Shown here one piece after another: positions 1-40,325 of a DNA stretch of 40,325 nucleotides. Source of the DNA: Rhodopirellula sp. (lineage in GTDB: Bacteria > Planctomycetota > Planctomycetia > Pirellulales > Pirellulaceae). The stretch's first letter is position 1, and every line of letters begins with the position of its first letter. Location: contig NZHC01000053.1 in assembly GCA_002689655.1 (NCBI GenBank), positions 1 through 40,325 of the forward strand. The letters run 5' to 3'. The position numbers and the translations under genes are program-made. The notes beneath the pieces are model-generated. The model worked only from the letters and a program-made list of their open reading frames with translations. It was not told the DNA's origin and made no database searches.

Positions 1-621
1 TGCTACAACTGCCACATGCCTCACACCAGCTATGGCCTCATGAAGGCAAATCGAAGCCACCAGTTGTTTTCACCTGACGTGGGCAAGGACAAGGCTGCTG
101 GACGCCCCAACGCATGCAACCTCTGCCATCTGAACCAAACGTTGGACTGGACAGCCAATCATTTGGATTCATGGTACGGAATTGAAAAGCCAGAATTGAA
201 CCAGAAGGACTCAACCCTCGCATCGGGGGTGAATTGGGCATTACGTGGGGACGCTGGAACCCGTGCACTCGTCGCATGGCACATGGGCTGGCAACCCGCC
301 ATTGATGCGTCCACGTCTGAATGGATGGCAAGATATCTGGCACACTTACTGGCAGACCCCTATGACGTGGTTCGTTACATCGCAGGCAAGTCATTGAGAG
401 CAATCGAGGGATTCGGTGACCTCAAATATGACTACGTCGCGGACATTGCTGACCGCCTGTCGGCACAGGCGAATGCGATCAAACGATGGAAGGAAAGATC
501 AGCAACCCATGCGTCACCCGGCGACAGCGTGTTGATCGACCCCAACGGCAACCTGCTACTGCAGCAATTCCGCGAACTGGCCTCACAACGTGACGACAAG
601 CCCATGTTCTTGAATGAATAG
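1..621 (+). CDS. Heme (CxxCH) protein with HEAT-like C-terminus, 5' truncated
   Basis: The reading frame is open from the first base, so the gene starts upstream and only its last 206 codons are here. Two c-type heme motifs are visible: CYNCH at 1-15 and CNLCH at 115-129, the second preceded by GRPNA. Such paired motifs are typical of multiheme or doubled-CXXCH cytochromes, which are exported and assembled outside the cytoplasm. The C-terminal half has alpha-helical, HEAT-like text (DPYDVVRYIAGKSLRAI), as in the large planctomycete heme proteins that combine a cytochrome part with repeats. A role in periplasmic electron transfer is inferred. The partner and the number of hemes cannot be judged from the fragment. 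It ends with TAG and no clear terminator follows. Confidence 0.8.
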   Translation, partial: CYNCHMPHTSYGLMKANRSHQLFSPDVGKDKAAGRPNACNLCHLNQTLDWTANHLDSWYGIEKPELNQKDSTLASGVNWALRGDAGTRALVAWHMGWQPAIDASTSEWMARYLAHLLADPYDVVRYIAGKSLRAIEGFGDLKYDYVADIADRLSAQANAIKRWKERSATHASPGDSVLIDPNGNLLLQQFRELASQRDDKPMFLNE

Positions 622-1425
622 TGAGGTGAATCACGTAGCGAGTGTGTTTGGCCTTCGTGCGAGACCGCTAACCCACAGCAAAGATTATCGTTTCGTCGCC
701 GATTTAGCAGCCTATCAAACCGTCTGGGGGAACAAGGGACCCGCAAGGCCGCGGGTTCACATCTGTCCGTGACACATTCTGCGGACACCATACCTGACCT
801 GGCGTGTGCCTTACCTTCATGGCCCATGGGTTGACCTCCGTCATCCATACCAACTTGCCCTGGAGGGATAAAAAAACACTTACCCAGATAATCATTCCGG
901 TCGCCACCTTGATCAGAAAACCCGGTGAAGTCACCCAGCCTTATTCACGACGGGGCCCAATGTACTTCCGATTGCTGATCTGCGGAATTGTGCGGTGAAA
1001 CCAAAGAACCAATCTCTCCACGACCAGCCTTGATCGTATGCTCAACGATCAGTCCATCGCTTATCTTGTCACGCAGCCTTAGCATTGCTTTCTCATTGTT
1101 CAGCGAATTGAGCTGTGCCTGGTGCTTAATTGCCATGTACACAACCAATACGAATCTTTTGAATTCGCTCTGCAGTCAGCTTGAAGATAACTGACCCGAG
1201 CTTACCTACCGGGAATGTGTTCTCGATGAACGACCAACCAATGAGGTGCTTCATAACTCAGTGTCAGCGCAGGCTTTGCTACAGAGGCAAGTGAGTCGCA
1301 AAACAACAACCCAGCGAGTAGCGGAAACAGACAGAAATGACCCAACGGAGCATTCATAACACAACGTCAGATTTCTGGAATGCAATGCGAGAGAGCACCG
1401 CGACACGACCTGCAACTCAGGGCTT
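622..1425. other. Gene-poor spacer, possible decayed gene on minus strand
   Basis: No convincing gene is seen in about 800 bases. On the minus strand a short frame (1254 down to 1126; starts MKHLIGWSF) is followed in another frame by a second short stretch (1148 down to 945; contains AIKHQAQLNSLNNEK). Together they could be a frameshifted remnant of one small gene, but there is no good ribosome site and no family is recognised. A third minus frame (934-704) has one hydrophobic stretch. No hairpin with a T-tract was found. Confidence 0.3.
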
Positions 1426-2817
1426 TCATTGATTCGTCATGTCGTGATGATCGTGAACAGCCTTGATTATATTTGCTTCGGATTCCGGGTGCCAAAGCCC
1501 AGGCAATCCGTAGTAGACGTTGGATCCTCCCCCCTCATACCCGCCTTCAGCCAACACACGCCGCGACGGAATATAAGCCATCACATCATTGGCGTACCCA
1601 GCAACCCAAGTCCGCGTCCCATTGAATTCGTTCTTCAAACGCAGAGCATAATCAACCACAACTTCTCCACCGAGGTGAACAAAGTCGATCTCATTGCCAA
1701 GCTTCCAAACGGCGATCGGGTAGGGGTACCTGCTGGGTATAGCTCCACCATTGAGCATGTATTTCTGTAACATCTTGGCTCTTGAAGCTTCATAGCGGTT
1801 CGTCGACTTAACGGTCTGATTCAGTTGTTCCTGATCAGGAACGCCCTGCAGTTCGAGTGGGATTTCGACATACTTCGAACTGAGTTCCGGTTTAACAAAC
1901 GCCATCGGAGAAACCAGCACATCCTTCACCGCTCCCGCCAACTCAGCTCCATACTTCTGAGCCAACTCAAGTTTGCGTCTTGGCAGGGGATTCTGATCAG
2001 CACCACAACCCGCCCAGAACATTGCAGTGCATTCTCGATACGATTTTTCCAACTCGGCTTGAGCATATCCAGGATAGTCGCCATCCCACTGAGCGGAAGC
2101 AAGGGTTGTTGCATGGCATGCATAACCAAACACGATTGCAAAGAGCTTACCAGACAGATCACGTACACTTAGAACTGGAACATCATGGTCGACCGGTCCG
2201 ACCAAAGTCCCAGTCGCCCTCTTTTCTTCGACCACATCGTAGGGCTTGTTTTCCCGCCGATTCACTGCGAATGTCGCTTTACCACTTCCCCACTGAATGC
2301 GACTCGGTCGACTTCCCTTGACAGCCATCCCAACCGCAGACTCAACCTCATCAATCAGGCGGTCTGCATACGCCACAATTTTCTCTTGCTGAGAAGCATC
2401 TGCCAGCATGAAGTGCATCGGGGCAAGATTCAGACCGACAACCGGGCCCGAATGGGTATGACTGGTGAAGATCGCAATTTGATTACGCTCCATACCGAAG
2501 GACTCTTTGAGTCGCTGGCAAACACGTTGCGACAGGGCACGACCGATGCCCACAAGGTCCAAGGAAATCAGAACACCGCGATTTCCTTGCTGGTCTTCCA
2601 GAAACAGCGTCTTGGCCCACAAGTCCACATTTTTTTGCGTTGCGGGAGTAGTGCGAGATGCGTAGCCCGCCATCATCAAAGGTTCCTTCGGCGTAATGCG
2701 AACCCGACCTGTACCGGCCAACCAGTGCTCTTGCCCGGAAACAAGACAGACGTCCATGAGCAGCAGGATTGCCATGATCCCAAATGACCGTGTCCCAAAA
2801 CCTCTGAAGCTCAACAT
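1426..2817 (-). CDS. Neutral/alkaline ceramidase-like exported hydrolase
   Basis: A 463-residue protein resembling the N-terminal catalytic part of neutral/alkaline non-lysosomal ceramidases, common in planctomycetes next to degradative genes. A hydrophobic signal segment (GIMAILLLMDVCLVSGQ) is followed by the typical opening GTGRVRITP and GYASRT. Likely zinc-ligand or catalytic text is FTSHTHSGPVVG and, later, GYACHATTLAS. The start was put at the ATG at 2817 because AGGAG lies 7 bases before it; the frame is open upstream to a GTG at 2904 but that stretch has no signal-peptide character. Ceramide as the real substrate is not shown: most bacterial members are uncharacterised and may cleave other amides or esters. 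It is on its own, with no close same-strand neighbour. Confidence 0.85.
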   Translation of the reverse strand: MLSFRGFGTRSFGIMAILLLMDVCLVSGQEHWLAGTGRVRITPKEPLMMAGYASRTTPATQKNVDLWAKTLFLEDQQGNRGVLISLDLVGIGRALSQRVCQRLKESFGMERNQIAIFTSHTHSGPVVGLNLAPMHFMLADASQQEKIVAYADRLIDEVESAVGMAVKGSRPSRIQWGSGKATFAVNRRENKPYDVVEEKRATGTLVGPVDHDVPVLSVRDLSGKLFAIVFGYACHATTLASAQWDGDYPGYAQAELEKSYRECTAMFWAGCGADQNPLPRRKLELAQKYGAELAGAVKDVLVSPMAFVKPELSSKYVEIPLELQGVPDQEQLNQTVKSTNRYEASRAKMLQKYMLNGGAIPSRYPYPIAVWKLGNEIDFVHLGGEVVVDYALRLKNEFNGTRTWVAGYANDVMAYIPSRRVLAEGGYEGGGSNVYYGLPGLWHPESEANIIKAVHDHHDMTNQ

Positions 2818-3136
2818 GTAAAGACTCCTGCCGTTCTGACCATCAACACTCGAACCACTAGAACGCAACACTTTCGCAGCGGGTGATTCTAACACCCCGG
2901 TCACTTGGTGTGAGTGAATTATGATTCGCTAATCGGTATTCAATACGTTTGAAGCATCACACAAACGCTGGCAACATTCGAAAACCAGAACTTGAAGTGA
3001 TGCAATCAGGCCTCGCCCCATTCAGCCTCGTATTACCAAGCCCTGCTCGAATGGTGTTTTTACAAAAACAAACAACACACCATGCTAAGTTATAGAGATC
3101 AAGCCAAACACGAACTTCCTGATGGGGTGAGTACCG
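2818..3136. promoter_or_regulatory. Divergent intergenic region
   Basis: About 320 bases between the start of the ceramidase-like gene (minus) and the start of the small hypothetical gene (plus). It must carry both promoters. The ribosome site AGGAG of the minus gene is at 2825-2829. No operator-like repeat is evident. Confidence 0.4.
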
Positions 3137-3748
3137 ATGATGCCGCCGAATTGCTGCCTCTGTGACAACGGAATCGAAACAGGACATCAGTGCGAACTGG
3201 TCTGTTTTTCCAAAACGGAAAGAGATCGACAGTGGCATGCGATGGCAGCGTCCGAAAAGGACTTCACTGGCCATCCCCCTGATTGCGATTGGTTTTGCGA
3301 TATCCACGTGGAAACGGCGAAAACCCTAAGCCACAATGACCTCCCAACGGCTTTGCATCAGCTGCGGCAAAATGAATTGTGGCAACTCATATACATTGAT
3401 CTCTTTGATCGTGACACACCTCCAAGTGTCCAGAGCAGTGGCATTGGTTTCGAAAGTGGCTTCGAGAATTTTTGGGATCAGATTTTGGCCACCACCGAAG
3501 CAGATGGCAGACGCTACCCTTCGGATTACCGCCTATCTTTCCAGAGCAATCACGCAGATTATTCGGTCCCACGTGATTGTTCAGAACTGACCCTGATCAA
3601 GCAAAGCGTGCCCAACGAAGAAAAAGCTGCACAAACGGTCAGAAGACTTGCCGTTGGACAAGCCGCACGGATGCGAAAAGGTGGTCTGGCAGACGTTAAA
3701 AAATATCTAACCGACCACTGCAAACAACTTTCGCGAACGCAGACGTAA
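3137..3748 (+). CDS. Hypothetical protein with N-terminal cysteine cluster
   Basis: A 203-residue protein of no family I recognise. It opens with a Cys-rich stretch, CCLCDNGIETGHQCELVCF, which could bind a metal in a zinc-ribbon or treble-clef manner, and has further Cys-Asp and Cys-His pairs (PPDCDWFCDIH). The rest is soluble and mixed charged, ending in a basic helix-like part (VRRLAVGQAARMRKGGLADVKKYL). No signal peptide or membrane segment is seen. The start is ATG at 3137 (a second ATG follows directly), with GGGGTGAG a few bases upstream. It stands alone between two minus-strand genes, so context gives no function. Confidence 0.65.
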   Translation: MMPPNCCLCDNGIETGHQCELVCFSKTERDRQWHAMAASEKDFTGHPPDCDWFCDIHVETAKTLSHNDLPTALHQLRQNELWQLIYIDLFDRDTPPSVQSSGIGFESGFENFWDQILATTEADGRRYPSDYRLSFQSNHADYSVPRDCSELTLIKQSVPNEEKAAQTVRRLAVGQAARMRKGGLADVKKYLTDHCKQLSRTQT

Positions 3749-4100
3749 GCTGGCGAAAGTTTCGCAGTTCCAGAGTTGCCAACGATGCGTGCCATTTCAA
3801 GACACACCCTCATGCTCGGTTAGGTTTCTTCGTTTTTCCAGAAATTGTTCAAAGCGAGTTCGTGTTACGGAGCAAGAATCATCGACTTCTGTCTTTGACA
3901 CCGCAGTTCGACCAGTTGGTTTTACGCTCAGTGATTCTTATTTTGGTTTCGTCTCATTAAACGAAACTGCGGGCTGGCCAATAAAAGGACCTGTCCGACT
4001 GAAACAGAACATGGAATCTGTATTGCAACATCGCTAGCCCTCAATGGCAGGTACAAAACACCCCAAACTCAAATAAACCACTATGATTGTCTTCCGCATA
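3749..4100. other. Spacer between convergent genes, weak hairpin
   Basis: About 350 bases between the hypothetical gene and the 3' end of the giant gene. The only structure noticed is a short inverted repeat, GTTTCGT at 3946-3952 and ACGAAAC at 3961-3967, with an 8-base loop and no T-tract. It might help to end transcription from either side, but this is weak. Short frames here look random. Confidence 0.3.
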
Positions 4101-7100
4101 TCAGACGGCTGTTTCTCTACGGCCCATGGACCAAACAGACACAGCAGCCAAGCCAACCAGCAACATGATGACGAGAGTCGACTTCAGCAACGGTAATCGC
4201 AACCGAGACTCAAAGTCCAGTTCAAGTTCCAGAGGAGCATTCTCCGCGACCTGCACACTCCGGCGGAAGGTATAAACGTGCCCCTCTTCAGGAAGACTGA
4301 TAACAATTGCCTGCGGTGCGGGTTCGGTCGTTCTTTGATGCTGAACCAATCGTCCCGCAATACGCTGCAAGGTCGCGTTATCCTCGCTTGAATTACCACG
4401 CAGCAATTGGCTCAATTCCTGCGGCTGGTAATTCAACTGATCCTGTTGCAGGATGGGATTCTCTGCCGCCGCTTGCCGCATTTGCTGGTTGTCATCTACT
4501 GCAATTTCTTCCCGATCATTGTCCAAGAAAAGTCTTTGCCGACGGGTATTGAGCCCAACAATTGCCTGCTGTGTTTGCAGATTTTCAAGTTGAACCCTGG
4601 CATCTTCATTGGATGCGGCGTCGAGTCCATACTGATTAGCGACGCTATTGAGAGCCCAGTTCGCTTTTGTTTGTTCTCCATTTTGAATGAGCTGATTCGC
4701 TTGCTGCAATGTGATCGCAGCTTGCTCAGCTTTCATCTGCCGAGAACGACTGGTTTTGGAAAGGTAGGATTGCACGTCATACTCAGCTTGGCTGGCACGT
4801 CCAACCAGTTCGAGATTGCCGTCGTTGTCCGTCAAGTCAAAACCTTTGGGCGCAATCACACTCCATTCAATATTTTCCAGCGGAACATTGAGTTGAGGAC
4901 TTTCCAGATTCAGGTTCCCCAGACTGCTGCCGGGAACGGTATAGATAAACCGGACATTCGCAGTTCGGTCGTCCATGCCGGGGAGAATGTAAAACTGCCA
5001 TGCATTTGTTTCGCCACCAACACGAATGGAGTTCACACTTTCACCGTTCACAAAAATGCTGAAGATTTCTCCTCCCTTTGGCAGGCCAACGCTCAGGCTA
5101 CTGCGCTGAATAACTTCCATGCTAACATCCACGGCCGTCAATTGATCTCCCTTGGGTGACAGCACAGTTAACAGAGTTCCACTCTTAACTCGCAACTTGA
5201 GTGCATCGGCCAGCGCGTGTCGTTCCACATCAACGTTCAGTGGTTCCGCAGACTTCTGAGCTCTTAGTGTTACAACAGGGGCATTCCGATTTTCGGAGTC
5301 ACGCAGTGAAGCAGGCACCGCGTTCCAGTCAATTTTCTGCCAACCTTGAGGCATGGAGTCGATATCGATCTCGAGGCGTCCTCCTGCACGAATAGCAAAA
5401 TAGAACGGTAATTGTCCTGCCTGTGGAAATCCAGCCAAACGCAGAACCTCGGCTTCTTCACTGAGATCGCCCCTGCGCTCGTATTCGATGCGAAAGTCAA
5501 CTGTCCCAAGCACCCTGCGTTTGAACTGCACTTCCCACAAATTCTTATCAGCATCGATTTTGACAAGATCACTGACCGTTTTGCCACTGGCTCGCAACGT
5601 TTTCACTTCATCTGCGTTGGTGATTGGAAGGACAATCTGCAAAGCACGAATGGATGCGTTCTGCACATTGAAACTTGCAATCAGCGCGGAACGGGTCTGT
5701 CCCTCTCGAAGGGTGATTTCCTGCAAGACATTGCCAGAAATACGCGGCTCAAGTTTCTCGATTCCCAGCACGAGTTTCCAATCTCGTTGCAACAGTCGAA
5801 ATGCCAGAGCTCCCACTGACTTTCCACCAATAGCTCGCGGGTCCGTTTCGGAAACATTCTGGCGTGACAGGGTTCTCAATCGAATTCCGGTCGTGGGTCG
5901 AACAACGAGTTCTCCTGTCTGACGTACACCTTCTTTCAGCTCAAAATGAGGTATTTCCCATTCCGACACATTCGTTGGCGTATTGCCAGCCAGTGTTAGA
6001 GCAAAACTTTGTGGACCGATCGTCTTGCCGTTGAGATGCAAGATAATTTGACGCTGCCCGTCTTCACTTAACTCCGCCCAGTGGTGTAGTGATGCTCCAC
6101 TGAGGGACTCAACCTCAAGCCCAGTTGGAAGTGGAAAACTTAATTGAAACAGGCCAGCTCGGGAAATTTCGGCTGAGAAATTGACCGCGAGCACCACACG
6201 TTCATCACCAAATGAGAGCACCTGATTACTGATCACCCTGACTTCGGAAGCCACCGGCGACACGCGCAAATCAACCTCGCCACCCTCTGCACCGTAGCGA
6301 TAGACACGATGCAATACAGCCTCGGGGTTCGTATTCAAACTGAAGTCAAAGTCACCGACATTTACGGTCGACATTTTCTCTGGCTTCAAGGTTTCTGGCT
6401 GCGCGTCTGGACCAAAGGCGATTGCGACCAGGCCCACTTCTCCGTCAGCCTCCTCAACGCTGAGTGGAGCAAGCTTGACATCGGCTGGCAGCGGGTCCAG
6501 ACCACGCTGGGTCTCGACTGTAATGTTGAAGGGCTTTGCCTGCGCAGGGGACACTTCAAGTGTCAGCCTACCTTCATCAGCATCAAACTGCCATGAGCCT
6601 ACAGGGCCCCCGACATCGCTGACAGTCAACCCTGTGGGGACGAGCACTGTCAATTCGCTTACCTGCCCTTGTGAGGCTCGAATATTGAGTTGATGCCTAC
6701 CATCAACAACACCAGGTCCCGGCAGAAACAAATTGGAGGCCTCAACAAAGAACCGTGTCTCTTCCATCGTGACATCACGGGCTCTGGGCTTAAGCATGAC
6801 TACCCCTTGCCCCGGACCCAACCATAACCGGTTTGTAGTTGCCGCCTGATCGTTCTCTGCAACCGATTCAATTTTGACAGCAGTGGAACAGACCACATCC
6901 CAGCCGGCTTCATCGTAGGTGAGTTCAATTTTTTGCACGGCTGCATCACCCGTGGGAACGGCAATTCCATCTTTTGGATTGACTGCTTCCACTTGAAATT
7001 CGAAGTTGGCATGGTAGGTCTGATCGGCTTTGGGTGTGGCAGCGCCGGCTTCCTCTACATTCGCCGTTTCGTTGTCGGGTTCCTTGGCTGGGATACTCAC

Positions 7101-10100
7101 CACGTAAACCAGTCCGAGTCCAGATAAAGTGGTCTTGGTGAGGCGTAGCCCTTCACCCTCGAAATTCGTCAAAACAGCAGGCGACTTCAAAACGAGGAAT
7201 CGATCTCCCGGTTTACCAGACAAAGTCATTTTTCCCTCAGCGATAAGTCGCTGATCCAGATGCGTCAACTGCCATGTTTGCTCAATGGAGTCAGCTGATC
7301 GCAGACTTGCCTGCGTCGCCGCCTGCTTGGTTGCTTGCTGAGCCTCTGGTTCATCCGCGATGCTCGACGAACACATCGAAGACAGCAACAATCCAAGCAT
7401 GACAATGGTCGCGGTCACTGGGCTTGGTCCACCATCTGTTTCTTCATCATCGGCTGAATCATCTAGAGCTTCCCACTCCTCTGAATCCTCTGGCTTCCCT
7501 GCCCTCTTTGCATGTACCAGTCGGGCTTTCGCTGACCGCAATGCATCCCAACCTGCGTGCAAAATTGGAAAAATGCAGATTACTGTCGCGAGCAGCCAGA
7601 AAAACCATGCAGCACTGTCCCGCTGCATCAACACTGCGACAAAGACGAGAAATGCGGAACCTACCCGCAATGGCATTCGGTACTCTTCAAATCTACTCAT
7701 CCATGAAGAGACGAAACCAGCAAGGCTGATGACAAAAACGATGCCCCCAAATGTTGAGAAATTGACTTGCCAAGTTGGGATATTGTGCACATCAAGTTTT
7801 ACAACATCACCTGCTGACAGGATTGGCAGGCTGAGTATCAGGGGAACAACTTCTCCGGTCTGGGTCGATGCATAAGATGCTGAATTCAAAGCGTAGTAAA
7901 GTGCTGCAACCAGAGGAAGCAAACAAAGATGTCGCCACTCAGCGTCAGCGTTTCGAATTACCAAGCCCACAACAATGAGAAACATGATCACGAGGAGTGA
8001 TGATGTACCCCGCCGAGCTAACCAGTCAAAACCAGATGGTCTTAAAACTGGCACGGGTGGCTTGACCGTCCCCCCAGTCGGCACCAACACTCGCTGATCA
8101 TCTGCCTGAACACTCCACTCAGTCTTCAGCACAGGCGCGAACACGATGGGTAACATCAACTGTGGTCGCGATTCACTCACGGCGGGTTTCCCCAGACGCA
8201 ATCGCACCTGAACAGGGATACTGGGATCAATTCCGCCAGGCAGGGGTATTAGAGTTTCATTACCTGATCGCCTCGCGGTGACGGGCAGAAATGGAGACTC
8301 GGTTGCTCCGGCATTCTTATCATCACGATACCGCACCGAGACTTCCCACAACCGCACGGGCTTATCAGGAATCTGTATCCTGAGAGTCCGTTCCCCACGA
8401 GACTTGACATAATACAGCACTTCTGTGACCAATTCTCCATCCCGAGAAACACGACTTTCTGCCTCAGAAAACTCGACCACCTGACTGACCGTGGTTCCAG
8501 GCTGAAACCACTTGACCTTCAGATCGAGATTGAAGGGCCGTTCAGTGTACTGCCATGTCCCCAGCGGGGGTGCGGTACTCAAAAGCCTGAATTCTGCCGG
8601 CAATTCAAGCGGATCAAGCACAAGCATTCCATCGGAAATCGCGACAGTCTCACTTTCGACCTGCATGGGACTGACAATTTGAATGTAGCCGCGTTCTCCC
8701 TGAACCCCCAACGGCGCAACCTGGCCTGGAGAAAACGACCCTTCCAAATCACGTGGCTTTTCCTCGAATGTGACCAACAGGGTGTATGGTCCCATTACTG
8801 GTTGGTGGAGCGACACGACTAACGTGTCACCTTCGCGACGTGAATCCTGCACATTCTGTCCATCGACCACTTCGTTCTTCAGATTCTCGGGAAGTGTGAT
8901 CCGCAACTCCGAAACAGGTGCTCCGGTAATAAAGTAGTTAATCAAGGCACTTCCATAAATGGTTTCTTGACTCAGGGAGTAGAGGTGAAACACGTCACTT
9001 TGAACGCTGCGATCGAGAAGTTCGATTTTCATCGTGGCCGACCAATCTGGCTCACGGATCCTGAACGCCTGCTGCAAATTGGCGGTTGGTTTTGGAAAAT
9101 AAGAGAGTGGCTTTTCGACAAGTAACTCAGTTGCTTCTATCGCAATTCGGAAACCCGGAGCTCCAATGATGCCAATGTCACCTCGAACCGCTTTGGCTTC
9201 CGGATGTTCGATTCGAGGCAATCCCCAATCACCAGCAGTAGCGGGTTCACTTTTTTCAAGGTGCAGACTGATCAGCTGACGACCGGAAACATCCTTTGCG
9301 AAAATAGTCTTCAAATTACGGAGCCCATCCGCCACCTCACTCGCAGTGAGATAATCCGCGACACTTGCTCCCGTCACGGAGACCACGGAGTAATCCGAGG
9401 GGATACTGAAATTCCATTCGCGGATCGGAGCCTCGCGAATATCAAGTTCAATGTCGGCCCGAATCACACGATCCGTCTCAGCCAACTGATACAGCAGCAA
9501 TTCAGACACACTCACTTCGGGCTGAATTCGGTCAGCAACGACAGTAAAGGCGTGTGATGCTGCCGGGAATCGATACACATATACCTGCCGAGTCTGAAAT
9601 GCTTTGCCGGGGAACTGTTCTGGGGACAACTGCGTCAGGCCCGAAAGTGCCGTGGGTTCCAGCCGCACGGAACCAAGATTTGCCAGTCTCAGAAATCCGG
9701 AGTGGCGAATCGTACCGATCGGCTCCAGACGCAAACCCTCAATTCGCACAGGGAACGCCCCCAATGGAGTTTGGCTACGTATACTCACTTGAGCTGTATC
9801 CGTGATCGGCTGACTGAGCGTCACATCCAATCGCCGCTGGCCATCTTTTTCGCTCACCTTCCAAGCCACGATATTGTCTCCCTTCACATCAAGGATCTCA
9901 CCAGGGCCGCTCAGACTCATGCCCAACGCTCCCAATGCTCCCTGCAGAACTTGATAACTCAGCAGATGATCCTGTCGCAGCAATCCCGATCCAACTCGTG
10001 CCTCGATGACACCGGTTGTCGTAAAAAAAAGTTTGCCTTCTCCTGCTGTGCGTTTCGGCTTCCATTTCAAATGGACTCGCCCACTGGCCGGAAGAAATCC

Positions 10101-11231
10101 AAGCCAGATATTTTCCTGCCACAACGGCGATACTGATTGCTGATCGCGATGAAAGGTAATTTCCGCATTGAGTCCCTCAAGACGCATGGGCACGACAGCG
10201 CCGGCAGCGATAGTAAAATCAATACTCCTCTGACTATCAGCCGCCTTGTCGATTTTCGCGATAAATTCCAGTTGGACAGGAAAAGTCCCAGGCTTGGAAA
10301 AGCTAACTTTGTAAAAACTCTGCTTACCTGTCGTGGCTAAACGCACCTGATAGTTTTCATCCTCAGGTATCTGGACCAGCGCAGCATTCCCACTCAATAG
10401 CGTCAACTCAACCGACGGATCGGTCACTCTCGCTGTGGTTGCTAATTGGAACCGGGCAGATTGTCCATCACTGTCAACGATTCCATTCAAACTCGTGTCG
10501 CTCAACTCGACTGAATCGGGCGACGCACTGTCCCGCGCCAATGACAATTGGATTTGTCCTCCAGTTGATGTTTGAAAACTGCTTTCCCCCTTGCGACCGG
10601 ACAATGGCACAAATCCACTTACGTTCGCCAGCATTCCTGCAACACCGGGGCCATACTTGAAACTCACTTTTGAATCAAAACCAACGCTGGCTCCCGGGCC
10701 TAAATGAGTCAGGTTGACCGCGGTGGGCAAACTGTATTTCGGTGAAGTGATTTTGATAACCGGTTTGGGATCGGTAACACCTTCGTTGAGTTGAAGATCC
10801 AGAAATCTATCTTGACCACTTTGCCGGACTGACCATGAGGCAATTCCGTCACCTTTGACCTCCAGCACCTGTCCGTTTCCAGTGAGACCGAAACTCAAAA
10901 CATCGGCCTTTCCTTGCACCACTTTGACCGTCAACGTTACCGTCTGATCGATACGTTCTGTACCGATATTGGCGTTTGCAATCACTTGGGCACTGTAGAA
11001 AACAGGAGGCGGTGGAGGAGGTGTACGTGATTCCAACACAATGGTTCGAACGGTGTCAGCATCCGCAGAAATCGTTGCATCATTCTCGCCTTCACTCTGA
11101 GCGCACGCTGGCGTGTCCCAACCAATCGCAAGCCAGGCCATCATTCCAATCAGCCCAAAACGCACGGGGCCTATGATCGAAACGGCAGCAGATGCCAAAC
11201 ATTCATGAGTTAGAACCACTTGATTTCTCAT
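4101..11231 (-). CDS. Giant exported membrane protein with repeated beta domains
   Basis: About 2,376 residues, no named family recognised. The N-terminus has a hydrophobic stretch ending in an ACA-Q-like cleavage site near residue 43, then a run of six prolines. Two stretches are clearly similar, about residues 78-163 and 403-488 (GNGQVLEVKGDGIASW versus GPGEILDVKGDNIVAW), so a beta-sandwich unit is duplicated. About residues 1070-1290 hold several membrane segments, an acidic loop and a second signal-like hydrophobic stretch (MLGLLLSSMCSSSIADEP). More beta-rich sequence follows, then a Gln-rich helical, probably coiled-coil part and a final membrane anchor near the C-terminus (LVIMLLVGLAAVSVW) with a short basic tail. 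It is the third gene of a unit with an ECF sigma factor and a vWA protein. The start is set at ATG 11231; a TTG at 11252 is in frame. A structural or scaffold role in the envelope is inferred only. Confidence 0.8.
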   Translation of the reverse strand: MRNQVVLTHECLASAAVSIIGPVRFGLIGMMAWLAIGWDTPACAQSEGENDATISADADTVRTIVLESRTPPPPPPVFYSAQVIANANIGTERIDQTVTLTVKVVQGKADVLSFGLTGNGQVLEVKGDGIASWSVRQSGQDRFLDLQLNEGVTDPKPVIKITSPKYSLPTAVNLTHLGPGASVGFDSKVSFKYGPGVAGMLANVSGFVPLSGRKGESSFQTSTGGQIQLSLARDSASPDSVELSDTSLNGIVDSDGQSARFQLATTARVTDPSVELTLLSGNAALVQIPEDENYQVRLATTGKQSFYKVSFSKPGTFPVQLEFIAKIDKAADSQRSIDFTIAAGAVVPMRLEGLNAEITFHRDQQSVSPLWQENIWLGFLPASGRVHLKWKPKRTAGEGKLFFTTTGVIEARVGSGLLRQDHLLSYQVLQGALGALGMSLSGPGEILDVKGDNIVAWKVSEKDGQRRLDVTLSQPITDTAQVSIRSQTPLGAFPVRIEGLRLEPIGTIRHSGFLRLANLGSVRLEPTALSGLTQLSPEQFPGKAFQTRQVYVYRFPAASHAFTVVADRIQPEVSVSELLLYQLAETDRVIRADIELDIREAPIREWNFSIPSDYSVVSVTGASVADYLTASEVADGLRNLKTIFAKDVSGRQLISLHLEKSEPATAGDWGLPRIEHPEAKAVRGDIGIIGAPGFRIAIEATELLVEKPLSYFPKPTANLQQAFRIREPDWSATMKIELLDRSVQSDVFHLYSLSQETIYGSALINYFITGAPVSELRITLPENLKNEVVDGQNVQDSRREGDTLVVSLHQPVMGPYTLLVTFEEKPRDLEGSFSPGQVAPLGVQGERGYIQIVSPMQVESETVAISDGMLVLDPLELPAEFRLLSTAPPLGTWQYTERPFNLDLKVKWFQPGTTVSQVVEFSEAESRVSRDGELVTEVLYYVKSRGERTLRIQIPDKPVRLWEVSVRYRDDKNAGATESPFLPVTARRSGNETLIPLPGGIDPSIPVQVRLRLGKPAVSESRPQLMLPIVFAPVLKTEWSVQADDQRVLVPTGGTVKPPVPVLRPSGFDWLARRGTSSLLVIMFLIVVGLVIRNADAEWRHLCLLPLVAALYYALNSASYASTQTGEVVPLILSLPILSAGDVVKLDVHNIPTWQVNFSTFGGIVFVISLAGFVSSWMSRFEEYRMPLRVGSAFLVFVAVLMQRDSAAWFFWLLATVICIFPILHAGWDALRSAKARLVHAKRAGKPEDSEEWEALDDSADDEETDGGPSPVTATIVMLGLLLSSMCSSSIADEPEAQQATKQAATQASLRSADSIEQTWQLTHLDQRLIAEGKMTLSGKPGDRFLVLKSPAVLTNFEGEGLRLTKTTLSGLGLVYVVSIPAKEPDNETANVEEAGAATPKADQTYHANFEFQVEAVNPKDGIAVPTGDAAVQKIELTYDEAGWDVVCSTAVKIESVAENDQAATTNRLWLGPGQGVVMLKPRARDVTMEETRFFVEASNLFLPGPGVVDGRHQLNIRASQGQVSELTVLVPTGLTVSDVGGPVGSWQFDADEGRLTLEVSPAQAKPFNITVETQRGLDPLPADVKLAPLSVEEADGEVGLVAIAFGPDAQPETLKPEKMSTVNVGDFDFSLNTNPEAVLHRVYRYGAEGGEVDLRVSPVASEVRVISNQVLSFGDERVVLAVNFSAEISRAGLFQLSFPLPTGLEVESLSGASLHHWAELSEDGQRQIILHLNGKTIGPQSFALTLAGNTPTNVSEWEIPHFELKEGVRQTGELVVRPTTGIRLRTLSRQNVSETDPRAIGGKSVGALAFRLLQRDWKLVLGIEKLEPRISGNVLQEITLREGQTRSALIASFNVQNASIRALQIVLPITNADEVKTLRASGKTVSDLVKIDADKNLWEVQFKRRVLGTVDFRIEYERRGDLSEEAEVLRLAGFPQAGQLPFYFAIRAGGRLEIDIDSMPQGWQKIDWNAVPASLRDSENRNAPVVTLRAQKSAEPLNVDVERHALADALKLRVKSGTLLTVLSPKGDQLTAVDVSMEVIQRSSLSVGLPKGGEIFSIFVNGESVNSIRVGGETNAWQFYILPGMDDRTANVRFIYTVPGSSLGNLNLESPQLNVPLENIEWSVIAPKGFDLTDNDGNLELVGRASQAEYDVQSYLSKTSRSRQMKAEQAAITLQQANQLIQNGEQTKANWALNSVANQYGLDAASNEDARVQLENLQTQQAIVGLNTRRQRLFLDNDREEIAVDDNQQMRQAAAENPILQQDQLNYQPQELSQLLRGNSSEDNATLQRIAGRLVQHQRTTEPAPQAIVISLPEEGHVYTFRRSVQVAENAPLELELDFESRLRLPLLKSTLVIMLLVGLAAVSVWSMGRRETAV

Positions 11232-11288
11232 TGCATTACTCTGACTTTCCAAGGTTGATAATCACCGTGTTGTTTTCAGTTTTTCCTG

Positions 11289-11303
11289 TGGGTCATGGAC
11301 CCA
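11289..11303. other. Short perfect hairpin in the vWA/giant gene gap
   Basis: TGGGTC at 11289-11294 and GACCCA at 11298-11303 can pair with a 3-base loop. No T-tract follows on the minus strand, so it is not a classical terminator. It could attenuate or process the transcript between the two genes. Confidence 0.3.
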
Positions 11304-11354
11304 ACGTATCGTGTGTCATCCGCACGCCGCTGAAGGCACAGGAAACACTCTCTT

Positions 11355-11390
11355 TGGCCTCCTGTCACGAAGCGTCTGGCCTCCTGTCAC
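11355..11390. repeat. Two 14-bp direct repeats upstream of the giant gene
   Basis: TGGCCTCCTGTCAC occurs at 11355-11368 and again at 11377-11390, start to start 22 bases, about two helical turns. On the minus strand, the coding direction, each copy contains AGGAGG. They lie in the gap between the vWA gene and the giant gene, roughly 125-160 bases before the latter's start. A binding site or a chance duplication are both possible. Confidence 0.4.
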
Positions 11391-11423
11391 ATGGATGTAA
11401 CATGGACCAAGCACCATTGCGTG

Positions 11424-14400
11424 TCAGTTTCCATTGATTTGCCGCGCCTGCTGGATCATCACTTCAAGCTTCCTGATCCGCTGGTTGTTTCGTATTTCAG
11501 GGGCGAGACTCGCAAGCAAACTTGCGAGTTCCTTCAGATCCACCGTGTCGGCCATGACGCCCCCTTTCAATTTGCTTGCGAACAGCGAAGCTGCGGTTGC
11601 AATCTTCATCGAAGGTGAAGCGAGATCTGAGCGAGGAACACTCGTCTCATACGGGATCGGCCAAATTTCCTCGACCATTTGGCCTGTTTCAAGATCGCGA
11701 AAACGCACCGAAACGGTACCAACATCCCCATATCCATCGGGTTTTGCTTGTACCTGATATAACGCGACACCGGCTTCTGCGGCAGCCATTTCCGCCGCGT
11801 CCACTTTGTCGTTTCGAAAATCTTCTCTTTTCAACCGGTGCTTTTCGAAACCAAGCAGTTTGTACTTGCCAACACGTTCCGGATTGAACACAACCTGAAT
11901 CTTGACATTTTTGGCAGCAGGTCGAAGCGCTCCCGCAATCTGTTTTGCGAAACCATCCTCTACAGACTCCAGCGAGTCCAGCAAGTAATAACGCCCATCC
12001 CCTTTTCTGGTCAGGGCTTCAAGAACTTCATCGTTGAGACCATCAGCACTGATCCCCGCAGCATCAAACGCAATTCCCCTGTTCCTCATTGTCACGATCA
12101 TATCCGCAAGCCGTTCAGGACTGGCATCACCCAAATTGACGGCACCATCCGTTAACAGAATGATCCGATTCTGAGCGTTTTCCTGATACTGTTCCTGTGC
12201 CTTCTCAAAAGCCAAGCTAAGAGCAGCCTCAAGATTGGTTCCACCTTCACTAGGTAGGTTCTCGATTGTCTGCACCAATGATCCTGCCGCAGCTCCACTG
12301 ATTCGATCTGCAAGTAATCGCGGTTGCCTCGCAAAACTAATCAGCGTGACCTCGTCGATCGGTTTGAGTTGTTGAGCCAGAACGGCGAAAGCCCTTCTGA
12401 CGGTTTGCTGTCGATCAAGACGCTCCATCGAGCCAGAATTATCAAGCAAAAACGTAAGCCTGAGCGGTGTGCTGCTGGACCTGCCTGCCGCTGCGGTCCG
12501 CATCGCTACACGCAACAAATTACGTTGCTGAAGGAAGGGATGGATCGACTGTTCAATTCGACAGGAGACTCGCTCGTTCTGAGTTGGCATTGGATCACCG
12601 TAGTCGAACGCATTCAGAAATTCCTCACTGCGAATACGGCTGGCATCTGGCCATTCGCCTTTGTTCAATGCGGCCTGCGCCAATTTGAAGGCGACATCGC
12701 TCACGTGCAATGAGAAGGTCGAAAATCCATTAGCACTGGCATCAATCTCTGGAAACCCAGAGGGAACAGATGTTTGCTGATCCGTTTTTTTCCCAAGGAT
12801 GGCAAGCTTCCTCTTCTTGGCAGATGCACTGGCAGATTTTCGATTCAGTCCATCTTTCGCTTTCTTTTCACCGAGTTTAGCAATCCTGTCGAATGCTATT
12901 TCATCATTCTCAATCAGCTTTGCAGATTCAGCCTGTCTGCCTCCTGCAAAATTCGAATCCAACCCAGAGACCCGCTGACTGAAGCTCTGCTGGATTTCTC
13001 CTCCACTTTCCTGAGCTTCGATACCATCACTATCCAACAACCCCGGACCGGGGCCATTGACAGAAACAGATGGCTGACTTGGCATTGGGACTCCACTGGA
13101 TGGCCTGAGGATGCTTCCTTCCTGCGCCCTCGTTTTCGATTCGCTTGCTTTCCCACCAAACGGATCAGCTGCAGCAAAAGATCTTTTGGCTTTATCGAGA
13201 CTAAGATTTTTCTCCAAGGCTTGCCCGACTGCTTGCTGCTGCCTTTGCTGCTGCCTTTTGTCGCCCAACCGTTCTTCAACATCCGTCCCCCCACCAGCGG
13301 GAACGCCACGGTTTTTATCCCTTGCCGCAATGGCACCTTCCATCCCCATGTCACCCATTCCACCGCCACCCATTCCACCGCCACCCATTCCACCGCCACC
13401 CATTCCACTATCGCCCATTCCACTATCGCCGATCATTCCGCCAATCATTCCTCCCCCCATTCCGCCACCACCGCCGCCTGGCCCGCCACCGCCCATGCTA
13501 CCCCCACTCTGATCCTGACCGCTCTGATCCTGAACGCCGCCAAATAGTCCCTGAAAGGTGCCGTCGACAAGACTCTGATCCACAACAACAGGCTGATTCT
13601 GTTTTTCTGCCTGACCACGTTCGCCTGACTTGCGGCTTGCCCGATTCAACGGTTCCGTCTCCCCCAAGAATAGACTACTGCTAGGAGACACCGTCGGCTT
13701 CGGAGTTGCTAGTTTCGGAGTTGCTGGCGGCAGTGTTGATGGCCCGCGTGTTGATGCTGATTGACTGTTGGGCTGTTGAACTCCAGATCCCTGAGTCGCT
13801 GGTGAACTGAAATCTGCTTCGAGTTCTTTTTGATCTTCGCTTTGACTCAGCCGTCCGTTAAAGGAAAAGCGAACATCTTCCTCCACTTCAATGATTTCCT
13901 GACGGCCCGAAAAACGCGGGGTACGACCTCCCATGTCCATGTCCATGTCCATGTCCATGTCTGCATCTAATCCTGCATTCGCATTTTCTGGTAACGCCTC
14001 GCTTTCCGAAAACTCATCATCCAGCATCTCTTCTGGTTGGGGTCTTTCCGCCTTCTCAACGTCAGCAGAATAATTTCGCCCAAACCAGGCTCTTCCTCCA
14101 CTGCCGGCAGACTCACTCGGCTTGGCAGCCATCGGCGGCAGCGGTGCCTTCGCAGCACCCATCGGTCGTTCAGCAGGTACCTGAGCCTCAAAATCCTGCT
14201 CGATTGCAGACCGTTCTATCGACTCCGAGTCCGACAGTCTAAGACTGCTTGTGACAGCGTAGTCTTCAGTAGAAGTCAGCCATACACTTGCACAGCCAAA
14301 GAGCACCAACAAGCCTGCAGCGGTCGTCAACACACGATGCTCCAACACCAGCCGCACTGACCTCTGCACCATGCTCTCCGTACTCTTGCCCATCGTTGTT

Positions 14401-14822
14401 TCAGCCAACGATCGATTACGAACCACCGCGCCAGAAAAACTACCAGCACCCTGTTCTTTATGCTCTGTCATCCTGTCGATGTCAGCCGCTGAATTTTTTC
14501 CAGTCACCTCCTGATCAGCAAACAAAGCGAGAACGGTTGATCTTTTATCCTCACTTAACTTCCATTCCTCCTGAAATTCCTGCGTAAGATTTCCGTCACG
14601 CATGAACTCCATGGCCCAATCAGCGGGTGCATCACCGACGGCATGCTCAAGCAGACCGTACACAACCCGCATCTGATTCCTGAAGTCACGAACATCCGCT
14701 CGTTCCTCAATCAGACGCTCGAGTTCATCCCGTTCGAAATCGGAAGCTTCACCAAGCAACAGTGCAACAATCCGAGCTTCGAGCTCAGCCGTAATTCCTG
14801 AGTGGCTTGATTCGTCGTTCAT
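11424..14822 (-). CDS. Membrane-anchored von Willebrand A protein (YfbK-like), ECF partner
   Basis: 1,132 residues. Residues 1-100 are acidic and helical like the cytoplasmic part of an anti-sigma factor (no zinc-finger cysteines). A single membrane helix is at about 164-182. A long low-complexity linker follows, with five Asp-Met repeats near 286-296 and a Gly-Met-rich tract near 441-500. From about 690 onward it matches YfbK-type proteins: an N-terminal vWA-associated part (GFSTFSLHVSDVAF), a vWA domain with an intact MIDAS start DNSGSM at 794-799 and LLTDGAVNLGD further on, and a DUF3520-like end (GDVGTVSVRFRD). The ATG overlaps the sigma-factor stop in ATGA, so the two are translationally coupled. 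I infer that the N-terminus restrains the sigma factor and the exported vWA domain senses or binds an envelope ligand in a metal-dependent way. Confidence 0.88.
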   Translation of the reverse strand: MNDESSHSGITAELEARIVALLLGEASDFERDELERLIEERADVRDFRNQMRVVYGLLEHAVGDAPADWAMEFMRDGNLTQEFQEEWKLSEDKRSTVLALFADQEVTGKNSAADIDRMTEHKEQGAGSFSGAVVRNRSLAETTMGKSTESMVQRSVRLVLEHRVLTTAAGLLVLFGCASVWLTSTEDYAVTSSLRLSDSESIERSAIEQDFEAQVPAERPMGAAKAPLPPMAAKPSESAGSGGRAWFGRNYSADVEKAERPQPEEMLDDEFSESEALPENANAGLDADMDMDMDMDMGGRTPRFSGRQEIIEVEEDVRFSFNGRLSQSEDQKELEADFSSPATQGSGVQQPNSQSASTRGPSTLPPATPKLATPKPTVSPSSSLFLGETEPLNRASRKSGERGQAEKQNQPVVVDQSLVDGTFQGLFGGVQDQSGQDQSGGSMGGGGPGGGGGGMGGGMIGGMIGDSGMGDSGMGGGGMGGGGMGGGGMGDMGMEGAIAARDKNRGVPAGGGTDVEERLGDKRQQQRQQQAVGQALEKNLSLDKAKRSFAAADPFGGKASESKTRAQEGSILRPSSGVPMPSQPSVSVNGPGPGLLDSDGIEAQESGGEIQQSFSQRVSGLDSNFAGGRQAESAKLIENDEIAFDRIAKLGEKKAKDGLNRKSASASAKKRKLAILGKKTDQQTSVPSGFPEIDASANGFSTFSLHVSDVAFKLAQAALNKGEWPDASRIRSEEFLNAFDYGDPMPTQNERVSCRIEQSIHPFLQQRNLLRVAMRTAAAGRSSSTPLRLTFLLDNSGSMERLDRQQTVRRAFAVLAQQLKPIDEVTLISFARQPRLLADRISGAAAGSLVQTIENLPSEGGTNLEAALSLAFEKAQEQYQENAQNRIILLTDGAVNLGDASPERLADMIVTMRNRGIAFDAAGISADGLNDEVLEALTRKGDGRYYLLDSLESVEDGFAKQIAGALRPAAKNVKIQVVFNPERVGKYKLLGFEKHRLKREDFRNDKVDAAEMAAAEAGVALYQVQAKPDGYGDVGTVSVRFRDLETGQMVEEIWPIPYETSVPRSDLASPSMKIATAASLFASKLKGGVMADTVDLKELASLLASLAPEIRNNQRIRKLEVMIQQARQINGN
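13354..13428 (-). repeat. 15-bp coding tandem repeat, five units
   Basis: Five successive 15-base units start with CCCATTCCAC: three are identical (ending CGCCA) and two end in TATCG. On the minus strand they encode Gly-Met-rich pentapeptides (GMGGG, GMGDS) in the vWA linker. In-frame length lets copy number vary without breaking the gene. Confidence 0.8.
13932..13961 (-). repeat. Hexamer coding repeat, five units
   Basis: Five perfect copies of CATGTC, read on the minus strand as GACATG, encode five Asp-Met pairs in the vWA linker. Being a 6-base unit, it can change in number without a frameshift. Confidence 0.85.
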
Positions 14823-15373
14823 GGATTCACGTCCATTCCGAGTGGATGCAATTTACCAGCCAGCTCTTTGAGTATGTGATGCAGTCGGTACCCCACATTA
14901 CCGACACTTAAACCCGTAAGTTCGCTGATCTCGCGATACTTCAAACCGTCAAAAAATTTCAACTGAACTAATTCACGGTCTGATTCATGAAGTGAGTCAA
15001 TCGTTTCATGCAGAACCTGAATCGCTTCCAGTTTTGACAAGACACCATCTGGGGTATCCGATTTGCTACTCAACCCCTCCGTCACGGGTTCTCTCATCTC
15101 TATTGTCTCGCGTCGATTGTCACGCATGTAGTTAAACACCTTGTTACGAACACTGCGATAAAGCCACGCACGTGGGGACTCCACATCGTTCCATTTGACA
15201 TGCAACTGCAGGAAAACTTCCTGAACAATCTCCTCTGCCACCGCCCTTCTTCTTACCAGCGAAAATGCATAACGCAGCAAAGGAGTTTCCTCTGATTCAA
15301 ACAGCATCTGTAGTGTCCCTTTATCAGGGCACTTGTCGTTGGACGTTATGACTCGGGGAGTCCGATGCAACAT
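14819..15373 (-). CDS. ECF-type RNA polymerase sigma factor
   Basis: A sigma-70 family factor of the extracytoplasmic-function type, 184 residues from the ATG at 15373. Region 2 is visible in LLRYAFSLVRRRAVAEEIVQEVFLQLH and SPRAWLYRSVRNKVFNYMRD. Region 4 is visible in LVQLKFFDGLKYREISELTG and SVGNVGYRLHHILKEL, the helix-turn-helix that reads the -35 element. The frame stays open to a TTG at 15430, which follows no ATG but lies close to GAGGAG; either start is possible and I prefer the ATG. The stop codon overlaps the start of the vWA gene (ATGA). It probably directs transcription of its own unit and of envelope genes elsewhere, as is usual for ECF factors linked to a membrane regulator. Both conserved regions look complete. 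Confidence 0.92.
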   Translation of the reverse strand: MLHRTPRVITSNDKCPDKGTLQMLFESEETPLLRYAFSLVRRRAVAEEIVQEVFLQLHVKWNDVESPRAWLYRSVRNKVFNYMRDNRRETIEMREPVTEGLSSKSDTPDGVLSKLEAIQVLHETIDSLHESDRELVQLKFFDGLKYREISELTGLSVGNVGYRLHHILKELAGKLHPLGMDVNP

Positions 15374-16398
15374 GAATCCAGTTGGTTCTATCGGTGGAGC
15401 TTCGCTTGAAAAGAAAATCTCCTCGCTCAATGAGAGGACCCGTGAGAAGAGAACTTATTAGCGATTTTTCTTTTTTTTTGAGCTACCGGTCGCTTTTCGC
15501 TGTTTGGATAACGACGCAACCAGGACAAAGACTGCCTTTATCGCCTGCCCAGCACCCAAGTTACTAACCGGCACACCGTGAAAGGTTGTTTTTTAATGCT
15601 AAAATCAAGAAAGTAGAAGCATCGGGGTATTTCTGTGTACATTTGAACAACGCCTTCGGATCCCAACGGCTTGTGATTCAGCCTGACCATGAAGTGAGAA
15701 CCGATCAAGCCTCACACTGTGCGATCAATTGAGCCGGCGCGTAAACGATCAAGTACATTCCCATCGCAAGCCCAAACTAACCCTCCCTGGATCCGCTCAC
15801 GCTCCGAATGTCACTCTTGAGCACTCCAAACGCCACTCGGGCGAAAAACTCATAGAAGTAAAATGCTGAGGCGACAAAAAAGAACAACGAGGGCTGAAAA
15901 CCCGTGCGTGCTGCCTGAACTGCCGTGTGAACATCACGGTCAACACTGCTTGAATTCACGTTGTCCGAAGTCAGGTTGTCCGAATCCAAGCTGCACTCGC
16001 CAAAATTTGAGGAAGTCACCTTCTTTTGATTCAGAGGTGGCATCGAGAAAAAGCATACGTGCACAACAGCAAGCTTGTGTAACCTACGAGCAAGTGTGCC
16101 GCACGAATCAACTCGCGACTATCGGTCCACATTTACGTACCCCGCGTTTGACCGTAAGCCTTGCGGGCAATAGCATCCTCGCATCTCCCAATCAGCTTGC
16201 CATCGGGTGTGTCGAAAAGGATGGGCCTGAATCCCTTCGTTACTGACAAGCCGTTTACTTCAGGAACCCAGTTGTTGCACAAGACTTGTCATTTTCGGAT
16301 AAACTGGATGCTGAACGAACCGAAACAGAAACCCCTGATTTGCTGCCCCAGCCTCACTCAATCCACTCAATCTTACACGCACATTCGAATCACACATC
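15374..16398. promoter_or_regulatory. Long divergent spacer before sigma factor and SGNH gene
   Basis: About 1 kb without a convincing gene. It must carry the promoters of the sigma-factor unit (minus) and the SGNH hydrolase (plus). A T-rich tract lies at about 15462-15480. One minus-strand frame (16043 ATG, or 16064 GTG, down to 15777) would give about 88-95 residues with one hydrophobic, Phe-rich stretch (SLFFFVASAFYFYEFFA). It has no clear ribosome site or known relative, and I leave it uncalled. Confidence 0.35.
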
Positions 16399-17133
16399 AT
16401 GAGAAGACGATCATTCCTGACCACTGCGGCCACTGTTGGAAGCACAGCGTATTTGAACCAAAATGCTCTTTTTGCGGCGGAAAAAACAAAGCTGCAGAAG
16501 GGCGCAACCATTTTGTTCCAAGGTGACTCGATCACTGATGCTGGAAGAAACAAAAAGAATGCTGTTGCGAATGAAAAACTTGGTCGGGGGTATCCCAATC
16601 ATGCCGCCAAGTTGCTTCACACAGCCCACCCGGCGTTGGACCTGCAGATTCACAATCGTGGTATTTCCGGAAACAAGGTGCCGGATCTGGATCGACGTTG
16701 GCAAAAAGATTGCATCGATCTTCAACCTGACATCCTGAGCATCTTGATTGGCGTCAACGACATCTGGCATCAACTGAACGGGCGTTACGACGGCACCGCA
16801 GAGACGTATCGCGATGGCTTCACCGCGTTACTGGAACGCACCCGAAAATCACTGCCCTCCGTGACCATTGTCATCTGTGAGCCGTTTGTTTTGATGAGCG
16901 GGACAGTCAAACAAAACAAAGCGAAGTGGTTCCCAGAATTTGACACTCGCCGGGAGTATGCCAAACAGGTTTCAGACAAAGCAGGGGCAACCTGGGTGCC
17001 TTTCCAAGGCATGTTCGATCAAGCAGTGGCATCGGGCACCGAACCATCAGCATTAGCCGGGGATGGTGTGCATCCCACACAAGATGGTCATGCTTTGATG
17101 GCAAAAACATGGCGAGAAGTCGTGGGGGTTTAA
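16399..17133 (+). CDS. Exported SGNH/GDSL-type hydrolase
   Basis: A 244-residue esterase of the SGNH fold. All four blocks are seen: GDSITD with nucleophile Ser44, the Gly block GISGNKV (88-94), GVND with Asn120, and DGVHPTQDGH with Asp222 and His225. The start MRRRSFLTTAA followed by a hydrophobic stretch and FAAEK looks like a twin-arginine (Tat) signal, common for this family in planctomycetes, so it probably works outside the cytoplasm. Such enzymes remove acetyl or other acyl groups from polysaccharides; the substrate here is not known. It faces the next hydrolase gene convergently, with a hairpin between them. Confidence 0.9.
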   Translation: MRRRSFLTTAATVGSTAYLNQNALFAAEKTKLQKGATILFQGDSITDAGRNKKNAVANEKLGRGYPNHAAKLLHTAHPALDLQIHNRGISGNKVPDLDRRWQKDCIDLQPDILSILIGVNDIWHQLNGRYDGTAETYRDGFTALLERTRKSLPSVTIVICEPFVLMSGTVKQNKAKWFPEFDTRREYAKQVSDKAGATWVPFQGMFDQAVASGTEPSALAGDGVHPTQDGHALMAKTWREVVGV

Positions 17134-17161
17134 CCCCAGTGCCAAGTCTCAAGCATTCAAA

Positions 17162-17182
17162 GCAGGGAAGTAAAATCCCTGC
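17162..17182. terminator. Hairpin between convergent hydrolase genes
   Basis: GCAGGGA at 17162-17168 pairs with TCCCTGC at 17176-17182 around a 7-base A-rich loop. It lies 29 bases after the SGNH stop. There is no long T-run, so termination strength is uncertain; it could serve both strands. Confidence 0.45.
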
Positions 17183-17249
17183 ATGACATTAATTGCCCGA
17201 AGCTGCAGAAACCGCCCCGCCACGAATAGTAGCAGTGGCGATTGCCTTC

Positions 17250-18182
17250 TTACCTGCTCAAAAATCCGCTTGACTTCAACCACGCATGAAGCTGGTCGTT
17301 CCACTTCGAGACTGGATTATCGGAGGGACGCATGCCGTAACCATGTCCCCCCTTGGCATAAGCATGCAACTCGGCTGGAACCCCTTGCTCACGAAGGCGA
17401 GCAAACAGCAATGCGGATTGGGCCCCCCGCATTGAATCATCCCACGTCACAGCCATGAACGTTGGTGGTGTATCTTTATTGACGGTGACCAACGGGCCAA
17501 GCTCCACAATTCGGTCGTTGTATTTATCACCGAGATAAGCTGCATAAATGGGACAGATAAAATCGGGGCGGCAACTGAGATCATCCGCTTCATCGACACG
17601 GTCGTAGCACTTTGTGTTGTACTGAACACCGGACATGACGGTAAGATGCCCACCGGCAGAGAAGCCAAGCGTTCCAAGTCTGCCCGGATCAATATCCCAT
17701 TGCTCGGCTCGGTGACGAACGAACCGAATGGCACGTTGAACATCCTGCATCGGTTCCCAATGAATTCTGTCGGGAATGCGACGAGGGACACGATACTTCA
17801 GAACAAATGCCGTGACACCAATGGAATTGAACCATTCCGCAACCTCCAAGCCCTCCTTGGGCCACGCCAGGATGTTGTAGCCCCCACCGGGACAAATGAT
17901 GACCGCACAACCGTTAGCAAGCTTCTTGGGAGCCGGATAGACAGTCAGGGTTGCCCGATCAACAAACCGTATCCGCTCTGCCGTAAGCTCTGATTTCAAT
18001 TTGGCGATCACCTTGGGAGCCATCTGCACCGAACCAGCAGGAAGATCACCAGGCCAAATTTCCAACTCGACTTGGTCTTCCGCCAAAGTACAAGACCCGA
18101 GAAACATGCAATAGCAAACGACTACAGACCGAACAAAGAAACGATTCAAGAAAGGCATGGGAAACCTGTGGGGCATTCGCAT
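17250..18182 (-). CDS. Exported alpha/beta hydrolase (acetyl esterase-like)
   Basis: 310 residues, close to the usual length for planctomycete acetyl-xylan-esterase or dienelactone-hydrolase-like proteins. The N-terminus has a hydrophobic export segment (VVVCYCMFLGSC); LGSC could be a weak lipobox. Oxyanion-hole text is CPGGGYN (97-103), the nucleophile elbow is GFSAGG with Ser175, the acid is Asp248 or Asp249, and His280 lies in GGHGYGM, so the triad is complete. It probably hydrolyses ester groups on plant or algal polysaccharides; this is family inference. Three in-frame ATGs (18182, 18176, 18158) are possible starts; the third has CAGG 6 bases upstream. No operon partner is close. Confidence 0.87.
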   Translation of the reverse strand: MRMPHRFPMPFLNRFFVRSVVVCYCMFLGSCTLAEDQVELEIWPGDLPAGSVQMAPKVIAKLKSELTAERIRFVDRATLTVYPAPKKLANGCAVIICPGGGYNILAWPKEGLEVAEWFNSIGVTAFVLKYRVPRRIPDRIHWEPMQDVQRAIRFVRHRAEQWDIDPGRLGTLGFSAGGHLTVMSGVQYNTKCYDRVDEADDLSCRPDFICPIYAAYLGDKYNDRIVELGPLVTVNKDTPPTFMAVTWDDSMRGAQSALLFARLREQGVPAELHAYAKGGHGYGMRPSDNPVSKWNDQLHAWLKSSGFLSR

Positions 18183-18319
18183 AGGAGAGATTACTTCCCG
18201 GTTATTGTAATCTCCGAATAAGCAGCACGGGTGCTGAAAAGCCAGACCTCTGTCGTGGTTGGTGAGAGAATCCTATCCATGAATTACTGAAGTCCAACCG
18301 AAACCACGGCGTGACAAAA

Positions 18320-19183
18320 TCAGCCGGGCCAACAATCTGGCACGACAAAGAAACGCCGCAACTCAACGCACCCTACATCATCCATCCTCAGTTGCACAAC
18401 CAAAGGACAACGCTGGCTTTCAACAAAATGCTGCTCCATTGAATCTATAAATTCGCTGAATGACATCAGTTGCCCCGTGGCACGGGGCACTTGGATCACC
18501 GAAAGCCAATGTGGTTTTTTCAAAACCAAGTAGCAGACGCTTCGCACATCCCAGCCTGCATCGCCAACCAGTAACTTAAGCTCCAAATGCCGCAGCCATG
18601 CGCCCTCCAAATGAGCACTGGACAGATACGGGTGTTCGTTCAGTCCTCGTTTTTGCATCAACGGATAAAAAACCCGCCCCTTCACAAATGCCTGACGCAG
18701 TTCCACATTGGGAAACAGTTCCTGACTGCGGGGCAATTGACATCCAAAAACGTGATCAATTTTTCGGTCAAGCGTGTCGACCGCATTGGGCCCCAAATAG
18801 TGGCTCCCCAAGCCATGAGTTATGGGGCTGAACAAGTAAAATTTGACAGCAACCTCCCAATGAGTCACCTGGGCCTGCTCATCGATGAAGATGAAGTCAA
18901 TCTCACCCACGGTCCGTTTCTGCTCTCGAATCGCGAACGATTCAAATAACACATCGACCTTTCGCAAATGATGCAGCCAATAGGAAATCAACCCCTCGAA
19001 GTACTTCCCCAACGAACGGGCATCCTTGCGAGCCATGAAATCGAACAGATGGGCTGCCCGAATATCCTGCGCCTGAAGCGTCCACACCTTCGATTCACAA
19101 CAATGTTCGTTCATAGTCCTTAGAAGACTGGGGCTGTTGACCGCCCAAAGTAGATCCCGAACAAACTGCTGAGCATACTTCAT
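18320..19183 (-). CDS. DUF1853 family protein
   Basis: 287 residues matching DUF1853 (COG3782), a family of unknown function best known from proteobacteria. Recognisable parts are the N-terminal FVRDLLWAVNSPSLL, LGKYFEGLISYWL, and the core GEIDFIFIDE followed by HWEVAVKFYL. The E-x-D plus E-x-x-x-K arrangement in this core resembles a PD-(D/E)XK nuclease site, so a nuclease-like fold is plausible, but no activity is established. It is probably cytoplasmic, having no signal peptide. It stands between the hydrolase gene and a spacer on the same strand but 137 bases from the former, so it is probably transcribed alone. Confidence 0.85.
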   Translation of the reverse strand: MKYAQQFVRDLLWAVNSPSLLRTMNEHCCESKVWTLQAQDIRAAHLFDFMARKDARSLGKYFEGLISYWLHHLRKVDVLFESFAIREQKRTVGEIDFIFIDEQAQVTHWEVAVKFYLFSPITHGLGSHYLGPNAVDTLDRKIDHVFGCQLPRSQELFPNVELRQAFVKGRVFYPLMQKRGLNEHPYLSSAHLEGAWLRHLELKLLVGDAGWDVRSVCYLVLKKPHWLSVIQVPRATGQLMSFSEFIDSMEQHFVESQRCPLVVQLRMDDVGCVELRRFFVVPDCWPG

Positions 19184-19558
19184 TGAGTTGATCGATTCAT
19201 AAATGAGGTGATTACTAGGTCTCCGTCTTCAAGTAATACCGACACGGAATTCCACGGCACGTCAGATCCCATCCTACGACAACTTCCCAAAATCAACTTC
19301 CCAAAATCAACTTCGCCGTTCGACCATCGACGCTGAGCTAGCAAACTCAGGCAAGGCAAGCCATACCAATCATCTACCTAAGCAGGCCGTTTCAAGAAAT
19401 TCGCGATCCTGAGTCTGACAAAGTGTAAACCCTGGGTTCGTTCCCGTGAGACGCGGCAGCATTCAAGGTTTACCCGACGCCCACGCAACCTGAATTCCGT
19501 TGCTTGACAGAGGCCCGCTTGAGCGGCCGGCCACTTGGAGAGGTGCTACAAAGGGCAT
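19184..19558. other. Spacer upstream of the DUF1853 gene, short direct repeat
   Basis: No gene seen. The 14-base unit AACTTCCCAAAATC occurs at 19281-19294 and 19295-19308, followed by the partial copy AACTTCGCC. It may be chance or slippage. The DUF1853 promoter should lie in the lower half of this stretch. Confidence 0.35.
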
Positions 19559-19593
19559 AAAAAAAACGGTGCCGCCCGAGGACGACACCGTTT
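19559..19593 (-). terminator. Rho-independent terminator of the DUF1559 gene
   Basis: On the minus strand AAACGGTG (19593-19586) pairs with CACCGTTT (19571-19564). Extra GC pairing inside the stem and a run of eight T at 19566-19559 complete a classical intrinsic terminator. It lies 29 bases after the DUF1559 stop codon. Confidence 0.9.
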
Positions 19594-19621
19594 CATGAAA
19601 TCAAACAGTTGCATTAAAGAA

Positions 19622-20860
19622 CTACTGGTTCAGCTGCTCTTCGACAACTTCCTTACTGGCCCTTGTTCCGAGAGCACCCCAGAGACCGTAAGGACTCTTG
19701 GATCCTGCCCGTTGACCCCAGTAGTAAACTGACTGAGCGTGAGAGTCACCAGCCTCGATCGAGTCGGTGATGAAGATAACAGCACCATCGCCCATCAGGA
19801 CGTGAGCTCCGCCTTGGTGACGACTACTAGGTGGCATGGTTCCCTCTCCGCCCCACGTCCACCACATGCACAGCTCCTTGTTTGGAGGCAGGATGGTGTT
19901 CATTTGAGAGTTGAGCGGGAAGCTGTTCGCCCACATGAAACCACGTCCGGCAAAGGAAGGACCGACAGCAACGCCCGGAGCCCATTTGGTTGGGTACTCT
20001 GGATCCATCTTGCCATTGTCGCGGCAGAGAGAAGGATTGTCAGCGATACCGTAATAGGAGTCGTCAGCACCGATGGTACGGATGTCGCGATCTCCGAGAT
20101 CCGTTGCGATCTCGCCGGCCATCACCGTGTTTGCAAGACCGTCCAAAATATCTCGGAACTTTGTCACTGAGCGGTGAACGAACGTTCCACGCTCTGCGGC
20201 GCGACTGTAGTTCACCTTGAAGGAGCTCGGACGTGGGTTCAGATTGTAGTGAGGAACTCCCGTGTGACTCCAGTTGTGGGAATCACCCATGCAAGCTGCA
20301 TAGTTGGTTCGACCACCAGCGGGCAGGCCTTGACCTGGATCACTTGGGCATCGGAGGGTCGGAATCTCAGTCACCCATGGACGATAACGTCTGTTCTGGA
20401 TCGGATCCGGATTGCCACCGGTACGATACAAACTAGGCGTTGGTCCCATGGCCGGCCAAGGTCCCCCATTCTGTCCCACGAAGGGAGTATCTGGGTTCTC
20501 CACGTCGTACTGGCTGGGATTGGAAATTTCTTCCCAGAGTGCTTGCTGCTCGATGAAAGGCAGAAGCCCAACAAGGAAACTGAGCGACTGATTGTTGCGA
20601 ACCGAACTGTTGTGAGCGTAATGCCCGGGCACAATTAGCTCGCCGGTACCAGCACCCTGCGTAGGCAGTTGCTTGTATGTCGAGTGGTAGTTGTGGATCC
20701 CAAGTCCAATTTGCTTGAAATTGTTGCTGCAACTCATGCGGCGGGCTGCTTCGCGAGCAGCCTGCACAGCTGGCAGCAACAAGCCGACCAAGACTCCAAT
20801 GATCGCAATGACCACGAGGAGCTCTACCAGCGTGAAGCCGGAGCGAGAATACTTTCGCAT
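19622..20860 (-). CDS. DUF1559 protein with prepilin-type N-terminus
   Basis: 412 residues of the DUF1559 family (SBP_bac_10 type), massively expanded in planctomycetes. The N-terminus is a type IV pilin-like signal, [18 protein letters not shown], where cleavage before the Phe would leave a hydrophobic helix. Next comes the family signature [29 protein letters not shown]. The C-terminal family motif is present in [19 protein letters not shown]. It is expected to be a pseudopilin-like surface or periplasmic protein; the exact function of the family is unknown. The start has GAGGA 6 bases upstream. It follows a small lipoprotein gene on the same strand by 83 bases and ends with a strong terminator, so the two probably form one unit. 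Confidence 0.95.
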
Positions 20861-20943
20861 ACTAAATCCTCATCAATAATGAACAAAAAAACTAAAACAA
20901 AAATCGACAAACGGATGTCGAAAAAGGATATCTACGTATTACT

Positions 20944-21153
20944 TTATTTCTCGGGTGTGGCAGGCGCAGTGCCACCAGCCTCGCCAGGAGCTGTAGGCAT
21001 TGGTGGAGCCTCGGCGTCTGCCTTCTGCTCAGGCGTGAGCTCGCCGCTCACCACGGTGTTCTCATCACTGCCACCACATCCGCTCGTGACGCACGCCGCT
21101 AAAACCAGGCTGAGGGAAAGGATAAAACCACGCACAAATTTGGAATCGAGCAT
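20944..21153 (-). CDS. Small lipoprotein next to the DUF1559 gene
   Basis: 69 residues. The signal peptide MLDSKFVRGFILSLSLVLAAC ends in a lipobox-like LAAC, and a second candidate is TSGC. The mature part is short, acidic and Pro/Ala/Gly-rich, as in linkers. The start at 21153 is supported by AAGGATG 7 bases upstream; the frame is open further up but without signal character. Small lipoproteins are often found beside DUF1559 genes in planctomycetes. Its function is unknown; association with the pilin-like protein is inferred from position. Confidence 0.75.
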   Translation of the reverse strand: MLDSKFVRGFILSLSLVLAACVTSGCGGSDENTVVSGELTPEQKADAEAPPMPTAPGEAGGTAPATPEK

Positions 21154-22169
21154 CAAAACATCCTTAGAGTGATATGGACCGCATCTGCGGCTATGGCTGT
21201 AAGCGGGACTTGAACGTCCCAAAAAGGGGGGTAAATAATTAATCAGCTGGTATAGGTCACCAGTTCCTCATCGTCAAGTATTTTTCGATTGTTTTCCGTT
21301 AAGCACTTATGAAACCCTTCTAGATTGACAGTGCTGGTCGACCTTAGGGGTTGACCTACCCAATTGACCAAGAACGACTAACCACCTCAACGAATGCTAT
21401 CTGCTGTCAAAAACACCAGTAAAGGTGGAAATCCCGCGAAGATGGTCTCCCCGTGATCGAGCCACCGGAATCAGTGAAACCAGTGCTTTTGATTCTTATT
21501 AACTTCATCTACACGAGCATTTTACCGTTTTGTGCAGTGGCACGTCACTGAACCGTGCGGGTTCTCCTTCCAAGTCGAAGGCCTTTCCACCGCGGTAAAT
21601 CGGCTATTGATGCACACTTTTCCAAGAACCCTGTTCAAGGGCGTAGATTCGGCCGCGCAGCAATCGCTAGGAGCAATAAAAAAATTCGATAAAAATTCAG
21701 AAAACACGGATTCGGTCATCCCTGAGGGGGAAAACCTATCCTGCTGCGATGAAATACGCTTTGCATCCATACGTTTTGGATCGTGGAGAAATGACGATAG
21801 CAAACTGGCAACATCGCGAACCCAAGCTTGCTTTAGGGCTCAGCTGACGAACTGGTTGAGCAAGGGCTCGCCTTTGAAAACTGAGATACGCCGAGATAAT
21901 AGCCCTGCGTTACAGGGAAATGTCAAAAAGGTTGCTCCTCAGCGCCACACTGGAACAGGAAGCGCCACACTGGAACAGGAAGCGCCACACTGGAACAGGA
22001 AGTCGAAACCGAAGCACGGGAAATACCGTGGTGGACGTTTCCGCAGAAAGCACTGCAAAGTTGAACAAAATCCACGTTTGCACGATGCGCGAGCGGCCGT
22101 GATAGACATCGCGTTACAACAGGAGTGCTCACGAGTGATCAGATTGACTGCTAGATCTGTGGCTTTGGC
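21154..22169. other. 1-kb spacer with a 20-bp tandem repeat
   Basis: No credible gene: the longer frames have random composition and no ribosome sites. It contains three perfect 20-base tandem copies (see the separate entry). The promoter of the lipoprotein/DUF1559 unit should lie at about 21170-21300. The region also forms the 3' side of the selenoprotein gene on the same strand; no terminator with a T-tract was recognised. Confidence 0.4.
21941..22000. repeat. 20-bp tandem repeat, three perfect copies
   Basis: AGCGCCACACTGGAACAGGA is repeated exactly three times at 21941-21960, 21961-21980 and 21981-22000. The unit is not a multiple of three and no gene covers it, so it is not a protein repeat. 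Perfect identity suggests recent expansion or selection on the DNA. Confidence 0.9.
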
Positions 22170-23222
22170 TTACCGCGTCGACCCACCACCGGTTCCTCTA
22201 CCACCAAAACCGCCTCGGCCTCCTCCTCGATGGTCAATTTCGCCGTCCCCGTCACGATCTTCACCGTAGGGCACAGCTCCTTCGAAATAGATGCCCTGGC
22301 GATTTCCTTTCGCGACATGCTGCGAATAGACCTTCAGTTCAGTCGTGGCCGCGAACCTCGCATTTGCTTGCTGCATTGCCGCGATGATCTCATTTTTCTG
22401 TGCATTCAGTGGCAACTGCTTCAACACCTTTCCTTTCATGCCGAATTCACCGGCGTGAATCAATACGATTCCCGGTTGCTTACTGGCACCGCTGATTTTC
22501 GTTTTCCACTCGCTTCCCTGCTCGAAGTCAAAATGAAATCGCCCAATCACGGACGCGTGATTGGCGACAGGCCGTAACGCTTGCCGCAGCTTCGGCTCCT
22601 GATCAGCAGGAGCATTGATCAACACGAGTACCCGTTGGTCAGCCGAGGCAACATTCAAGGCCTGTCGGAAACTATGAAAATCCTGAACCAACGCATCCTT
22701 GGAATCCGCTTTGGCAGGATACATCAAGGCGTAACGATGCAATGCATCCGTCGCGCCGCTGCGTCCGAACACTTGCTGAGGACCGCGACTCGCCCGACTC
22801 AGCCACTCCTGACCATCAGGTGCCAGCATGCAGAAAACACTGTTTTCGAAACGTCCACCCAGGAACGTACGAACATATTGCTGATGCTCAGGACTCTCAT
22901 AAGAATCAAGTCGGACACAAACGAAGTCACGGGAAGCATCAATAAAATCAGGGGACGCGAACAGACCGTTCTGCGTAGCAGTATAGCCAGGTCAGAAGAC
23001 GCCCGAGACACCGTGGCACTGGGTTGCAGCCGCCACAAACATGATGGCGCGACCGCTGCGTTTTGCCTCTGCCTCGGCAGATTCCCATGTGGTGTACCAC
23101 TGAATTCCTGGTTCACCCAAATTTAGTTTGGAGGCGCCAAGGTTGCTGGGGCGAGGCCCCTGAGCCACAACACACCCGCCGAGAGCGGCTAGACAGAGAA
23201 CGACTGCAAAACGCTTAATCAT
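22170..23222 (-). CDS. Probable thioredoxin-like selenoprotein (in-frame TGA = Sec77)
   Basis: One frame runs from ATG 23222 (AAGGG 8 bases upstream) to 22170, 350 codons, broken only by TGA at 22994-22992. Residues 1-21 are an export signal with a possible lipobox (LGGC). Residues 40-130 read as a thioredoxin-like domain: WESAEAEAKRSGRAIMFVA, then CHGVSGVF-U-PGYT, then ASPDFIDASRDFVCVRLD, so the fold spans the TGA. Sec77 is not in a CxxU pair; the nearest upstream Cys is C69. Residues about 150-285 may be a second, Cys-free thioredoxin-like part (VLVLINAPADQEP). Asp-rich DRDGDGEID (322-330) looks like a calcium-binding loop, and the last 20 residues are RGG-rich. A SECIS-like hairpin follows the TGA. 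The alternative is a nonsense mutation, but no other damage is seen and the downstream part has no good start of its own before codon 132. A redox or peroxide-related role is inferred. Confidence 0.75.
22956..22975 (-). promoter_or_regulatory. Putative bacterial SECIS hairpin
   Basis: Minus-strand RNA 17-36 nucleotides after the TGA. The 5' arm is CGC-(A)-GAAC (22975-22968, A at 22972 bulged), the loop GGUCU (22967-22963) and the 3' arm GUUC-GCG (22962-22956). All seven pairs are Watson-Crick. Distance from TGA to loop is 24 nucleotides, inside the range accepted for bacterial SECIS elements. E. coli fdhF also has a GGUCU apical loop and a 5'-side bulge in its SelB-binding hairpin. The element lies within the coding sequence, as expected in bacteria. 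Confidence 0.72.
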
Positions 23223-23452
23223 CAACAAAACCCTTCCAAACTGAAGAATTGATCGGGCGAATCGGCCCACATGTAGCTAAACGGCGACCCGTACTGATGA
23301 TCCACTCGCCTCACTTGATCTCAATCCAATTATTTCGGATTCCACCCGCCCTGACGAATCACCAACACGCAGAACCACGCACCGACTGGGGTTATCCAGC
23401 CACGGAGCGTTGTGACAACTGGCTGCGGGTAGCCGCCTCTGTCGCCCTGGGC

Positions 23453-23476
23453 GTCCGAGCAGGTTTCTGCCCGGAC
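23453..23476. terminator. Hairpin downstream of xylose isomerase
   Basis: GTCCG-A-GCAG (23453-23462) pairs with CTGC-C-CGGAC (23467-23476) around GTTT, nine pairs with one A-C mismatch. It lies about 30 bases after the xylA stop on the minus strand. It has no T-tract, so it may be a processing or protective stem rather than an intrinsic terminator. Confidence 0.4.
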
Positions 23477-23504
23477 CAGCGTGATCATTCCCCTGTACGC
23501 GTGA

Positions 23505-24821
23505 TCAACCGCGGTCGAGATAGCGATTGAACACGTTCAGCAACATTTCCTGTCGCCCGCTCTGATTCGCGGCTGCCTCACCTTTCTCGAGCATGATTGC
23601 CTCAAGTTCTGTCAGAGACGTTTCGCCAGCCTCAATTTTTTTGCCGAGCTCCCCATCCCAACTGGAATAGCGAGCAGTTAACGGATCACTCAAGGCGTTA
23701 TCAGCCTCGATCGCTGCGGCTACCCGCAACCCCTTGGCAAACGCGTCCATGCTTCCAATATGTGCGTGAAAAAGATCAACGGGCTCAAAACTCTCGCGTC
23801 GCACCTTCGCATCAAAGTTTACTCCACCAGGAGATAAACCATACTTCAGCAGCACCAGCATGATCTGCGTGGTCAGGTAATAATCGGTGGCGAACTGGTC
23901 CGTGTCCCAGCCGAGTAGCAAGTCACCCGTATTGGCATCGATACTACCCAATGCCCCCTGCATACCCGCATACTCCAACTCATGCATCATTTCATGGCCA
24001 GCAAGTGTTGCATGATTGGTTTCGATATTCAGCTTAAAGTGATCCGTCAGATCATAAGCACGCAGGAAGTTCAAACAGGCTGCGGCATCGGAATCATACT
24101 GATGCTTGGTAGGTTCTTTGGGCTTCGGTTCAATTAGAAACTGACCGGTGAAGCCAATTTCTTTTGCGTAGTCAACAGCCATGTGGAAGAAGCGTCCAAG
24201 ATGATCAAGCTCGCGTTTCATATCAGTGTTGTACAAGCACTGATATCCTTCCCGGCCACCCCAGAACACGTAATTCTCACCCCCCAGATCGTTCGTGACC
24301 TCCATCGCTTTTTTGACCTGAGCAGCAGCGTAGGCGTAGACCTCCACGTTGCAGGTCGTAGCCGCACCGTGCATGAAGCGGGGGTTGCTGAACATATTGG
24401 CTGTTCCCCACAGCAGCTTGACTCCTGTACGTTGCTGCTCTTCCTTCAGGACAGCAGCAACCGCATCAAAGTTGGCATTGCTTTCGGCCAAGGACGCCCC
24501 TTCCGGAGCGACATCACGATCATGGAAGGCATAGTAAGGTGCGTCCAATTTCTCGAAGAACTCGAATGCTGCCCGAGCTCGATTGCAAGCGTTCTCAACA
24601 GACTCCGTGCCATCATCCCATGGCCTTACCATGGTTGGGCTGCCGAACGGGTCAGCTCCAGTTCCCCTGAATGTGTGCCAGTAGACGACCGTAAAACGTA
24701 GATGCTCTTTCATGGTTTTGCCGGCAACCACCTCATCGGGGTTGTACCACCGGAACGAGAGCGGATTGTCGCTATCGGGGCCTTCGTAACAGATCTTGGA
24801 AATTTCGGGAAACGCAGTCAT
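23505..24821 (-). CDS. xylA: Xylose isomerase
   Basis: 438 residues, the usual length of class II xylose isomerases. The enzyme interconverts D-xylose and D-xylulose in the cytoplasm with two divalent metals. Catalytic [10 protein letters not shown] contains His100 and Asp103. Metal-site sequence is [13 protein letters not shown] with Glu231 and Lys233, and later [20 protein letters not shown] and [13 protein letters not shown]. All are intact. The start was set at ATG 24821, giving the family N-terminus ([20 protein letters not shown]). The frame runs further up to 25034, but that part overlaps the divergent regulator and is not protein-like. It is divergent from xylR, 172 bases apart, and is probably controlled by it. 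Confidence 0.97.
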
Positions 24822-24993
24822 GAGTGTTGCCTGCCACCATCGAGGAGTTGGAATTCGGAGGATTTGCGCACGATTGCGGCTTGTCGCCACAACCATATAA
24901 AATAAGGAGAGCGAGCATTCTTGCCGATTTGAAGCCCAGATCCATGAGAGAATGCGCAATCTATCGTAGAAATTTAACAAATCTTGCAAACTC
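24822..24993. promoter_or_regulatory. xylA/xylR divergent control region
   Basis: The 172-base gap between the two divergent starts. It holds a split inverted repeat: GATTTGCGCA at 24861-24870 and TGCGCAATC at 24953-24961, nine matching positions if one base gap is allowed. These could be half-sites bound by a looping AraC-type regulator. An A/T-rich stretch CATATAAAATAA (24894-24905) lies between them and could be a -10-like element. Confidence 0.45.
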
Positions 24994-26250
24994 ATGCCGC
25001 GCCGCTCAGTCGCCTTGTTGATCGAAACCTCCAATGGCCATGGCCGTGGCCTGCTCGATGGTGTGATTGCCTACGTGAAGGAATCAGCCGACTGGTCTGT
25101 ATTTCTGACCGAACAGGAGCGAGGGGCCGTTCCCCCCAATTGGCTCAAAAATTGGCGAGGTGACGGGATCATCGCCCGCATCGAAACCGATGACATCGCC
25201 GACCAACTCAGGGACTTGCATGTTCCCATTGTCGACTTGAGCGCCACGCGACACTTCAAGGGAATTCCCTGGACCAGCACCGACGACATGGCAATCGCTG
25301 CGTTGGCGGTCCAGCATTTCATGGAAAGAGGGTTTCACAACCTCGCGTACTGTGGAGACCCCGGCTTTGCATGGTCCAATCTACGCCGCGACCGATATCG
25401 CGAACTGACTCTGTCTGCCGAACGGAAGTTTTTTGAATACCAGTCGACCCACCGATACGCCCCCCTGTTTGATTGGGAACAGGAAAAAACACGGCTTGGG
25501 CACTGGCTGACGACGCTACCGCGTCCGGTTGCGATCATGGCATGTTATGACTTTCAAGCTCAGCAGGTTCTTGATGCCTGCCGTCAGTCAAGAATTGCTG
25601 TGCCTGAGTCTGTCGCCGTCCTCGGCGTCGACAATGATCGTTTGATCTGTGAACTGGCCGAGCCATCCCTGAGCAGCATTATTCAGGACACACACGCCAC
25701 CGGCTACGAAGCTGCTCGTCTCCTGGATCAGATGATGGACTTACAAATCAAGGCAACACATCACCTGCACCACTCCAACAGGCATCACCCTGTCGATGGC
25801 ACCAAGCCCCCGATCGACCAGACACTCTCAACACTAACGACCACGACAGAACCGCCACTGCTTACCAAACCGTTGGGAATCATGGTTCGCGAGTCGACGG
25901 ATACCTTGGCAATCGATGACCACGAAATATCCGAAGCGTTGCAGTACATTCGTCGTCACGCCCACGCAAACATCCGTGTTACTGACGTACTGAAAACACT
26001 TTCTCTCTCTCGCCGATCTCTTGAGCACCGATTCAAGAAACTGGTCGGTCGCACACCTCACGAAGAAATCCAACGGGTACGCCTCAACAGCGTCAAACGC
26101 CTGCTATCCGAAACGGAACTTTCGATTACCGCGATCGCGGAACGCTCCGGTTACGAACACGGTGAATACATGACATCTGTTTTCCGAAGGGTCACGGGCC
26201 TGACGCCCACCGAATATCGGCGTGAACGTCGAAAACCTTCGGAGTCGTGA
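24994..26250 (+). CDS. xylR: XylR-type AraC family xylose regulator
   Basis: 418 residues with the XylR layout. The first ~265 residues form a periplasmic-binding-protein-like sugar-sensing domain (start [19 protein letters not shown], then [14 protein letters not shown] and [20 protein letters not shown]). A His/Thr-rich linker follows at about 255-300. From about 307 onward there is an AraC-type double helix-turn-helix: [20 protein letters not shown] and [20 protein letters not shown], ending [11 protein letters not shown]. It should bind DNA as a dimer and switch on xylA when xylose is bound. The divergent position next to xylA supports this. The start is the first ATG after the gap, with no strong ribosome site. 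Confidence 0.93.
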
Positions 26251-26356
26251 ATCAGGAACACAAAGCCAGTCTTGGTAAAAGTCCATCCCCAAGCGTGCCC
26301 TTCATGTTTTCAATTGCCGGATGGACGAGAAATACTCAGAAGACCACACTGACTGC

Positions 26357-26752
26357 ATGGCAAAACGCAAACCTAAAATACGCATGCGCACGTATGGCAT
26401 TTACACAAAATGGGAATCGAACTCACGGACTTTGCCGAAAATTTCCAAAGTAACCACCAAAGTCAACGCCGTTGTCGATGTCGAATTCGGTTTCATTATC
26501 AACATCACAGGTGGCAAGAATCAGGAACTTTATTACTGCATCGACCACCCAGGCATCCTCGATGACCAAGGCAAACGGCGTCCCCCATTTGATGGCGTCG
26601 TTTACATCAAAAAAAATGACTGGGACTTCTACCTCGGAGATACAATTTGGGAGCCCCTCCAGGACAAAATCGGAAACTGGCATATGTGGCTTGAACTGGA
26701 TGGCAAAGTGGTTGCGGAAAAAATGTTCGAACTTATCGCCGCTGAAGTTTGA
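26357..26752 (+). CDS. DUF3859 family protein
   Basis: 131 residues from ATG 26357, or 143 from ATG 26321. It matches DUF3859: AKRKPKIRMRTYGIY near the start, VNAVVDVEFGFIINI, then PPFDGVVYIKKNDWDFYLGD and TIWEPLQDKIGNWHMWLEL. The fold is probably a small beta-rich domain; its function is unknown. I prefer 26357 because the family usually opens with MAKRKPKIR; neither start has a good ribosome site. No signal peptide is seen. The minus-strand gene 110 bases downstream is convergent. Confidence 0.82.
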   Translation: MAKRKPKIRMRTYGIYTKWESNSRTLPKISKVTTKVNAVVDVEFGFIINITGGKNQELYYCIDHPGILDDQGKRRPPFDGVVYIKKNDWDFYLGDTIWEPLQDKIGNWHMWLELDGKVVAEKMFELIAAEV

Positions 26753-26861
26753 ACCGAGGCGGAAGCCCGACAACTGCAAGCCCTGCTCATCTCCAGACGA
26801 AAAAAATTCAGGATTCGACCGACCAAATAGTTACAGACGGAGCGGATCAAAGGCAGCAAGT

Positions 26862-27524
26862 TTACCACTCGCTCCAGCGTTTCAGAACACGCTCAATGGC
26901 ATCGCGACGCTCGAGACTGATTTCACTGATCTGCTTGAACTGCTGCCAATAGCTCTGCTCCTCACGCAACAGTGCAACAAAGGCAGGCTCTCGACGCTGC
27001 AACAGCCAAGGCCCAAAAAGCAAATCCGCTTGATGGTCAATTTGCTGGAAAGCGGGATCGGCCTCTTGCCCCGATTTCCGATAGGACAAAATCACATATG
27101 GCCAGTGACCAAATGCCACCTGTTCATCCACAAGATGAAATCCGCTAGCGAATCCCCAGCGCCGGATCAAATCGGGGCGTCGGTTAGGCTGCAAGATAAC
27201 AAAGTCCGGAATGCGTTCAGGGCTACGTTCCAAAATGGACACGATACTTTCTGCCCCCATCCCACAAATACTCAGGCTGTCTGCTTCGCCTGCCAACAGT
27301 CCCTCAAGTCCATCGGCGAAGCGGGCTTCGGCATTGAGCCCCGACAAGGCACTTTGTGAATGAAAAAGTGGCTGCTGTTTATTTTCGATCGCAATCCCCC
27401 TCTCGACCCGTCCGCTTCGCAATAACGCAACGAGCAGGTTGGCATGGTCGGAACCAATATCCGCATGCGTCCTGACGCGGATTTGCTGAGCAACCTTTTT
27501 CAATCGTTCATCAAGATGCGGCAA
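26862..27524 (-). CDS. trmK: tRNA (adenine-22-N1)-methyltransferase TrmK-like
   Basis: 220 residues of the TrmK/COG2384 family. These enzymes methylate N1 of A22 in the D-arm of tRNA with S-adenosylmethionine. The S-adenosylmethionine pocket is ADIGSDHANLL followed by the strand IAIE. FADGLEGLLAGEADSLSICGMGAESIV is the family's second signature. QPNRRPDLIRRW and the helical C-terminal region (EEQSYWQQFKQ) complete the family pattern. It is a soluble, cytoplasmic protein. It converges on the DUF3859 gene, with no partner on its strand. The role is taken from family knowledge. Confidence 0.88.
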   Translation of the reverse strand: MPHLDERLKKVAQQIRVRTHADIGSDHANLLVALLRSGRVERGIAIENKQQPLFHSQSALSGLNAEARFADGLEGLLAGEADSLSICGMGAESIVSILERSPERIPDFVILQPNRRPDLIRRWGFASGFHLVDEQVAFGHWPYVILSYRKSGQEADPAFQQIDHQADLLFGPWLLQRREPAFVALLREEQSYWQQFKQISEISLERRDAIERVLKRWSEW

Positions 27525-27869
27525 AGATCATTACTTTCGGGACAACGTGACACTGCAGCAGCCTGTCGGCGTGACATCGCAACCAATACTTTCAATGCGA
27601 AGGACGAACTCCGTCACCATCTTTTGTCACTCAAGGGTCGACGAACTTTCGACTTCCCGACACTGAAGACAAGTTCACTACGAAAAATATTACACACACC
27701 CGCCGCCTGCAACTCCCCGCCGCCTGCAACTCCCTGCACAGTGCGGAAAAAAACTCACCCCCCTATACACACCGTTCCCACTGCAACACGGCCTAGGAAG
27801 AGAGGCTACGGTTGAAAACGAAATAGCAGATCAGAAACAACACAGCAACGATTTCTTGGATATGCAAAG
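27525..27869. other. Spacer with a 17-bp tandem duplication
   Basis: No gene is seen in 345 bases. CGCCGCCTGCAACTCCC occurs twice in tandem at 27701-27717 and 27718-27734, perfectly. It should contain the promoter of trmK (minus) and of the cytochrome gene (plus). Confidence 0.4.
27701..27734. repeat. 17-bp perfect tandem duplication
   Basis: Two identical adjoining copies of CGCCGCCTGCAACTCCC in non-coding DNA upstream of the interrupted cytochrome gene. Probably a slippage event. Confidence 0.85.
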
Positions 27870-29246
27870 GTGAGCCGACACCACCCTGCCCTGCCGAAAA
27901 AATTCCCAACAACCAGGAGCAGAACACAATGCTCACTGGCGACTTTCGCGGATATCGCTGCAATTCTGCTTGCATTCTGGATGGCTCCCAAGCTATTCAC
28001 TCAAAACCAGAGTTTTGAACGTGCTCCGATCAATTACCACGAGGCGGAAGTATTCGATCCTGTCTCAAAACTCGCCGTCAAAATTAAATCTGATGAGATT
28101 GAACTGCAATACGAAGAAGACTTTGGCTATTTGAGATCGTTTTTAAAGACGCTTGATATTTCGATCAGTTCACAGGCTCTTGTTTTTTCGAAAACAAGTC
28201 TTCAGCTGCAACGAATCTGACCACGCACTCCCCGAGCACTTTATTTCAGCGACGATGTCGACATTGGATTTTGTCAGAATGGTGACGTCCTGGAACTTGC
28301 AGCGACGGGTCCCCGGCAGGGGGGCACGTTCTACACGATGTCCCAGCAGAAACAGGTACAGCCAGCATTCATCAGGGATCAAGGAAACTGCTTGGCCTGC
28401 CACGCGACCGGCCGAACACAAAACGTCCCCGGCTATCTGATGCGAAGTGTTTTCCCTGACGGGCGAGTTCAACCGAGATATGGGCCTGGCACACTGCTGA
28501 CTGATTCAGCAAGCAAATTCAAAGAACGGTGGGCAGGCTGGTACGTCACGGGGACGCATGGCGAGATGCGGCACATGGGTAACAACACCTGTGAAGATGA
28601 CAATACTTCCTTTGATCGAGAGACGGGAGCTAACTGCACGGCGTTGAATCAATTTATTGCTACAGAAAAATTCCTCAGTCCACACTGTGACATTGTCGCC
28701 CTGATGGTTTTGCAACATCAAAGCCAAATGCACAATGCGATCGCCGCGGCAAACTACAAAACACGACAGGCAGTTCATCAGGCAAAGCAAATGAATGAAT
28801 TGCTTGAACGTGCCCCCGACCACCTGAGAGAAACAGCGCAGCGTCGGAGCAACACAGCTGCTGAACGCGTGCTGCAACATCTCTTGATGTGTGATGAATT
28901 CAAGCTCACCGACCAAATCATTGGATCGTCGCAATTCACCTCGTACTTTGAAAAGATTGGCAAGCGGGATCGACGCGGAAGATCTCTGCGTGACTTTGAC
29001 CTGCAGACGCGATTGTTTCGTTACCCATGCAGTTATCTGATTCACTCCGATGCGTTTGATGGGCTGCCAAACCTGGTCCGCATCAAGGTTCTTCAACAAC
29101 TCTTGGCCGTCCTGACTGGCAAAGACATCCGTGAAGCGTATCAGCACCTGTCCTCAGAGACGCGAAGAGCCATCCGTGAAATCCTGAGTGATACAAAGCC
29201 GGAATTTCGCAAAGTCGAAGCGTTCACAACTGGAAGCACGAACTGA
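27870..29246 (+). pseudogene. Heme protein gene interrupted by an in-frame TGA
   Basis: One frame from GTG 27870 to 29246 (459 codons) encodes a planctomycete single-heme protein, split by TGA at 28218-28220 (codon 117). Homologous text continues without shift: SSQALVFSKTSLQLQRI before the TGA and PRALYFSDDVDIGFCQNGDV after it; in relatives, as I recall them, a small residue such as Ser stands there, so TCA to TGA is one change. The heme motif CLACH is at 28389-28403. Later family text (FKERWAGWYVTGTHG, HMGNNT, GRSLRDFDLQTRLFRYPCSYLI) is intact. The N-terminus has a hydrophobic segment (FADIAAILLAFWMAP). The only good ribosome site (AGGAG 27915-27919 before ATG 27929) is in another frame, which suggests a second lesion. 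An alternative is a second Sec codon: only a weak 4-bp hairpin lies about 33 bases downstream. The intact 3' part from ATG 28338 may still be made. Confidence 0.62.
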
Positions 29247-29469
29247 GATCGCTTTTCAGGTTTGCGACTGCGCGTTGAACCGTCCATCGGACTGCGTGAA
29301 CGAAACTGATCCCTTGATTAAAACACCACCGCGTGAAAACGACTAAACTGGTGGAGAGTTTCTTGCGCGAGATGAACGACCTAAACAATTCGGTGACACT
29401 GAATGACAATGGGGCAAAGCTGACGCGCCCAATTTCCTTTACGCAAATTCCCAGTGTCGGTCATCCTCC

Positions 29470-31932
29470 ATGCCACGTTCCATCCTATTTGTCTCACTGC
29501 TTGCCTGCTGCCATCTGTGGAGTCAAGGCTACGTTGATGATCACGCCTACGCAGAAGACTCTCTCACGGCTGCACCCGAGTCTGACACAAAATCCAAACC
29601 CAACCTTCTGCTGATCATGGCGGACGACCTTGGATTTTCTGATCTCGGTTGCTATGGCAGCGAAATTGCGACTCCAAATTTGGATGCTTTGTCTGAAAAT
29701 GGCATTCGCTTCAGCCAATTTTACAACACCGCGAGATGCTGGCCGACTCGGGCGTCCCTGCTCACGGGATATTACGCACAGCAGGTTCGCCGCGATACCT
29801 TGCCCGACGTCCCCTCGGGTGGAGGCAGTCGGGGAAAACGCCCGTCGTGGGCGGTGCTGTTACCCAAGATGCTGCAGACCGTGGGATACCGGTCTTATCA
29901 CACGGGAAAATGGCACATTGACGGCATGCCCATCGAGAACGGTTTTGATCGCTCCTATCTGCTCAAAGATCAAGGACGATTTTTCAATCCGGTTCGCCAT
30001 TGGCGGGACGACGTGCAACTGCCCCCAGTAAAAAAAGGAACCGAATTTTACGCCACGATAGCGTTGGCCGACCATGCCATCGAAGTGCTGCAGGAACATG
30101 CCACAAATCACGCAGAACAGCCATTCTTTCATTACCTCGCATTTGCGGCACCTCACTTTCCATTGCATGCTTTGCCACAGGACATTGCCGTCTATCAGGA
30201 CCGATACGTTCAGGGCTGGGATGTGATTCGGGGCCAACGCTGGAAGCGTTTGAAACAGCTGCAGATTCTCGACAACCACTCCGTCCCTGAACTCTCACGA
30301 GTCGAGCGTGATCTCGGGCCTCCCTATCATTTCCCAGATGCCCTCACGACACTCGGCAAGAATGAAGTCAATCTTCCATTACTCTGGAAAAATCTGTCCC
30401 AGGAACAGCGACGCTTTCAGGCGACAAAAATGGCAATTCACGCTGCCATGATCCATCGAATGGACCTTGAGATTGGCAGAGTGTTTGACCAGATCCGAAC
30501 CATGGGTCAATGGAAAAACACGATGGTCATTTTCCTGTCGGACAACGGCGCCAGCGCAGAAATCATGGTACGTGACGACGGTCACGATCCCAATCTACCC
30601 GCCGGATCTGCCGGAACTTATCTTTGCCTTGGCCCCGGATGGTCCACCACCTGCAACACCCCTTTTCGCAGACACAAAACATGGACCCATGAAGGAGGTA
30701 CGTCGACCCCACTGATCGTGTCGTGGCCTGATGGCATCGGCGCGAAAGGTGACGTCCGCAGTGATGTGGGACATGTCATTGACATCGTCCCAACGCTGCT
30801 CGAAGTCAGTGGGGCCTCAACACCACAGTCGGCACCTCAACCACCCGGAAAAAGCCTGGTTGCCACCTTCAAAAAAGAAGGTCAATTGAAACATGATTCA
30901 CTTTGGTGGTTCCATGATGGCCACAAGGCAATTCGTGTTGGCGACTGGAAAGCGGTCGCTCCTATTGGGGAACCGTGGGAACTCTACAACCTCGCTAACG
31001 ATCGTGATGAATCGACCGACCTGGCGGTCCCGGCAGCAGGCACATTGGATTCATTGATCAGCCAATGGCATCAACAACTTGATTCCTTTGTAAAACTGGC
31101 AACCGCGGACATCCCGCAAAACCCCGCCAACAAGTCGAATCCCGGACAAGGCAAACCGAGGGTCAACGCTGCCCAGCAGAAGGCCATGCCCAAACGCAGA
31201 CAGGTACTGCTCAATGGAAACACGTTTCGCCTGAAGGGTCGTCACGCCTTCATCATGGAACCTGAAACACCGTCAAACCATGAATCTGCTGACAACAAAG
31301 TTGACAAACCATGGATATTCTATGCCCCCACACTCTCTGCCTATCCCGACAAAGCGGAAAGCTGGATGCACCAGAAGTTTCTTGACGCCGGGATTGCAGT
31401 CGCAGGAATCGATGTTGGTGAAGCCTACGGCAGCCCCAAAGCGTTTCCCTTCTTCGAAGCGTTGTACGAAGAAATGGCCAACCGCGGTTACTCGAAAAAA
31501 CCAGCTCTGCTGGGACGCAGCCGTGGTGGACTTTGGGTCAGCAGCTGGGCGGTCGATCACCCCGATCGGGTTGCGGCCATTGGGGGGATCTACCCGGTCT
31601 ACGACTACACCACGTACCCGGGAATCAAACGTGCGGCATCGGCCTACGGCATTTCAGCGGAGCAACTTCAGACACAGCAGGCACAATTCAATCCGATCAA
31701 CCGAGCTGACAAGCTTGCTAAGGCACACGTACCCGTGCTGATCATCCATGGCAAAGACGACCAAGTCGTGCCGCTGGCTGAGAATTCAGCCGCACTCGAA
31801 AAAATCTACCAATCCAATGGCGCTGGTGACTTGATCAAAGTGATCAAGATCGACGGACAGGGGCACAACTTCTGGCCCGGTTTTTTCCAGTGCCAGGAGC
31901 TGGTGGATTTTCTGATTGAAAAAGCAAAGTGA
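29470..31932 (+). CDS. Sulfatase fused to an alpha/beta hydrolase
   Basis: 820 residues, far longer than a usual sulfatase (450-550). A signal peptide covers about residues 1-29. The sulfatase part (about 44-520) has the metal-binding ADDLGFSDLG with Asp52 and Asp53, and the signature CWPTRASLLTG, where Cys90 would be changed to formylglycine. FLSDNGASAE follows at the metal site. A linker at about 540-575 precedes a second enzyme: KPWIFYAPTLSAYP, GRSRGG with nucleophile Ser684, HGKDDQVV with the likely acid, and GQGHNF with the likely His. Both halves look complete. It probably removes sulfate and an ester from one polysaccharide or metabolite outside the cytoplasm. An aldolase gene follows after 22 bases. 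An anaerobic-type or other sulfatase-maturing enzyme is needed but not in the window. Confidence 0.92.
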   Translation: MPRSILFVSLLACCHLWSQGYVDDHAYAEDSLTAAPESDTKSKPNLLLIMADDLGFSDLGCYGSEIATPNLDALSENGIRFSQFYNTARCWPTRASLLTGYYAQQVRRDTLPDVPSGGGSRGKRPSWAVLLPKMLQTVGYRSYHTGKWHIDGMPIENGFDRSYLLKDQGRFFNPVRHWRDDVQLPPVKKGTEFYATIALADHAIEVLQEHATNHAEQPFFHYLAFAAPHFPLHALPQDIAVYQDRYVQGWDVIRGQRWKRLKQLQILDNHSVPELSRVERDLGPPYHFPDALTTLGKNEVNLPLLWKNLSQEQRRFQATKMAIHAAMIHRMDLEIGRVFDQIRTMGQWKNTMVIFLSDNGASAEIMVRDDGHDPNLPAGSAGTYLCLGPGWSTTCNTPFRRHKTWTHEGGTSTPLIVSWPDGIGAKGDVRSDVGHVIDIVPTLLEVSGASTPQSAPQPPGKSLVATFKKEGQLKHDSLWWFHDGHKAIRVGDWKAVAPIGEPWELYNLANDRDESTDLAVPAAGTLDSLISQWHQQLDSFVKLATADIPQNPANKSNPGQGKPRVNAAQQKAMPKRRQVLLNGNTFRLKGRHAFIMEPETPSNHESADNKVDKPWIFYAPTLSAYPDKAESWMHQKFLDAGIAVAGIDVGEAYGSPKAFPFFEALYEEMANRGYSKKPALLGRSRGGLWVSSWAVDHPDRVAAIGGIYPVYDYTTYPGIKRAASAYGISAEQLQTQQAQFNPINRADKLAKAHVPVLIIHGKDDQVVPLAENSAALEKIYQSNGAGDLIKVIKIDGQGHNFWPGFFQCQELVDFLIEKAK

Positions 31933-31954
31933 CTCCCTACCCCATTGGTAACAC

Positions 31955-32701
31955 ATGAGTTTTGACTGGATTGAAAAAACGAGGTTACAAACACCACTGC
32001 GTGGGACGTTCCTCAGTCTTGGGTCGCCTTTACTGGCTCGAATGGCCGCACACCTCGGCTTTGACTGGGTCCTGATTGACTTGGAACATGGTGCCTGCAG
32101 TGAGGCGGGGCTCCGATCCATGCTGTTGGCTGTCGAAGGCACACGGTGTGTCCCGATTGTGCGAGTGGTCTCGAATGATCAAGACTGCATCAAACGAGCG
32201 TTGGATTTGGGTGCAGCAGGCGTCATGGTGCCGTACGTCAGTACGGCTCAGGAAGCCACCCAGGCAGTGGCCTACACCCGCTATCCTCCCCACGGTTGTC
32301 GAGGAGTGGCCAGTTCCACGATCGCCACCGATTTTGGTCTCTCGATGGACGAGTACCACGCCAAGGTACAGGAACGCACCACGGTCATCGTCCAGATTGA
32401 AACCGCCGAAGGTGTCAGCAACGTTGACCAGATCGCGGCTGTTGACGGCGTCGATGTCGTGTTTGTGGGACCACTGGACCTGAGTTACAACCTCGGTTGT
32501 CCCAAGCAATTTGAACATCCCGATTTACTGGCTGCTCTTGAGAAGATTGTGAGCGTCTGCCAATTACGGGGAACAGCAGTCGGAATCCTGAGCAACGAGG
32601 CCAAGGCTCAACAGCATCTGGAGCAGGGTTTCAGCTTTCTGGCAGTCGGTTCTGACGCGGGAGCAGCCAGAACCGGATTGGAACGCTTACGTGATGCCTG
32701 A
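31955..32701 (+). CDS. HpcH/HpaI family class II aldolase
   Basis: 248 residues, the normal size of this family, which cleaves 2-keto-3-deoxy sugar acids or 4-hydroxy-2-ketoacids to pyruvate and an aldehyde using a divalent metal. Core text is DWVLIDLEHGACSE, PIVRVVSND, LDLGAAGVMVPYV, YPPHGCRGV, VIVQIETAEGV (metal-binding Glu) and VFVGPLDLSYNLG. 2-keto-3-deoxy-L-rhamnonate aldolase is one close possibility, but the substrate cannot be told from sequence. It begins 22 bases after the sulfatase-hydrolase gene and probably shares its transcript, which would link sugar release outside to sugar-acid cleavage inside. Confidence 0.9.
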   Translation: MSFDWIEKTRLQTPLRGTFLSLGSPLLARMAAHLGFDWVLIDLEHGACSEAGLRSMLLAVEGTRCVPIVRVVSNDQDCIKRALDLGAAGVMVPYVSTAQEATQAVAYTRYPPHGCRGVASSTIATDFGLSMDEYHAKVQERTTVIVQIETAEGVSNVDQIAAVDGVDVVFVGPLDLSYNLGCPKQFEHPDLLAALEKIVSVCQLRGTAVGILSNEAKAQQHLEQGFSFLAVGSDAGAARTGLERLRDA

Positions 32702-32803
32702 GCGGCTCGAGCATCATTCAGAACCAGCGTTGATGGGATCAGCCACAAGCCAAGCAGCATCTGACGGCGCAGCAAGATAACGAGTCCAAGCTAGGTTGCA
32801 AGT

Positions 32804-33928
32804 TCACGGATTGATGACTTCGAGATCCGCCATGTAAATGGCGGTAATGGATTTGCCCTTGGCATCTTTCTCGTGAGTTGAATACCACGACATGACCGCC
32901 TGAGTGGAAGAAAGTGGCAACAGAGCGGGGTAGGAATTATCTCCACCACTCGGCAACTCTTCAAATTCGTACAACTCATCTCCCACAAGCCAACACAGTG
33001 AGGTCTTGGGGCCTCGATCGGTATTTCGTCGCCCCCCCACAACCCAACGATTTCCCCAACGCACTAACATTGGCCCACCGATGTAGCGATCCAGTTCTTT
33101 GCGTTGCCATTCCTGGTACGGTGGCTTTGAGCGCAATATCTGGGCTTTGTCGCTACCCCGTCGCCCAATCGCCAGCACACTGCCATCAGCTTGAAACTGG
33201 AACACCGTTTCATCGCCGCGCTGTTCCTGAAATAAAGCTGCTGTTTTCCAAACGAGGCCGTCGTCGCTTACCAACATGGCGGACTCGACCTCAGGTCCCT
33301 CTCCACGTGGTCGAACATCAAATTGGTGTTTGCGTCGACCACAAAGGTAGGCTTTGCCTTCGTACTCGGCTGCTTTCCAGATGTAATGCCCAAATGTCCC
33401 CTCCAGCATGACGGGGCTGTGCCATTGCTTGCCGTCCCCGGACCAGGCAGCGTAGCCAAGATGCTTATTCAGGTCATACTCGCTGGGTGGCAGGGTTGTT
33501 TCTCCGCTGTACCAGGTACCTGTATAAACAAACAATTGACCTTTAAAATCCAGAAAGTGTGGATCTCGCGTATCTCGCATCGGCACCGAAAACTGATGCA
33601 CCTGTTCCCACTTTTTCAAATCCTTGCTGGAAAGAATGATGATTGAGGCCGTGGGGTGCACCATGTGCCCATCAGGACAACTGCGAAAGGTCAAAAAATA
33701 GCGACCTTGAAAGTGAATCAAATCAGTAAAGGCATTGTGCTCACCATTGTAGAATACTCGGCGCACATTCGTCACACGAACTTCAGGCAACTTCACCCCC
33801 TTGGACTCGGGATCCTGAGCCTCGCCTCTGGATTTCATCAGACCGATCAGAGCAATCACGAGCAAGAGATTTACTAATCCACGCTTGAAGGGGCGTTTGA
33901 GGGGCTGCTTGCGCGGCACATGAGTCAT
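32804..33928 (-). CDS. Exported sialidase-like beta-propeller protein
   Basis: 374 residues with a basic N-terminus and a membrane/export segment (GLVNLLLVIALIGLMKSRGEAQ). The body shows repeated blades of the glycosidase/sialidase propeller type: FTDLIHFQGRYFLTFRSCPDGH, IIILSSKDLKKWEQV, HFLDFKGQLFVYTG, AMLVSDDGLVWKTA. Asp-box-like turns (SSKDLKKW, SDDGLVW) fit this fold. The active-site set of true sialidases cannot be confirmed, so it may act on another sugar or only bind. The ATG at 33928 has CAGGAA 9 bases upstream; TTG at 33931 is directly before it. It is divergent from the next gene. Confidence 0.75.
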   Translation of the reverse strand: MTHVPRKQPLKRPFKRGLVNLLLVIALIGLMKSRGEAQDPESKGVKLPEVRVTNVRRVFYNGEHNAFTDLIHFQGRYFLTFRSCPDGHMVHPTASIIILSSKDLKKWEQVHQFSVPMRDTRDPHFLDFKGQLFVYTGTWYSGETTLPPSEYDLNKHLGYAAWSGDGKQWHSPVMLEGTFGHYIWKAAEYEGKAYLCGRRKHQFDVRPRGEGPEVESAMLVSDDGLVWKTAALFQEQRGDETVFQFQADGSVLAIGRRGSDKAQILRSKPPYQEWQRKELDRYIGGPMLVRWGNRWVVGGRRNTDRGPKTSLCWLVGDELYEFEELPSGGDNSYPALLPLSSTQAVMSWYSTHEKDAKGKSITAIYMADLEVINP

Positions 33929-34223
33929 CAATTCGATTCCTGCAGATGATACGATGGGGAACGGAAAATGCCGAAACGGGCTTCCGAAAAAGCACTTTGA
34001 ATCACGCAGAATAACGAATCTCTCTCGGCAAGTGGGGATACAAACTCATGCCGAACATCAGTTACCGGACGTAGATCACGAATCTAACGTGCTACGCTAC
34101 AATGCCGCTTTGCAGTACCGGTCTGCCGTATTGTTCTCTGGCAATGCCCTCCAGGCCCTGCGATTGCAACTTTGCCCTGGCATTGCATTTCTCCGAACAA
34201 AATCAGAAGAGAACACCAAGAAG

Positions 34224-35282
34224 ATGATTTCAAAGATTCACGTCTCAGCGATCACCATGATCGGGCTCATGTCGCTTTCCATGTGCCTGAACATCGCATC
34301 GGCGCAAACGAGTGCGACGAAGCAAAAGCGTTACGAACTGAGTGCGAGGGCGAGCGAAATCGACCCGCGGGTCAAGTCGCATCCGAAAATCAACTTTTTG
34401 CTTGAAACAGCAAGTGGCAGACCTGCTGACATTCAAAACGCGATTGTGGACACCTCGGTACCTCAGCGTGGCAAGCTTGTGATCTGGTTGATGAGCCACA
34501 ATCGGAATCTGTTTGATCGTCTTGCGGACTATGGCCTGCACGCGATCCAAGTGCAGTATGCCCGATCATGGTTCTCAATTTGTTGTCAAGACAAACCCGT
34601 TGGCCCGCACTGCCGTGGCAACATACGCTTAGAGGCGGCCACTGGACAGGATTTCAGCGATGAGGTCAGTATCCCAAATCCCGACGGAATGATGGAACGC
34701 GCCTACCAATTTGTGAAGTGGTTGGAACGCAGCAATCCCGAAGGAAACTGGGGACAATTTCTGAACGCCGACCGCAGCGGTCTGAACTGGGAAAAAGTCA
34801 TCGTGTCAGGCAGTTCCCATGGTTCAACCACCGCTGCCCGCTTTGCAAAATATGTCAAAGTCAGTCGTGTCGTCGCCTTGTGTGGTCCGCGTGATCAGTA
34901 TCAGGCTTGGCAGGCTCTGCCGTCAGCAACACCCGCAAATCGCTATTTCGGATTTTCTCACGTTCTCGATGGTGGCTGGAAAGCAGATCACTATTGCCGC
35001 AGCTGGGAACTGCTGGGAATGAACCAATTTGGACCAATCGTCAATGTCGACCAAACCAAACCGCCTTATCAGAACACACGACGACTGATCACGGATTTTG
35101 ATGTTGGCGGCAACGAAAAAATCGCGCATAGCAGCGTGCAACCAGGCAGTCGCGCCTTCAAAGGCAAGGACGGTCAGTTCATGCATGAAGCAGTCTGGCG
35201 TTACCTTTACACGCATCCAGTTGACATCGTGGGCACCCCCGTGCCTGCCGACAACGACTGCGAAAAGAATCAACAGCAATAG
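34224..35282 (+). CDS. Exported alpha/beta-hydrolase-like protein before madLM
   Basis: 352 residues from ATG 34224, the start of a signal peptide (SAITMIGLMSLSMCLNIASAQ). The frame is open 270 bases further up, but that part is not protein-like. The nucleophile elbow is GSSHGS with Ser198 in G-x-S-x-G context. Other Cys-rich text (SWFSICCQDKPVGPHC) and IPNPDGMMERAYQFVKWLE are typical of an uncharacterised planctomycete hydrolase group. His near the C-terminus (GQFMHEAVWRYLYTHP) could complete the triad. It ends 5 bases before madL, so it probably belongs to the malonate unit. It may free an acid from an ester outside the cell; this is inferred. Confidence 0.78.
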   Translation: MISKIHVSAITMIGLMSLSMCLNIASAQTSATKQKRYELSARASEIDPRVKSHPKINFLLETASGRPADIQNAIVDTSVPQRGKLVIWLMSHNRNLFDRLADYGLHAIQVQYARSWFSICCQDKPVGPHCRGNIRLEAATGQDFSDEVSIPNPDGMMERAYQFVKWLERSNPEGNWGQFLNADRSGLNWEKVIVSGSSHGSTTAARFAKYVKVSRVVALCGPRDQYQAWQALPSATPANRYFGFSHVLDGGWKADHYCRSWELLGMNQFGPIVNVDQTKPPYQNTRRLITDFDVGGNEKIAHSSVQPGSRAFKGKDGQFMHEAVWRYLYTHPVDIVGTPVPADNDCEKNQQQ

Positions 35283-35287
35283 GTTTG

Positions 35288-35686
35288 ATGATGGTGATCT
35301 ATGGAACCGCGTTACTGGCATTCTGCATGCTGGTCGGTCTGGTCATTGGGCAACTGCTCGGCATCACGCTGGGAGTAGGCAAGAACGTGGGTGGTGTGGG
35401 AATTGCCATGCTGCTGTTGATCGTGCTATCCGACTGGCTACGTCGTCGTGATCGCCTGCCAGTCCCCACGCAACAAGGCGTTCTGTTCTGGAGTTCCATT
35501 TACATTCCTATCGTGGTTGCAATGGCGGCCAGCCAAAATGTGGTCAAAGCTGCGAGCGGTGGTTGGCTGGCACTGGTTGCAGGAGTAGCCACGGTGCTAG
35601 CGTGTCTGGCATTGGTGCCCGTGCTGAGCCGAATCGGCAGCAACGCTGCGGACCCAACGGATTCACCCCCGGGAGACAAGCCATGA
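35288..35686 (+). CDS. madL: Malonate transporter subunit MadL
   Basis: 132 residues, four hydrophobic segments (YGTALLAFCMLVGLVIGQLLG, GIAMLLLIVLSDWL, SSIYIPIVVAMAAS, ALVAGVATVLACLALVPVL), as in MadL. Family text VGGVGIAMLLLIVLSDWL is clear. With MadM it forms the sodium-dependent malonate uptake system in the inner membrane known from Malonomonas. The start is ATG 35288 or 35291 (two in tandem), 5 bases after the hydrolase gene. The stop overlaps the madM start in ATGA. A Pro-rich, polar tail of 15 residues ends the protein. Confidence 0.93.
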   Translation: MMVIYGTALLAFCMLVGLVIGQLLGITLGVGKNVGGVGIAMLLLIVLSDWLRRRDRLPVPTQQGVLFWSSIYIPIVVAMAASQNVVKAASGGWLALVAGVATVLACLALVPVLSRIGSNAADPTDSPPGDKP

Positions 35687-36480
35687 GCTGTCTACCGGAC
35701 TGGCAAGCCATGCTTCTGAGCAAGCATTCGCTGGTCGTGCTGCTGGAAAAGAACTCGCTAATCACTGCCTTGTTCATGGTGGGTGCAATTCTGTGGGTTT
35801 CCAGTTTCCTATCCCGCAAACTGACCCGCGGTAGAATCCACGCCTCAGCGATTGCCATTTTCATGGGTCTGGCCTTGGCCTACCTGGGTGGAATGATGAC
35901 TGGTGGCGAGAAGGGACTTGCTGATGTGCCGTTGCTTGCGGGCATCGGACTTCTTGGTGGCAGCATGTTCCGCGACCTCGCGATTGTGGCCACGGCATTC
36001 GGAGTACGCTTGCAGGAATTCATCGCTACCGGTCTCAGCGGAATCATTGCACTCACACTAGGAATCTTCGTCTCTTTTCTGATCGGGGGACTGGTGGCGT
36101 ATGCGTTCGGATATCGCGACGCCGAGAGCATCACCACCATCGGAGCAGGTGCGGCGACCTACATTGTGGGCCCCGTGACCGGAACAGCCTTGAACGCAAG
36201 CAGCGAAGTCATTGCCTTGAGTGTCGCCGCTGGGTTGGTCAAATCGATTCTAGTCATGATCCTGACGCCCTTTGTTGCGTCGAGAATTGGCTTAGACAAT
36301 CCGCGTTCGGCATTGATTTTCGGAGGCTTGATGGGAACAACCAGTGGAGTCGCGGCTGGTCTGGCCGCGACCGATGAAAGGCTTGTTCCCTACGGTGCCA
36401 TGACAGCAACCTTTTACACAGGACTAGGATGTTTGCTCGGTCCGTCCCTGATTTTCATGATCGTAAAATTGTTCACCTGA
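35683..36480 (+). CDS. madM: Malonate transporter subunit MadM
   Basis: 265 residues, about seven or eight membrane segments. Family text includes GMMTGGEKGLADVPLLAGIG, GGSMFRDLAIVATAFG, TTIGAGAATYIVGPVTG and GGLMGTTSGVAAGLAATD. It should be the larger subunit of the MadLM malonate carrier, importing malonate with sodium ions. The ATG overlaps the madL stop (ATGA) and has GGGAG 7 bases upstream, so the longer upstream frame is not used. The activating enzyme matB follows after 68 bases. Confidence 0.94.
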   Translation: MSCLPDWQAMLLSKHSLVVLLEKNSLITALFMVGAILWVSSFLSRKLTRGRIHASAIAIFMGLALAYLGGMMTGGEKGLADVPLLAGIGLLGGSMFRDLAIVATAFGVRLQEFIATGLSGIIALTLGIFVSFLIGGLVAYAFGYRDAESITTIGAGAATYIVGPVTGTALNASSEVIALSVAAGLVKSILVMILTPFVASRIGLDNPRSALIFGGLMGTTSGVAAGLAATDERLVPYGAMTATFYTGLGCLLGPSLIFMIVKLFT

Positions 36481-36548
36481 CCCTTGCCTACGTGATGACC
36501 TCAGCATTCTATCACTCTCAAAACAAAACATAAAAAACACGCATATCA

Positions 36549-38042
36549 ATGAAACTGATTTCACTCGCCAAAGCTCATGGCGATTCCGTCGCGATTTGTC
36601 AAGAACAGACGGAATACACTTACCAGCAATTGCTGCACCACTCAGCAGTGGTTGCATCATCCATCTTAGGTAGCTCCAACGATCTGCTGGAATCACGAGT
36701 TGCCTATCTAGTTCCTGCCGGATTCGACTACGTGACGGTCCAATGGGGAATCTGGCGTGCAGGAGGCGTTGCGGTGCCGCTAAGCCTGTCTGCAGCGGAA
36801 CCGGAACTTGAATATGCGATCACTGATTCGGACGCACAGCGGGTGATTACCAACACCGAACTGAGCACGAAACTTGCCCCCCTGTGTCAACGACTGGGAA
36901 TCCCGCTGACCGTGGTCGATGAAATATCCGGTGGTGATCCCCAACCATTGCCCATGATTCAGCCTGATCGTCGAGCGATGATCCTGTACACAAGTGGAAC
37001 CACCAACAAGCCCAAGGGGGTGGTCTCGACGCACGCTAATGTTGAAGCACAAGTCGAAGCTCTGGTAACCGCATGGCAGTGGCAAGACAGTGATGTGATT
37101 CCGCTTTTCCTGCCGCTTCATCACATCCATGGCATCATCAACGTGCTTTCATGTGCGTTGTGGTCAGGTGCTACCGTTGACACCTTCAGCCACTTCGATG
37201 CTGACGCAATTCTTGATCAAGTGGCAAAGAACCGGTACTCCGTTTTCATGGCAGTGCCAACCATTTACGTCAAGTTGATTCAACTGTTGCAAACAACGCC
37301 GGATCAACAACGCCAACAAATCGTGCGGGGGTTTGCGGAAATGCGTCTGATGGTATCGGGCTCTGCTGCGCTGCCGGCAAGTGTTCATCACGAGTGGACC
37401 AACCTGACCGGACAAGCCCTGCTTGAACGATACGGGATGACAGAAATTGGCATGGCATTGTCCAACCCGTACACCGGAGAACGAAGACCGGGCGCTGTCG
37501 GACAACCGCTTCCGAATGTGAAAATTCAACTCAAAAGTGAAGTAGGAGAAATCATTCAGACAGAAGGCACTGCGGGTGAGATCCAGGTTCAGGGCCCCTG
37601 TGTATTCCTTGAATACTGGAATAAGCCGGAAGCAACGGCAGACTCCTTTGACGATAGCTGGTTTCGCACAGGCGATATCGCGGTCATCGAATCAGGTTAC
37701 TTTCGCATCATGGGTCGTCAGTCAGTCGACATCATCAAAAGTGGCGGCTACAAACTCTCAGCCCTGGAGATTGAATCCGTCTTGTTGGACCATGAGTCCA
37801 TCCAGCAGTGTGCGGTTGTGGGCGTCGCAGACGATACCTGGGGTGAAGCAGTCGCGGTCGCCTGTGTGCTGCAGCCAGACTCGAAACTCGATCTGAAGGA
37901 ACTCAAAACCTGGTGCCGGGACTGCATGTCCAAGTACAAGATTCCCAAGCAACTGAAAATCGTAGAACAGCTGCCACGCAACGCAATGGGCAAGATTCAG
38001 AAACCCGCCGTCACCCGCATGTTTGGCATTGATGAAGGGTGA
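36549..38042 (+). CDS. matB: Malonyl-CoA synthetase (MatB-like acyl-CoA ligase)
   Basis: 497 residues of the AMP-forming acyl-CoA synthetase family. The AMP/phosphate loop YTSGTTNKPKG is near residue 147. LPLHHIHGIINVL and RYGMTEIGMALSNPYTGERR (near 293) are typical of MatB and human ACSF3, enzymes that activate malonate or methylmalonate. The hinge GRQSVDIIKSGGYKLSALEIE is near 388 and the catalytic lysine is in NAMGKIQK near 482. It is cytoplasmic. Placed directly after madLM, it gives a complete uptake and activation route. No clear ribosome site precedes the ATG. A general acyl-CoA ligase is the alternative; malonate is favoured by motif and context. Confidence 0.9.
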   Translation: MKLISLAKAHGDSVAICQEQTEYTYQQLLHHSAVVASSILGSSNDLLESRVAYLVPAGFDYVTVQWGIWRAGGVAVPLSLSAAEPELEYAITDSDAQRVITNTELSTKLAPLCQRLGIPLTVVDEISGGDPQPLPMIQPDRRAMILYTSGTTNKPKGVVSTHANVEAQVEALVTAWQWQDSDVIPLFLPLHHIHGIINVLSCALWSGATVDTFSHFDADAILDQVAKNRYSVFMAVPTIYVKLIQLLQTTPDQQRQQIVRGFAEMRLMVSGSAALPASVHHEWTNLTGQALLERYGMTEIGMALSNPYTGERRPGAVGQPLPNVKIQLKSEVGEIIQTEGTAGEIQVQGPCVFLEYWNKPEATADSFDDSWFRTGDIAVIESGYFRIMGRQSVDIIKSGGYKLSALEIESVLLDHESIQQCAVVGVADDTWGEAVAVACVLQPDSKLDLKELKTWCRDCMSKYKIPKQLKIVEQLPRNAMGKIQKPAVTRMFGIDEG

Positions 38043-38060
38043 AATGGTGATCTGACCATT
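38043..38060. terminator. Hairpin between convergent matB and dehydrogenase genes
   Basis: AATGGT at 38043-38048 pairs with ACCATT at 38055-38060, extendable by two pairs with one bulge. It sits directly at the matB stop in the 58-base convergent gap and has no T-tract; a weak bidirectional stop is possible. Confidence 0.3.
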
Positions 38061-38100
38061 CATCAGGCTAATATCAAGACCCGGCAACCTGAAATCAAAG

Positions 38101-39099
38101 TCAGGAGATCTCAAGCACGTACTTGCCAAACTGCGGTGAAGAACGCATTTGATCAATCGCTTGGTTGACATCTTCCAGCGTATAGACCGCGTCGATGACC
38201 GGTTCGATCTGACACTTTTCGACCAGATCGACCATGTTACTGAAGTCATCAGGTGAACCCATCGTTGAACCTTGAAGACGCAACTGCTTCCAGAACAGTT
38301 TGAACATATCAATCGATTCCGGAGCACCTGCTGTCGCGCCGTAGTTGATAATACGACCGCCCGGTGCAGCAAGCCCCATCAGTGCAGCGTAGCCGGGCCC
38401 ACCTGCACTGTCGATGATCAAATCAGGTGATCCAACCGTGGCGGCAAAACGCTTCTCCCAACCCTCCTCACGATAATCAAATCCGCCTTTAGCTCCCAAG
38501 CTGATGGCCCGGTCAATCTTGGCAACCGAGGACGAACTCACCCACACCTCAGCACCGATGGCTGTTGCAAATTGCAGGGCAAACGTGGCTACCCCACCCC
38601 CAATCCCAGTGACCAGAATTTTCTCGCCAGATTTCACATTCCCTTGTGAAAACAACGCTCGATAGGCGGTGGTGCCAGCCAAGGGGATGGCGGCGGATTG
38701 CTCCCAAGTCAAGCAGTCGGGCTTGCGATGCAACTGCTCAACAGAAACAGCAACCTCAGAAGCAAAGGTCCCGTCCTCAGGTAACCCGAGAATATGAAAT
38801 TGATCACTCTGCACAGCGGGATCCTCTCCCCAACCGATACCCGGATTCAAAATCACTTCCTGCCCTTCCCAAACCCCGTCCACTCCATCACCGCAAGACG
38901 AGACAATGCCGGCACCATCCGAACCCAAGACAACTGGAGGCTTGATCCCCGGGTACAAACCCACCGTGATCCAGTAATCACGACGGTTGAGCGCTGCCGC
39001 ATTGAGCTTGACAATCACCTGACCAGGATCCGGAGTCAGATCAACGCGTTGCTGCAGTTCCAAGGGCACTTTCTTACCGACAAGTGTCATGGCTTTCAT
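38101..39099 (-). CDS. Zinc-type alcohol dehydrogenase/quinone oxidoreductase (MDR)
   Basis: 332 residues of the medium-chain dehydrogenase superfamily. GroES-like N-terminal part: PGQVIVKLNAAALNRRDYWI and PPVVLGSDGAGIV. The NAD(P)-binding Rossmann part holds ILVTGIGGGVATFALQFA, then VWVSSSSVAKIDRAISLGA. The zinc-ligand Cys of true alcohol dehydrogenases is not seen at the usual place (the position after LNRRD is Tyr), and there is no structural four-Cys lobe, so it is nearer to the quinone-oxidoreductase type reducing an aldehyde, enone or quinone with NAD(P)H. The start is ATG 39099; TTG 39111 is in frame above it. It converges on matB. Confidence 0.9.
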   Translation of the reverse strand: MKAMTLVGKKVPLELQQRVDLTPDPGQVIVKLNAAALNRRDYWITVGLYPGIKPPVVLGSDGAGIVSSCGDGVDGVWEGQEVILNPGIGWGEDPAVQSDQFHILGLPEDGTFASEVAVSVEQLHRKPDCLTWEQSAAIPLAGTTAYRALFSQGNVKSGEKILVTGIGGGVATFALQFATAIGAEVWVSSSSVAKIDRAISLGAKGGFDYREEGWEKRFAATVGSPDLIIDSAGGPGYAALMGLAAPGGRIINYGATAGAPESIDMFKLFWKQLRLQGSTMGSPDDFSNMVDLVEKCQIEPVIDAVYTLEDVNQAIDQMRSSPQFGKYVLEIS

Positions 39100-39161
39100 C
39101 TTGATTCTCAATCTTTCAATATGGTTCTGTGGTCAACCCACAGTCAATGAATGACAGCAGT

Positions 39162-39228
39162 CACTGTTAACGGAGTCCACTGGAGAACGAAATCCACTGG
39201 TTAACGGTACCCACTGTTCGCGGGAATC
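39162..39228. repeat. Degenerate 17-bp repeat, four units, before the dehydrogenase gene
   Basis: Four successive 16-17-base units begin with CACTG: 39162-39177, 39178-39194, 39195-39211 and 39212-39228. Units one and three share TTAACGG and all end in a purine/AT-rich part with final C. It lies 60-130 bases upstream of the dehydrogenase start, where a regulator could bind. Confidence 0.5.
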
Positions 39229-39323
39229 ATTTCTGATTCCACATTGGACACAGAGAGTGAACAGGTAGCCCAATGCAGTTCACCTTTACACTGCGTCTGA
39301 CTCCGGTGTTCTTTCACCAGGCA

Positions 39324-40325
39324 TTACTTCGGCGGTCTTATTGAAGGGGTTGGAACAGACATTAGCAACGGGCCGTCATCGGGTATTTGCCCTCTCAGCA
39401 TCCTGCCGCCTTCTCCCGTCAATCGCAAGTAGTAATCCGTGGGCAAGCCCTCGTAGGTCAGAAAAGAGACATTTTCACCGACCGGTGGATCATTACTGCA
39501 TTTGAAGATCGCAGTTCCTTCATCGACTTCATCAAACATCGCGACGTAGATCATTTTTGCGCCACTTCGCTTGGCGGCAATCATCTGCGTCCAGAGGAAT
39601 TTACCTTTGAGTCTTGGAATGGCGTCCAGTTCACCTCCATGCAGATTTTTCCAACTGAAGCCAGGAAACACTACGGGTAAAAAATCAATCTCGTGCTGCA
39701 CACACCAATCCAAATCGGGCTTCCAAACACGATTTGCGTGCAGCGAAGCTTCCTGTGGTGATCGGTATCGACCGATAGTCCAAGGGCTCAAGACATCGGC
39801 CTTCTCAAGAATCTGATGCAGTGACGCATCAGCAACGGCATCGCGTTTCTGCTCTCTCCACCACGACGGCACTCCCAGCATCACGGCGCAGCCATCTGCC
39901 TTCAAAGCATCAATCAGTTCAGCACACTCGGCCAAACTGTACTCACGATCGTCACTGAATCCGACACCCCAAACTGCAACCAGCGGCTTTCCACGGTGGT
40001 TTAGGTATCGGCCACCGTGAGTAATGCCATCACGTTTCAATTGTTTCCAATCATCACTGATACGGGCAACCTGTCCCCTTCGCAATCCCGACAAATCGTA
40101 CATCACGGCCAACACTCTTCCTGTCTTCGATGCTGCATCGTGAGCATGAAAAAGCACCTTGTCTTTCTGTGCTTTCAGACGCGGCGAATCCAGCCCATTG
40201 GCAAACCGCTGCATAAAAACTCCATCGATGCCATAGTCACGCATCCAGCGAAAGTGACGACCAATCGTCTTTTCATTTGCGCTGCTGTAAACCTCGGCGG
40301 GACGACCATCTGAGTGATTGAATCG
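39324..40325 (-). CDS. GH99/GH71-like glycosidase domain protein, 5' truncated
   Basis: The frame is open from the window edge, 333 codons to the stop at 39324. The N-terminus is outside. Core text RHFRWMRDYGIDGVFMQRF, FLVFHAHDAA-like LFHAHDAASKTGRVLAVMYD, GKPLVAVWGVGFSD, and later FLPVVFPGFSWKNL and MIYVAMFDEVDEGTAIFK match the xylosidase/arabinosidase-like proteins related to glycoside hydrolase families 99 and 71. The acid residues DEVDEG are candidate active-site residues. It is probably exported (signal not in window) and acts on polysaccharide glycans; mannan or glucan cannot be told apart. Confidence 0.85.
   Translation of the reverse strand, partial: RFNHSDGRPAEVYSSANEKTIGRHFRWMRDYGIDGVFMQRFANGLDSPRLKAQKDKVLFHAHDAASKTGRVLAVMYDLSGLRRGQVARISDDWKQLKRDGITHGGRYLNHRGKPLVAVWGVGFSDDREYSLAECAELIDALKADGCAVMLGVPSWWREQKRDAVADASLHQILEKADVLSPWTIGRYRSPQEASLHANRVWKPDLDWCVQHEIDFLPVVFPGFSWKNLHGGELDAIPRLKGKFLWTQMIAAKRSGAKMIYVAMFDEVDEGTAIFKCSNDPPVGENVSFLTYEGLPTDYYLRLTGEGGRMLRGQIPDDGPLLMSVPTPSIRPPK

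Follow-up and report, generated by a model that had tools for sequence, protein, structure and literature searches.

A planctomycete gene that very probably makes an exported thioredoxin-like protein with selenocysteine at a mid-gene stop codon

Introduction

Thioredoxin-like domains carrying a single selenocysteine (Sec) are known from several curated families. The VPGUxxT selenoproteins (NF041382 and NF041383; 'OS_HP5') combine a Thioredoxin_7-like domain with one Sec near the start, placed, to judge by the family name, right after VPG, and the Trx7/PDZ (seleno)proteins (NF041199) have an N-terminal Thioredoxin_7-like domain with the listed motif CxxU and, by name, a PDZ domain. Two thioredoxin folds in tandem, the first of them catalytic, are found in the protein disulfide isomerase (PDI) tandems (PDI, ERp44 and a QSOX1 fragment); the PDI family is eukaryotic and Cys-based. 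The SECIS hairpin of Escherichia coli fdhF has a GGUCU apical loop and a bulge on the 5' side a few pairs below.

The 119 selenoprotein families in Table 1 of PMC13188914 include no UPG(Y/K) thioredoxin-like entry, and UPGQ is listed there for PrdC, a different protein. Selenoproteins are reported in two planctomycetes in PMC4807772, and the main texts of PMC13188914, PMC9312934 and PMC12013277 make no mention of planctomycetes or Verrucomicrobia. According to PMC12013277 (deep-Sep), every known selenoprotein now seems to have Cys homologues.

The DNA analysed here, referred to as the window, is a stretch of 40,325 nucleotides from Rhodopirellula sp. (contig NZHC01000053.1). On its reverse strand lies a gene whose mid-frame stop codon is very probably decoded as selenocysteine, giving a full-length exported thioredoxin-like protein.

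Results and discussion

Gene structure and distribution of the family

A first-pass annotation of the window, made from the letters alone, had described one gene of 350 codons open across a TGA at codon 77. The frame was re-read and agrees with this description, with one TGA only inside it (Table 1), and translation under table 11 gives split ORFs of 92 and 219 aa, the two broken genes predicted for a standard annotation. That split is what the TGA would produce as an ordinary stop, in which case the locus would be a pair of short genes, a pseudogene or an artefact of sequencing; we give this reading practically no chance, given the same TGA in 120 of 121 genes from two phyla, a protein conserved on both sides of it, and frozen silent sites downstream.

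Table 1. Coordinates of the gene and its predicted features in the window
Feature	Position	Strand	Evidence
Selenoprotein gene (very probable), 350 codons, ATG to TAA	22170..23222	-	Read through TGA; homology flanks TGA in 48 aligned rows
In-frame TGA, probable Sec77	22992..22994 (codon 77)	-	TGA in 120/121 fetched genes, Cys in one
SECIS-like hairpin ACGC-A-GAAC-GGUCU-GUUC-GCGU	22955..22976	-	Frozen silent sites, fold of the isolated piece, loop coupling
Predicted N-terminal signal peptide, ~residues 1-20	23163..23222	-	Alignment, predicted helix 2-19
Predicted thioredoxin-fold domain 1 (catalytic), ~residues 40-170	22713..23105	-	Model and Thioredoxin_7 match
Predicted second thioredoxin-like domain, without CxxC, ~residues 181-295	22338..22682	-	Secondary structure of model, PDI-type matches
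Cys69, presumed resolving, in the insertion before Sec	23016..23018	-	Cys at 69 in 118/121
DRDGDGEID tail, calcium-loop-like, clade 1	22233..22259	-	DxD(G/A)D near the end in 35/37 rows of alignment A1

Searching with the window protein yielded 44 loci, of which 41 cover codon 77 (the partial loci L041, L043 and L044 do not and stand outside this count), and the codon is TGA in 41/41. A profile made from these first relatives led to a second clade, with ~25-35% identity to the window protein. Relatives were fetched to ~25-30% protein identity, from the phyla Planctomycetota and Verrucomicrobiota. Across all 121 fetched genes, codon 77 is TGA in 120 and TGT (Cys) in one, in line with the expectation of Sec or Cys at this position of the homologues; no rows were dropped for lacking TGA, and the count omits L045-L063, L115, L155 and L156, which are machinery loci, matches to tRNA, or duplicates of the window, L010 and L033. 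Since the same species is possibly present in both collections, we also give the number of TGA genes that are distinct over the 60 nt downstream, namely 114 of the 120. The occurrence of the same codon in many separate assemblies means that the TGA is not a read error; the first-pass annotation had named reads with a sense codon among three findings that would refute it, and none of the three holds. In the 48-row alignment (A2; the family rows then at hand, hand-picked for spread, L135 not included) only eight columns are invariant, the TGA column among them. The smaller alignment A1 (37 rows) omits L013, whose frame is interrupted further along, as well as L032, L035, L037, L038 and the three partial loci.

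The family falls into clade 1, with the motif VF-U-PGY-T (50 genes), and its sister, clade 2, with the motif W-U-PGK (71 genes, 70 with TGA and one with Cys). The codon 5' of the TGA (22995-22997 in the window) is fixed per clade, being TTC in 50/50 and TGG in 71/71 genes, respectively. Two strong copies, all with TGA, occur in each of seven genomes, one per clade in G319 and G336 and both from clade 2 in G305, G325, G375, G400 and G411. Strong matches were found in 3 of 288 Verrucomicrobiota genomes, all three with TGA, and the complete genome of Planctomycetes bacterium K23_9 (L007) carries both a TGA gene and selA. One locus (L001) comes from a MAG labelled Spirochaeta sp. MED672; its protein is 98.9% identical to that of the window and its neighbours are window-like, and the label is probably wrong.

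Selenocysteine machinery

SelA, SelB, SelD and tRNA-Sec, all expected by the first-pass annotation, are present in the genome of the window: selB, selA and selD cluster within 6 kb of contig 48, and tRNA-Sec is on contig 32. The SelB wing profile PF09106 had no match in this genome, a model that detects only 1 of 14 controls, and the full SelB model does match. At the rank of the family, 149 genomes contain 39 strong matches in 32 genomes, 38 of them with TGA and spread over 31 genomes. SelB was found over the cut-off in 29/31 genomes with a TGA gene versus 48/118 others (p = 4e-8), and in the phylum-wide set of 294 genomes, selA was over the cut-off in 37/39 genomes with a TGA gene versus 154/255 without (p = 7e-6), p-values that flatter, as related genomes are counted as independent. 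In both comparisons genomes with weak or partial matches were scored as lacking the gene (8/47 in the phylum set and 29/60 in the family set, the latter 29 including the genomes of the Cys form, G364, and of a remnant, G426). Among the genomes behind named loci, selA exceeds the cut-off in 36/40 (L001 left out).

The exceptions are G295 and G392, without selB over the cut-off (2 of the 31 family-rank genomes with a TGA gene), and, for selA, G082 and G280 (2 of the 39 of the phylum set) and G441, G442, G453 and G469 (4 of the 40 behind named loci). A clear tRNA-Sec was found in four of these eight (G295, G082, G441 and G453) but not in the other four (G392, G442, G280 and G469); scores of 47-49 bits were not counted as clear, since 48.2 bits is reached by G395, which is a Sec-less genome.

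That Sec-less genome belongs to genus g220, which also holds the only Cys form. In L135 (G364) codon 77 is TGT and the hairpin loop is not kept. Neither selA nor selB was found over the cut-off in the 6 genomes of g220 searched, and in the tRNA-Sec search of the genus only G395 passes, barely, so that none has a clear tRNA-Sec. Of the gene, G426 retains only a remnant, from the second half (L136, 1200-1710), and the other four genomes show no match to it. This pattern of Cys form, remnant and absence is the expected residue of a loss of Sec decoding. We are unsure of the position of L135 in the tree, where long branches meet. This single Cys form, from a Sec-less genus, could be paired with its Sec counterparts to see what advantage selenium brings.

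The same observations bear on whether the UGA might be read as some residue other than Sec, either Trp or, by a suppressor, Cys. UGAC is a leaky context, and the base 3' of the TGA (22991 in the window) is C in 118/120 genes, mostly because Pro comes next; set against this, presence of the gene tracks selA and selB, the genus without the machinery has a Cys form or a remnant, the hairpin is conserved, and TGA also terminates many of the same genes. We regard reading as another residue as very improbable. Reading as Sec is retained below, and comparison of sequences across relatives can be taken to show three of its elements, namely the recoding of the codon, the hairpin, and the accompanying machinery.

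The hairpin downstream of the TGA

The hairpin with a GGUCU loop and a 5' bulge reported after the TGA was located in the window (Table 1). It contains eight pairs, four on either side of a single bulged A, where seven had been counted, and the reported spacing of 24 bases holds for the start of the loop (22967-22963), not for the hairpin itself, which opens with its 5' arm 15 nt downstream of the TGA. It resembles the fdhF SECIS in the GGUCU loop and in the bulge on the 5' side a few pairs below, and differs from it in a shorter stem, a bulged A in place of U, and the 15-nt gap between UGA and stem.

In clade 1, codons 83-88 (ACG CAG AAC GGT/AGT CTG/TTG TTC) are near-frozen at silent sites, with a mean same-codon share of 0.92 versus 0.40 (sd 0.06) in six-codon stretches elsewhere (41 rows, the near-identical L001 excluded; the comparison stretches are those outside the eight best, all eight of which overlap codons 83-88). 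The upper four pairs and the loop GU are kept in 50/50 clade-1 genes, and two bases of the loop are coupled, as G..C in 17/50 and A..T in 33/50. Clade 2 has a stem of different sequence at the same distance, GACAGG-AGUUU-CCUGUC. Over its 64 distinct 30-mers, 93.2% of cells are paired, versus at most 59.6% when the partners are slid, and 35 cells show two-sided changes, versus 6.9 in shuffles, with 0/500 shuffles reaching 35; relatedness is not kept in the shuffles and is kept when partners are slid, which gives 5 to 12 two-sided changes. Such changes are present in all six clade-2 pairs. At least one of the upper four pairs is missing in 13/70 clade-2 TGA genes and the loop GU in 10/70; by eye, several of these exceptions seem to carry the hairpin in another register.

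The isolated hairpin piece folds at -7.4 kcal/mol. In the minimum-energy fold of the single window sequence, 62 nt from the TGA on, the hairpin is absent (z -0.48), so that the case for it rests on comparison and not on stability; z-scores from single-sequence folding were uninformative for all five sequences tried. Rfam had no match in the window or in the 131-nt stretch around the TGA, and a covariance model of the sister clade, which is tied to the sequence of that clade, gave 25 matches in the window at E<=10, the best with E 0.31, and missed the hairpin. Conservation and covariation across the relatives place a SECIS hairpin within the coding sequence, directly downstream of the UGA.

Protein architecture and active site

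The product begins with a predicted signal peptide, MIKRFAVVLCLAALGGCVVAQ. A lipobox, LGGC, is present in the window protein, and the pattern recurs in 3/37 rows by script and in L040 by eye; with so few relatives sharing it, plain export appears to be the feature of the family. The structure was predicted with a pLDDT of 87.6 and a pTM of 0.84 as two thioredoxin folds, Sec77 standing right before helix 78-85 and after strand 60-65. The best Foldseek matches in the PDB are fragments of PDI, ERp44 and QSOX1 (E 5e-6). The window protein shares two tandem thioredoxin folds with the PDI tandems and lacks a CxxC (or CxxS) active site; TM over the query is only 0.21-0.26 in the 50 matches listed, with 6-14% identity, which indicates that the domains are placed differently. 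Searches against sequences of solved structures gave a best E of 0.021, to a designed protein, and a viral fold library had no match at E<=0.001.

Thioredoxin_7 (PF13899) was matched at E<=0.1 by 42/48 members. The window protein scores 16.3 bits, below the gathering score of 27 bits, and among ten sister-clade members L066 passes (29.7 bits), eight fall below the cut-off and one has no match. The superfamily link is sound, and domain 1 is a distant Thioredoxin_7 relative. Together with the signal peptide, the two-fold model and the PDI-type matches, this supports the earlier description of the protein as thioredoxin-like and exported, both fold and export being predicted from models. In clade 1, the calcium-loop-like tail (Table 1) may bind calcium.

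Aligned to distant CPKC, UPPC and UPGC relatives, Sec77 pairs with their first Cys or Sec across an eight-residue gap, which means an insertion of about eight residues before Sec in the TGA family; this insertion and the absence of the second Cys of CxxC distinguish it from Thioredoxin_7, whose domain it shares. The motif is mostly U-P-G-(Y/K), with UPG(Y/K/F/M) in 116/121 genes, and position U+3 holds neither Cys nor Ser in any of the 121, so that U-x-x-C never occurs. The first-pass remark that the Sec lies outside a CxxU motif therefore stands: U replaces the first Cys of CxxC in the Thioredoxin_7 relatives. A Cys lies 8-11 residues upstream of Sec in 121/121 genes, 1-3 residues before position 69 in the three that lack it there.

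Two further Thioredoxin_7-like loci, L097 (G161 contig 246) and L100 (G146 contig 162), have an in-frame TGA in UPPC and UPGC; they are candidate UxxC selenoproteins and distant kin of the TGA family.

We consider it highly probable that the gene encodes an exported selenoprotein with two thioredoxin folds, in which UGA 77 is read as Sec; the hairpin would guide SelB, and Sec77 would undergo redox chemistry with Cys69. In such a scheme, SelB with Sec-tRNA-Sec would decode UGA 77 during translation, presumably by binding to the downstream hairpin, with its GGUCU loop 24 nt from the UGA, and the product would be exported by its signal peptide. Sec77, in the motif U-P-G-Y, would occupy the place of the nucleophilic first Cys of CxxC and attack the substrate, and Cys69, eight residues upstream, would resolve the intermediate as a selenenylsulfide. 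The putative enzyme would most likely work outside the cytoplasm, in a redox cycle of thiol-disulfide (or peroxide) type.

A variant keeps the Sec and makes the protein a peroxidase of peroxiredoxin or glutathione peroxidase type in place of a disulfide oxidoreductase, with Sec taking the peroxide and a distant Cys resolving. UPGYT resembles the U-G-x-T of glutathione peroxidases, and the lack of Cys at U+3 (0/121) together with an upstream Cys in every row would suit such an enzyme. Yet the 11 Pfam families listed for the 48 members (E<=0.1) include no peroxiredoxin or glutathione peroxidase profile, and the best folds are PDI-type pairs. A peroxidase is possible but unlikely, and the disulfide oxidoreductase is the reading we prefer.

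Relation to described selenoproteins

Membership of a described selenoprotein family, either VPGUxxT thioredoxin-like or Trx7/PDZ, with existing models merely too narrow, would account for the weak NCBIfam matches at E<=1 (NF041199 in 34/48 members, NF041382 in 10/48 and NF041383 in 7/48) and for the Thioredoxin_7-type domain common to all. However, where cut-offs were displayed, in six members, no NCBIfam match comes near them: NF041199 (cut-off 300 bits) scores 12-16 bits in four and has no match at E<=0.1 in two, and NF041382 and NF041383 (350 and 275 bits, respectively) score 12-17 bits in four. The window protein itself had no match to NF041199 at E<=1. The matches span 57-129 residues of the thioredoxin domain. 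The active sites also differ, VPGU or CxxU (by name and table) versus VF-U-PG or W-U-PG: the window family has two residues between (V/I)(S/P)G and U, followed by PG(Y/K), and, compared with NF041199, it has no CxxU and its second domain models as a thioredoxin fold. We judge membership of a described family rather improbable; what we describe is a family of selenoproteins that has an active site of its own, holds Sec almost without exception, and is in no catalogue consulted. No description of the TGA family was found in searches of one open-licence library, and overlap with the candidates of S9 Table of PMC4807772 is possible. The family may have stayed uncatalogued because tools ask for Cys homologues, a requirement on which it would probably fail.

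A widespread, divergent and nearly always Sec-containing family is thereby added to the selenoproteins of Planctomycetota and Verrucomicrobiota. We lean, by a little over even chances, towards a broader reading, in which the family is almost wholly selenium-dependent, keeps Sec across two phyla for an extracytoplasmic reaction in which Cys is a poor stand-in, and bears a new remote-Cys/U-P-G-Y/K site on a PDI-like thioredoxin pair; if this is true, any catalogue that relies on Cys/TGA pairs will necessarily overlook such a family.

Genomic neighbourhood

The 42 neighbourhoods compared (41 loci and the window, with flanks of up to 5-6 kb, many shorter) have no neighbour at a fixed place beyond close relatives. 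Two clusters of neighbours, with 13 and 8 loci, extend to distant relatives, but their distances vary and they occur on either strand; xylA lies upstream in 6/42, all close kin. In the window, a xylose isomerase gene (- strand) adjoins that of an XylR-like AraC-type regulator (+ strand) at 23505-26250, upstream of the selenoprotein gene, an arrangement of close relatives only. Elsewhere in the window, 19622-20860 encodes a DUF1559 protein that has an H-X9-DG motif and an N-terminus resembling that of type IV pilins, and a reading frame of 2383 codons occupies 4101-11252 on the reverse strand.
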